From positions 248,001-312,000 of the forward strand of contig NW_026570289.1 in assembly GCF_019649055.1 (NCBI RefSeq): a stretch of DNA of 64,000 nt, given 5' to 3'. Source of the DNA: Paramacrobiotus metropolitanus. Taxonomy: Eukaryota > Tardigrada > Eutardigrada > Parachela > Macrobiotidae. Position 1 is the stretch's first letter. Each line of letters begins with the position of its first letter. The notes beneath the pieces are model-generated. The model did no database searches and was not told where the DNA came from. It worked only from the letters and a program-made list of their open reading frames with translations. A program made the position numbers and the translations under genes. Positions 1 through 64,000 of the stretch are shown piece by piece.

Positions 1-3000
1 TTGGTGACCTTTCTGATTGATCGGAGTTTGACCTTTCTTCGTCCGATTTTGACTTTTCCAGTTCATTTATTTCTTCGGGGCTCGTTAATGGCTTTTCGGT
101 CAACTCGACCGGCGGACATTCCTCACCGTTATCGAGTGACCTTTCCCCGTTTTTTGCCTCAGTTACTGGGTTTTGTTGTTCGTTCGATATCCTTTCAACT
201 TCCTCTTTAAACCTTTTCCACATTTCACCTCTGTCCGTTAACATTTGCGCAATATCGAAAGCCGACTTTGAACTTTCTTCTGTTTCATTCGATTGTCCTT
301 CGGCTATCTCTTTAACTGGTTCCTCTTTCTCTGCTTCTTTGACAGTCCCTTTATTGGTTTGATCCTGTTGAACTGTTTCGTAACCTTTAGGTCGTTTAGG
401 ACCAACGAAAATGCAGTTTGCCATCAGTTCTTCGGTGACCCATTCATCATTCGGAATCGTTTCATACATGCACCATGTATCGCCACCTCGTTCTGGGTAG
501 TCCACTCCATCTGGATCTGGTGCAAAGGTCACCTTTTTCTTTTGCATCAGTCCCGGTGACCTTCTTCTCCGGGTTACTTGTAATTCTCTCATGTCTTTGA
601 CATCAAATGTGGGAATTTCTCTTTCAAATTTATCCCAGTATTTCTCGAATGCTTTTTCGTTTCCCTCTTTTAACGCGTTGTAGTACACTTCAAGTGATTC
701 GTAGACAGGTGTACCAAGTCCTGCCGGGAAGATGATCGTTCTCCCTTCACCTTTATACATGTGGTTCACACGGAAGTCCCAGAAAAGATCAACTCTCGCT
801 TCTTCCCACATTTCTCCTTCCTCGGTCATTTCTTCTATCTCTCGTTCAAATCTCCTTTCTGTTGCTACCGGATCGAGAGGATCTTGGATTCCTTTCTCCA
901 CACGTTGCAACCAATGGTTCAGCCATCTGCCTCTTCCAATTATGAAACTTTCCACACATGACAACCACGTTCGATATCTATTCCAATGATACCGTTCGAT
1001 GTGTGGTTTCCACATTTCGTTTGTCCGCATGATGCTTTTCGCTTTCTTTTGGGCATGACCTTTAAGGTCTGCTAATGCGGCATTACATCTTGGCCATTCT
1101 GAAAGGTCATCTTGGGAGGCATTTTCACAACATTCCGTGCATTCCCATTGTGGTTGCACTCTGCACGGATCCTCAAAGTAACCGTGGTGACAACTCCCGG
1201 CTCGTTCTTCTGGAGTTAATGTCCTTTGACTCGCTTCAGTTTTAACCTGTTCCTGTACTGTGGTAACTTCCTCACATTCGATTGGAGTCACGCTTTTATC
1301 CTCAGAGGATATTTCAATGACCTCTGGTTCTTTTTCTGTTCGGTGACTTTTCAATTGTTCGAGTGCCTTGTCGCGGATTTCGCTTGTAAACATCTGTTCC
1401 TCTTCAACTATTCGTTTAAAAACTCGTAACCTTTCACTCTTTTTATCCTTCCCCACTTTAGCCGTCTTTATTTCCAGTGCCTCTGGTACTGGGATAGGCT
1501 TTGCCCACTCCATGTCTGGCACAAGAGATTGTTTCGCTGCAACTGCCGCTTCTTTCTGTGTGGCAATTATCTCTTCAATCATTGGTGACCTTTCAATCGT
1601 TGGTGGCCTTTGAGAGTCACGTTCTGTTACTTCCTCTTTGGCTTTATCTGGTAGCCTTTCATTTTGGGTAGCAGATCGTGGTTCGAAAAGGTTCGAATTA
1701 CGCTCTCGTTCCAAGTTCTCAGTTGCTGGTGACCTTTCGTCTTCCTTTCCCAGTGCCTCTGGTACTGGGATAACTTTTCCAACTTTTCCATTTTCATTTT
1801 TCGTTTCCAGTGCCTCTGGTACTGGGATAATTTCTTCCTGCTGCACTTTTGTCATTCCCGGTGCCTCTGGTACTGGGATGACCTTTTCTCTTCCCTTCTG
1901 TGCCAGCAAGGTCCGATTTAATGTCTTTTCGATCTCCTGCTGAATCATTTGCAACTGCTCAAATGGTGACAATTCTTTTCGCGTCATCTTTTTCTTTTCG
2001 TTTCCCGGTGCCTCTGGTACTGGGATTAGCGTTTTATTAACCATTTGAGCATTTCCCGTCTGTTTTACAAGTTCGGTGACCTTTCCGACTTGAACTTTGG
2101 CGACTGGTTTTGGGTCGTCTTCTTTCTCTTCTTCACCTTCGTTATCCATTAGTACGAATTTCTTTTCCAAGAAGTCGAATCCCAATAACACTTGTACGTC
2201 GTCACACTTCGGTCGGACGTAGAATGAATGTTCGCTAGTCTTTTTCCTTAAGGTCACTGGCGCTACACAGTAGCGCGTCACCAGGAATCCTGACGTTCCA
2301 CTAATTCCATTTATTTTCACCAATCTGTCTGGTGGCAATGGGAGCATGTGGAGTCCATTCTTCTCGCAAAACGGTTTGCTGATCAGCGACGTCTCAGCGC
2401 CGGTGTCCAACATTGCGTTGACCTTTATGTCTCCCACTTTCACTTCGTGTGTGTACGCTTCAATTCTCTTGGGCAATTTTCCGTTTTGAATCTTCAGTGT
2501 ATGAATCTTACATTTCACAGGAATGAGCGATACTGGTCCCGGATCCATATCGGAAAGCACTTGTCCTTTTGCTGGAGTGCTATGACCTTTCAGTACCTCG
2601 CTCAGCTTATCAATCCTATGTGGAACGTTAGTCCGAACATCGTAATATTTTCGAGTCTCTTTCTTGTCTATTTGCTTCTCAGGAATCTTTTTACTGCTGG
2701 TGACCTTTTCGGCATTTTGCACTTGCTCGTTTGCTTTTGTGCCAGCTGTGTGACCTTTTGTCATTTCGTTTATCGTCTGATGAATCAGTTCCTCTTTACG
2801 GTTTTCATTTCGCTTATCTCTCAGCTTCTCAATGACTTCACTTGTTATTTGGTCAGCTCGCTTCAATTCGTCTTCTTCACCATCTCTCATCTCCTCTGGT
2901 GACCTTTCATATGTGACCATATTATATCCCTTTTCGGTCATCCATTCGATCACTTTCGCGGACACTTCATTGTTCGTTTTCGTCGGATCGATTTGTGAAG

Positions 3001-3517
3001 ACATTCCGTCTGTTCGGGCTGGTGACTTGTCATTGGCATCCTTTTGCAGTGCCTCCGATAAGTCCCGTGACCTTTCAACTGCGCTACTCTGTTGCGTTTG
3101 CGCTATCTCATTTGACCGTCCTTTTTGTTCATTTTGCGCTAAGTCCTGTGACCTTTCGTTGCGCTTCATGACAAATCCGCCACCTGTCAGCTTTTGTATG
3201 GGGACTTTTTCTCCATAATTCGGCGGTTTATCCTGTGGTGGAGCATTACGTGAATGATTCCAGTCAGCGAATGTCTTCTTATATTCCTCTGGATTGAATA
3301 CTGGGACTGGGTTCGATGACCTTTGCGCTGGTTTCCCGGTAACCAACTCTTCCAGTCGCTTTCTTTCACATTGCGTTCGCAACTGTTGCATGTCCCAGTA
3401 GTCCTCTTGTGACATTCTCGCTTTCTGCTTTGCTTTCGGCGTCACAGGTATCCACATCCCGTGATTGCCATTCGGTCTGTAGGCCACTTTTTTGCCACTT
3501 CTCCTTCTGTTGTAATG
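1..3517 (-). CDS. Retrotransposon Pol N-terminal part with aspartic protease (partial, runs off left edge)
   Basis: One reading frame stays open on the minus strand from just after a TAA at 3518-3520 to the window edge, about 1170 codons. About 350-400 codons in there is a retropepsin-type aspartic protease: the catalytic motif MLDTGAETSLIS (DTG at 2399-2407) is followed about 65 residues later by the flap/third-segment motif LLGFDFLEK near 2165-2190. Upstream is a charged, low-complexity region; downstream are more than 650 residues I do not recognise, including a Cys/His-rich patch (CHH...CTECC) near 1110-1200. No RT, RNase H or integrase motif is reached, so those should lie left of the window. 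The frame is +1 relative to Gag and separated from it by the TAA. Expression therefore needs splicing, internal initiation or recoding. The long open frame suggests a young copy. Confidence 0.8.
1474..2030 (-). repeat. Five copies of a 22-bp coding repeat (IPVPEA)
   Basis: Near-identical copies lie at about 1474, 1750, 1804, 1855 and 2004 within the Pol frame downstream of the protease. Each encodes IPVPEA(P/L) and contains an imperfect CCAGT...ACTGG inverted repeat. Spacing is irregular, so this is a dispersed motif, not a simple tandem array. Confidence 0.85.
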
Positions 3518-4208
3518 TTACTGCGTCCACAAGTGAGTCGTCGGAGTTCTGTGCCGTTTCATTATTCTTTGCTGCGCTGTTCGCAGTGTCAAGTCTGTTT
3601 CTTGACCTTTTAACACGACGCTATCGCCGTGACCTTTGGCGTTCACACCTGCTCCGTGACCTTTCGCTTGAACTTTTCCAACAGACGGTGACCTTTCATC
3701 TTTACTAATGACGGTGATATTCTGCTTAATCCATTCTTGCCTTATTCGCTTCTCTTCTTCGTCTTCTGAACGATTCCAAAACTTTGGCTTTGGCTCCCCG
3801 TAACAATCGCAACTTGGCTCATTCGCGCTTTTATCGTTTTCCGCAATTTTGCTGCCACACTTCTGCTCAGGTACCATTCTGCGGTGACCTTTGGTCCCGT
3901 TGGTGCGTTTCCACTCGCAGTGCCATTCTGCGGTGACCTTTGATTCTGCGACGGTGTCCTTATAACCGTTCCATTTCCTTTTTGCGCTGACGGCATCCAT
4001 ATAGCCGTTTCTCTTTGCTGTGGCGGCATCCATCTAGCCGTTTCTTGTGGTTGCGGCATCCATATAGCCGGTCCGTTTTGCTTTTTCGCTGACGGCATCC
4101 ATATAGCCGTTGCAGTGGTCACGTTCACTGCAGTACCATTCTGCAGTGGTGACCTTTCCCTTTTATCCGGTGGTTTAGGGTCGGGTCGATCAGTAGGCTC
4201 ACCGGTGC
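3518..4208 (-). other. Gag-Pol junction region with overlapping open frames and short repeats
   Basis: Between the Gag stop at 4209 and the Pol frame lie two overlapping open stretches on the minus strand: 3742-4128 and 3518-4033, in the two non-Gag frames. The second is in the Pol frame but ends at the TAA 3518-3520; a TAG at 4034-4036 closes it upstream. Four copies of a GGCATCCAT(A/C)TAGCCG-type repeat lie at about 3990-4110, encoding AIWMPS-like peptides in one frame. Several AAAGGTCAC nonamers (3603-3690, 3883, 3932) produce KGH, KVT and ERS peptides. Whether either frame is translated is unknown. It could be a linker read by frameshifting or an intron. Confidence 0.5.
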
Positions 4209-7200
4209 CTACTGATCTTGCCCGTTTCCCTGAACCGGCGCCCCACCTTGTTGTGCGCCCTGCACATTTCCTTGCGCTTGCTCGTTCACTGGGCCACCTC
4301 CGTTTGGCTGGCCACCACCCTGTTGGTAGTTTCCGCCTCCATTTCCACCGCCTCTGTAATTTCCGCGGCCATAGCCTCTGTTTCTTCCTCTGAAGCCGCC
4401 GCGGCCGAAGCCACCACGGCCGAAGCCGCCATTCTGGCCACCACCATTTCCGTTTCCATAGTTACCGTTACCTTGCTGATTCTGAAAGTTCGCTTTCGCC
4501 TGGTACCATTGCGTGATCAGGTCATATCCATTTGCGACCGCTTGGCGCCAACCACCGAGCCCGCGCAGTCGTTGCCACTCGTTGAAGGCAAACAGGTTTG
4601 GGTTCTGTTCCGGTGGTGTGTGGGCGAATTTGCATCCCTGGGTCTGGTGGTTGCCATACATACAGTACTGGCACATCTGAACGTTGTTCGCCACCCATCC
4701 GTCAATCATTTGGAACTTGAATTCGGTTCGTGACCCTTGATTTTGCTGATTATTGTTCTGGTTTCCTCTGTTTGGCTGAAAGTTGCCTTGCCTTTGACCT
4801 TGATTCTGAAAGTTTCCTTGGCCTCCATTCCAGTTTCCATTTCCATATCCATTTCCACCGAAATTTCCATTACCCCCACCTTGTTGTGGTAACCCGACAT
4901 TCACAGGAGCCATTATCTGTGGTGCCGGTGGAGCCGCATTCTGGGGTGCCGGTCTCACTTGAGTAGCTGCCTGTATCGCCGCCACCATCGCATATGTTAT
5001 TGGTTGTCCCGTCTGACTGTCGATAAAAGTCACCTTTTCGGTGACCTCTCTGACCGGAGTCTCCACGCGGTATTCAACCGGCTGCTGGACTGGCGCAGCT
5101 GCCATTCTCTGTTGCGGCACGTTTTCAACTTGGCCTTGGCGGATGGTCACGTATTCCTGATTACGTTGACCTTTTGGTGCCTTGTATTTTTCTTCGCCCG
5201 TTGCCCAATGTCGGAAGAAGTCCTTCACATCCGTTGGCGTCTTGCACTTCTGTATGCGCAGGGCTTTGTAGAGTTCGTTGTCCCCTCTACATCCTTCAAT
5301 CAGGAAACCCACTGCTTGTTTCTCTGTGATGATCCGCTTTGCTTTGAATCGCATCATCGCCTGATAATACTGGTCCAGCGATTCTTTTCCGAGTTCAAAT
5401 TTCCTTGCATAGGCCTCACGTAAGCCTAAGACTTCTTCATCTCGATCACCATATTCGTCCTTGAATTTGTCCATCCACTCTGTTATTGAGTATTCAATTC
5501 TATCTTCGGCTGCGATGTCCTTTTCTCCTTCAAACCATGTTTTTGCAGGACCTTTCACTGCACTGGCTATCTCAATCATGATTTGGTCGTCCGTCAACTG
5601 ATAAGTCCTTTGGGTTTCTTTCACCAATCGTGTCCACCCACTCACTGTGTCACGACTGCCGTCAAAGGTCATGAGTGGTGTTTTCCGGGCCATCGAGTTG
5701 AGTGCTTTTGTCAATTGCACCGCTGTGTCAATTTCTGCCCTCTGGTCATCGTCTTCTTCGCTACTTGCATCATCACTTTGATTTCGTTTCGCTTTTCCAT
5801 AACGGGATTTCCTTGGACGCTCCTGCCGGCTGGGGGGTCTGTCCCGTCGTCCTTCATCAATGAACACATTTGTCTCCATGTGCGGGGGAAATTGTGAAGG
5901 GTCACCTCGACTCATATGCGGGTAACTTTCCGATGGTGGCTCTTTGTCATCTTTGGCCTTTTCCCCGTCCTTTTCGTTTTTGACACTTCCTCTGCCAGTA
6001 CCAGTTCGTAGCGGCATGTCGAAGTGGAAGCTTTTACCCGTGCCCGTTTCATGCGCCTTGCTGTAACTGGGCGGGGGGGACTCCACTGTTGCCGTTTTAA
6101 CTCCATATTGTAGGAGTTGTTCATCTTTGTGCTTGTTAGACGTCTGGAGCGCCTTGTTCTCATCTTCCAATCGTTTAGTTCTCAGTTGAAGTTCTTCTCT
6201 TTCTCTCTTTAGATCAGAATTTTCCAGGTTGACCTTTCGTAAGTGTTCCTGCAGTTTAAAAGACTCCTGCTGGGTGACCTTTTCATTTTCCTGTTCCATC
6301 TTTTTGATGTGCTCGACCAGCTCACTCGTTTCATTTTCGAGTTGCTGATACTGCCCAGCGGCTGATCTCAGCTGATCCTTGATTGCGATCAACTCATCAT
6401 CTTTTGCCAATGCTGTGGTGGTCATCTCGACGAGGTCAGTGTTCAGCTTTGCAATCTCCTGACTCTTTTGAGCGACCTGTTGTTGCCACTCTTTGTCCTT
6501 CAGCTCCAATGTTGTGACCATTGTGTCCAGTCGCCGTGCTTCCTTCTGCCATTTGAGTCCTTCCTTAGTGACCTTTTCAATGTCTTCTGTGACCTTTTCA
6601 TTCTCCTGGTTGACCTTTTTGATTTCTTCTTTCAGGCGTTCTCCTTCAGTAGCTGTGATGTCTCTTGCCTCTCGCATCGCTTTGATTGCATCATTGCGCA
6701 ACTTCTCAGCTTCGTCCGCCCGTTCCTGATGACCTTTCGATTCTAGTTGCAGAGTGCTGACAGCCTCCTCCCGTAGCTTCAGGTCATTCCTTAGTTTGAA
6801 CGTCTCCGTTGCCAATGTCGTTAACCGTTGTGTGACCTCTGCGAATTTGGTCGCGTATTCGTCCCGTTTAGTTTCAGCTTCAGTGACCTTTTGTCGTAAC
6901 TGGTCACACTCGTCCTTCAATTCGGCTAAGTGTCGTGACCTTTCAGCTGATTCTTCTGACATACTTTCATTAAGGTCACTGACTGCAAGATGACCTTCCA
7001 TTTCTCTGTCATCTACCATTTTCAGATACTCCTCGGCCAGTTCCCTTTGCTTTTCATATTTCACCTTCCATTCTTCTGCTGTATTCTCCAAGTATCCCCG
7101 TTGTTGTTCCAACTCAAATAGCCGGGTCTCAAGCGATGTCAGTCTCTCTTGATATTCCTGTTTTCGTCTCGCCGTCTGATCTTCCTTATTGTGGAGTTCA

Positions 7201-7952
7201 TCTTCCAAATCCTTCACGCGCCTCTTCAGAGTTGACGTGGGACTATTCGGTGACGGCGGTCGTACGTTGATGACCTTTCCCGTTTGTGTCCTTTCAATAA
7301 GGTGCTCGGGTATGTCCTTAAACGGTGTCATCCCTTCAGCACGATCAGCTTCTTTCATCGCGGTCTGGAAGGACATATTCATCGTCGCTTCGTCATCCGT
7401 AAAGTAAGACTCATTCGATTCGTCTGAGACCATCGGAGTTGCCCAAAGGTCATCACCAACAGTCTTATCGTGCAGTGAAAGGTCATCCAATCCCAGTTCA
7501 GCCAATTCCATTTCTGTGACCTTTGTCTTATCCATTTCCATTCGAGTCAGGTTCACGTTTTTATCCTGCTCGTTTGTTCCGCTAATGGTAGCATCCAGCT
7601 GTGATGCTCCAACTGGTTCCACTCCTTTCCCTGTGGGCATTTCCTCCCCGGTGACCTTTTTCTGGTTCATCGGATGACTTCCCGCCGCAGATGCGGGAGT
7701 ATCCTTTCCGTCACCGCTGGAGCTCTCCTCATTCTGTGTAGCTCCAAGCGCCACTTGGTATGTGCTATCACTGCCTTTGCTGTCTTTTCTTGCAAAGGTC
7801 ACAGCCGCTCGGGTCTGTCTATCATGTCCGACTGGACGCGCGAGCGACTTGTATTCCTTCTTATATGGATCAACTGCGCTTTGTTGTGATCCTCGGGAGC
7901 TCCTGCTTCCCTGACTGCTGGTAGATGTCGGTTCCTCTTGTTCTTTGTCCAT
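4209..7952 (-). CDS. gag: Retrotransposon Gag polyprotein (1247 aa)
   Basis: A full-length frame with ATG in good context (ATCAACATGG) downstream of a TATA promoter. In order it has: an acidic, Ser/Thr-rich N-terminal region; a long coiled coil of about 400 residues (near 240-640); a retrotransposon-gag/capsid-like domain at about 790-960 (GPAKTWFEGE ... ITEWMDKFKDEYG ... LDQYYQAMMRFK), which resembles Gypsy/Metaviridae Gag; a single CCHC zinc knuckle CQYCMYGNHQTQGCKFAH (C-x2-C-x4-H-x4-C); and a Gly/Asn/Arg-rich RGG tail. It should assemble the particle and bind the element RNA. It is longer than typical Gypsy Gag because of the coiled coil. Codons spelling KVT, KGH and ERS recur because the same DNA nonamer is embedded throughout. 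No internal stop is present, so the copy may be recently active. Confidence 0.85.
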   Translation of the reverse strand: MDKEQEEPTSTSSQGSRSSRGSQQSAVDPYKKEYKSLARPVGHDRQTRAAVTFARKDSKGSDSTYQVALGATQNEESSSGDGKDTPASAAGSHPMNQKKVTGEEMPTGKGVEPVGASQLDATISGTNEQDKNVNLTRMEMDKTKVTEMELAELGLDDLSLHDKTVGDDLWATPMVSDESNESYFTDDEATMNMSFQTAMKEADRAEGMTPFKDIPEHLIERTQTGKVINVRPPSPNSPTSTLKRRVKDLEDELHNKEDQTARRKQEYQERLTSLETRLFELEQQRGYLENTAEEWKVKYEKQRELAEEYLKMVDDREMEGHLAVSDLNESMSEESAERSRHLAELKDECDQLRQKVTEAETKRDEYATKFAEVTQRLTTLATETFKLRNDLKLREEAVSTLQLESKGHQERADEAEKLRNDAIKAMREARDITATEGERLKEEIKKVNQENEKVTEDIEKVTKEGLKWQKEARRLDTMVTTLELKDKEWQQQVAQKSQEIAKLNTDLVEMTTTALAKDDELIAIKDQLRSAAGQYQQLENETSELVEHIKKMEQENEKVTQQESFKLQEHLRKVNLENSDLKREREELQLRTKRLEDENKALQTSNKHKDEQLLQYGVKTATVESPPPSYSKAHETGTGKSFHFDMPLRTGTGRGSVKNEKDGEKAKDDKEPPSESYPHMSRGDPSQFPPHMETNVFIDEGRRDRPPSRQERPRKSRYGKAKRNQSDDASSEEDDDQRAEIDTAVQLTKALNSMARKTPLMTFDGSRDTVSGWTRLVKETQRTYQLTDDQIMIEIASAVKGPAKTWFEGEKDIAAEDRIEYSITEWMDKFKDEYGDRDEEVLGLREAYARKFELGKESLDQYYQAMMRFKAKRIITEKQAVGFLIEGCRGDNELYKALRIQKCKTPTDVKDFFRHWATGEEKYKAPKGQRNQEYVTIRQGQVENVPQQRMAAAPVQQPVEYRVETPVREVTEKVTFIDSQTGQPITYAMVAAIQAATQVRPAPQNAAPPAPQIMAPVNVGLPQQGGGNGNFGGNGYGNGNWNGGQGNFQNQGQRQGNFQPNRGNQNNNQQNQGSRTEFKFQMIDGWVANNVQMCQYCMYGNHQTQGCKFAHTPPEQNPNLFAFNEWQRLRGLGGWRQAVANGYDLITQWYQAKANFQNQQGNGNYGNGNGGGQNGGFGRGGFGRGGFRGRNRGYGRGNYRGGGNGGGNYQQGGGQPNGGGPVNEQAQGNVQGAQQGGAPVQGNGQDQ

Positions 7953-8690
7953 GTTGATCGGATAACTTGGACGCTCCTGTCAATTGTTCTCACACACACG
8001 TTATTGTATGGTTTATTCGATTTTCCTAAAGGTCACTTTGTACCTCCGAAATTTTTCTAAGTCTTTATTAAAGGTCACTTTTCGACTGAAAAATTTCGAC
8101 CAAGTCCCGTTTAAAGGTCACTTTTTCGGTAAAAAGTTCGAGAGGTTTGCCCTAAAAGGTCACTTTCGGACAAAACTTCGAGACCGTTTTTTACAGTTTG
8201 AAACACGTTAGCAAATGAAATCCTACAGCTGCTGATATCGCTGTACCACTATTCAGTTCAATTTCGCTTCAATAAAGGTCACCGTTCGTCAATTCCGGAT
8301 CTTAAAGGTCACTCGAAAGGTCATTTTGATCAATTAGAACTTTTCGGTAAAGGTCACTTTCCGATGTCAAAGGTCAACTTCTGATCTCAAAGGTCACTTT
8401 CCTGCTCGTCTCAACTCAAAAGGTTACTTCTCAACTCGATTCAAGTTAAAAAGTAACTTTCCAGCTCAATTTTAATCAAAGGTCACTTTCCTTTGTCTCA
8501 ACTCAAAAGGTCACTTCTCAACTCAATTCAAGTTAAAAGGTCACTTTCCCGCTCAATTATCTCATCTCAAATCAAATTTCCCATTACGACTCGAGTTCAA
8601 CGGAAAATCCCCATTCGGGTTGTTTACTTCATTCCTATTGGTCAGCTAGCGCAAATCATTCAGTTCAAATTTCAACCAATCACAGCTCAG
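7953..8690 (-). other. Retroelement 5' leader / probable LTR R-U5 with reversed nonamer array
   Basis: This stretch lies between the predicted transcription start (about 8690) and the Gag ATG. About 13 copies of AAAGGTCAC lie on the plus strand between 8030 and 8545, so they are GTGACCTTT in the element's RNA, opposite to the dominant orientation in gag and pol. Sense-strand AATAAA occurs near 8015 and 8055, which would suit an LTR R region, but I could not place LTR ends, a primer binding site or a target duplication. The plus-strand ORFs here are shadows. Confidence 0.55.
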
Positions 8691-8720
8691 ATAACTGACC
8701 AATCACGTTGCTCCTCTAAA

Positions 8721-8742
8721 AATTTATATCTGCCTGACGTCA
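8721..8742 (-). promoter_or_regulatory. Retroelement core promoter: TATA box and CRE
   Basis: On the minus strand GATATAAATT (8721-8730) is preceded by a perfect CRE palindrome TGACGTCA (8735-8742). CCAAT boxes lie upstream at 8811-8815 and 8841-8845, and further CCAAT/ATTGG boxes lie downstream at 8637-8641, 8676-8680 and 8699-8703. The TATA spacing predicts a start near 8690. CREB/ATF-type factors bind TGACGTCA and NF-Y binds CCAAT in animals; that these act here is inference. Confidence 0.6.
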
Positions 8743-8845
8743 CGGTCAACGGCCAGACATGCGCGCCGTGTGCAAAACTCCGCCTATTTTTACGCTCAGC
8801 TCAGAACGGACCAATAAAAATTGACAATTTTACCGTCTAACCAAT

Positions 8846-9102
8846 CTCGTAATTAATAACGGTTTTCTACCTGTTAACCGTCCGTTCCACGGGAAAGTGA
8901 TCCAGATGATCCAATTCTTCTCCACCGTCCGTTCCCGCGCTGCCGCTTTTCCGTAGCGGTTGTGCCGCCCGCTTTTTATATGCTACTGTGCCGGCTGACT
9001 GCCGTAGCAACAGTAGTGGTGCTCTACTCCAGTTTGGAGCAGTCTGATCTGGTCTTTTCCGTGCGCCCCTTTTGGCGCTTCGCCGCTTGTGGCCCACGGC
9101 TT
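8846..9102. other. GC-rich upstream region of the retroelement promoter
   Basis: This is probably U3 or flank of the LTR. Beyond the CCAAT boxes I see no gene or clear motif. Confidence 0.3.
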
Positions 9103-9245
9103 AGGCTTCGCTGAAGCCTTGCCGAGTACCAGTGACACCAGTGTAGGTCTTCGCTGAAGACTCTACACCGAGGAACACTGGCGACTGCTCTCTTGCACTC
9201 TTGCACAGCTAAGGAAACAGCACGGTTCTTCGCTGAAGATACCGT
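9103..9245. repeat. Three hairpins sharing the apex TTCGCTGAA
   Basis: CTTCGCTGAAG recurs at 9103-9119, about 9140-9167 and about 9220-9243. Each copy is closed by a different but self-complementary lower stem: AGG/CCT; GTGTAG/CTACAC with one bulged base; and ACGGT/ACCGT with one bulge. The constant apex with variable, complementary stems suggests a structural element. Similar apex sequences with weaker stems occur near 13088 and 18148. Confidence 0.6.
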
Positions 9246-10762
9246 ACCGAAAACCAAAGCTGGAAATCCGCGTCCGTTGGAGGAAATTGCACCGCTTGTG
9301 GTGTGCGCTTTGCTGTCACACAGACCTGCGCCTTGCTGGTCGCGGGTAACACGTCAAATAACAGGCCAATTTTGCCTGACACAATTCAAATCAGATCAGA
9401 TCAATTCAATCAGAGAACCGCTGTCGGCTCTGCTACCATCTAATGCTAGATCCAACTGTGATCCAGATACGGAGACCTAAACGGAATAGATCCCGTGGAG
9501 TGAGCTATGCGATAAGTATAGCGAACTACGCGGAATCGCGAAACGTCGCACCGCTAATAGCTGACTTTTAATAATATTGACAAATCTGCTCAACAGAAAA
9601 TCAACAATGATCGGCGCAGCTCGATCGTAAAGCGTGGAGCCCATTCAACAGCGTGCAACGCTGTGCAGCACGTGCTATGCCGCGCCCACTAACAAAACAC
9701 AAGCCAATCAGAAGCGAGACACAACACAGGCCATAATCCAAAGGCGTAGCGCCTAGCGCCACTGACGTGAACGCTAGTGATCCCGGTCTCACAACAGGAA
9801 CCCCCTCATAACAAATGATCACAGTATAATAAGTCACTGAAAGATTACATGTCATAATAAATCCAAAGTAATCTGTGTAACTTGAAACTGTCATATTGTC
9901 CATGACCAACACAGTAGTGAATGCAAAATTCACAGCGCCGTCAGGTTTTTAATCTCTTATTACACGCGCGCACCCGTTATTAATAGCGGGAAATAGTTTT
10001 ATGTTTTTCCCTTATTCATAACGGAGAGTTGCAGGTACGTGCTCAGCAGCCGTGTCGTGGATCCTAGCGGGCTGTTCAGAATTGGCAAATTTGCACACTA
10101 AACCCTTACACGCCATTCAAACGATTAAAGCACAGGTCAGCTTGACGGATCCGTGGTCTCAATGCTGAATCCGGTTGGAAGGTTAAAGAAGAATACTGCC
10201 GGCGAAGAGAGAGGTCAGTCCATCTTTATAACCGGATTTCTCCGTAGCAAAATCGTTCTCCCTATTGCTGTGCGCCAGTATTATATGGAGAGACGTATTC
10301 TCAAGCTTGCTGGTAGTGTTTGTGCTCCACTGCAAACGTGCAGCTGTTCATTCTGAAGTTACAACATTGTACCAAAACGACACTGTCCCAATTGGCATCT
10401 AGTTTCAGTAAGCATTCATGTGCAACTGTACCTAATTCAAAATAACTATCTTCCTTATGTCTGACAACACTTTGGGGAATCTTACTGCTGCTCCTGGATT
10501 GCCCTTAACGAACGGTATCTACAATTGTTTGGTAGGTGCAGTCTTTGCATAACGCAAAATTATTTATCCTTTGTCAGTAGTTCTCTTAAAAGCATTTTCA
10601 GAGATTGGCTGTAAACGCATTCGATAGCAGCCTTTTTTGATTTAATAAACCTATTTTAATTTATGACAAGATACTTTCTTGACCGTCCGGTTCAAAGTGC
10701 TTTCCTGCACGGCCTTTTTTTCCGTCATGAATAATGTACTCCACTTGTTTTCGAAGCCATAT
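9246..10762. other. Intergenic region, no supported gene
   Basis: The minus-strand ORF of 110 codons at 9601-9933 has no recognisable domain. The left LTR boundary of the retroelement may lie here but I could not find it. Confidence 0.4.
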
Positions 10763-10842
10763 GTGTAAGATGTACTACATCTTACACTTGAATTTAGTCG
10801 CTAAAAAACTACATCTGATGTAGTTTTTTAGCGACTAAATTC
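10763..10842. repeat. Two adjacent near-perfect palindromes
   Basis: 10763-10787 is a perfect 12-bp stem with a 1-nt centre (GTGTAAGATGTA / TACATCTTACAC). Three bases on, 10790-10815 and 10817-10842 form a perfect 26-bp stem with a 1-nt centre. Both contain TACATC/GATGTA. Such a snap-back could be a tiny transposon relic, a cruciform-prone site or a transcript hairpin with an AATAAA just after it. Confidence 0.9.
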
Positions 10843-10934
10843 AATAAAAGTGTATTTGAATTAGTAATAAATCAGGCCGCTGCAGGCACGTAGCGCACAA
10901 AACGTATTCAAAGTTAAAACTGAAATAACTGTTC

Positions 10935-11110
10935 GCCACTTGTGACCTCTTACAGCTTAGGGCGAAATGGTCGCTTACCTCACGTATCCACATTCGGTAC
11001 GCATGAAGCGCAGTGCACTGTACGACAGAGTTCAAAATATGCGGTTCGTACAAGGGCGCTGCACCACATGCGTACAGAATGCTGGGTATGGGGTTAAAGT
11101 GTGCACGAAT
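10935..11110. repeat. Hairpin-type short dispersed element, copy 1
   Basis: It is similar to 15555-15725 in direct orientation (shared CAGTGC..TGTACGAC, CACATGCGT.C.G and TGGGTATGGGGTTA.G blocks). It has rough terminal inverted similarity: GGTACGCATGAAGCGCAGTGC near the left end pairs with GGCGCTGCACCACATGCGTAC at the right. It lies just upstream of the helical-repeat gene. Confidence 0.55.
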
Positions 11111-11219
11111 GCGCGACTCCTTAACGCATCGAGCAAAGTTAGCAAAGTCAATCTCGAAATTCGTTAGGGTTTGTCTGATAACAATTATTTGCAGGAAGAA
11201 ATAAAAGAAATCCTCACAA

Positions 11220-11978
11220 ATGGGAATCTTGTTTAGCAACTTTGCTAAGAACGCTGGTGCCACCCAAGCGACCCAGCTGCGTGCCGGCATGGGCGAGTTC
11301 GGTGAATATCTGGTTCAGGTGGCGGCGCTGCTGCGCGACAGCCACCACACGGTCCACGGACTGAACACGGTGGGCGCCCATTTCGGCCAGCATCTGGCCC
11401 GCGCCGCACAGGCCTTCCAGGATATGCGGCTGAGCGTTAACGGTCTGGATTCCGCAGGACGCGATGTGGGTCGCGAGTTTGGCCGGCATTTGGTGGACGC
11501 GGCGGATCTGCTCACCACGCACGGAATCCGGATGGTCGGACTGAACGAAATCGGCCGTGAATTGGGAGAGAATTTTGGTCGGCAGCTGTTGGAAGTGGCG
11601 AAGGTGATTAAGGACGTTAAAGTTCACATCCAGGGACTGCAGGAGCTGGGCCTGGTGGAATTCGCAGAACGTGTGAATAACGCCCTACGCGATATGCGCA
11701 TAAAATTGGAGATTGGTCCGTATTTCTTCCGGGCCATTATGCAGGGATACGACGTTATCACCTACATCGTGCAAGTGGCTCTGCTCATTGTGGTGTTGAT
11801 CGGGCTCCAGCTGGTGCGTCATGACGCTTTGTGGCCGGGAATTCTGGCCGTCGGTAGTGGACTGGCTTCGTTAGTTTACACCGCCGTTTGGAAACCGCGT
11901 GCGCTACCGCAGCTGACACAGCGGCACAACAGTCAGCCGGTCACGTTTACGAACAGCACCCAGGAATCGATTAGGTAA
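11220..11978 (+). CDS. Helical-repeat membrane-anchored protein (252 aa), copy A
   Basis: I do not recognise this family. A short N-terminal region is followed by five repeats of 28-32 residues starting at about 27, 55, 87, 119 and 148. The pattern is FG..L..AA......(V/I).GL..(V/L)G, predicted amphipathic helix plus turn. Two hydrophobic segments follow near residues 178-200 (ITYIVQVALLIVVLIGLQLV) and 206-226, with a short polar tail. The protein should be inserted in a membrane by a C-terminal hairpin, with the repeats exposed on one side. A clear paralogue lies at 40732-41523, with the same repeat number and membrane segments. Each copy is adjacent to, and in the same orientation as, a Cys-rich/GTPase gene. 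A TTATTTGCAG at 11185-11194 may be the acceptor of a 5' UTR intron. The longest frame is intact. Confidence 0.75.
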   Translation: MGILFSNFAKNAGATQATQLRAGMGEFGEYLVQVAALLRDSHHTVHGLNTVGAHFGQHLARAAQAFQDMRLSVNGLDSAGRDVGREFGRHLVDAADLLTTHGIRMVGLNEIGRELGENFGRQLLEVAKVIKDVKVHIQGLQELGLVEFAERVNNALRDMRIKLEIGPYFFRAIMQGYDVITYIVQVALLIVVLIGLQLVRHDALWPGILAVGSGLASLVYTAVWKPRALPQLTQRHNSQPVTFTNSTQESIR

Positions 11979-12578
11979 GAAAGGATGCACTGTATCGAGG
12001 TTATGCCACTCCGTCATCTACTCTGCAGCAGATTAATGTGATTTTAAACTTTTTTAACTATTAAAGTTTAAAATGCGCGATTCTAATTTCACTCAGGTAT
12101 ATACAATGAAGTTGAAAACCTGCTACTAGATAATATGTTCTTTTTTGGCGTAACGTTTGCTTACGATCAGCAGTCGAGTAGAAAGTGGAGAACTTCCATT
12201 TATTTTTATAAATTAGTCTCCCTCAAATGATTTCATTCCTCGCATAAAGGAAAGTGTGATAACCGCAACGGGTGTCGCAGTAACCGGCATTATAACATGG
12301 GCATACATTTTGATGGTTCAAATTCAGAAAACTTGCATTTTTTACCGTTGCTGAATATCGGCATGGCTTCTACAGCAACAGTGGTTTCCGTATTTTCAAG
12401 GACAAGCGTCTTTATATAGTAATTCATATTCATATGCGAATTTATACTGTTAAAATTATTACCGGTACCGGAATTCCGTGTGTAAAAAATCAGTTTCCTT
12501 TTTCGTACTTTCGAAATGGCATTCTATTTCTTTTTTGCTCCGGTAATGCTTTAAACTGTACGCGATTTTGCGCAGCTG

Positions 12579-12993
12579 TTGTTCTACTTTTTCAATTGTA
12601 CATACAGCTCAGCACAATCCCTGGAAGCCCCAAAGGATACCGCGCAGCCTTCCGTTCAAGAAGATTCGTTATGTATCGCGACCTCTGATGGCATACAACA
12701 AGGTCACGAACCCAGTTGGTTGGCCGATTTTGAGTTTCCTTGCCCTGGACACCGTTATGGAACCTGTGCAGCTATTGACCGTGTATGGTTTTGTGCCGGC
12801 TGTCAATCCCGTATTCAGTACGGATATGACGGTAATCTGTACTGCCCGTGTGGAAATGCCGCGGCGTCCACGTATCGGTTCCGTTGCAACGAGCCCAGCC
12901 ACGGGATGAGTCCCATCCTAGCCGATTCGAAGGAGTTAAGACAAAAACTACAGACGTATAAACGACCGGAAGAGATCAATCTGCTGATTCTGG
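12579..12993 (+). CDS. Cys-rich N-terminal exon of P-loop GTPase, copy A
   Basis: This exon carries a probable zinc-binding module: FPCPGHRY...C, then WFCAGCQSRIQYGY, YCPCG and FRC, ending EEINLLILG. A donor GTAAG at 12994 leaves a G that joins GA at 15868, giving LLILGESGVGKS, so this exon supplies the beta-strand in front of the P-loop. The paralogue at 39855-40188 has the same exon boundary and phase. The true 5' end is uncertain: an acceptor near TTGTACATACAG (about 12607) or an upstream signal-bearing exon is possible. Confidence 0.65.
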
Positions 12994-15867
12994 GTAAGCT
13001 TCACACGAATGCTATACAGATTTATATCCTATGCAGTATATTTTGCTTCGCTTAATTTGTATCTGATGATCTTTTTCCAAATTCACGAAGTTTCGCTGAA
13101 GACTGTGTGAGCTAGTTTCGATTAAAATATCACATGACAATTTTTACTCACGATAAACTTTACTTAGTTCTCAGTAAAGTCCCTGTTTGGTGGCGCATTC
13201 TTACTAGTAATAAATTCGTGACGTCAGCGCGGGACAGTATCGGCCAGGCCGTTGCCGAAACCCTGCGCCTGCGAGGGCTCGTGTTTTCAGTCCCTTCTTA
13301 GATATTATAAGTGTGTATATGAAGGTCTATAATATTAAAAGTGTCAGATAAATGTCACTGCTCAGGTATAAGCGTATAACAAACGGGCAGCTGGTGAGAA
13401 ATCACAAGCTTCCAAGTCAGGCGTATCGCTGTTTCACGTATTTTGCTTTTCTGACAGTTTTGCTGATGGCGAACAAAATTTAATAAATAAACTTTCCCAC
13501 GTTTTCGCTGTTATTTAGTTATTTACAAACGCTCAGCCTGACATAAGCTATAGGAGATAGATGTAGGCGACACGGGTGACACGGCGCTCGGCCCAGTAAG
13601 ATATTGTGCATAGCGTATCCCTATAAACATCCCTTTAAAAAGAATTAAAAGATTCAGGTGAAACTTTCACCGTAAAAGTGAAGACATACTGTTTGTGTTT
13701 AAAATGACGCATCCTATGTAATTTTTAATGCTTACTTTATGTAAGTTGCGAAGTTTGATTGAATAATTAACCAAAAGTGAATACGAAAACTTTTCTTTTA
13801 CGTTATACTGCATTAAATATGAAGATATTCTATGACCAACCAGGGCACATAGGCTCCTCCAAATTCAAACAATTCTCATATTTTGTAAAATAGTAGTGTA
13901 CCGCTGTAGAATGCTTAAAAAATATTTTTATCTGCCATCGGGCGTGGCCATAAAACAATTACTGTAAACGTTTGTAGTTAAATTACTGTAGCACCCTTCT
14001 CAAAGTCTCTGGGAAAGCTTTTCAGATATTTAAAACCTATATTAATTTTTTAGCTTCAGAAAGAACTGTTTTAAAACAATTGAAGTAATTTACTTATATA
14101 CGTAGATTTATTGCCTGAGATTGTTGCAGATAGACTCTGCGCTGGCATCGCGCTTTGCGCGGCAGTGGACCTTATAGTTAATCTTTATACATTAACCTTT
14201 ACTAGTACGGCATCCTTACTTTTGGGGGAAACAAACCAGAATAATTTCAAGTTTTATTAAAATTTTTAGGACACCTTACCTTAAAATCTTTCGATGGCTT
14301 CAAGCAGAACTTGTCAGTTAAAATGGTCGTAGTAATACCTGCTAGGTAATATTAGGTATTATTACGATACCGTTGGAGCGCACATAAATTTTTAAGATTT
14401 CTGGCTCTGAATTCAAAGCAAACATAATTATAATTTTTTGATTGATAGTATTAATTATTTAACGTGAAACCGTTCTATGATTCATCCGAAACATAAAGTA
14501 CATAACAAGCAAACTATGAGTATATGACGAGCGAACCGTGCAAAAGGATATCGTTCAAAAAGATATCGCTCGCACGTATATAAAATTAGTCTATATTTTA
14601 CAAATTAAAACCTTAATCCGTGCAGTGAATAGTCATACTAGAGTGATTTTTTGCGGTCATCACAATAAAACTGCAAAATAAATTTTAAAAAACTGAAAAC
14701 AAGCTGGCTTTAAAAATGCTGATCATTACATTTCTGCTGACAGAACTCGACAGTGTGGACACACAGTGTAAAGACTTAATGAAGAATGGCTGTGTAATTT
14801 TAACACTTCTGAACGTTTCAAAACTGCAGACGGAAGTACATAATTCCTTGGACTTATCGGCAAAAATCACCAGAATCTTGGAAAAAAATTTGAAAAAACG
14901 GTTCAGATAGTGGTTTTTTAACTGCTTTAAAACAAAAAGGTCAGCATCAGAAAAAAAGCGTTAGTTTTTGTGTATTTCATAGACCCGGAGGATGAAATAG
15001 TGTATCTTGCAGGAACAGATGACTGCTAACCGATCGCGTTTCCGAAACCTCACCATTTAATGATATTTTGATCAAATATTTCGATAGTTTTTTTAAGTTC
15101 CAACGTCAGATTATACTGTAAATACACAACGTTATTACTGAAGTATTTACGAATACACGGTATAGATATATAGTAGGAAAAACAAATCTAGCCGAACCAG
15201 TCCCTTGTACTTGTGATGTAAGCCAGCTGAAGGTTTACGTTGTAGGTAGGCAGTTTTATGTAAAGCGGTGATATTAAAGCTGTGGCACAGACGGTACATG
15301 TCGTATTACCTTCACCGGGCTTTAATACAGTTTTAACCTGTTTACCTGCAGTTGTTCGAGTACTGCTTGCTTTTTATCAGTAAAACACTGTGTTAGCCTG
15401 TGTAGAAACAACATAAGCCATCAGTTGGCTTACATCCGACATACAAAAAAACTTTTTTGTCAGAACGGCTCGTCATACGCATGTGTCAAAACTATCTTCT
15501 ATCGTAATGTAGGGCCGTAGGCACTGTACGAAGTTACCTAGTTTACGTAATACTGGACAAGTGAACATCGTACAGCTTAGGACAAAAAAGACGCATAATC
15601 CCACCCACAGCATTCCGAACGCATGCAGCGAAGTGCGCTGTACGACTCAGCTAAAATATCCGGTTGTCGTATAAATGCACTTGCCACATGCGTGCGGATA
15701 TCTGGGTATGGGGTTATGCTTCTTTTTAGTCCTAAGATGTGTGTAAGAGACGTATATGTTGCTATAATATTAGCCACAATATTATGCATTACATGCACCA
15801 GGATCCACGTTTCCGGCATATTTTTTTGCTGAGGAGTTTTTAAAGCAGTTTTTTTTTATTCCGATAG
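12994..15867 (+). other. Long intron of GTPase gene, copy A
   Basis: It is bounded by GGTAAGC and CCGATAG in matching phase. It is 2.9 kb, about ten times the paralogue's intron (281 bp), and AT-rich. It contains the hairpin-type element at 15555-15725. I see no internal gene; the ORF at 14716-14910 has no supporting feature. Confidence 0.6.
15555..15725. repeat. Hairpin-type short dispersed element, copy 2
   Basis: Direct-orientation relative of 10935-11110, inside the GTPase intron. Confidence 0.55.
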
Positions 15868-17720
15868 GAGAAAGCGGCGTAGGAAAATCAACCTGGATCA
15901 ACGCTTTCATCAATTACCTAACGTATGACTCGTTGGCGACGGCCGAGCAGGAAGGACTGATCTGTCTGATACCGTCTTCGTTTAGCCTCTGCGACGAGGA
16001 GTACCAACAACTCCCCAAGGTCACCATGCGTTTTAATCCCGCAGGCACGCGCGTCGAACGCCGCTCTAAGACCACTGCAGCGAGTACTGAAAACACCGAC
16101 GACACCACGCAGGCGGGCACCCAGGATCCCGGGACCTACACATTTCCCTACAAAGGCCGCATCGTGCGCTTAATCGATACACCAGGCATCGGCGACGCGC
16201 GGGGCATGGAGCAGGATCGAAAGAATTTCGAGAAGAACCTGTCACATATATCGCACGTCAAAGAGCTGCATGGCATCTGCATTCTGCTGAAACCAAACAA
16301 CGCCAAACTGAACGTTATGTTCCAGTTCTGCCTGCAGGAACTGCTGATTCATCTGCACAAAGATGCCAGCCGTAACGTGCTGTTCGTATTTACTAACACG
16401 CGCTACACATTTTACCGGCCGGGCGACACCCTCCCGGCGCTGGCCGAACTCCTGAAGAAAAACAGCCAGATCGAAATTCCCCTGAGCAAAACCACTATGT
16501 TCTGCATGGACAACGAATCGGTGCGATTTCTGGCCGTCTTGCAGGCCGGAATCCAGTTCAGCGCTGAACAGCGGGAAGAATGCGCTAGAAGCTGGAAGAA
16601 ATCGGTAGAGGAGACAAGCCGGTTAATGGATTACGTATTCACACTGAAGGCACACCAGACACACGAAACTATTCATCTCAACGATGCGCGTCGCTTAATC
16701 CTGGAACTGACGAAGCCCATGGCGCATATCAGCACACTGCACAAGGTCAACATCAAGAAGATGGTCGATAAACAGGAGGAACTGGCGTTACTTGATAAAG
16801 ATAAAGACGCTTATGCGAGCAAACTGTGTACGTTCAAGGATGTCTTGGATTTCAACGAAGTCAACTATCCGCGCACGGTGTGTACAGCTGCGAGCTGCAT
16901 GGAACTCTGGACAGATATCTCCGGGAAGGAGCGGGCCAAGTATAAAACCTGGTGCCATTCTCATTGTTTCTTGAAAGGCGTTCCCGAAGACACTCCCGAA
17001 CTCGAAGCTCTCTTGAGCTGCACCGCAATCGGCGACGATGGCCAATGCAAGAACTGTGGATGTAATTACAGGCTGCATAAGCATGTCAAATATGATTGCC
17101 GTGTTGTGTCCGTTCCTTTCACCGACCAAACCGTTTACAGTCTGCTGCAGCAGAAGAACGGACACATCTTAGCAGCGAAAGCGGTCATTCACCAATGCAA
17201 AGCCGAGGAGGAAGCGCTGCAGAACGAGCTGGACATCATCACCAGCATCGCATCGAAATTCGCCCATTTCCTGAAGGTCAACGCCATGTCGGTGTACAAT
17301 GATGCGCTGGACGAATATCTGCGGCAGCTGATTAATGAGGAACAACAGAAGGTGGCAGCCGGTTGCGACCGCCAGACGTTGGAGGCGTGCAAAGAGATGC
17401 TGCAGCGCTATACTCACGAGCGCAGAGTACTGGAGGAGGCTTGCAACAGCGCAGGTGGGACGGCCATGGAATTCACTGCGATGTCGGTGCAGGAGGACAT
17501 TGAGCGGCTGCATGCGCTGCCGACTAGCGGGCCGATGTTCCGCAAAATGGAATGGATGGAACAGCAGGCTAAACGCCAGCGTGCCACCTACATGGAAACA
17601 GCATATATTCCGCGTAAAGTGGATCGTCCTCGCCATGTGCAAGAGCCGCGTCAGCAGCCGTCGTCTGAGGGAGGTTTCCTGCAGCGCGCATGGAACAAAT
17701 TTAAGCGACCGTGGAAGTAG
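15868..17720 (+). CDS. P-loop GTPase main exon (G domain, Cys/His cluster, coiled coil), copy A
   Basis: It completes the Walker A/G1 motif GESGVGKS and carries a G3 motif DTPGIGD (near 16172), like septin/AIG1-type TRAFAC GTPases. A canonical (N/T)KxD is not obvious; FVFTNTRYT is the likely equivalent strand. After the G domain come a second Cys/His cluster (CTAASC...WCHSHC...CKNCGC...H, about 16880-17090), then predicted coiled coil (about 17170-17420) and a basic, proline-containing tail. With the upstream exon the protein is about 750 aa. The role is unknown. The architecture (zinc module, GTPase, zinc module, coiled coil) suggests a self-assembling GTPase working near a membrane, and its constant neighbour is a membrane-anchored helical-repeat protein. 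Reading frame intact to TAG at 17718. Confidence 0.75.
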
Positions 17721-17759
17721 GTAACATCGGCACTCCTTACCGCCGCGGAATGACAAGGA

Positions 17760-20700
17760 GCTGCCATCGGGTTTCCAACCTCGAAGGAAAGTGCTAACAT
17801 AGAAATAACTGTAGCGTTTTTTTCTGTGGAGGGAATATGGTTCGCAAGTTGCTATTTCATCATAACATATTTTGCATAAAACATAACATAATACATTTTT
17901 TGAATTACATAATTTTCATAGCATTTAGCAAGCTGTGCAGCTGTCAGTTTTCGTTCTATTTAATTCAGTTATTATAAGGCAATATGTGCTATGCTTTGTC
18001 ACATCGATATTTTGCTGACGACTGGCTTACTTAACTTTAAATTGGTGATGAATTTGTAGCTAACTAGCCAGAAATGTTTTCCTGACGAATTATGAAATTA
18101 ATGATTGGTAGTTGGTAAAATAATAATCGACAAGTTTTGTAAGCGATGATTCGCTGAAGACATTTTCCGACCGACGATCCTTTTTTCTGACTTGTTGGTA
18201 AAATGGGCCAGCATTAGCATGAATAACTTTCCGATATCATGTAATGGAAACAACGACAACTCGCTAACATTAAATAAACTTGTCTTATTCTTCAAAAGCA
18301 GGTTTAATGCAATGGGTTTTCAACCGCACACACACCAGGCAAATACCCCGTTTAGGACGTTGAGAACTAAGACCGAAGTGAAAAATGCACACAAACCAAC
18401 AAGTACATCAATCAGCTTAAAACAATGTTAGAACTGCATCACTATTCTAAGTACTATGCGCTTTTAGATATTTCGATGGACTTTGTCCAGTAAAATGTAC
18501 AAGTTCCAATGTTGTTAGTGAGTACTGGCTTCATCAGTATATCTGTAGTTTACCATCTGTAAAAAAAATATCACTAAGCTGTTGCTAGAATGGGAAAGGA
18601 ATCGCACAAATTAACGTGGAAACTTGCTCGGTCATTCGCGATACTTGCACCACGGTATAAAGGATTTCTCTGGTAGCGCAAGACATTGTAGGAAAATTCA
18701 GTACTTTTTTTGCTGTCACACCTCATTAACATTTCTTGAAAGACAAAAGAAATAAAAGGGGCGAAACGGCCATCAAGTTGGAAAACGTGTGGCAGTGATT
18801 TTCTGACGATCCATAAGGGCTACAAACTTTTTACAGACAGAAAGCCATAGCAAAATTTTACGCTGATTCTGAATCTGCAATTTGTTTTTTGAAATTCCAA
18901 AAAACATCTGAGTCGAGTAAAGTAGTAGTAATGTGGTTTGAATCGGGCATATAGACATAGAGGCCAGGCAGGCAGCGCGCTAGACAACCTGTCTGCGCCC
19001 TACAACCGCACTCACTCCGACTGCTGCTACGACTTATATAAGGCTTACTGATATTCATAATTCGAGTTATTCAAAAATCATAATTTCGTATCAAACCGAT
19101 AACGAGCCTGGAGAGCATAGAAAACTAACAAGATAATGTGCAATTCGTTTTGAAAAATTCCAAACGGTTAAGGCTGTAGGTTGGTGCCACACGTTTACGC
19201 CCTTAATTACAACTTGATTCCTTCGACGAAAACATGCCGAAAAGTACTGAATTTTTGTACATGCTACGTTCAGCGTCACTGATAGTAAGTGGTCTAATAT
19301 ATATATGCGTTTAGTGTGAATTACCAGCTGATGCGCGGCGACCGTTTTCGTAAAGTGCAAGTTCTTAGTGCTTGTGAAACCAGCTGTGGTTTCTCTAGTC
19401 AAATTTTTTGAAACGCAGACGGTGGAAATAAACTGTTATTTTCAGCTGGTATCAGCTTTTGGTGAATTCGTGATGTGCTGGTATGTACGCAGCTGCGACC
19501 AAATGGCACATAAAACAGATGCCCGCAGACCACAGCTTATAATATTAGAATTTTACGGAAAACTTACCTTGCTCCAATCGACAACATAACATGAATCGGT
19601 AACTTGTAAAATTCTTTAACAAGCGGCTGGCATGGTCGCCGTCGATGGACGACTGATAGTTAGAGGCTGCTGGCTGGTCTCGATTATCATTAACATGCAT
19701 GGCAGCCCACCGCAAACTTACTGCTCTACAATCTCGCGCCTTTGGATGAGACGACTGTGCTGAACCAAGGTCACGAAAATGCTGTACGTTCGTTGGCACT
19801 GTGTCTATGCCGACACGTCAATGCTGCGTTTATAACCTGACTACACTTGTGTTTCACTGTTCACAAGAGCTGTAAATGTCGTCTCGGAAATGTGTTTTGC
19901 GCTAATACACTTCCCGGGTAAATGTGCAAGACTACTGAGAAACTCTCGTTACCCAGATGAATCTTTTCGTTGGCTATTACAATGCATAACCCGTCTGTGT
20001 TACTTGCTAACTTTACCCTATGCTACTACAACCAGAGCAACATCGCCATAAACGGAAAGGACAAAAATATAGACGGCACATCGTAAATGCGGTCAAAGCG
20101 AATTCTTTCATATTTATAAAATGCAGACTCTGCATTTTCTACAGAAGTGTAGTCAGTAGTCACCATTGCAGACTACACTACTCTACGTTAAACATTAGTA
20201 TATGGCTATATGCAGTACAGACACAAGCTGAGGTTAATGGAAATGCCGGTTTTATATACCGCGCGACCGATCTGACAATTACCGGCCTTTTCTGGCCTGT
20301 TGTTGGTCCTGCCCGTTAAAATATTGGTCCTTAGGCCGATGGTTCAGCGAAACCCTATCAATGGCGTCCGCTGTAAATCCGACTGGCGAAATTTTTAGCA
20401 CTGTATGCGGCAAATAATTTTTCAAAAGAAGTGACATTCGTAAGTTAACATTTTAACAACGCAATTACCGCAAGCTTCTTCAGTTAAGTTGATATCGCGA
20501 GGGCGAAACTTTTGTCTGACGGTAGTGACATGGAAAGTCTGCAATGTAAGTTTCAGTTTTCAGTTTCAGAAGGTTCGAGTATTTCAATAAATACGCTATT
20601 TTGTTTTGGCTTTTGCCGTGAGGATATTTACATGGTGCGCATTTAAACGGTGTAAATAAATTCATGGTGATTCCGCCATAAAAATCAATTGGTCTGGCAT

Positions 20701-20784
20701 GTTTAGCAAACTTTTAACAGTTTTCGACAACACCTGACCTGGCAAAAATTCATGCTCCTAACTGTTATAATATTTCATTTTTTG
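17760..20784. other. Intergenic, no supported gene
   Basis: AT-rich sequence with only short frames. A TTCGCTGAAG apex like that at 9.1 kb occurs near 18148. Confidence 0.4.
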
Positions 20785-21220
20785 AGTAATTTAATAGTAT
20801 AAATCATCAGTTATAATGAAATAATTTATTGAAATTTTACTAACTTTATAGTAAACATTTTACTGGTAAATTAAAATACTTTATCAGCAGCTAAAAACAG
20901 TTTATAAACAGTTGACAGACAATAGACTCCATCAACGCTACGGTGAAATGTAAAAAACAGTGACTGGGAACACCTTCGACGATGCGTCACATTGCGTCCA
21001 ACGGTTTCCTGTGTGCGCAATTTGTCACCGATTTAAACTGATATGCCGAAAACTTTCATCCTTCATTTCATTTAATATACAGCCGACTGCGCGCGTACGC
21101 GCTCAGTGGTTGCATCGTAATTCAGTGCAATACTGCCGACTAAAACTTAATTATTAGCCAGGTTCGGTTATTTGTACATAGTACGTAGGAAGCTCTTCCT
21201 TTAACTTTGAGCAGCTGGAA

Positions 21221-23706
21221 ATGGGTGCCATCGCTCACTCTCTCCTTGATTTCCACGAGCCCCACCATAAACAGTCCGCCTTTTGGCAATGGTTCCGTCT
21301 GCTGATTCCCTTCGCTCTGAGCACCGTCTTCTTGGCTCTGTGGGATGTCGGCAGTGATATCGATTTCATCGTTAAACTATAGTGGAGCAATGAATGTGGC
21401 GTCGCCGTTCCTTGGCTACTGCTTATTAGCGCGGTGCCGCTCTTGCCGGTGCTGTGTTTGCTAGTGAAACGGTGCTTTGCTCACCACCAGCATGCCGCAC
21501 GAGCTACATCGGGGAATCTTCGCTCAGCGCGGCAGAATTTAATCCATTCGGAAGAGCTGCTGTTGGCGACGAAAGCCGGAGAAAAAGTGGACGCTATGGA
21601 AACACCACTGATTTGCAACGTCCTTAATACGAATATATTTCCCATCTCGTTTTTTCACCGGTAGGTTGTTACTTGTTACTTAACATCTGAAAATTGAAGT
21701 GGATCGCAAACCGAAGGTTTCTTATCCAATCTTTTTCGAATACTTCTTGTAATTCTTTTTTCTTCACAGCTGTAGAGTTTAGTTTATTTTGTTCTGTACA
21801 ACAGATGCTTCAGATTTGTATACGCTTGGAGAAACGCTCCACAGTCCGTTAAGAACTATACTTACGACAACGATATTGAATTCCAAGACATGCAGCTGCA
21901 GAAAGCCCAACTAACCGAAATCAAATACGAATGCAGTCTGCAGTTAACCATCCTTTTGCTGTTATTCGGTATCGGCTTACTTCCGCTTAGCAGTTTCTGG
22001 CTCACCGCTCTGTCATCTTTCTTCTCCATCGCCAAATATTTCCCGTTTTTCGCAAAGCTGCCCGGCCAGTGCGTGTTTAACAGTCGAGTTTATTTAGAAA
22101 AGGACAGTGTCAGTTTTACTGATACCCACAAACTTTTACAGCCACGCATTGTCAGACAATGTCAGTATCTGCGTTAGTTTCACAAATTTCTTTTATAGCA
22201 TGTGTCGCTATCGGCCCATCGGGTAATAATTCCCATGACAGTGTACAACTGGATCGCTGCACTACTCGTCTCCGGTATTCACTGCGCTGTTATCACCGGG
22301 TTCTTCATTGGCTCAAATCAACAGTCATATCAGAAACCAACGGTCTTCGTGAAAGAGAAATCATCCAGTCAGATTTGTGCGTTTACCAGTCAGCTGCTAA
22401 CCACGCTGGGCTACTTCCTCTTGGTGCCGGTGACCACGGCGACGACCACGATGGGATGCATCCTGGCGACCATTCTCCAGGTGGTGGCAATCGGCATCTA
22501 TGCTCTGGCGGTGCACTATGACCAACGGATGGGAATGCAGTGCCGAAGAAGTGACATCTTCCATGTTATAATAATAATATGGAATTTATTGTCTTCGTGC
22601 GACGGGGCGATGCCGCTTTACAGCAGTGGACAATGCAACAACCAAAAGTCTATCAGAAGCATGATGGAAAAGCGTGAAAAAACAACAACTAATTTTGAAA
22701 GTTGTCATCCATGGTGAAACTGCTAAATGGACAAGATTCGTAAATCAAGATTCATAAGCTGGAGTGTGGAGACAAGAGAGGCAGATGGCCTGGCTACCGC
22801 AACAGGGTGGCGATGTATCGTGATGGCGCTAATTTGTAGTGGCTGGGATAAATTCAGGATATTGTGAACGATGGCAACAACAGACGTTCTGGGTGGAGAA
22901 TGTTCGTAACTTTGGTTATAAGTAATTTTTTTTGCAGAATTTCAAGACGTGTATTGTAATCATCGGCCGTGTTGGCTAAGCGAATGGGTGTGGTGCCACA
23001 AAGAACTCAGCAAAGCCGAAGCTGGTCGCGAACGTCTTCCTGTGGAATTTCTGGAACAGTGCCCTTTAGATGCCGAGGCTCAGCAGATCCCCGGTGTTTT
23101 GAGCTCCTTGTACAGAAACACGAGCGGGGATTTTCTGTTGTGTTGGAGACATGCCAATGAACTCCACTGGGATCATGGTGACGCGAAGGAAAGCGTGACG
23201 TTGGCGGGTGTCGGGATTCGTACCAGCGCCGACGATAGTGCTGTCATCGAAGTCTTCAGTGCAACGACACCCGAAATTGTGGCGTTCAAAGGAGACTTGC
23301 GTATCTCGATGCACGCTTTCCTGCGAGCCCTGTACTCGCAGAATTTGTTAGATATGAAACAACCTTATCCTTCAAATCAAAATTCTACGATGCTGGCAAA
23401 GTGACGCCTGACGAGCCAGACGAGTACTAGATGGCAGTGAAGAAGTTGCGGGAGGCGCACGTATCGTGTGGGCAACAGTGCCGGTCGAAGGAGAGCAAAT
23501 CGGCTAGCTCCAAGATAATGAAACTGGAAATTATACCGCCTGGTAAGGAGAGTTTTGTTTGGCGGCTGGATTCAACCAACCCCAAGGGCGACGTCGTTCA
23601 GGATTTGCAGGAATATAAGTACTTCAACGATAAAAATGTCTTATCCGTTGAAGAAGCAGCGGTCAAGGATGAGCCGGTTAAGGAGTGTCCACTGAAGGAC
23701 TTTTAA
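21221..23706 (+). pseudogene. Multi-pass membrane protein gene, arm 1 copy (damaged)
   Basis: Exons: about 21221-21660 (donor GTAGGT), 21805-22087, 22199-22564 and 22938-23706. The N-terminus reads FW.WF.LLIPFAL...LALWDVGSDIDFI, faintly like the XK-related (scramblase) family. That assignment is weak. There are several hydrophobic segments and a soluble C-terminal tail ending ECPLKDF. Lesions against copy 2: TAG at codon 54 (21380-21382) where copy 2 has TGG; loss or replacement of about 360 bp at 22565-22927 that encodes membrane segments in copy 2; a small deletion causing a frameshift near 23385; and TAG for TGG at 23428-23430. The reading frame around 21383-21480 looks ancestral here, whereas it is altered in copy 2. 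Confidence 0.6.
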
Positions 23707-23759
23707 GGCCCAAACTGACTGCTTGTTGGGATCGGCGACATGATAAATTGATCCGGATG

Positions 23760-25246
23760 GTTAATTTCGTGATACGTACTACTTGACTAACATGCTCAAT
23801 CTAACGGGAAATGGATGAGTGGTTTCCCGGCGACACAGTGGCTCTTCTAATTTGTGCGACGCGTCCAACCTTTACAGAAAAACCTGTTTGCTACAGATTT
23901 TATTCGCAAAGTTATATATAAATCCTTTTTTGCGTTTTAGAGACGTATACATTTTCTATTTTTATTGCACAAATATGATTAGACGCTTAGCCATTTATGC
24001 AAGAGATGAACTGCGACGAACGCCGCACCTTTAACCTTACACAGTAAAAATATGTACGAAGGAATGGAGAAATAAATCAGTTAAAAAATGCATTATGACA
24101 CTCAAATCAAACAATATAGTAGCATACGACCCCAGATGCGGCTCGAAATATCGCAGGTTATAATATGGAGATTTTTACTACATATTTTGATTAGGAAGTG
24201 GTCGCCTAATCCCGATCGGATTGTCTTTCATTGACAAATGGTTGAAGTTCTGCATTGACAAATGGTATTTAACTTTGCACCCAAAATCTTCGATTACAGC
24301 AAAACCAAGTTGAGTCTTTTCTGTCGCACTAAATATATTACCGCACACCACTTAAACATCACGTATAATATTAACAGGTACTGTACTAATACGCATAATA
24401 TACTGCATAGAAGTATATATTATTTGCACGCGTTTGGGAGCTACCAAAATGACCTTAGCAATAAACAATAATGCGCAGCTTTTCTAAAGTTGAAAAAAGC
24501 TGTCGAATATTCTGCGCATCACGGCATTTTTCTGGTTCATAAATTTGTGTAAATACAAGTACAGCACTGATTACACGCCACGCCTCAGAGTCGCCGCATT
24601 TCAAAGTACAGAGGACTAAGTATCATGAAGCTGAATGGAGCACATGGCACAAAATTCAGATGGTACGATGTCGATATTTGCTCTAAATCGCAACCATTTA
24701 AAAGATGAGTCGCAGAGGGTGCGGTAGCTCACGGAGTACTACCATATACAGTAGTGTACACACTTCACGCCAGCATTTTACGTCGTACGAAGTCAGATGT
24801 GTAAAAAATATACCGAGTTATTGCGATGCAAATAAATTGTTATACAGTATTGCGCAGGTACAAAAAAGCTACCCACTGGGTAGACTCGTATTTCTTTTGC
24901 ACAGGCACGAGTCACCATGCATCACAACCAAAACGTCACTGCAATTAATACGCTAGCATTCTCTTTCTTCTGGAATCTTGTTCAATCTTAATAGAACTAC
25001 TTAAATGGCCATGATGAGTGAGTGATTGGTTTCCGCCGACCTTACGTAACGTAACGGTCAAAGATAATAATAAAAGTTTACGGCAAGCTTAATCGCAGAT
25101 TGAATCAGGAACGGAACAATGTGAAAGCAATGGTGCGTTTTCCTGGAGGCGCAGCTAGCCTGTTCGCGACACGTGGTTCTTATATCGCCTTATCATAAAA
25201 CGTTGCGCCTGAAGGGGTTTGACCTACTTCAAAGTGTTGTACTTAT
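23760..25246. other. Arm 1 non-coding sequence between membrane-protein gene and LINE insertion
   Basis: Shared with 59570-60840. AT-rich with no gene seen. Confidence 0.5.
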
Positions 25247-26366
25247 CCTTTATAATAAAAGATTAAGAGGGGGCGTGACCAGTGTGTCTGTCAAATCCCC
25301 CAGAATCGGAGAGTGGATCAATATTCAACATTTACGGATCATTCGATAGCGCTGATTTCGTAGATGAGCCCGCAACTTTCGGATTTCAAAAAACAAACAT
25401 CGTTTGAGAGAAAACTGTAAAAAACCCTATCATACAAAGTCTACGGAACCCCAACACAACCAATCAGCGAAGACTTAAAGTAACTGCCTTGCTGCAGAGC
25501 TTGCGCGGGTTATATCGTGAAACAAAATTCGAAAAATTTTGTTTGTTTTGATGTATTCGGTCTGCAATGGCTTTAAGAAACATTATATTAACAGCGGTGG
25601 GCTTAAGGATAATAACAATTTAGGCACAAGAAAGATTTAAGTTATATAGCGCGGGGCCGTATGGGCGCCACGCGTATCCTCGACAGCGAACAGCGGTGAA
25701 CCCGGATGAGGCTTTATTGCCGAATCTAATGCGCACCGTGGCGCAGCAACACCAGACTAACGAGGAAGGATTCTGCAGCCAGTGCAACTGTACTGCAGAT
25801 CCGTCAAAACAGCGCAGAAATGTGCGGGGTGGAAATCCCCAAAAACAGCGAATAGCTACTCAGGAGGGCGGAGCGTCCTGCCCTTACAGTTATTTTGACA
25901 ACCGAACGCACAAACGACCCAGGGAACTTAGGGAAGTGTCCCAAGTGAGAGCTGCATGCGTCGCGAATCTTGCTGGCAGCCTGGCAGTACCAATTATTAA
26001 GTAGCTGCGGGATGACGGTGGCTGCTTGATACTTAGGTAAAAGGCAGTGTTTTGCGGTAGTTTTAACTTAATCATTTCTCTGTTGACACTGTTTCTTCAG
26101 TTTCGTATTATACCGATGAAAGACGGTATTTTTAAAATTAGTAATGAAAAACGGATATTTACAGAAGGCGAAACGGAGCTGCTGCGCGAGTGGAGCTCGC
26201 TAAGCAGGAGGAGCAGCAATCAAGTGAGACATCGTTTGGCAGTTTTTTAATCTTACAGTTTATCAGCCAGCTCTGCACGACTGCAACAATTGAACCTTTT
26301 ATATTTAGTTAAGTATTAAGTAGTTAGTTGGTGTGGGATTGCCCCTTGCCGCTGGAAAAAAATCAC

Positions 26367-26834
26367 TTACCGTAATTATCGAATTTACACCCCTGGGGTG
26401 CAAAAGTTCAAACGTCCTGGATTAGGGGGTCTTATTTCGGTGACGAGGCGTTATTTTGGGGGGTGGTACTATTTTTCAAACAGTATTTTTCAGAAGAGGA
26501 CGTTTATTTTTCAAACAACTGCGCATTCTGTTCCATTGACATTGAACGCAGTAGATACCGGTGTTTGCAGTTTCAGAACCTTACGAGCAGCATTCTGAAG
26601 CATAGCACCAAATTATTTTTGTGACCGTTTACTGTTTATTAATTACATCATAGCAGTTATTATGAAGCAATTGGCCTTATATCTATCATTTCGTGGCGCT
26701 TAACATTTAATAAAACCCCCATGGGAGGCAAATTCGGGGAGGAGCTATTTTTCAAACGGGTTATGGGAGGGGGCTTACTTATTACGGAGAGTGCCTTATT
26801 ATGCGGGGAGGTGCAAATTCGATAATTACGGTAA
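26367..26834. mobile_element. MITE with perfect terminal inverted repeats and TA flanks
   Basis: TTACCGTAATTATCGAATTT (26367-26386) and its exact reverse complement (26815-26834) bound a 468-bp non-coding element. Reading the ends as CCGTAATTATCG leaves a TA on both sides, as expected of Tc1/mariner-type insertion. One end of the same family lies at 53889, and a partial relative occurs in both kinase introns near 31977 and 58660. Confidence 0.75.
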
Positions 26835-27344
26835 TTCGGTAATAACTTAGTTTTTGTCAGCAAAGTTAACTGTATTAGCAAAAGCGGTTGTTTTTATTTT
26901 AACTGCATTTATCATCAGGCAGCAGTTGATTTCCTCTGCGCACTTTGCGCGGTGTCAGCCATACTACCGTAGAAGTATAGGTAATTTTACCAGTACACTT
27001 GCAAGTTGCAACACATAATCGAATTTAAAATATAGAATCTGTAATTATGATCCGTATTTTTCCTATTAGTACAGTATCTCAATCATAATTTGAGTCTTAG
27101 CAGCCTGTGTATAACGTAAATTATTTGCAGCTGATTTGTTGCGCGCAGTTTGCGCGGGGTCTACTAGTATTTATATGTTGTACTTGTAACAGCTGGCTGG
27201 CTGGCGGGCTACATTTAGCTCCGTCTAGCCAGCATAGTTTCATTAACTTTTTCCTTTCAAAATGAAGCAAAAGTAATTTTTTTCTGTAGTAGAATGTTCA
27301 GTAATTTTTTCTGAATCTTTCGACTGTAGGCTTGTTAAAATCAG

Positions 27345-28240
27345 TTGCGTATTTTTGACATGGGGACCAAAAAACGCTGTGGCTTGTCATCAGTGGCTTA
27401 TTACCATCTATATGTACAGGGCATTAGTAATCGTAATTCAACCAAGCATGAGTTGGTTGAACGTATCCTTCTTGCTCACGACAATCTTTCTAAAATTTTC
27501 TGTATTTCAGAATCTCACTTATCATCTTCGGATCTTGATTAGCTATATGAAGTCCCTGGTTACAAGCTGTTTCGGAAAGATCGCAGTAAAAACCACAGCA
27601 AGGTTCGCGGCGGGGGTCTCCTATTGTATGTGCCTAATTACATTATCTGTAAGCTTGGGGAATGTAAAGAAACGTATGCTCATTGTGAAACCTTGTGGGT
27701 TTTGTTACAAATCGGTAAGCGAAAAGTATTGCTTGGCTTGATTTATCGCGCTCCGGATTCCAACGCTCGTGATACGGAATATTTATTTGCGCATATTGAC
27801 AATGCCCTGCTCAGTTCCCTGATTGCAATTACGTGCTTACGGGAGATTTGAATATATATTGATACCTCTACCAACAGCGCTCCGTACCACCGCTATTACC
27901 ATGATTTGCTGACAAATTTCAACTTGGACGAGAAAATTTTTTGCTACAGTGGCGTGGCTAAAAGAAAAATAAAGAAAGACAACGTGAATTCCATCAGTTG
28001 CAGTAAAATCGATATTATGCTCTGTTCCCCCCCTTCCCTGTATACCAGCATGCGTGCGACTGATGTCAGTTTTTCAGATCATCGCTTGTGTCGTACTGTT
28101 GCACAGTACAAAACCAAAATTCCAATTCACCAAACCATTCAGTTTCGAATGTGGAGCCATACGAAGGACAGTAAGTTCTTGGACGAAGTCGGTGAAGTCG
28201 TGAAACACTATGAGCATTGTGATGAACAGCGTATTTAAAT
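27345..28240 (+). pseudogene. LINE endonuclease domain remnant
   Basis: Split frames together read like an apurinic-type endonuclease: ISESHLSS near the start, GGGLLLYV, ETLWV, VLLGLIYRAPDSN, TGDLN (about 27840), SCSKIDIML and SFSDHRL (about 28070). A stop after SSSDLD and frameshifts near 27840 and 28240 break it. Confidence 0.75.
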
Positions 28241-28246
28241 GATGTT

Positions 28247-28795
28247 ATGGAGCACTTTGTGAATGATCTCTCAGCTGTGGTTGAGAAATGTTTCCCTACT
28301 CGCACCCGGCGAATAAAACGCGCATCTCCACCGTGGATGAATGACGATATTAAAAAAATGATAAAAACGAAAGACCAGATGTACGAGCAGAAATGCAAGG
28401 CGCGTGGGACACCGATATATGATCAGCTAACTCGCGAGTACAAGCGTGTAAAACAGCAAGTCGCTACGGCTAATTTGAATGCTAAAGAAGAATTCTTCAA
28501 AGAAAATAAGCGCAGAAGTGTCGTCGTGTGGAAGGAAATTGGCCGAACACTGAAAAAAGATGCGAGTCCCCGTGCAGTTGCAGCTAATTTGAACGAGATT
28601 AATCGTCATTTTGTAACCATGGGCCAACACGGAATTCCACATGATCCCCCAGGGCAACCGCCGCCGGGGGACGAAAGTAATACCTTGTTTTCTAGGTTCG
28701 CGCATGTTGATACAGCAGTGGCGGCCGGGATACTGCGTCAAATGGCTTCCAAAAGAAAAGCCCAGGGCCGAATGGGATGCCACCAAAACTGCTGA
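28247..28795 (+). pseudogene. LINE linker between endonuclease and RT
   Basis: A basic, helical region with PPWMNDDIKKMIKTKD and KEEFFKENKRR. Near 28748 the frame slips: the next frame reads GPNGMPPKLLK, the expected start of the RT fingers, but the preceding frame continues to a stop. A 290-bp insertion follows. Confidence 0.65.
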
Positions 28796-29090
28796 AAAAA
28801 CGAAATTTTAAATCCACATTGTCAATTTGTCATCCGTATGTCAATTTGTCAAAAATCTTTCAAATTGGCAGCCAACCAGGCATTATCGTTTGGGTTACTC
28901 TTTAGATAATTACCATGAATAAAATAGGCAAAACTACAGATCCATAAAAAAAATTGGTCATTCCCAAGAAAAAACGGAATTTTAAAACCACCTTGTCAAT
29001 TTGTCATCCGTATGTCAATTTGTCAAAAACAGATCAAATTGGCAGCCAAACAGGCATTATCGTTTGGTTTTCTCTTTCGATGATTACTAT
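28795..29090. repeat. Two tandem copies of about 150-175 bp interrupting the LINE RT
   Basis: GTCAATTTGTCATCCGTATG and CAGGCATTATCGTTTGG blocks occur twice, at about 28816/28994 and 28878/29052. They separate GPNGMPPKLLK from the RT continuation ASRIAPLIAPVL. Confidence 0.8.
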
Positions 29091-29092
29091 AA

Positions 29093-29869
29093 TTGAAAGA
29101 TCGCGCTTCGCGAATCGCGCCGTTAATTGCCCCAGTCCTAACGCAGATGGTGAATCGGTCGCTAGACGACGGAGTTTTTCCTTCCGTCTTTAAAAAAGCG
29201 GAAGTTTTCCCATTACCTAAAAGCAGTTCCCCGCAGTGTGTTGACGATTTTCGCCTGATTTCGCTGCTCTGTAATTTCTCGAAAGCTTTCGAGAAATGTA
29301 TACAACTGCAACTAGTGCGCTTTCTGAAAGATCACAACATCCTATCCCCGAATCAGTCTGGATTCCGAGACGGCCATTCCTGTGAAACTCTTTTACTAAA
29401 AACAACGGAAAAGTGGAAAAAGACACTGGACAGTAGCAATGTGACGGCATTGTGTTTTTTAGATCTCAAGAAAGCATTCGACAGTGTAAGCCATTCACGG
29501 TTGTTAGAAAAGATGAAGCGAATAGGAGCCGGGGTTATCGTAGTGGAGTGGCTGCACAGTTACCTCACCGGAAGAGTACAGCGGGTGCGAGATGGTCAAC
29601 GAGTGTCTGACTGGCTACCGCTAACATCTGGTGTACCACAAGGGACTGTGCTAGGACCGATTCTTTTCACCATATACATTAATGACGTGCTGATGTTGGG
29701 AGCAGGCGATTGCGATGTCGACTGCTTTGCAGATGACACGATCGCTCATGCGACTGGACGAACGAAAAGCATTGCGGCCGCAAAATTGAACAGTGGACTA
29801 GTGCGCGTCGGCCGAGCACTGGAAGAAAATTTGTTGCAAGTAAACCCAAAGAAATGCCAAGCGATGTGA
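29093..29869 (+). pseudogene. LINE reverse transcriptase domain
   Basis: RT motifs are clear: DDFRLISLLCNFSKAFEK, GFRDGHSCETLLL, FLDLKKAFDSVSH (motif A), TSGVPQGTVLGPILF (motif B) and CFADDTIAHA (motif C, FADD). It lacks its first residues (see the 290-bp insertion) and stops after KKCQAM. The C-terminal region continues in another frame at 29890-30559 (VRYLGVEINNHLK, WSAASSTERDKL). Confidence 0.9.
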
Positions 29870-29889
29870 TTATGCACTGACCGAAATAC

Positions 29890-30559
29890 AGAACCGGATC
29901 CGGAAGTCGTCATTAAAGGGTCGGTAATTAACATTGCGAAATGTGTACGGTATCTTGGTGTTGAAATCAATAATCACCTGAAGTTGAATGAGCAGTTCAG
30001 AAAGGTACAATGGAAAGGGAATTTTGGCATTGCCATGATTAAACGGGCACAACAAGGGCTCAGCATGTCACAGCGCAAAGGTCTTTATCACGCCTGCTTC
30101 GGCTGCCATATCGCACACCAGTCGCCGGTATGGTCTGCAGCGTCTTCGACTGAGCGCGACAAGCTAGTCGGACTACAACGTAAAGGTCTGAAAACCATCG
30201 CTGATTTCAAGATGCCGGTTACTCCGGAACTGTATCAGAAGTTGGGTATCCCTCACATATTCGACCGATGGCGTCAGAGCGATGCGGTGTGGTTGTTCAA
30301 GTTCTGGAATAAAGATCAGTTCCAGCTTCCGGCCTACCTCCTGGACATGATTCAAGTAAAAGATAACACCACGCGCTACAACTTGCGGAAGCCGGCCCGG
30401 ATCGATGTTACGCGGGCAAAGAAAGTTATCGGAGGGTGGACTATGGAAGTGCGCCTAAAGCGTCTTCTTGATAAAATTTTTGCTGTTAATCCTAAAATTC
30501 TCGAAGCCAGTTCTGTACCTTCTTTCAAATTTCTACTCAGATCTGTTAATCGCTCCTAA
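29890..30559 (+). pseudogene. LINE RT C-terminal (connection/thumb) region
   Basis: It continues the RT after a frameshift near 29870: CVRYLGVEIN is the usual motif after the RT palm, then VWSAASSTERDKLVGLQRK. It ends RSVNRS about 100 bp before the (TAG)n tail. Confidence 0.75.
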
Positions 30560-31007
30560 ATGTTTTTGTTAGCAGAAAATTGTTTTTGTGCGACCAGACG
30601 TGAAGTCCCTTCGGGGTCGTCTGCTCTTGTGCCGTAGTAATAGTAGTAGTAGTAGTATATATCGGGCTGAGTAACGAGTGCGTGGCCCTGCAAGTCAGTC
30701 AACAGATGGCTCTAGCGAGGGACAGAAAGGTATGACGAAATACAAAAAAAATGAATCACGGACGTGCTTTTAGTTCTGACCAAGATAGTACTAAAACGGA
30801 TGAATTACGCATTAGTCACCGGCTCGTTGGGAAGCTTAAAATTTCAATGGTGCGCCGTGTGCACTGTCGTCTGATCGTAGTCATCGTACAATTAGGGATT
30901 CTATTCTATTTGAGCAAAAAGATTTTGGCTTATAAAGGTTTCTTATACTGTTTACTTTAACTCCAGGCTATCGGTCAAGTATATTTAATTAGTTAGATAG
31001 ACCGGAA

Positions 31008-34000
31008 ATGGATACCGAGAAGCAAGATGGCGCCGTCTGCGCCGAATTAGTCGAGAGTGTCGGCACTGCCAATTATCAGCCATCTTTCCCGTATACTATA
31101 CCAGAAAAACTTGGCCAAGGAGAAATGTGCAGCGGCGTGTTCCTAGCCCAGGATGATTCCGGTCAACAGTATGCCGCTAAGCTAATACCATTGCGAAAGG
31201 ACCATGTAGATGAAGATCTAAAACGCTGGATCGAAGAATTTGAAACTATCCTACAGCTAAGCTCGGACCCAAAGAATAAAAATCTACTGAAATATCTGCA
31301 TATGGATATCATCATTCTGGAGAAAGCACCGGAATTTCTCATCCTGATGGAATATGGCCCGGGTAGGAAGTTATTCAGTGGTAGTTTAGAACCTTCTGAT
31401 GTTAACTACGATTTTGCCCGCATTTAAAAAAAACCGATACGCAAATTTGCTGGCATTAGCTCGTTGAGACATAGTGTAATTAACTAAACTTAGGACATTA
31501 GTTTTCTGCAACGTTATTCTCTACTGTAACAGACAAGTGCGAGGAGATCACAAGTGAGCTTTATTGTACAAATAAAGGAACAGTGCTGCGTAATAGCAGG
31601 GAAAGCAAGAACAAAGGCATCGATGGCCAAATCTAGCAAGTGGATGCTAAAAGGTTCTTGAGCGTCTGATGGCGTGAATGGAATCCTGGCGGCAACCACG
31701 TGCGTGCTGCTGGGCAGTCGTATCAGCTGTGTGATGATGTGCAGACTGGACTCCATCCAACGCGAGCGTACGAACGCTGAATAGTACTGCGAAAGAGGGA
31801 CGAGAGAGCAAGTACTGCTTAGTGTGTGCGCTGCGTCTATCCGCTTCAGCGGATGAGTCATTGCAGCAGCAGCACACGTACGCAAAGCGAGAGAGGCGAT
31901 AACGGCATGCAATGGGCACAAGTACGTCCTGTGTGGACCGTACGCACCAGGCGCGGTCGTACGCCTCTGACACTACAATAATTATCGAATTTGTAGCTTC
32001 CCCGTAATGACGGAGCCCCCGCAAAAAGCGCACCGAGACATAATGGCTCCCTGATGATGACTGATGACCCTAGACACTGTCGACAACCTGAAAGCATATA
32101 AAAAAAACCTAACACTTTAAGAAACCACCGTGACTACAATCATCAATAAACGGTGACTACAGCCTATCTACTGATTTTACCCTGTCAACAGGAAGGAATA
32201 AACGGTCTAGTTTTCTCATTTGATACGAATGTGCCATCGCTGTAGCATCACATTATTGATAATAAAATCTGGGAAAGGCTTTCTTAAAGCAGCTGATTGC
32301 AGCATTGCTTCAGTGAGAATACTGGCTGCCATATCAGAATCATTTAAGACAGATTCACAATGGGTATATTTACCACAAATGTCTGCTGTCTTAGGCGGAA
32401 CCTTACAGGACAAATACCGGGACCCAGCAGAGTTGCGCCATAAAAAATCGGAATTGCGTGAGGATTTGAAGGGAGTCCTTAAGGGTCTACGATATCTTCA
32501 TGGAAAACGTATCGCCCATCGTGACCTGAAGGCTGCCAATATCTTACTCACCGTCGACGGTACACCAAAGATCGCTGATTTTGGTTTAATCGTGCAGCTG
32601 GCGCGGTCCGTCACCGGCAGCCAAGAAATTTTCCCGGGCGCCGGCACCATCCGGTACATGGCACCTGAAAATTTCAATCCGGCATACGGTTGGCCGAGAA
32701 CACGGGCTGATATTTGGGGGGTTGCCTGTGCGGTATTGGAGATGCTGTATGGACATGAGTCCCGGTTTTACGAAGAAACCTCAGCCGGTGCACGGCCCTT
32801 GCAGGAATTCGAGATACAGATTGCACTCAGTCGCGGAGATAAACCGTTCTACGATAAAAGTGACTGGCAAACTAAAAGCGGACTGAAGGGACGGTTTGTA
32901 GATACCGCGGAAAATTTTCTGGACATGTGTTTTCAGGCCAAAACGTCGGATCGACCCAGTGCAAAAGCCCTAATCGAACATTGCTTCGTGCAGGTATGTA
33001 CACTAGCGGAGCAAAACGCTTTCAGCAGAAGCCGCAGGGCTACTTCAGAGAATTAGTTAAAGTTCCATTATGTAACTGCCCGCTTAGTTCCTCAAGTTTA
33101 CATCTTGGAAGGATGTTTGGTGGGAGGTATTTGTTTGCCATAACAAGCTCATTATCAGGAAACGAATGCATGATAATCGCGTTACGTTTAGGGAAGGCCA
33201 TTGAGCAGCTCTCCACCCATCCGTAGGAAATCCGGTCGGCTGGACAACGTAGCGCCCGCAGAATCTGCGCACTTTTTCCGTCTAACGGTAAGTTAAATGC
33301 CACGTAAAGGTTACAATATTATCACGGTAGAAGATCTTCTTGCCCGCATCAGTTGTGAGCCATAATATATCCTGTAACCGCGCTATAAAGCTGCGCTCAC
33401 TGCCTCTACCACACATTGCACAGGTCATCGGGCAGCGTGCTCGCCGTTTGCGATAATGATATACCAGACTCGGTGGTGCAAAATCTTCGATCGGCTACTG
33501 TACTGGCCTACTGTTTTATCGAAATAAACTGAATGTAAGCATGCAGTTCTGTTTTAGCGCACGCCGTCTCCAGCGACATCATCGCTGGAATCACTGGAAT
33601 CACTGGAACCACTGGAATCACCGAATTGGTTGGGCAACGATACAGACCAACAATTTTGTCCCAGTTGTATGACCGTGGTAGGACAACCATTCCCTCTCAT
33701 CCGTACATAAGTTTGTCTCTTGTCGCAAATGGAATTCTTTTTAGCATGGTCGTGCTAGCACGACAGCCAGCCCCTCTGAGCTATTCTCGAGAAACGACCG
33801 CAGTGGAGGTGTTCCTTGTGTGGTGAATACCGTGCCGTCGGAATTGCCTTCGGCGATGCAAGTGTTTCGGGATGGGAGTGCGAGGCGTTTAGAGCGGGAG
33901 TGCGCTCAGCCAGATTCTATCAATACGATTCGCGTCAGCCGTGTTCAGCAGCAAGGTGTCTTGGAGGAAATGGCATCGTCATCGTTTCCGGGCAGTCTGC

Positions 34001-34173
34001 CGATGTCCCGCTCTCATGCCATTCCAATTATGTTGCCAACTACGCAGTCGTCGCTGATGTTTGGGGGCAGTTTGCCTCGGGAAATGGCTGGTAATCGGAT
34101 TCACCAACGTAGAATGCCGAATTCCATACCGACAGCATGGAAGACGGTATGGAGGCAAGATCACTTTGACTGA
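31008..34173 (+). CDS. Protein kinase, three exons, arm 1 copy (intact, 448 aa)
   Basis: Exons 31008-31362, 32395-32993 and 33781-34173. Joining exons 1 and 2 recreates MEYGPGGTLQDKY. Kinase landmarks: Gly loop LGQGEMCSGVFLA, VAIK lysine in YAAKLI, HRDLKAANILL catalytic loop, DFG, GTIRYMAPE and DIWGVAC. All catalytic residues are present, so it should be an active Ser/Thr kinase, STE/MAP3K-like by its GTIRYMAPE and HRDLK motifs. Exon 3 is a Ser/Met/Pro-rich tail. I chose acceptor CCCCTCTGAG at 33779-33780 because the two arm copies differ there by a 6-bp in-frame indel. A different acceptor at 33801-33803 would give another frame of 96 residues. Intron 1 contains a solo LTR; the open reading frame survives in both arms, which suggests selection or recent duplication. 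Confidence 0.8.
31525..31972 (-). mobile_element. Solo LTR with 4-bp target duplication
   Basis: A 448-bp segment begins TGTAACAG and ends CTCTGACA (TGT...ACA ends), flanked on both sides by CTAC (31521-31524, 31973-31976). Arm 2 has a single CTAC with no insert (near 58670). A minus-strand AATAAA (about 31562) near the ACA end suggests minus orientation. No ORF of interest. It arose by LTR-LTR recombination after insertion into the kinase intron. Confidence 0.88.
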
Positions 34174-34787
34174 TGAATGATCTTCATATTCCGAGTCCGA
34201 GATTATATGGCATATTCTTACGATTTTCAACCTCCGATTTCTGTTGCTCCTCTTGCTTCCTGGAGAACAATTTCAACGATCTGCCACAATCGGGGGAACC
34301 GGCTACCGATGGTACAGGCCGCCGTCAGAATGACCGAAGAATTTGTAAAAACGTTAATGGTTAACTTGCTTGCTTGACCTGGCATCCCACATCATGCTGT
34401 TTTGTATGATAAAATATACTAAATTTAATAATATTTTAACCGCATTCTGCATCGACGTATTCAACTGAATTTTTTAGTACCACTACAGTAAGCCTTATGT
34501 TGAGTTTAGGGAATTCTTATATAAAAGCCGGCCTACCTTAATAAAATATGCGCCAAATAAAATATGAAAAACAGCTCGTATTAACACGTAAAACGTAGAG
34601 CAAAATAAAAAGGAGAAATTATACGCAAGCTGTGAAAATACAAATATGGGCACGGTGAAAGGTACAGTGATGGGTACGAATGCCATTCGGCATCCACTGT
34701 ATCCTAAGTGTAGCCACTGTACCGACACTGTACTCTATCTGCATCCACTGTACCGACCTCGTAAATTTCTTGTTCCGCCACATTCTT

Positions 34788-36342
34788 CTACGTAGCAAGC
34801 GCCAGTGCCACGAGTCCAGCCAGACCCAGAAACGCTTCTTCGTTCTTGTACCGGGCCGTCCGCTTGAAATCCCCGTCAATGAACGGCCTGACCCCGTTCA
34901 CCAGAGCCTGCTGCACATCCGCACTGGATTTCGCGTCCCTGTAACCTCGCGGGGAATCGAAGCGAAAAACTGGCTCCTGCCCCTGCAGCATCAAGATCAG
35001 GATGCACGCCAGACTCCACATATCCGATCGACGGCCGGGGCGCCCGATTTTTTTTGGATCCAATGTTTCCGGGGCTCTGTAATGGTAGGGCGGACCGCCG
35101 TTCGTTGGCACTTTGCTTGCCTTGGTCACGCTGTCCTGCAGCATGACGGCCGCACTGTAGTCGGCGACTTTCAGCGTTCGGTGCACACGCTCGGGAAAAA
35201 CTACTCGGTAAATGGCCCCGAGAATATACGTATATTCTCGGGGCGCAAGTCGCGGTGCACAGTGAGCTGGCTGTGCAGATAATCCAAACCGTCGTCCACG
35301 TCGCGAAAAGGCCGGAGAACGTCGGCCGCCGTGTAGCCCGTGTTATATCCTCTATGCCTGTCGGCTGTCGCTCACATCGAGCTCGAGTGTTTTCCCTATC
35401 CAGAAAAGCGTGCATAAATATTTATTACAGCAAAAAACAGTTGTAAAAAGTCACAGTGAAGGGAACCCAGAAGCTCCCTTTTGATAAGTCATCTACTTAC
35501 GGAAGACATAAGAAATCCAAAATATGTAAATGTCTCATAGAAAATGCAGGAAACACGAGTTCGGAGATTTATAGTTCAGCTTAAAGCAAAGCGCAGGATG
35601 GAATTTTTTCGCAGCCGTTCACATGGGAAGCTAATTTAAAACTATTACCGAAATTTTGGTAGCGACAGAATAAGGTTTTCATTTTGCTTTTCAAAGTCGT
35701 TTATTTCGATTTCTGGATGCATTTATAACAGCCTGTCCCGGTCTTCGGTTATTTATTTTTCCTTTAAAAGGAAAATCTCGTGATATTTGCGGAGCGTAAG
35801 CTTTGAAATTTACTGCACGAGATTCACATATTTCTGCCAAAATTTAGCATTTAATAATCTAATTTTTTTCTTCGTGCCGTTTGAAAATGCAATACTTGGT
35901 AAAATGGCCCATGCAGGAAGGATCTTATTGTAATAACTTCAATAAAATAAGCACATACCGTAGCAGCGCTCCATGAAAATCCGCAGATAATACTGCTGCA
36001 GCTGCGGATCGACACTATAATATCCAGAAAGTGGTAGATTACAATATTCATATGTTGGAATTCGCGGATAGATCGAAATTCCTTGACAGACGCGATTATG
36101 AGGTCATCGCATGTGGCACCGTTGGCTTTCATGGCACTGGCCACAATTTCTGGACGGAATTCGATCACTTTAACGGCAAATTTCTGGCCGCTAACGGTAT
36201 CTCGAGCTTTGAAAACAATGTTTCCGGTACTTCCGCGCCCTAACGGACGATCATTGTACACTCGTTGAGGTGATGCCGGCTTGAATTCCGCAATCCCCAA
36301 AACTGCTGTCAGCTTGGTACAGTTCTGGTCGGTTTCGTGCAT
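34788..36342 (-). pseudogene. Damaged protein kinase gene
   Basis: N-lobe exon 36342-35959: Gly loop LGRGSTGNIVFKA, VAIK-type FAVKVI, helix C SVKEFRSI. Donor GTATGT follows RCY. Exon 2 is about 35364-34788: GLDYLHSQLTVHRDLRPENI, then VADYSAA in place of DFG, RAPETLDP and RSDMWSLACIL. Two frame changes are needed: one in exon 1 near 36020 (HMNIVIYHFLDI then DPQLQQYYLRIFMERCY in another frame), and one at a 28-bp perfect palindrome (35216-35243) just after RPEN. The DFG glycine is replaced, so even a repaired protein may be a pseudokinase. Sequencing errors or tiny introns could be an alternative explanation. Confidence 0.65.
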
Positions 36343-37432
36343 TCTTCCTTTGAATCACGGCAAGGATTTCAAGATCAAGAATTTTTAATGAACGCTTCAG
36401 CACGAGTATGGCGTACAGAGTACGGATATACGTAGACATATGTTCGTATGTGTGTCTCAGCCTTTATTGTCCTGTGGTTGGTACAATTCAAGATCGTCAA
36501 TACATGTAGTTCACAATTTCACGAAAACAATCAAACAAAGTGCTACGTAACTGACAACAAGGCAACATTTTGGCGCCGCAAAAAGGGCAAGCCGACCTGC
36601 ACATCACAAAGGGGCCTAAAAAAGAATGAAGAAGCAAAAGCTGATTGGACAACTCCGCCCACTCCAAATGCCGATGGCGAATGGCAATTGCACAGTCTTT
36701 GATGGAATGAGAGGCCCCTCCTCCTCGATGTTTGGCACACGGCAGCATGGATGGAGGCATACGTTTCACGATGTTGTACAAGATGTGTTGTCAACTGGGC
36801 ACAACAGCATCTTAAGCTACCAAGACGGCCTGTATGAATGTTTTCGTTGGCTTGTTCCGATCGGTCGCGCACAATTATGCAAAGGAAAAGCACTTCCTTG
36901 TGGATGCAGCTAGCCAGCTCGCGACACATGTCTCCTTTAACTTCTTCGTCAGATAACGGTGCGGCTGCATTTGATTATTACCCTAATCCAAAATATTGCA
37001 CTTGTGCAAACAGTTCATTACTTCAAGTATCGTGAAAGGTGTAACATGTGGGTCACGTTCCAAGCCAGACAATATCCCAATGGTACCCACTTGCTCGGGA
37101 CAGGAAAAGCAACACCATAATTCACAAATTCTACTCTTACAGGCGTTATATAATTTGAGTATCCTCTAAAAGAACTATGTATGCTAGCGGTGGTTGGCAA
37201 CCACATCAGTACACCGAGCGAGTGCCATACCACTGGAAAATGGCATTAGATTTGTGGAACGGGAAAAGCGTGGCGTACGCCTTTCGTGGCGTCAGACAAA
37301 TTTTATGCTATTGGCGAAGGCTTAATAGTAATGTTTACGTTGCAGCACAATATTTACTACAGCAATTTATTTCTCATAAATTCATACATCCACTGTCGGT
37401 TAACAATATAACCGTACACACTGTTATATCAA
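36343..37432. other. Intergenic, no supported gene
   Basis: Frames on both strands are short and lack recognisable domains. Confidence 0.4.
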
Positions 37433-37548
37433 GACTGAATAAAACAACTAAAATCGTCGCCGTGACAGAATAAAACAACCAAAATCGTCGCCGTCGTCTA
37501 AAATCGTCGCCGTGACTGAATAAAACAACTAAAATTGTCGCCGTCGTT
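37433..37548. repeat. Short tandem repeat, unit about 31 bp
   Basis: About 3.5 imperfect copies of a unit containing AATAAAACAACTAAAATCGTC and GCCGT. Confidence 0.85.
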
Positions 37549-37711
37549 TATTCTTTCCTGCCAAAGTGCCCAACTGCAGCGGCATTTCCCTTCATATTAG
37601 CCCAACTAATTCGCTATTCAAGAAATGTCGGGGATCAGCTCTCGTGTTTATCCGCCTCGCTGGGATACACCCAATGCCAATTTTTAGAGCTTTTAGGGTT
37701 GAAGCAGAAGG

Positions 37712-39573
37712 TCACATTCGTGGATGCTTGTGCCACGGCCGTACATCCCATATTCTCTGCAAGACACCTCGTGGAGACTGCGAATGCAGCGGTGTATTGC
37801 GTACCTGAGCCAAATCGCGAATGCGAACGACATTCCGTGAGCGATACAACGTCTCCACGTAGCTGAAGCGCTGACGTTCAGCATGCTGTTCCATCCAGTT
37901 CATTTTACGGAACAGCGTCCCAATGAGCGTCAGCCCAAGCAACCGTTCAACGTCTTCCTGCATCGTCCTGGCCGTGACTTCGGTAGGCAAATCATTTGCG
38001 CTGTTAAGCGCGCCCGGCAGGACAGCGCGTTCGTGCGTATAGCGTCGCAGCATCTCTTCGCAGACATCCAGTGTCTGGCGATCCCCTCCGGCAGCAACTT
38101 TCTGCTTTTCTTGGTTAATCAGCTGGTGGAGATATTCATCCAGAGCATCCTTGTGATTGGACATGGCGTTGGTTTTCAGAAAATAAGCATATTTCGATGC
38201 CATGGTGATGATGATATCCAGCTCATTCTGTAGCTCCACCTTCTGGCTCTCTAACTGGCGGACAACATTTTCCGCCGCTACAATATCCAGATCCTTTTGC
38301 TTTAACAGACCGGGAATGCTCTCGTCCATAACCTTAATGGGCTTGACACGGTATTCGTTTTTGACAAGCATGTGGTTTTCATAACCGCATCCACAATGGG
38401 TGCATTTACCGGCGTCGTTCATCATTTGACATATACGCAAGGCTTCAACATTAGTCGTCCCAGCGGGTACGTCTTGCGCTTCACAGTGCGGGTGGCACCA
38501 TGTCTTGTGATTAATCCGCGTCTGCCCCGTATTGTCCTGGTACAAGTACATCTCGATGCAGCTCGGCGCAGTACACACCAACCGCGGATGAGGGATTTCC
38601 ACCAGCTCCAATTGGTCCTTGCTAACATACTGTTTACTCAGGAGGACGCCCTTATATTCTTTAAGTAACGCCAGTTCATTCTGTTTGCCATGCGTACTGT
38701 TGATGTTTGCTTCGTGAATCGTGGTGATTTGCGCCATGAGTTTCGTCAGGTCCCGGAATAAGCAGCGTGCTTCATTCAACGTAATGGTTGCCTGCGTTTG
38801 GTGCGCGTCGAGTCGGGTCACGTGATCTATCAAGCGCGCCGTCTCCTCCACCGACTTCTCCCAGCTTTTGGCATAATTCTCCCGCTCCTTCTTGCTGAAC
38901 TGGATCCCGGCTTTGCTAGCGGCCAGGAACCGTACCGACTCGTTGTCCAGACAAAACATGGTGCTTTTGTTTAGCGGAATATTGATATTGCTACTCTGCT
39001 CCAAAAGTGTGGCCAGTGGCGCCATTGTGTCCCCAGGGCGATACCATGTCGACCGCGTATGAGTAAAGACGAAGATCAAATTGCGGGAAGCATCTTTGTG
39101 CAGGCGAGCCAGCAGTTCCTGCACACAGAACTGGAACATCAGGTTGGACATAGTGCAAAAGGGTTTTAGAAGAACGCATATTCCGTGAATCTCTGAGACA
39201 TGCGAGATATGTGAGAGGATCTTCTCGAAATTTTTCCTGTCGCGATCCGGATCAAGAGTGTTCCCAGTTCCTGGGGTATCGATTAAGCGAACGATGCGGT
39301 CTTTGTACGGAAAGGCGTAAGTTTTGGTATCCTGTGGGGCATCATCGGTTAATTCCCTGCTTGCCAGCGGACTGTTCGCTTTATGCTCGACAAGCGTCCC
39401 ACCGGGATTGTAACCCATGTTAATTTGTCTGGGTACGTAATTTTCCTCCGTTAGAGTGAAAGACGAGGGTATCAAACATATGAGACCTTCCCGCTCGGCT
39501 ATGGTCAACGAATCATAGGTTAGGTAGTTGATGAAGCCGTTAATCCATGTGGACTTTCCGACACCAGGTTCAC
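37712..39573 (-). CDS. P-loop GTPase main exon, copy B
   Basis: Paralogue of 15868-17720 in the opposite orientation. Acceptor CTGACAG at 39574 gives, with the upstream exon, LLLLGEPGVGKS. The G3 motif is DTPGTGN. It has the same order: G domain, Cys/His cluster (CTAPSC...WCHPHC...CTHCGC...H), coiled coil with ELQNELDIIITMASKYAYFLKTNAMS, and C-terminal tail. The G3 end is DTPGTGN here and DTPGIGD in copy A. Protein identity to copy A is moderate, far below that of the arm duplicates, so this pair is older. Frame intact. Confidence 0.75.
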
Positions 39574-39854
39574 CTGTCAGCAACAAAATCTTTAAGATAT
39601 TGCTAGACAAAAGCGGCTTACGCACAGTTGAGCCTGCGGACTATAAACTAAATAAAAGGTGAGTGCCTGGTGTTCCTGTACAACGCGGATACCGGAATTG
39701 CAGGGTTGTACCAGTTCTTATCTCTTCTTCTTTCCTCAATAACGTCCGATGGTGGCGTGCGGGAAGCGTATTCAACCACGCCCCCGAGTCGCCATGCCAT
39801 TGTACACGCTGGTGGCCGTTAAGACATAATGCCGACAAATCATTGATCTTCAAC
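39574..39854 (-). other. Intron of GTPase gene, copy B (281 bp)
   Basis: GT donor after TTTTAG and acceptor GACAG, same phase and position (inside the glycine before the P-loop) as the 2.9-kb intron of copy A. Confidence 0.7.
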
Positions 39855-40188
39855 CTAAAAGGAGCAGATTTATTTCCTTCGGAGGTTTATAGGTTCGCAG
39901 TTTCTTTTTTAGTTCTTGAGGCTCTGCATGGATTTGGCCGATCCCGTGGCCAGGCTTGTTACAACGGAAGCGATACGTGTTGGCGGGGGCACTTCCACAC
40001 TGACAATACAGTTTATCGTCGTACCCGTACTGAATTCGTGATCGGCACGTGTCGCAAAACCACGCTCGGTCCAGAACACCACAGGTTTCATAGCGGTGTC
40101 CCGGACATGGAAACTCAAAGTCCACAAAATACTTTGGCTTTGTTAGATGCGTATCTTGTCGTACGCTACTGGAAAGCGCTGTACACAA
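39855..40188 (-). CDS. Cys-rich N-terminal exon of P-loop GTPase, copy B
   Basis: FEFPCPGHRYETC, WFCDTCRSRIQYGY, YCQCG and FRCNKPGHG match the exon of copy A and end EINLLLLG. The frame stays open upstream to about 40270, so the exon is probably longer than the first listed start, with an upstream exon unresolved. Confidence 0.65.
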
Positions 40189-40731
40189 GGGCTCCTCTTG
40201 AAGTGGTGCTGCTTCATCTGGTGCTGTCAGTGGGTTTCTTGCACCACTATTTGAAAGACAACACTTCCGTCAGGAATCAGGACCACAATCAGCAAATACC
40301 GGAAACCAACAAATTGCGGTATTCAACAAATTCTCGGCAATAAAAAGGCTTTCGGGAAAAAATCTTAAATAACGATCGGACATTACCGTTACCAGTCCTT
40401 TTAGCTCGCGGCTACCCGAACAGCCTAAGCTGACGGTAGTTCTAACGCTTTTGTTCATACAAAATTCAGTTCCGTTGTTTTTCAGTGCTAAGTTACTTTT
40501 ATTCTGTCATGGAGTTCATCCATAGTTCCTCGATACAGTTACGCTGTTTACGTATCAAGTTGCATAAAATTACTTTTCTGGGTGGACAGTGCGCAGAAAG
40601 ATCGGTGACCGCAACATTGTGGCGGTTGTCTGTTTTGCGATGACATTTTAAAATTTAATATAAAATAAAAACAGGGATTTTAAAATTTAATATCGGAAGC
40701 ATGACAGTATTACTAACCCCTGTTCTTGTGC

Positions 40732-41523
40732 TTACCCTTCGGGTTCCTGTTCCTTGTTTGTAGTCGTGACCGGTGTGAGAATGGTGGTTCTCGCTGCGAG
40801 ATTTTCCAACGCCCGTGGCTTGAAAACCGTGGTATAGACTAACGCCGTCAGTCCAACAACGGCTGTAAGAATCCCTGGCCAAAAATCGTCATGCCGTACA
40901 AGATGCCAGCCGATTAAAACAACGATAAGCAGAGCCACCTGGACGGCGTACGTCACCACATCGTAACCATGCAGCATGGCCCGGAATGTATATGGTCCAA
41001 TATCCACCTGCATGTCGCGCATATGCGCCAACGCTCGCTCCACACTGTTACCGAACTGCGCTACACCCAACCTTTCCAGTCCGTGCACGTGGAGATTGGT
41101 GTTTCCAATCACCTTGGCCACTTCCAGCAGCCGCTGACCGAAACTCTCGCCGACTTCGTTCAGTCCAGAAATATCGATATTGTAATTGGTGAGAATTTCG
41201 GCAGCCTCTACCAATGACTGGCCGAACTCGCGTCCCAGTTCCCGTCCCACCGTTTCCAGACCGCCGACATTCATCTGCATATTCTGGAAAGCTTCCGCGG
41301 CCTTTTGCAGATGCTGGCCGAACTGCGCCACCGGGTCTAGTCCGTGTACAGTGTGCTGGCCGATTGCGTGGACGATGTGCTGGGTGTGGCGCAGCTGGAT
41401 TGCCGCTTGCTGAAGATCCCGTCCGAATCGTTCCAGACCGGCTTGCGTTTGGGCGGCAGCAACAGCCCCAGCATTCCTCCCCACGTTCCCGAAAAGTTTT
41501 TTTGCTAGCCATGCAATGGGCAT
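40732..41523 (-). CDS. Helical-repeat membrane-anchored protein (263 aa), copy B
   Basis: Paralogue of 11220-11978. The repeats again begin FG(R/Q).L..AA...., end GL..(V/L)G, and number five (FGRDL, FGQHL, FGQSL, FGQRL, FGNSV). The membrane hairpin is strongly conserved: YAVQVALLIVVLIGWHLV and WPGILTAVVGLTALVYT. The first repeat is stretched by a His-rich insert (HIVHAIGQHTVHG). It lies upstream of, and parallel to, GTPase copy B, as copy A lies upstream of GTPase A. Unrecognised family. The conserved pairing suggests the two products act together. Confidence 0.75.
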   Translation of the reverse strand: MPIAWLAKKLFGNVGRNAGAVAAAQTQAGLERFGRDLQQAAIQLRHTQHIVHAIGQHTVHGLDPVAQFGQHLQKAAEAFQNMQMNVGGLETVGRELGREFGQSLVEAAEILTNYNIDISGLNEVGESFGQRLLEVAKVIGNTNLHVHGLERLGVAQFGNSVERALAHMRDMQVDIGPYTFRAMLHGYDVVTYAVQVALLIVVLIGWHLVRHDDFWPGILTAVVGLTALVYTTVFKPRALENLAARTTILTPVTTTNKEQEPEG

Positions 41524-41599
41524 GGCTGTTGCAGTTCATACAGTTCTGCCGTCCCAAAAAGAGGGTCTTCAATCAGACAAAAAATCGTGCGGATTGATG

Positions 41600-43090
41600 T
41601 GTGACTGGTTACGGAAACGCGTTGTAGGTATAACCATATGTAACAATAGATGAATAACGGCACTTCCCTAAAAGTAAATTCCTTTAATCAGCACGAACGA
41701 CCCGGTCTATTTACAATGTTAGGTGACAAGGGTGGAAATAAATATTTGCACACCGTTAAAGTGACAGGAAGCACTGCGATTTACTAGTAACATTAACTAG
41801 ATTAAGTAAAAGGAAGAATCAAGAAACCAAGCGCATGGATCGAAGGATTTGTCTCACTTACAGTACAGTCCGAGCTCGACCGTGCAGCAACCGCACCAAA
41901 TGAGGTCGTGCCACCAACTGAAAGGTAGAAAGCAGGGTAAGTGCAGGATTTAAGCTCCAAAAAAATTGTCCAGCGCAATTCCACAGTCGTGAAGAAAGGA
42001 AGTGGTAGAAGCTAATTCCAATTACAAATGTTAATTTTGAAAAATTGTTTAATGAAGGCCGATGCCCAATCGTAGACATTTATATTCAGTTAGTCAACAT
42101 TACACCGTAATCGTATTATGTGTACATTAACCGCCTGCAATGTTATCGTTTGTAAACGGATGTGGTCTGTATAAATAAAAAGGTGAGAACACTGGCGCAC
42201 TTTCAGGTGGCTTTAATGGACAAATTGTTCCGAAAATGAATGTGATAGACGTATTGTTGAATGAGCACATCTGATTCTAGACAACAATTGTGCTGGAATT
42301 TGACATATGACAGGTTATCATCTTACCAGAAGAATATCGTGCGCAACAATCAAAAGTCATTGCGCACCATGATAAGACTGTGAGTGTCAGCAAAGTCGAC
42401 GCTTGAGAGCAGCAACGGTAACTAAAAGTATTATCGTTTCACACAAGTTTGATAGTGCTTCTTGTGCGCAAATGAAAGTTTTCAAGGCTTAGTCAACACA
42501 GCTTTCCCCTTGGCGTTGAATAAAATTTATTTTGGATTATGAGATTGAAGTCCATTGGTGAATAGCTACTGTATATCCAGCTGCCTGTTTGCCAAATCGC
42601 AAGTTTTGTACACCATCCCGTATAAAGAGTACACAGATCTACGGCACGTGTACATACGAGGATCGGTCAGGTGTATTCGTTAGGATGCCAAGGAAAAAGA
42701 TCTATATCTCCACAGCCGCGTAACCATTGAAGCAGAAATGCAAAACCTGAGCTTTCGAAGCAAATTAGAAGGAAACAAAAAAAGCTGGAAAAACTAATTG
42801 ATTCAGTTAAGTAATGATGAATTCGGAGTCATATGTAACGGTCAGTAATGGAAAACAAGCAAAATATTCGTTCATTATTAATGGAAATAATTGATTTATA
42901 ATACTTCGTAAATAACAAATAAGCAGATCGGTAAAGAGGTTTTGTGTTGGACTGTAAAAACATTCTGAAACTGGTTCTAACAAAATACCGCACAACAGGA
43001 GCATGGACTTATGGTACCATCCTAATCCTTATCAGCTTATCACCTTATACAGACTGGTAGGGTCTATGCATAGCAAACCGCATTTACTAC
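41600..43090. other. Intergenic, no supported gene
   Basis: AT-rich with short frames only. Confidence 0.4.
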
Positions 43091-43664
43091 GGACGACAAA
43101 AAGAAGTTGAACCGATCAGTCGGTCCGCGGTTCAAAAATAACCTCGCAACGACACGCCACCAGTAAAACTTGGACGCTTACTCACTTTCCTTGCATGCTA
43201 CTTTCAGACGCTCGCGCTCCGTGAATATCGAGGTGCAACTATACTAATTGCATATCATAAGGTGTAGAAAAAAATATTAACTTTTTGGTACTAAAAATGT
43301 GGCTGTTTATGGCGTACAGCACAAATTCTAGCCATTTTGCTTTCCCATAGACTTAAGCATAGATTGCAAGCCAAACGGTTTTGCGCACACATCGGCTATG
43401 CTGTGCCTACGAGAAAGCAAAATGGCTAGAATTTGTGCTGTTCGCCATAAACAGCCACGTTTAGCATAAAAAAGTTAAGAATTTTTTTCTACGCCTTTTG
43501 ATATTGTGCAATTAGGGTAGTTGCACTTCGATATTCACGGAGCGCGAGCGTGAGTAGCATGCAAAGAAAGTGAGTAAGCGTCTAAGTTTTACTGGTGGCG
43601 TGTCGTTGCGAGGTTATTTTTGAACCGCGGACCGACTGATCGGTTCAACTTCTTTTCGTCGTCC
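43091..43664. mobile_element. Inverted-repeat element, arms about 253 bp
   Basis: 43091-43344 is the reverse complement of 43413-43664 with scattered mismatches, around a 68-bp spacer. Ends are GGACGAC...GTCGTCC. It has no coding capacity and no clear target duplication. A MITE or foldback-type relic. Confidence 0.8.
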
Positions 43665-43812
43665 ATTGTATGTGTCCCGCAGTGACAGCAGTCTATATTT
43701 TTAAAGATAACAATGTTCGGTAGCTGCGCTTAATATTGATTTCTAAAATGTATAATTTATTTCCGACTATAAAGGCATTTGAGGTTTATGCAACGCTGAC
43801 GGTCTCTTGCCA

Positions 43813-45997
43813 TCAGAATGATTCCAGACGCTGTCGTTCCTTTCCCTCGCTTAAGATTGCGCACATGCTGTTATCCATGAACTTAGGGCAGAATTCTGGA
43901 GCTGCTGATTTTAAATATGCATCATGCAAAAGCTCTGCTGCCGACTTCCGCTGTTCCGGGTCGAACATTAAGCACGACTTTATAAAATTTAACAAATTCT
44001 GGTCTCCTTCGGCACTGGAAAGTTCCGGCAGTTGTGGCTTGCCTTTTCGACCACCAACAGACACCACCGCACTTGTATGATATGTATATTTTTTGCCATA
44101 AGAATAGTTCTCCCATTCGTGCGTTCCTGGTCCCGTACTGCCTTTCCACTCGCAAATGACGGGCTCCTCCCCGGTTGCCAGGTATATCGCAACGCAGCCC
44201 ACACTCCAGATATCGGTTTTACCGCAAACTTCTGCTTCTTCATTGGGAGCTAAAGCAGTACAGTGCAAGAGTTCCGGGGCGGCGTATATAGGAGTGTAGC
44301 AGTTGTTCTCCGTTTCGTGGCTCAGTTCCCCATTTACTGCAGCTCCTTCGAAGTCGATGATCACTACACGCTGGTCAGCGTGAACTACAATCAGGTTTTG
44401 TGGCTTGATATCGCAGTGAAATATTTTGTGTTTGCACTGTACATGCAAGTAATGGAGCCCGGTTAACACGTGGCAGAGAAACTGTTTTATGTGCTCAGGG
44501 GAGATGACGCCAGTGTCCTTCAAATTATTTTTCGTCCAAGCGCGTAAATCATTACCTAAACAAAAATCATGATGTTATAGCAGGCGGCAGGGGATAAAAG
44601 GTGGCAGTGGCACCTGCCACTGGCAGCTGCCACCGGCAGTGGCAGTTGCCACTACGAGTTCTGGCAAGCGATAAAACGTGGCAACTGACCGAATTTTCAA
44701 ATGAGATGGACGTGCCATCCAACGATAATCTCTTTCTTAAATAAAAAAAAAATTCAGAAGGGAGTAAGTCACCGGGTAACGCTAGTCAATGGTTCTGGTA
44801 TTTGCTGTGGTAGCGGTGCTGGTAGTGTCACCGATGCCGGTAATGGTAGGTATAGTACATAATTCTTAGGTACTGGTGGTTTTAATGGTGGTGGTGATGG
44901 TAATGGAAGTGGTTACGGACGTGGGACTGCATCTTTTCAATTTTCTCAGATTTCCTTGTTTTGCTTGGTTTCTCATTGTCAGGTGTCCCAGTTTTCCTAC
45001 TTTCCTAGCTTTTTCAGCATTCTTAATTCTATTATTTTCCTTAGATTTCTTAGGATATATTTTGCTGTTTCTTAGTTTATTTCTTAGATTTTCTTAAGAA
45101 ACAACACAAAACTTAAGAAAAAAAATTGAAGACCTCAGAAAAGAAAACCTTAGAATAACCTAAGAATAACCTAAGAATAACCTAAGAATAACCCGAATTC
45201 ACCTAAGAAACCTAAGAAAATCTAAGAATAATCTAAGAAGCAACCATAAGAAAACCTAGCGAGTAAGAAAACAAATGCATAAGAAAACATCCCAAAAACA
45301 GATGAGAAAATCAAGACAGCTAAGGAATTTGGGTTTCCACCTTACCACTACCATAACCGCTGCCAGTCCCATTACCACCACCAGTACCGCTACGCTTACC
45401 TCTACCACCACCAGAACACGTACCATAAATTAGAACTACCCGGCGACTTACTTCCTTTTTAATTTTTTAGATATTTTATACAGAGATTATCGTTGGCTGG
45501 CACATCTATCTCATTTCCTTGTTCCGGCAGTTGCCACGTTACAGTATATCGCTTGCCAGAACGCGTAGTGGCAACCGCCACTGCCGGTGGCAATTGCCAG
45601 TGGCAGGTGCCACTGCCACCTTTTATCCCCTGCCATAGCAGGCAGAAAATTTTCGGGTTTCGTGTATGAACTGCGATTAAATACCGGCGTAATAAAGGCT
45701 GGCTGTAAGATGGCAAAGGTGGTTTTCATTGCAGTAAACAGGTTCGGCAAGAGCTAAGCCGCAGTATTTGGTAACATTCCAATGATCCAGGTTAAGTAAC
45801 ACTCTTATCCTTGGAACAAATGTACTGTTAAAAACTTCCCGCTTGATCTTCGCCGTGACAGCTTTTATGAAGATCTTCTGGTTTTGATGGTCTACGGTAA
45901 ACAGTAGCCGCTGCATCCGTTCATCTCGAGGCTGCCAGTCCTTCGGTAATTTGCTTATGAATCCGCCTTCTGGGAGTATATCTTCCACTACGAACAT
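43813..45997 (-). CDS. Divergent protein kinase, two exons seen
   Basis: Exons 45997-45685 and 44555-43813. The joint recreates SLYYAGNDLRAWTKNN, a proper hinge to helix D. N-lobe lysine in KIFIKAV; the glycine loop is not recognisable. The C-lobe has HCDIKPQNLIVV (Asp, Lys and Asn present), DFEG in place of DFG, AAPELL and DIWSVGC. Activity is possible but the metal-binding DFG is altered (DFE). Exon 1 begins directly after an acceptor-like TTCGTTTTAG at 45998, so an upstream exon is likely. The 1129-bp intron is almost entirely one foldback transposon. Confidence 0.75.
44586..45634. mobile_element. Foldback/Mutator-like element with 9-bp target duplication, inside kinase intron
   Basis: The element is 1049 bp long. 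ATAGCAGGC directly flanks it at 44577-44585 and 45635-45643. Terminal inverted repeats start GGCAGGGGATAAAAGGTGG and stay similar for about 195 bp. They are built of GGCAGTGGCA/TGCCACTGGC sub-repeats. The interior is GGTGGT-rich on the left and its complement on the right, with CCTAAGAATAA repeats near 45150-45240. No transposase. A 9-bp duplication fits Foldback or Mutator-type insertion. Confidence 0.92.
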
Positions 45998-46662
45998 CTA
46001 AAACGAAAAAGTTTTCATCAACTTGTCGCAGTCAATAAATAATGGCATAAACGAAATTCCCATAAATGAATTTATACCCTGAAAGCTGCGTTGTATTGCA
46101 GTCTTGTGAAAATATAGCAGTCAATGCGTAAAAACTATTTTTACAAAAGAAGCGCTCAGTTAAGAAAAATTGACTTCCTAATACTGTAGACTACCATTAG
46201 GCTTACTCACTTCTCCTTGAAATAAATATTTTCAGCTCTGCTTGACAGCTTCTAGATTGCGCGAGTGGTTGTAGGCGCAGCATAGCACTGTCGCCATTGC
46301 GCCTTGCAGTGTAGTACGTATTAGTAATGCTTTTCATCAGCTTTTTATCTTTTCATCAAACGCAAACGCCCCCAGGCATGCAACCATGCGGTTGACGCAG
46401 AGATTAGTAGTTCTACGGTAGGCAATAAACCGGTAGAGCTAGTGCAAGTCATGCAATCACACAGACACTGTTTCTTCGCTAGGCCGAAGCAAAATAAAAA
46501 CCATTGCTGCAGAAATCGTCGTATGTTGATCAGTTAGTTATTAATAACGCAACAGCAACTGACAAAATATCCAGAATTTTTATCAGTTTTTCCTATCGTT
46601 TATACGGGATATTCGTCCTAATTTCCAAAATATTGGATTGTAAAAAGCTGATAAATCATACC
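45998..46662. other. Shared upstream region of two head-to-head kinase-like genes
   Basis: About 660 bp between the minus-strand kinase and the plus-strand pseudokinase. Unseen 5' exons or a shared promoter could be here; no motif is clear. Confidence 0.35.
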
Positions 46663-47535
46663 ATGAATACTGTTGAGGATTTCATTCAGAAGCCTTCCTG
46701 TCGTATGTTGGACAAATTGGAGGTTGCCGCAGCAATTATAGATACCGTTGCCTCGCGCCATGACAATCAGGAAGGTGGCTTTGATTTCCGTCCGCATAAA
46801 GTTGTTGTTTCGGGACGGACAGCGCAAGTTTCCGTGCTGAAAATGGACGAAATCGATTCCGATTATGTAAAATACCATCACGAGGAAGCCGTGCGTGCTC
46901 TGTTGTATGCTGCTCCGGAAATCATTGCAGAAACTGGGCTAATGGGCATAGAATGCTTCCAGAGGGCGGACGTTTGGGGATTTGGATGTTTGTTGTTATA
47001 CCTTATCAGCGAAACCCATCCTCTACATTATGCTACTTTTAAAAATAAAGAAAGACGTTGCCTTAATTACGAGCAAAACCCGTTTCTTGCTATCACAATA
47101 ATGGCGGCAAGCGGTAAGAGCCAGCCCGATTATCAGAGCTATTGTGGGGACTATACCGCATTGTTGGAACTGTTCGCTTCCTGTTTCCGCTTTGAACCAA
47201 CCGAGCGAGAAAGCGTGTCAACACTGCGAAACCAACTTCTTCCTGCTTGTGCAGTGTCATTTGCTGCAACACCATCGATACGAAAACCTTTTGAGATGGT
47301 TTACCTCATTTCCAGTAGGCCGGAAGACCCACAAATCTCCGAAAGCACGGGATTGGCAGCCGCTGAGATTGAGCGTTCAAGTAAGACGATCCTACATAAG
47401 ATCCCATTTATAATTTACAAGACATGCCCAGGGAAAGGTCATAGTACAGATGCCGTTGTGCAGATGCCTGGCAAGTATCAGAATCGGTTAGACTGTGACT
47501 ATCAGTGTGAGATGATGTGGAAAAAAAGAATATAG
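46663..47535 (+). CDS. Pseudokinase C-lobe exon
   Basis: The kinase fold is evident from YAAPEIIAE (APE region), RADVWGFGCLLLYL (subdomain IX) and the final helices. The catalytic loop reads FDFRPHKVVV (Asp kept, Lys to Arg, Asn to Lys), and the DFG position reads VLKMDE. Catalysis is therefore unlikely. The N-lobe is not in this exon. The ATG at 46663 is chosen only because the sequence before it looks non-coding. An in-frame continuation past a donor (GTATCA near 47477) to an exon at 47895-48224 is possible. Confidence 0.65.
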   Translation: MNTVEDFIQKPSCRMLDKLEVAAAIIDTVASRHDNQEGGFDFRPHKVVVSGRTAQVSVLKMDEIDSDYVKYHHEEAVRALLYAAPEIIAETGLMGIECFQRADVWGFGCLLLYLISETHPLHYATFKNKERRCLNYEQNPFLAITIMAASGKSQPDYQSYCGDYTALLELFASCFRFEPTERESVSTLRNQLLPACAVSFAATPSIRKPFEMVYLISSRPEDPQISESTGLAAAEIERSSKTILHKIPFIIYKTCPGKGHSTDAVVQMPGKYQNRLDCDYQCEMMWKKRI

Positions 47536-47894
47536 AAAGAATATATAATCGTAAAAGAATATAGATACGATAGCACCACTTCATTTTTTCTTCTTCTCGG
47601 TGTCAATAAATCTGCAACAAGCGAAACCCAGCAAGGAATATATAGAATACAAATATACAAATATACAAATAAAAAAGCATCTATGCACGATCAGGCCTCT
47701 CAGTGTAAGCGTATTAACAACAGCCAACAACATCATTTTATTTTGTTGCGAATGAGAAATTTTCAATAACACACACAACGTTTTTAGAATGTTATTAATA
47801 AATTTTCGGATTATACAATCACAGACTTGGTCACAGCGATTTTGCATCCGTATTTTTATTATTTCTAATAATATTTTTTTGTTCAGCTGCAGAG

Positions 47895-48224
47895 CATTCA
47901 CGCGTAAATGTTTCCGGCATATCTGAAAAGAATCTTCCCGAAAAGTTGTCGAAAGAGAAGCCTGCCCTGCAAAGGCATCCAGGTCGTCCTGCGTTCGTAC
48001 AAACAGTAGCCGAAGCCAGAGGATCTGGAAGGGAAGAACTGTACGAGACACCAACACATTACGAGGGCGCAGACTCAAGGGCTGAATCTATTTACGCGAA
48101 ACTTCCCGATAAAAGGACCCATAAACTATTGGCGGAACACAGTGGTAATCCTATCAGCGTGAGGACGGAGGTGCCTGCTGACAGAGAGACAAGAGAAAAG
48201 CTAAAGTTCGCATCAAAAAAGTGA
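47895..48224 (+). CDS. Possible 3' exon, charged low-complexity tail
   Basis: Open frame after an acceptor-like TTGTTCAGCTGCAG. It encodes a charged Ser/Glu/Lys/Arg-rich tail ending KLKFASKK. It could be the C-terminus of the pseudokinase gene. No domain. Low certainty. Confidence 0.3.
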   Translation, partial: HSRVNVSGISEKNLPEKLSKEKPALQRHPGRPAFVQTVAEARGSGREELYETPTHYEGADSRAESIYAKLPDKRTHKLLAEHSGNPISVRTEVPADRETREKLKFASKK

Positions 48225-49450
48225 ATCGCAACCACTGACCGCGCGTTCTTACGAAGGATTAAACATTTCGTAATTACCGACTTCACAGACGGCTGTGTAT
48301 AGAATCGCCCCTGTAAACAGATTTTCTGCTGAAAATTTATTTTTTTATCCATTTTGCACAATCAAATTTGGCAATTTTTCGTTATTTTTTTTAAAAAAAA
48401 AGCAGTGTGATGCAATTAAGCATGTCCAGTCATATTCTAGGCCTAAGGATTCCTCAAAACGCGATCCTAGTTCTTGTGCAATGAGAACCACTCGAGAACA
48501 ACGTGATCGTTGCCGGAAACACTTTAAGTGCTATAAATGTTTCGGGGTTTTCAGCTTACATCGACGCTTGCTTTGCATTCACCTGGTGCCGGTGTCGAGT
48601 GTATTTCTCCGAGTACAAGGAACGCACCTCATAGCATACTTCCGTTACCTTGATTTCGTTCGTTGTCATGAGTTAAATATGTAACAAAGTGCACTGGCTT
48701 TCGCGGTTTAACCTTATAGCAAAATTCAGGGTCTGCATGGTTTTGAAACTTCCGGGCACGGCGGGCAGTGAAACGCATGTAAATTGATTGCAAATACGGT
48801 AGCTGGTTCGCAGAAATTATTATGTCTTTGAAACAAATTGATTTGCCAAATTCGAAAAGTGCACGAAAAAAATCAATCTAAAAATTAAACCAATGTTAAA
48901 TTATAAGAATTATCAAGAAAAGCGAAGATCTGACGCGGTTAGAAAGTACGTATCGGATTTGCAGTTTGGAATCAAACGCAAATAAACTAGACATGGTACC
49001 GCTTTTCCTCAGACAAGTGGGCCTCGCAAAGTACAGTAATCACGGTTACAATGCTATTTCCCGCTTACAATTTCAGTTCAGTATTTCAAGGTATATTAAC
49101 ACAAAGGCTGTCATTCTCATCCTGCTACCTTTTTGCAATTCTTCAAAACGGCGCAGCGAAACGGCGCAGAAATCACCGATGTAAGAACGTGCCAATGCAT
49201 ATTTTCTGTAGTTAGTGACACAATTGCGTGCCCCTCCCCTCCGCCTTCGTATACGCTGCCAGTGCAACCCGCCTGCTGTGCTCTGTAGTCTGTACAGTGA
49301 CTACGAATACGGATTTTTATACATGCACTGTACCGTTTCCGACCGCTCCTCATTCCGTCTGTGTGCCAAACTAAGTACGAGAAACTGTTTCCGTCTGGCC
49401 CAACATCCTTGCAAAAACGAGAAAGGGTAACCGCGGTTAGTACGATTCTA
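48225..49450. other. Intergenic, no supported gene
   Basis: Short frames only. Confidence 0.4.
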
Positions 49451-50261
49451 CTACTGTACCCGCGCGAGTTTAAGGGACAAAAAATTCCCCCAGACCGCCC
49501 GCACTAGATGTTGATTCCTTTGACATTCCCGTACAACCGCCGTACCATCGTGCACGGGAAACAAGGTCATACCACCCGGACGTTTGCCGTGCTTGTCAGA
49601 AAGACCTGTCGGTTCACTTTGACAAGGGTACCCCGCAGTCTCCAAGCCACGTTTGGTTTCGTTGTTCGGTTCGAGTCGTTCGACATGACGAGACAACCTG
49701 CCTTTACTACCAGAAACAAGACAATTTATAGTGCGCGTTCCTCTCAACATGGCTTCCACAATTTACGCAGTCGTGTTCTTCAACTACGGGGAGTCCAATT
49801 CGAAGAGCGACACCAGATTCTGATATCTTCGTCCCGGAGGAATGTACGCAGGTATGGTGCTGGGTGAGCGTTCAACCATGCGCCAAAGTTACGATGAAAA
49901 GCAGGCAGCAGCACTGATTTATCAGTTTCGCTCGTTAAACTGAACTTCAGCAAAGCTACGACAGCGTTTATCGTTTGGGCGATCCCAAGAACACTGAAAC
50001 TTTCTACTTTCTTCGGGCGGAGGTTCGAATCTAATACATCATGCCCACAAGTCTACCACAGCGTCCAGGAGCTACCGTCGAGGGCTGATAGATGTCCGAA
50101 ACAAGAGACACCACTAAATACACCGATGCCAAAAAGGCAGCAAAAACTAGCGATTTAGTGGTGCGTAGTCCCAGTCCACCGTCCTTAACCGGCAGTGTCA
50201 TTTGGCTCCACTGGAGGTCTGTCACACGTATGTTCAAGATCGACTGCATGCCAACGCGCAC
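49451..50261 (-). pseudogene. Remnant of a non-LTR retrotransposon RT C-terminus
   Basis: Minus-strand LPVKDGGLGLR...FAAFLAS (about 50110-50200) followed in another frame by KGRLSRHVERLEPNNE, EPTGLSDKHGKRPGGMTLFP (about 49560-49720). This order is typical of the region after RT in a group of animal LINE-like proteins. Frames are broken and no palm motifs are found. A different lineage from the LINE at 25-30 kb. Confidence 0.65.
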
Positions 50262-51099
50262 ACCATCATCGATGGCTTCTGTGCGGGATCCATACAGCAG
50301 CTTTGGGATTAGCAGGCAGTGTTTCAGCTGGCACTTTCCGAGTTCATATTAGTCGCATGTCGGACGATATTACTTGCCACACTGGCCTAAACATATGGCA
50401 CGCTTCTCTGCTCAACGTCTGCACCATTTATGACGCACATACAATAAGCCATTGCCGGGTTGACAAAACCACAGCGATGTTAGCGGTTTTGTCAACAGTT
50501 TTACGTACAGCTGCATTTGCGATTTGGTAATGGTGGTTATTTTTGTTGCACACTGCATGTACAGCCCACCGAAAGCCGTCTACTAAAGTCATATCCAGAT
50601 TCAGATCTATATTGCCACGAATGGGATGCACCAGGGCCGGCAAACCAGAAAAGACTGACCAAAACCAACATTTTATTTTGAAAGCCCGTAGTCGAAACAC
50701 TGGCCAGATAGTATTCATTTCTTTCAGAACCTCTCCCGCTTGGAACGCCAAAGTCGAAGAGTTTTGACTACCTTCACCAAATGCAACTAAATTAATATAA
50801 TAATCCTTATCTTCGTGGTATTTTTAACCAAGCAGTGCTGCCACGTAAACCAACTGAAATATATTTAAAAAATGAATGTCTATGAATTTCTGCTAATTAA
50901 ATTATCAAAATGAATTTTATTTGCAGACCGTTATTACGACAAGAACGACTACATATGTAACGTCATTGTCATCGAGGACAATTTCTGTACTAGTGCCGGC
51001 TGAGCAGCTATCGCTACACTATCACCACTATCTACTATGATTGTCTGTTCAATCAGTGGTAGACCGAACTACCGCCACTAATAGTAATCAGTGCACAAA
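50262..51099. other. Probably decayed retrotransposon and intergenic sequence
   Basis: Broken minus-strand frames at 50428-50751 may extend the RT remnant but have no clear motif. Confidence 0.3.
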
Positions 51100-51970
51100 C
51101 CCGTTAGTTCAGCGAGTGACCGAAATACCCCTATAGTCTAGGTGACTGAGCTCGTTAGGCTAATAAGTGACCGTACTGTTACTATAGCTCATTAGGTGAG
51201 CGGATGACCGAGCTGTCACTGCTCTCCAGCGTAAAGCCCGTTAGGGAACCGGCGACCGAATTAACCCAAATTTCTCGGCTTCAAAGAGCTCGTCAAGGAA
51301 CGAGCGACTGAGCAGTCACTACTGTTCGTGCACAGAGCCCGTTAGGTGAACGGGTAACTGCGCTTACCTCCACTGTCCAGTGCACAAAGCCCGTTAGGGA
51401 ACCAGTGACCAAGCTGATGTTAGGGCCGTCAGTGACCGAACTACCAAGTGCCACTATAGTCCCTTGAAAGAGTCAAACGATACGAATAAAAGCTATTACA
51501 ACGGAGCATCCGAATAGACCGGCCGCATCCGAATAGACCGACCGTTAACTGAGACCAAGCGCGTCAGCGAGCGGGTAACCTCGCCCATTATTGAGCGGGT
51601 GACAGAGCCCGTTAGGCGAGCGGGTAACCTCGCCCATTACTGAGCGCGTGACATGGCCCGTTAGGTGATCGGGTGACCGAGGCCGTTAGTTAGCGGGTGA
51701 AAACGTCCGTGAGTTGAGCGGGTGACTGAGCCCGTTAGGTGAGCGGGTAAAAGAGCCCGTTAGATGAGACAGACCCCGTTAGTTAGCGGGTGACAGAGCC
51801 CGTTATTGAGCGGCTCACAGAGCCCGTTAGTGAGCGTGATTGCGCTACCACTACTGTCCGGTGCTCTGAGACCTTTAGGTGAACGAGTGACTATGCGACC
51901 ACTGTCGTCCAGTGCACAGAGTCCGTTAGGTGATCAGGTAATCGAGTTACCACTTCTGACCGCACATAAG
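51100..51970. repeat. Degenerate minisatellite built on GAGCCCGTTAG
   Basis: Dozens of imperfect units combining CCCGTTAG(G/T)TGAGCGGGTGA with spacers. A 24-bp rhythm is clearest at 51580-51840, with longer mixed units at both sides. No coding sense. Confidence 0.85.
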
Positions 51971-52312
51971 ATCCGTGTTTTTGCGTTAGTGCGATAATAT
52001 TACAATAATGACGTTTCGGCGAAACATAGATGTTATATTATAAATATCCATCCGAAAATCAAATAAGTGGCCGTGGACCACAAGAAACGCGGAGACGAAA
52101 CTGCGGCTGATAATTATTACTGCGTAAATAAATCCAACAGAAGCCAAACTCCAGAGCTACCGGAGAATTCAATATTTAGCACAATCGTATTTGCTTATAC
52201 ATGAAGACACTGTTTAATTCGTCAAGTACAGAATAAGCCTCGGATTTCGAAAACTTGAATATCGTAAGTAAAGAAGCGTATTCTCACAGTCACGCATAAG
52301 GCGCCAGATACT
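51971..52312. other. Short intergenic region, nothing seen
   Basis: No gene or motif recognised downstream of the LRR gene. Confidence 0.4.
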
Positions 52313-53395
52313 TCAGCACTGCGCCACATCGTAACAAGACGTGTTGTACGAAAAGTGTGTGCCGGCACGAATGTTATCGTACGTCAGATTGCCGGTGCAA
52401 TCCACACTGAAAACACTGGGAAACTCTTCATGGGTGGTGACCGCCGGAGTCCTATAACTCCCAATCACTGCGACTTCGCCGGTTTCTTTAGGGGCGGCCA
52501 AGTGCAGCTTCTGTTTAAGGAAGTTGCGGAGCCACGCCAAGGAGCAGTCACAATGCAGGCGGCGTACGACGGCAAAATCAGCCTCGGTTAAAGGGGACTC
52601 GTGGCCCCGGTGCAACGCCATCAATTCCAGACCGAGGTCATACTCCAACATCAGGCTTTTCAGCCTTGGCAAATCGGTGAACGTGTGTGTCTCTATCATA
52701 GCGATCGTGGAGATAACGAAACGGATCATCTGCACGTTCTGCATCTGGGAAAAGTCCCGTTTCCGAATCGTCAGGTTCCTGCCCCCTTGCAGTTCCAGGG
52801 TAACCAAATTCGGAAGTGTACCGGCAGCGTAGATTTTGCCGGTGATGGTCGCCGTGACGCAGCGCAGCACGTGCAGCTCGATCAGTAGCTGACGAACCGG
52901 GTCGATGACGTCATAGTGCACCGGATCGTCCGTGTCGGCGCGTTCGTGCAACTGGAGCGTCACCGCGCGGTCGGAGCTGATGTTGTGGATGTTGCGAGTC
53001 AATTGGGCGGCCGCGGCGCGGACTCCATCTAAACAGCGCGCTTCGATGTACGTCAGGTAAATCGTGCTTTCACCCTCTACCTGATGATAAAAGGACTGCA
53101 CTAAAGGACCAATGTCGCAGAGAGGCGTTGAGCCGTCTACCAAAACCGAGTATGCGAAATATTCGGCCTGCGTAAAATTATCCGTGCGGAAGAAGAACTT
53201 TTCCACCGGGACGACAGAATCGGGAGATGCAATGGCTGCTGACGATGTGCTGCATTCGGCTTCCAGTTCGCTGAACGGTTCTAGAAAAACAAAAAAAAAT
53301 ATAATTCAAATCCTGGTCAGTTACTGTTCGGAAATACCAGCGAACTCTGCAGCCAACAGAATAGCGGCGGTAAACAAGTAGGTCTGAAAATACAT
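52313..53395 (-). CDS. Secreted leucine-rich-repeat protein, two exons
   Basis: Exon 1 is 53395-53325, intron 53271-53324 (54 bp), exon 2 is 53270-52313. Exon 1 gives a signal peptide, MYFQTYLFTAAILLAAEFAG. The acceptor TTCAG at 53271 was chosen because the other one (TCTAG, ten bases earlier) puts exon 2 in the wrong frame. The mature part has a ragged N-terminal region, then LRRs (LPNLVTLELQGGRNLTI; LPRLKSLMLEYDLGLEL) and a Cys-containing C-cap CDCSLAWLRNFL. It ends without a membrane segment, so the product should be secreted. Ligand unknown; extracellular LRR proteins often bind proteins or microbes. Confidence 0.8.
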
Positions 53396-55706
53396 AATTC
53401 CGAATAATTGTTGTTGTCAATGCAACTTCCGGTGTGTTGGTTTTCGGTAGTGTAGACCGTATCGACAATTTACAGCGGCTGTTATGCGCGAATTCTGTAG
53501 ACGTTTGCGAGAAGCCACTTGAACTATAAGTCTACATCTATTCTCTACCCAAAGCGCTGTCTTCAGCCTTACCAGTGAGCGTCGACTTTAAATCGTGTGG
53601 ATCGTTTGATAGCCATCTGTACGATGTACTGTTGTACTGTACCTACCATGATCATGCAACCAGATACTGGACTCACAGCCGTTTGAAAATTGTAAATTCT
53701 CGCAACTTCCTTGGTAGTTATTTGGCAAGTGCTGTATGTAGCAAACATCTGTATACTTAAATCATTCTTAGTGTGCATTTCGATTGCCGATCACGACCAT
53801 TGTGCCGCGCAGTGCCAACTCGTGAAAATGGTTCGTGCGCGCAAGATCTGGTACGGGAGTTATGACTGTTAAAAAATTCCAAAACGCTTACCGTAATTAT
53901 CGAACTGCAAGCAGTGGGCTTCAAATATTGATTGCCCTGCAGAGGGACTTCGATTACGGGCATGGGCTTGTTTTTGGGAGTGAGGGAGAGGGACTATTAT
54001 ATTTCCAATGCGTTTTAGTGGGCTGGACTAATAAATTTTGAACAAGTTAATACACTATTTAGAAATCAGTATTAGTGCAGAATCAAACGTCGTATAAAAG
54101 AATAACAATATTCACAGGAATTCACTACATGTCTGCAATTGAATTGCTTGAAATTACAGAATCGTCGAAGGAACATAACCTTTCGCCTTTGCAAAAATGC
54201 GTTCAGTCGGAATCAGACTGGCTGCTAGTATTCAGTAGAACCAGTGCTGCCGGCCCAGAAAGCTTGTCGGCATCTACATCGACTTCCTCGCACTCTTTGT
54301 CATTATACCGGCACATGCCGCTGATCTGAAATTCCAGTTTTTCGTGCATTTTATTATAGCCCATGGCGGGCCTGCGTTAGATCGTCTGAATGCCTTATCA
54401 GAGAATGGCACGCATATCAATTAAAGAGTGACGAGCCTTATCGAAGAATGCCGGCTGAGACTGTATATTCCGCAAAGAACTTTTAATTCGATCGAAAACT
54501 TGGAAAATTGCAAGCGTAACGAACAATGCTTCTTTGTACATTAGAGTAAAATAGAGGGTGTTCTGGTGGTACGATTTCAGAGTTTAACCTTTAATTCGCA
54601 ATGTTGTGGATCGTACTTTTAAATCCACATTTATTAAAATATAATTCTAACCTTTTAAAATATAATTGTTTAATTTGTAATTTTATTTGAACCGTTTAAG
54701 AGGTCATGTGCTAACCGAAAGGTGGCTAAATGAAGAGTTCACCTTGAAATAGTCTTAATTTGGATGTTGTACAAGTAATAAAATATAAACAGCCGTAAAT
54801 AACCTAAAACAAAAATTTTGATTAACTTTGCCTATGTGCCTTGATTAGCGTAACTCATAGGTTTATATGTTTTGCTGTTCCTTTGCGTAACCGTTTCCAA
54901 ACAGGCTGTGCACGCGGAGTCGTATCAGTGTACGTTAAACAACACATGTTTCAAAAGCATATCAACAGGGAATAACGAAACTAATTTTAGAAAATTTACA
55001 ATCTAGCAGCTGTGGCTTCGGCCTTAGAGCTGGGCAACAGGAGCCGTTCATGGGCATATCGAACGCAATGAGCGCAATATGGAAAAGTTCAACATAAAAA
55101 ATCCAAAAACGTCTGTAGTAATGCTATGTAATAGCTTGGAGCACTATGAATGGTACATTGGTACTCATCTAATTTTTGTTTGGCCACGCCCTATCGACCA
55201 TGGCAGATGAAGTAATTTTTTAAACATACTAGCTTTAAAATATATTAGCGTTTTACAAAAGATTATATTTTTTTAAATTTATACCCGGAAAATGAGCCCT
55301 GGTAGGATTTTCCTCGTCGATTTCAAAATTTGCTGAAATCCTCGTCGGTGTGCAGAACAGTATAAGGCTCCCAGAACTGTTGCAACTTTGATAGCTTTAT
55401 CTCGGCGCTGACAGTGAAACCCGAACTTCCGTATTCATCACGACTAGGGCAGTCGAACTCTGCCGCAGCCGCAGGTAAAATAAGAGCAAAATAATCGCCG
55501 CCATTGCAGAACTGTCAAAGACCTGGTTGATCATTTTTACACATTTCAACAATTTTTGGCCGGTTTGGCAGTACAGTTAACTAGTTCGCGATTCCGCGAA
55601 AAGTTTTCTGGAAGGAATGCTTAACTAATAATCATTGAACAGCACTCACCGACAAGAGTATTTGTACTTAGTGCACGAGAGTCTCACACACAAATTTATC
55701 AGCAGA
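53396..55706. other. Intergenic with one MITE end
   Basis: TTACCGTAATTATCGAAC at 53889 is one end of the MITE family described at 26367. No supported gene; the plus-strand frame 54075-54329 lacks features. Confidence 0.4.
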
Positions 55707-56202
55707 CCCATCACTGTACCTTTCACCGTGCCCATATTTGTATTTTCACAGCTTGCGTATAATTTCTCCTTTTTATTTTGTTCTACGTTTTACGTGTTAA
55801 TACGAGCTGTTTTTCATATTTTATTTGGCGCATATTTAGTAAGGTAGGCCGGCTTTCCTATAAGAATTCCCTAAACTCAACATAAGGCTTACTGTAGATG
55901 TACTAAAAAATTCAGTTGAATACGTCGATGCAGAATGCGGTTAAAATATTATTAAATTTAGTATATTTTATCATACAAAACAGCACGATATGGGATGCCA
56001 GGTCAAGCAAGCAAGTTAACCATTAACGTTTTTACAAATTCTTCGGTCATTCTGACGGCGGCCTGTACCATCGGTAGCCGGTTCCCCCGATTGTGGCAGA
56101 TCGTGAAATTGTTCTCCAGGAAGCAAGAGGAGCAACAGAAATCGGAGGTTGAAAATCGTAAGAATATGCCATATAATCTCGGACTCGGAATATGAAGATC
56201 AT

Positions 56203-59190
56203 TCAGCAGTCAAAGTGATCTTGCCTCCATACCGTCTTCCATGCTGTCGGTATGGAATTCGACATTCTACGTTGGCGAATCCGATTACCAGCCATTTCCT
56301 GTGGCAAACTGCCCCCAAACATCAGCGACGACTGCGGAGTTGGCAACATAATTGGAATGGCATGGGAGCGGGACATCGTCCGACTGACCGGAAACGATGG
56401 CGATGCCATTTCCTCCAAGACACCTCGCTGTTGAACACGGCTGACGCGAACCATATTGGTAGAATCTGGCTGAGCGCACTCCCACTCTAAACGCCTTGCA
56501 CTCCCATCCCGAAACACTGGCATCGCAAAAGGCAATTCCGACGGCACGGTGTTGACCACACAAGGAACACCTCCACTGCGGTCGTTTATCGAGCGAAAGA
56601 ATAGCTCAGAGCGGCTGACTGTCGTGCCAGCACGATCATGCTAAAAAAATTCCATTTCCGACAAGAGAAAAACTTGTGTACGAATGATAGGGAATGGTTG
56701 TCCTACCACGGTCACACAACTGGGACACAATTGTTGGTCTGTATCGTTGCCGAACCAATTCGGTGATTCCAATGGTTCCAATGATTCCCGTGATTCCAGC
56801 GATGATGTCGATGAAGACGGCGTGCGCTAAACAGAATTGCATGATTACATTCAGTTTATTTCGATAAAACAGTAGGCCAGTACAGTAGCCGCTCGAAGAT
56901 TTTGCACCACGGAGTCTGGTATATCATTATCGCAAACGGCGAGCACGCTGCCCGATGACCTGTGCAACGTGTGGTAGAGGCAGTGAGCGCAACTTTTTAG
57001 CGCGGTTACAGTATATATTATGGCCCAAAGCTGATGCGGGCAAGAAGATCTTCCACCGTGATAATATTGCAACCTTTACGTGGCGATTAACTTACCGTTA
57101 GACGTAAAGAATGCGCAGATTCTGCGGGCGCTACGTTGTCCAGCCGACCGGATTTTCTACGGATGGGTGGAGAGGTGCTCAATGGCTTTCCCTAAACGAA
57201 ACCCGATTAAGATGCATTCGTTTCCTGATAATGAGCTTGCTAACAAATACTTCCCACCAAACATCCTTGCAAGATGTAAATTTTGGAACTAAGCGGGCAG
57301 TTGCATAATGGAACTTCAACTATTTCTCTAAAGCAGGCCTGTGAGTTCTGCTGAAAGCGTTTAGCTCCGCTAGTGCACATACCTGCACGAAGCAATGTTC
57401 GATTAGGGCTTCCGCACTGGGTCGCTCTGACGTTTTGGCCCGAAAACAGGTGTCCAGAAAATTTTCCGCGGTATCTACAAACCGTCCCTTCAGTCCGCTT
57501 TTGGCTTGCCAGTCACTTTTATCGTAGAACGGTTTGTCTCCGCGATTGAGTGCAATCCGTATCTCGAATTCCTGCAGGGGCCGTGGACCGGTTCCGGTTG
57601 TGGTTTCTTCGTAAAAGCGGGGCTCATGTCCATACAGCATCTCCAAGACTACACAGGCCACCCCCCAAATATCAGCCCGTGTTCCCGGCCGACCGTGTGC
57701 CGGATTGAAATTTTCAGGTGCCATGTACCGGATGGTGCCGGCGCCCGGGAAAATTTCTTGGCTGCCGGTGACGGACCGCGCCAGCTGCACGATTAAACCA
57801 AAATCAGCGATCTTTGGTGTACCGTCGACGGTGAGTAAGATATTGGCAGCCTTCAGGTCACGATGGGCGATACGTTTTCCATGCAGATATCGTAGACCCT
57901 TAAGGACTCCCTTCAAATCCTCACGCAGTTCCGATTTTTTATGGCGCAGCTCTGCTGGGTCCCGGTATTTGTCCTGCAAGGTTCCGCCTAAGACAGCAGA
58001 CATTCGTGGTAAATATACCCATTGTGCATCTGTCTTAAATGATTCTGATATGGCAGCCAGCATTCTCACTGCGGCAACAATCAGCTGCTTTAGGAAAGCC
58101 TTTCCCAGATTTTATTATCAATAATGTGATGCTAAAGCGATGGCACATTCGTATCAAAAAATGAGAAAACTAGACCGTTTATTCCTTCCTGTTGACAGGG
58201 TAAAATCAGTAGATAGGCTGTAGTCACCGTTTGTTGATGATTGTACTCACGGTGGTTTTTTAAAGTGTTAAGTTTTTTTAATATGTTTTCAGGTTGTCGA
58301 CAGTGTCTAGGGTCATCAGGTGTTGCCCTCGCTCGTACCGCTCATACAGGTTGCCCTCGCTGGCGTCTGCTAGGAGCTGCGCCGGTATGCACCGGTAGTC
58401 ATTTAGACAGCCTATAATCACTAGCTTGACGCAATCGGTGTAAACCATCCGGCAATTTCTACAATGAGTCACAGTAGCGACTACCGTGTGTCTACAGTTG
58501 TCCACCGCTATCTACAGTGGTGCAGCTACCCGGAAATAAAATCTGTAGCACAAATCTGCCCTCATTTTTCAAAAACATTAAATTATACGTTTCCGAGGGA
58601 GCTATTATGTCTCGGTGCGCTTTTTGCGGGGGCGCACTCATTACGGGGAAGCTACAAATTCGATAATTATTGTAGATGATAACGTTGCAGAAAACTGATG
58701 TCCTAAGTTTAGTTAGTTACACTACGTCTCAACGAGCTAATGCCAGCAAATTTGCGTATCGGTTTTTTTTTTAAATGCGGGCAAAATCGTAGTTAGCGTC
58801 AGAAGAATCTAAACTACCACTGAATAACTTCCTACCCGGGCCATATTCCATCAGGATGAGAAATTGCGGTGCTTTCTCCAGAATGATGATATCCATATGC
58901 AGATATTTCAGTAGATTTTTATTCTTTGGGTCCGTGCTTAGTTGTAGGATAGTTTTAAATTCTTCGATCCAGCGTTTTAGATCTTCATCTACATGGTCCT
59001 TTCGCAATGGTATTAGCTTAGCGGCATACTGTTGACCGGAATCATCCTGGGCTAGGAAAACGCCGCTGCACATTCCTCCTTGGCCAATTTTTTCTTGTAT
59101 AGTATACGGGAAAGATGGCTGATAATTGGCAATGCCGAAACTCTCGACTAATTCGGAGCAGACGGCGCCATCAAGCTTCTCGGTATCCAT
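56203..59190 (-). CDS. Protein kinase, three exons, arm 2 copy (intact, 453 aa)
   Basis: Exons 59190-58836, 57987-57383 and 56604-56203, at the same positions and phases as the arm 1 gene. All landmarks are kept: Gly loop IGQGGMCSGVFLA (more canonical than arm 1, which has E for the second G), AAKLI, HRDLKAANILL, DFG and APE. Exon 2 is 6 bp longer (TTTGTGPRPL against TSAGARPL) and exon 3 is 9 bp longer, all in frame. That supports the exon model and suggests coding constraint. Confidence 0.8.
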
Positions 59191-60884
59191 TTCCGGTCTA
59201 TATAACTAATTAAATATACTTGACCGATAGCCTGGAGTTAAAGTAAACAGTATAAGAAACCTTTATAAGCCAAAATCTTTTTGCTCAAATAGAAGAGAAT
59301 CCATTATTGTACGATGACTACGATCAGACGACAGTAAAACAGTGCACACGGCGCACCATTGAACTTTTAAGCTTCCCAACGAGCCGGTGACTACCATGTT
59401 AATGCGTAATTCATCCGTTTTAGTACTATCTTGGTCATAACTAAAAGCACGTCCGTGATTCATTTTTTTTGTATTTCGTCATACCTTTCTGTCCCTCGCT
59501 AGAGCCATCTGTTGACTGACTTGCATGGCCACGCACTCGTTACTCAGCCCGATATATAGATATAAGTACAACACTTTGAAGTAGGTCAAACCCCTTCAGG
59601 CGCAACGTTTTATGATAAGGCGCTATAAGGAACCACGTGTCGCGAACAGGCTAGCTGCGCCTCCAGGAAAACGCACCATTTCTTTCACATTGTTCTGTTC
59701 TTGATTCAATCTGCGATTAAGCTTGCCGTAAACTTTTATTATTACCTTTGACCGTTACGTAAGGCCGGCGGAAACCAGTCACTCACTCATCATAGCCGTT
59801 TAAGTAGTTCTATTAAGATTGGCGTGAAGTTTGTACATTACTGTATATGGTGGTACTCCGTGAGCTGCCGCACCCTATGCGACTCATCTTTTAAATGGTT
59901 GCGATTTAGAGCGATACCGACGTCGTACCATCTGAATTTTGTGCCATGTGCTTGATTCAGCTTCATGATAATTAGTCCTCTGTACTTTGAAATGCGGCAA
60001 TTCTGAGGCGTGGCGTGTAATCAGTGCTGTACTTGTATTTACACAAATTTATGAGCCAGAAAAATGCCGTGATGCGCAGAATATCCGACAGCTTTTTTAA
60101 CTTTAAAAAAGCTGCGCATTATAGTTTATTGCTAAGGTCGTTTTGGTAGCTCCCAAACCCGTGCAAATAATATATATGCAGTATATTATGCGTATTAGTA
60201 CAGTATCTGTTAATATTATACGTGATGTTTAAGTGGTGTGCGGTAATATATTTAGTGCGACAGAAAAGACTCAACTTGGTTTTGCTGTAATCGAAAACTT
60301 TGGTGCAAAGTTAAATACCATTTGTCAATGCAGAACTTGAACCATTTGTCAATGAAAGACAATCCGATCCAGATTATGCGACCACTTCCAAAGCAAAATA
60401 TGTGGTAAAAATCTCCATATTATAACCTGCGATAATTCGAGCCGCATTTGGGGTCGTATGCCACTATATTTTTTTATTTTAGTGTCATAATGCATTTTTA
60501 AACTGATTTATTTCTCCATTCCTTCGTACATAATTTTACTGTGTAAGGTTAAAGGTGCAGCTTTTGTCTCATTGTCAGTTCATCTCCTGCATAAATGGCG
60601 AAGCGTCTAATCATATTTGTGCAACGAAAATAGAAAATGTTTACGTTTCTATAACGCAAAAAAAAGGATTTATATATTATTTTGCGAATAAAATCTGTAG
60701 CAAACAGCTTTTTCTGTAAAGGTTGGACGCGTCGCACAAATTAGAAGGCTCCACTGTGTCGCCGGGAAACCACTCCTCCATTTCCGTTAGATTGAGCGTG
60801 TTAGTCAAGTAGTACGTATCACGAAATTAACCATCCCGATCAATTTATCATGTCGCCGATCCCAAGAAGCAGTCAGTCTGGGCC

Positions 60885-63208
60885 TTAAAAGTCCTTCAGT
60901 GGACACTCCTTAACCGGCTCATCCTTGACCGCTGCTTCTTCAACGGATAAGAAATTTTTATCATTGAAGTACTCATACTCCTGCAAATCCTGAACGACGT
61001 CACCCTTGGAGTTGGATGAATCCAGCCGCCAAACAAAGCTGTCCTTACCAAGCGGTATAATTTCCAGTTTCATTATCTGGGAGCTAGCCGATTTGCTCTC
61101 CTTCAACCGGCACTGTTGCCCGCACGATACGTGCTCCTCCCGCAGCTTCTTCCCTGCCATCCAGTACTCGTCTTGCTCGTCAGGTGTCGCTTTGCCAGTA
61201 TCGTAGAATTTTGACTTGAAGAATGACTGATATGGTTGTTTCATGTCTAACGATTTCTGCGAGTACAGGGCTCGCAGGAAAGCGTGCATCCAGATATGCA
61301 AGTACCCTTTGAACGCCACAATTCCGGGAGTCGTTGCACTGAAGATTTCGATGACAGCACTATCGTCGGCGCTGGTACGTATCCCGACGTCCGCCAACGT
61401 CAAGCTTTCCTTCGCGTCACCATGATCGCGGTGGAGTTCATTGGCATATCTCCAACACAACAGAAAATCCCCGCCCATGTTTCTGTACAAGGAGCTCAAA
61501 ATACCGAGGATCTGCTGAGCATCGGCATCTAAAGAACACTGTTCCAGAAATTCCAATGGAAGACGTTCGCGACCAACTTCCGCTTTGCCGATTTCTTTGT
61601 GGCACTACACCCATTCGCACAGCCAAAACGGCCGATGATTACTGTACACCTCTTGAAATTCTGCAAAAAGAGTTACGTATGAACAAAGTACTCGTATGGT
61701 ATTGTAAAAGTTTGATTTTTCAGTGCTTGGAAAAAGATATCTGAACGAATCTTTGCAGTCAGAACACTGTGCTCTATGCCTCTGTGAAAAACGGGTATTG
61801 GTGCACACATAGTGAATCAGCGGTAACAGAAGTGACAGACCAATGTTCCCTGCCAATAAACAGAAGAACCACGCAGACCGGGGATACAGAATATGGAAGA
61901 TGTCCCTTTTTCGGTACTGCATTCCGATCGGCTGATCATAGTGCACCACCACCTGCTGATGGTGATGGCCACCACCTGTAGAATGGTCGCCAGGAGGCAT
62001 CCCATCGTGGTCATCGTCGTGGTCACCGGCACCAAGAGGAAGTAGCCCAGCGTGGTTGGCAGCTGATTTGTAAACGCACAAATCTGACTGGATAACTTCT
62101 CTTTCACGAAGACCGTTGGTTTCTGATATGACTGTTGAATCGAGCCAATGAAGAACCCGGTGATAACAGCGCAGTGAATACCGGTGACCAGTAGTGCAGC
62201 GATCCAGTTGTACCCTGTCAGGGGAATCATTACCCGATAGCGACACATGATATAAAAAAAATTTGTGAAACTTCCACATATACTGACAATGCGTGGCTCA
62301 GTGGCTGTAAAAGTTTGTGGGCAAACAGTAAAACTGACACTGCTTTTCTGAATAAACTCAACTGTTAAACACGCACTGGCCGGGCTGCTTTGCGGAAAAC
62401 GGGAAATATTTGGCGATGGAGAAGAAAGATGACAGAGCGGTGAGCCAAAAACGGCTAAGCGGAAGTAAGCCGATACCGAGTAACAGCAAAATGATGGTAA
62501 ACTGCAGACTGGATTCGTATTTGATTTCGGTTAGTTGGGCTTTCTCCAGCTGCATGTCTTGGAATTCAATATCTTTGTCGTAGGAATAGATCTTAACGGA
62601 CTGTGGAGAGTTTCTCCAAGCGTGTCCAAATCTGAAGCATCTGTTGCACAGAACAAAATAAAATACATTCTACAGTTGTGAAGAAATATCAAAAAAGATT
62701 GGATAGAAAAGCTTCGGTTTTCGATCCGCTTTTAGTTTCATAAGTTACGTAACAACCTACCGGTGAACAAACGAGATGGGAAATATATTCGTATTAAAGA
62801 CATTGCAAATCAGTGGTGATTCCATAACGTCCACTTTTTGTCCGGCTTCCGTCGCCAACCAGCCAGCCAGCTCCAGCCAGCCATTTAATCCAGCTCTTCC
62901 GACTGGATTAAATTCTGCCGCGCTAAGCGCATATTCCAGGATATAGCTCTTGCGGCCTGCTTGGGTTGAGCAAAGCACCGTTTCACTAGCGAACACCGCG
63001 CTAATAAGCAATAGCTAAGGAACGGCGATGCCACATTCATTGTTCCACCATAGTTTACGATGAAATCGATATCACTGCCGACATCCCACAGCGTCAAGAA
63101 GCCGGTGCCCAGAGCGAAGGGAATCAGCAGGCTGAACCATTGCCAAAAAGCGGACTGTTTATGGTGGGGCTCGTGTATACCGAGGAGAGAGTTAACGATG
63201 GCGCCCAT
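60885..63208 (-). pseudogene. Multi-pass membrane protein gene, arm 2 copy (damaged)
   Basis: Mirror of 21221-23706. It starts MGAIVNSLLGIHEPHHKQS. Lesions: a 1-bp plus 20-bp deletion pair that changes the frame only between VNYGG and LAR; an insertion of about 29 bp with a GGCTGGCTGG repeat that creates EELD-stop (62885); loss of the AG acceptor before the HVSLS exon (TATATC in place of TATAGC) with a 7-bp deletion; and TAG for TGG at 61605-61607. It keeps the membrane segments (AWFFCLLAGNIGLSLLLPLIHYV, about 61800-61870) lost from arm 1, and an intact C-terminal tail to ECPLKDF. Confidence 0.6.
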
Positions 63209-64000
63209 TTCAATCTGCTACAACTCAAAGAAGCAAGCAACTCAAAGAAGCAGAAGCAAGCGAATATCCACGAATCATGTACAGTACAACCAAATTCCTT
63301 CACCACGGTGTAATGTACGCTACCAAAGCATGGTGATTGCAAAAATAATTTTTGATACATCGGTTTAGTTATGCGAGATTGGACGCCGTCATCATCTCCA
63401 TAAAGAACCGGAAATAATGCCGCACTTTTGCAAATATGGTGTGCATGCAACCACCGACAAACATAGAAGTATGTACAATGTATATAACATGGTCATGGAC
63501 ACAGCCACTTTCTGAATGTACAGTAGTATGTGGAACAAAACGTACATGTATAATGTATAAATGTACGTACGTACGTAGATTGTATATGTATAAATTACCG
63601 AATCTGGCTAATAATTATGTTTAAGTCGGCAGTATTGTACTGAAATAACTGAATTACGATGCAACTAATGAGCGCATACGCGCGCAGTCACGGTATATTA
63701 AATGAAATAAAGGATGAATGTCTTCGGCATAACATCTGTTTAAATCGGTGACTAACTGCGCAAACAGGAAACCGTTCGACGCAATGTGACGCATCGTCGA
63801 AGGTGTTCCCAGTCACTGTTTTTTACATTTCACCGTCGCGTTGATGGCGTCTATTGTCTGTCAACTGCTTATAAACTGTTTTTAGCTGCTGATAAAGCAT
63901 TTTAATTTACCAGTAAAATATTTACTATAAAGTTAGTAAAATTTCAATAAATTATTTCATTATAACTGATAATTTATACTATTAAATTACTCTTGAAATT

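What the first reader, a model, noticed from the sequence alone, without database searches (positions are those of the whole stretch)
1..8545. One nonamer, AAAGGTCAC, recurs dozens of times through gag, pol and leader, in every reading frame
About 38 sense-strand AAGGTCA copies fall in the coding part against about 0.5 expected. They are read as KGH, KVT and ERS depending on frame, so constraint or amplification acts on the nucleic acid and not on the peptide. I know of no described retrotransposon with a motif spread through its ORFs like this. Possible roles: RNA-binding motif for packaging or silencing evasion, transcription factor sites (AGGTCA is the nuclear receptor half-site), or a self-spreading micro-repeat.
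Basis: partly seen in the sequence, partly recalled or inferred. Interest (0 to 1): 0.88.

Follow-up and report, generated by a model that had tools for sequence, protein, structure and literature searches.

The report
Retrotransposon studded with one DNA motif
A 20-kb retrotransposon carries dozens of near-identical copies of one 8-9 base DNA word through its genes and untranslated ends, the exact word some nuclear receptors bind in animals, and evolution seems to keep the word itself rather than the protein it happens to encode.

Summary
The element is a 19.76-kb Ty3/gypsy LTR retrotransposon on the minus strand, with identical 355-bp LTRs, running beyond the window. Its internal 19 kb holds 88 copies of AAAGGTCA followed by C (52), T (23) or A (13), never G. 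In three ORFs AAGGTCA occurs 43 times against 6.6 in protein- and codon-preserving shuffles; the reverse orientation occurs 11 times against 1.0. In 19 other copies, synonymous codons inside gag motifs are kept 97.3% of the time, against 79.0% for matched amino acids. Copies in the leader, and most near the 3' end, point opposite to most coding copies, which argues against a single-stranded RNA motif and for a DNA-binding protein. Genome-wide, AAAGGTCAC is 5.6-fold above its reversed control; CAAGGTCAC shows no excess. AAAGGTCA is the NR4A monomer site (NBRE, PMC4777543), and the host has an NR4A-like zinc-finger exon. Best explanation: a distributed binding platform for a host, or possibly element-encoded, DNA-binding protein, serving transcription or anti-silencing. 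Binder and function are untested.

The parts
9439..9793 (-). 5' LTR (355 bp), no motif copy; 100% identical to the 3' LTR at C69:238038-238392 (L029:4038-4392)
8600..9438 (-). upper leader (begins TGGTAGCAGAGC, primer-binding-site-like by eye); no AAAGGTCA in either orientation here or in the aligned parts (519-833 nt) of 19 other copies
8028..8544 (-). leader motif array: 13 TGACCTT on the sense strand (11 GTGACCTTT), 0 AAGGTCA; the commonest spacings across 20 copies are 28-30 and 41-43 nt
4209..7952 (-). gag-like ORF (1247 aa, no Pfam match, C-X2-C-X4-H-X4-C knuckle by eye) with 14 sense AAGGTCA and 5 reverse TGACCTT
3488..4208 (-). gag-pol junction: 7 sense AAGGTCA, 0 reverse; interrupted in all frames here, one frame stop-free in 14 of 19 other copies
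2..3487 (-). protease-bearing ORF (Pfam Asp_protease_2, gag-asp_proteas, RVP), runs off the window; 17 sense AAGGTCA and 3 reverse

Best explanation
The motif AAAGGTCA[C/T/A] is a double-stranded DNA recognition site for a sequence-specific DNA-binding protein. A Ty3/gypsy lineage has accumulated it along its internal body (leader array, ORFs in all frames, stretch before the 3' LTR, but not the LTR or upper leader) and keeps it by selection. The likeliest binder is a host nuclear receptor of the monomeric NR4A/NBRE kind. Bound at dozens of places, it would keep the provirus transcribed, or insulated from silencing, in the cells where it replicates, in the manner of the Su(Hw) sites in the leader of Drosophila gypsy and of VANC targets in VANDAL transposons. 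Shown here: the enrichment, the conservation of synonymous sites, the word and its strictness in the element, its presence in a sister family, a genome-wide excess, and an NR4A-like exon in the host. Inferred: that the target is duplex DNA, the identity of the binder, and the function.
For: Codon-preserving shuffles are not reached. Both orientations are enriched in ORFs, and 43:11 shows no sense preference beyond what codon composition offers (shuffle means 6.64:1.00). The leader array is wholly reversed (0 sense, 236 reverse AAAGGTCA over 20 copies). Synonymous codons in gag motifs are kept 97.3% against 79.0% amino-acid-matched (36 codons, 19 copies). Base 9 is never G in 35 sense sites of three ORFs whatever its codon position, although 44%, 15% and 36% of bases after other CAs are G at codon positions 1, 2 and 3. 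On the sense strand each one-mismatch word occurs at most twice, against 34 perfect nonamers, except T or A at base 9 (10 and 9). An 88%-aa sister family has 6 sense and 0 reverse sites in 551 nt of the junction, where the longest BLAST match to the window's junction is 36 nt, and 5 reverse and 0 sense sites in 401 nt of leader. Genome, both strands, against the word read backwards: AAAGGTCAC 19,414/3,461, AAAGGTCAT 10,618/3,478, CAAGGTCAC 1,895/1,871. NBRE = AAAGGTCA (PMC4777543, passages). NR4A-like zinc-finger exon in the host. In 88 kb of host nuclear-receptor loci AAAGGTCA is the commonest of 840 same-composition 8-mers (21, next 11, mean 3.0).
Against: No binding, expression or chromatin data. 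At genome scale the G form (4,042/2,427, 1.7-fold) is not below the A form (8,487/6,156, 1.4-fold), so the element's ban on G is not a genome-wide rule; a tandem array supplies some G forms. Host nuclear-receptor loci contain AAAGGTCAG too (8 of the 24 AAAGGTCA found before two overlapping loci were dropped), so the factor acting there may differ from the element's binder. I know of no base-9 rule for NR4A (recall). Window host DNA (54 kb) shows no enrichment (2, mean 2.0). RT-domain sites turn over: 2 of 4 kept in the 88% family, 0 of 4 in a 94% family, and the 92-94% RT copies on C1 show few close motif pairs (by eye). In the third gag piece third-position conservation is barely raised (0.829 against 0.791, n=4). 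The aligned copies are the more similar half of those scored. Leader orientation is uniform, which a DNA site does not require.
Confidence: 0.5

Rival explanations
1. The binder is encoded by the element itself (for example by its downstream frames or by Gag) and marks the element's own DNA: a VANC-like self-directed anti-silencing or similar system.
For: The site is stricter in the element (0 of 88 followed by G) than in host nuclear-receptor loci. The main family and an 88%-aa sister family both keep dense sites. Downstream frames without any Pfam match exist. VANC21 binds a nine-base motif in non-coding parts of VANDAL21 (PMC5735166, passages).
Against: No DNA-binding domain was found in the downstream frames of this copy at E 0.001, though they are interrupted here. 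Host nuclear-receptor loci are also enriched for AAAGGTCA.
Confidence: 0.22
2. RNA-RNA pairing: reversed copies in the leader and near the 3' end pair with sense copies in the coding RNA to fold, circularise or package the genomic RNA.
For: Leader copies, and 7 of 9 heptamers in the last 1.6 kb before the 3' LTR, are complementary to most coding copies in this family, and leader copies to junction copies in the sister family. T at base 9 (10 sense sites) would be tolerated as a G-U pair.
Against: Other G-U-compatible variants occur at most twice each against 34 perfect nonamers, while A at base 9, which would not pair, occurs 9 times. Bases beyond the core are not complementary between leader and coding sites. 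Reverse copies are also enriched inside ORFs.
Confidence: 0.13
3. A single-stranded RNA motif read by Gag, a silencing factor or a splicing factor.
For: Coding copies are mostly sense: 43 against 11.
Against: The leader, where packaging signals usually lie (recall), has none in sense orientation in 20 copies, and the bias in ORFs is no larger than composition gives.
Confidence: 0.06
4. Self-spreading micro-repeat or mutational bias without function.
For: Leader spacings at 28-30 and 41-43 nt and TRF arrays at 8349-8558 suggest local tandem duplication there.
Against: Flanks of coding copies are not shared; polymorphic gag sites differ mainly by substitutions; synonymous sites in motifs are conserved.
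Confidence: 0.06

Closest known systems
Drosophila gypsy insulator (12 degenerate Su(Hw) sites in the 5' UTR)
   Same: Array of short sites between 5' LTR and gag of a Ty3/gypsy element; about 350 bp there (PMC7168160, passages), about 520 bp here. Gypsy insulators keep transgenes from becoming part of piRNA clusters (PMC6471301, passages).
VANDAL21/VANC21 anti-silencing system of Arabidopsis
   Same: One strict nine-base motif (YAGTATTAY, variable at its ends) repeated in a transposon and bound by a protein; related families have different motifs (PMC5735166, PMC10398659; passages).
   Different: VANC sites lie in non-coding tandem repeats, and the two coding-region probes tested there lack the motif; DNA transposon in a plant; the binder is element-encoded. 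Here ORFs carry most sites and the binder is unknown.
NBRE, the NR4A monomer response element AAAGGTCA
   Same: Identical 8-mer (PMC4777543, passages); NR4A-like exon present in the host.
   Different: NBREs are described as response elements of target genes; here 88 copies lie in one mobile element, with a base-9 rule I do not know from NR4A.

Membership tests
Ty3/gypsy (Metaviridae) LTR retrotransposon | Ty3-type RT/RNase H followed by H2C2 and rve integrase | tested here: met
   Pfam RVT_1, RT_RNaseH, Integrase_H2C2, rve in that order; best PDB hit Ty3 Gag-Pol 7q5b
Ty3/gypsy (Metaviridae) LTR retrotransposon | paired LTRs, short target-site duplication, aspartic protease | tested here: met
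   355-bp LTRs 100% identical; CTGT read by eye on both flanks; protease Pfam hits
TE-borne insulator of gypsy/Su(Hw) type | array of short sites in the leader | tested here: met
   13 heptamers in 8028-8544
TE-borne insulator of gypsy/Su(Hw) type | binding by an insulator protein and enhancer blocking | not testable with these tools
   needs binding and reporter assays
VANC-type self-encoded anti-silencing | element-encoded protein binding the motif | tested here: inconclusive
   downstream frames of this copy have no Pfam match; binding not testable
VANC-type self-encoded anti-silencing | motifs lie in non-coding regions of the element | tested here: not met
   leader array is non-coding, but 43 AAGGTCA lie in three ORFs
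NR4A/NBRE regulatory site | sequence AAAGGTCA rather than CAAGGTCA | tested here: met
   element: 52 AAAGGTCAC against 2 CAAGGTCAC; genome 5.6-fold against 1.0-fold
NR4A/NBRE regulatory site | bound by NR4A in vivo | not testable with these tools
   only an NR4A-like exon is shown

The most novel reading that the evidence does not exclude
A retrotransposon lineage whose protein-coding body doubles as a distributed binding platform for a host nuclear receptor: dozens of perfect NBREs written into gag and pol in three frames, with selection on synonymous sites and even amino acids (KVT, ERS, KGH) shaped by the DNA site, so that the whole provirus is marked for activation or protection from silencing.
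Probability: 0.4. Interest if true: 0.9.

Novelty: new variant of a known kind. Interest (0 to 1): 0.76.

Why it matters
Binding-site arrays in retrotransposons are known from LTRs and leaders. Here the site is embedded in coding sequence across frames and is conserved there at synonymous positions, so a requirement of the nucleic acid seems to have shaped the proteins. If a nuclear receptor is the binder, the element would tie its activity to a hormone or stress pathway and would carry many receptor sites to each new place. The genome holds about 16,000 AAAGGTCAC above the reversed control; what share of them lies in this lineage was not measured. It makes the question of how a long provirus keeps its whole body open directly testable.

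Tried and rejected
Peptide-level explanation: rejected, since the motif is read in three frames, lies in the leader and before the 3' LTR, and base 9 obeys one rule in all frames. Splice-donor explanation: AAAGGTCAG resembles a donor site (recall), but the internal pieces of this element have no AAAGGTCAG. FTZ-F1/SF-1/ERR-type sites (TCAAGGTCA, recalled): CAAGGTCAC shows no genome excess. Helical phasing of the leader array: no clear period. Relatives in viral contigs: none. Nematode SL1 as a host clue: no match, but no control rang either, so uninformative. The host is named by no call; I did not identify it, and one literature search guessing at a tardigrade settled nothing. A homeobox-locus control could not be cut out. 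Of twenty C1 sites chosen by eye as lying away from clusters, 16 matched nothing held, two matched only each other, and two (L062, L075) belong to a related pol family at 74-75% DNA identity that keeps one of the window family's sites. By eye, the pair listing (first 100 places only) shows 0 pairs near the C1 RT copy at 685439 (94%), 1 near 2450154 (93%) and 1 near 4016733 (92%), so motif density varies within the lineage.

Literature: ten searches, of which 42, 56, 71, 72 and 73 looked for precedents. No title or abstract start listed there described a retrotransposon with a motif spread through its ORFs; listings were cut in some (10 of 15), and the library holds open-licence papers only. 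Papers were seen as passages (PMC6471301, PMC7168160, PMC5735166, PMC10398659, PMC4777543) or as listings; none was read whole.
Full report
What the element is. The window lies at C69:248001-312000 of a 169.8-Mb, 533-contig genome whose species no call names. The feature is on the minus strand. The window holds a 5' LTR (9439-9793), a leader, a 1247-aa gag-like ORF (4209-7952), a junction and a protease-bearing ORF (2-3487). Outside the window follow an RT-RNase H-H2C2-integrase ORF whose best solved relative is Ty3 (L009:3335-7201), shorter frames without Pfam match, and a 3' LTR at C69:238038-238392 identical to the 5' LTR over 355 bp. Length from LTR to LTR is 19,756 bp. Identical LTRs suggest a recent insertion. 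Pol lies in several overlapping frames in this copy; in other copies the frame around RT reaches up to 3,124 aa, and the junction has a stop-free frame in 14 of 19 other copies, so the junction is probably coding in most of them.

Counts and chance. In window 1-7952 the sense strand has 38 AAGGTCA. With codons shuffled among identical amino acids within each ORF, AAGGTCA totals 43 in the gag, protease and RT-IN ORFs against a mean of 6.64; in each ORF 0 of 2000 shuffles reach the observed value. AAAGGTCAC is 23 against 1.93. TGACCTT, the same word on the other strand, is 11 against 1.00 (0, 2 and 2 of 2000 shuffles reach the observed value in the three ORFs). The peptides are themselves in excess in residue shuffles (KVT 16 against 1.2, ERS 11 against 1.3; KGH 4 against 0.4, a value the shuffles do reach) and are written mostly or only with the motif (13 of 16, 11 of 11, 4 of 4), so the nucleic-acid word seems to have shaped the protein. 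Of 7-mers present five or more times, the top four by excess over the shuffles are pieces of this word or its complement.

The word. Across 19,046 nt of internal pieces there are 88 AAAGGTCA: 52 followed by C, 23 by T, 13 by A, 0 by G; CAAGGTCAC occurs twice. On the sense strand of window 1-7952 and L009 each one-mismatch word occurs at most twice, against 34 perfect nonamers, except T (10) and A (9) at base 9. In three ORFs base 9 is never G in 35 sense sites, at any codon position, though 44%, 15% and 36% of bases after other CAs are G at positions 1, 2 and 3. Leader and 3' sites obey the same rule (22 AGGTCA sites, 0 with G). A rule that ignores reading frame is what a nucleic-acid-binding protein would impose.

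Orientation. In 20 copies, AAAGGTCA in the leader array is 0 sense and 236 reversed; in the upper leader 0 and 0; in the three gag pieces 100/49, 68/19 and 18/18; in the junction 162/0. The last 1.6 kb before the 3' LTR of this copy has 7 reversed and 2 sense AAGGTCA. In ORFs the 43:11 ratio is below the 6.6:1 that codon composition offers, so there is no sense preference to explain. Single-stranded RNA recognition is hard to reconcile with a wholly reversed leader; duplex DNA is not. Leader-coding RNA pairing remains possible: T at base 9 would be tolerated as G-U, but other G-U variants occur at most twice each and the non-pairing A at base 9 occurs 9 times.

Selection. Third codon positions match the window at 0.929 inside motifs against 0.686 outside in the first gag piece, 0.973 against 0.744 in the second, and 0.829 against 0.791 (n=4) in the third; motif columns also match better in the junction (0.992 against 0.903) and leader (0.945 against 0.862). 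With amino acid matched, synonymous codons in gag are kept in 97.3% of cases against 79.0% (36 codons; codons with fewer than five usable rows dropped), and gag motif heptamers are perfectly kept in 85% of rows against 50% for other heptamers (19 against 3,557; Mann-Whitney P 1.8e-7; neighbouring words are not independent, and words crossing gaps or with fewer than eight usable rows were dropped). Some sites are polymorphic (10, 12 and 6 of 20 rows, for example), and the variants differ mainly by substitutions, some by several at once.

Other families. RT searching scored 99 of 1,763 first-look candidates. One copy of an 88%-aa family (third positions 48% identical) was read in part: in 551 nt of the junction the longest BLAST match to the window is 36 nt, yet there are 6 sense and 0 reversed sites, 3 of which fall on window sites in the alignment and 3 of which do not; 401 nt of its leader has 5 reversed and 0 sense. 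By eye, 18 sense AAAGGTCAA fall in about 16 kb around this copy. Against: of 4 RT sites in the reference, this family keeps 2 (and has 1 new reversed site) and a 94% family keeps none. The RT region holds the two longest motif-free gaps of L009. Protein constraint and motif constraint appear to trade off, and density is not uniform in the lineage.

Genome scale, both strands, against the word read backwards. AAAGGTCAC 19,414 against 3,461 (5.6-fold); T form 10,618 against 3,478 (3.1-fold); A form 8,487 against 6,156 (1.4-fold); G form 4,042 against 2,427 (1.7-fold, part of it a tandem array); CAAGGTCAC 1,895 against 1,871. So the C and T forms stand out, as in the element, but the ban on G is not a genome-wide rule. 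Pairs of AAAGGTCAC within 30 nt number 982 against 10. Not all pairs are in this lineage: of 36 sites of one paired form, 18 make 9 inverted pairs 2.7-7.9 kb apart, terminal-repeat-like in the one pair read. What share of the genome excess lies in this lineage was not measured.

Which protein. AAAGGTCA is the published NBRE bound by NR4A monomers (PMC4777543, passages). The host has 63 zf-C4 matches; one exon (L045) has its four best PDB hits in NR4A. In 88,431 nt of nuclear-receptor loci (two overlapping loci dropped) AAAGGTCA is the commonest of 840 same-composition words: 21, next 11, mean 3.0. Window host DNA shows 2, mean 2.0. No other gene class could be tested. These are leads, not proof: other factors may share the word, and host loci allow G at base 9 where the element does not.

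Reading. I put about 0.8 on a duplex-DNA site under selection (host or element binder) and 0.5 on the fuller statement that a host factor, most likely NR4A-like, binds it to promote expression or resist silencing. What it works like: the gypsy insulator and VANC targets. What it is: a Ty3/gypsy element, tested; membership in either of those systems is not shown, and the VANC feature of non-coding sites is not met.

Noticed in passing
C1:2685960-2686160 (L082) and C1:2688776-2688976 (L083); 36 genome sites: A terminal-repeat-like sequence carries two motif copies in tandem (GTGACCTTTAGGTCGCCACGTGACCTTT); 18 of the 36 sites of this form make 9 inverted pairs 2.7-7.9 kb apart, suggesting a DNA transposon with the same word in its ends.
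   Followed up: partly
L030-L059 (host nuclear-receptor loci): AAAGGTCA is the commonest of 840 same-composition 8-mers around nuclear-receptor genes, here with G allowed at base 9.
   Followed up: partly
L077 (C1:758852-759152): A palindrome-like stretch built from the motif, GCACCAAAGGTCACATATATATAAATGTGACCTTTGGTGC, perhaps a small foldback element.
   Followed up: no
window 2-3487, protease ORF: Peptide IPVPEA(P/L) recurs several times; ATCCCAGTACCA and overlapping 12-mers occur five times.
   Followed up: no
window 3983-4070: A 33-bp tandem repeat (2.8 copies) lies in the gag-pol junction.
   Followed up: no
C1:2537724-2538368: AAAGGTCAG recurs eight times every 90-91 bp, a satellite-like array that inflates the G-form genome count.
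   Followed up: no
window 29093-29869 and 51506-51836: A reverse-transcriptase ORF of another element, with no AAGGTCA copy inside it, and a 24-bp minisatellite.
   Followed up: no
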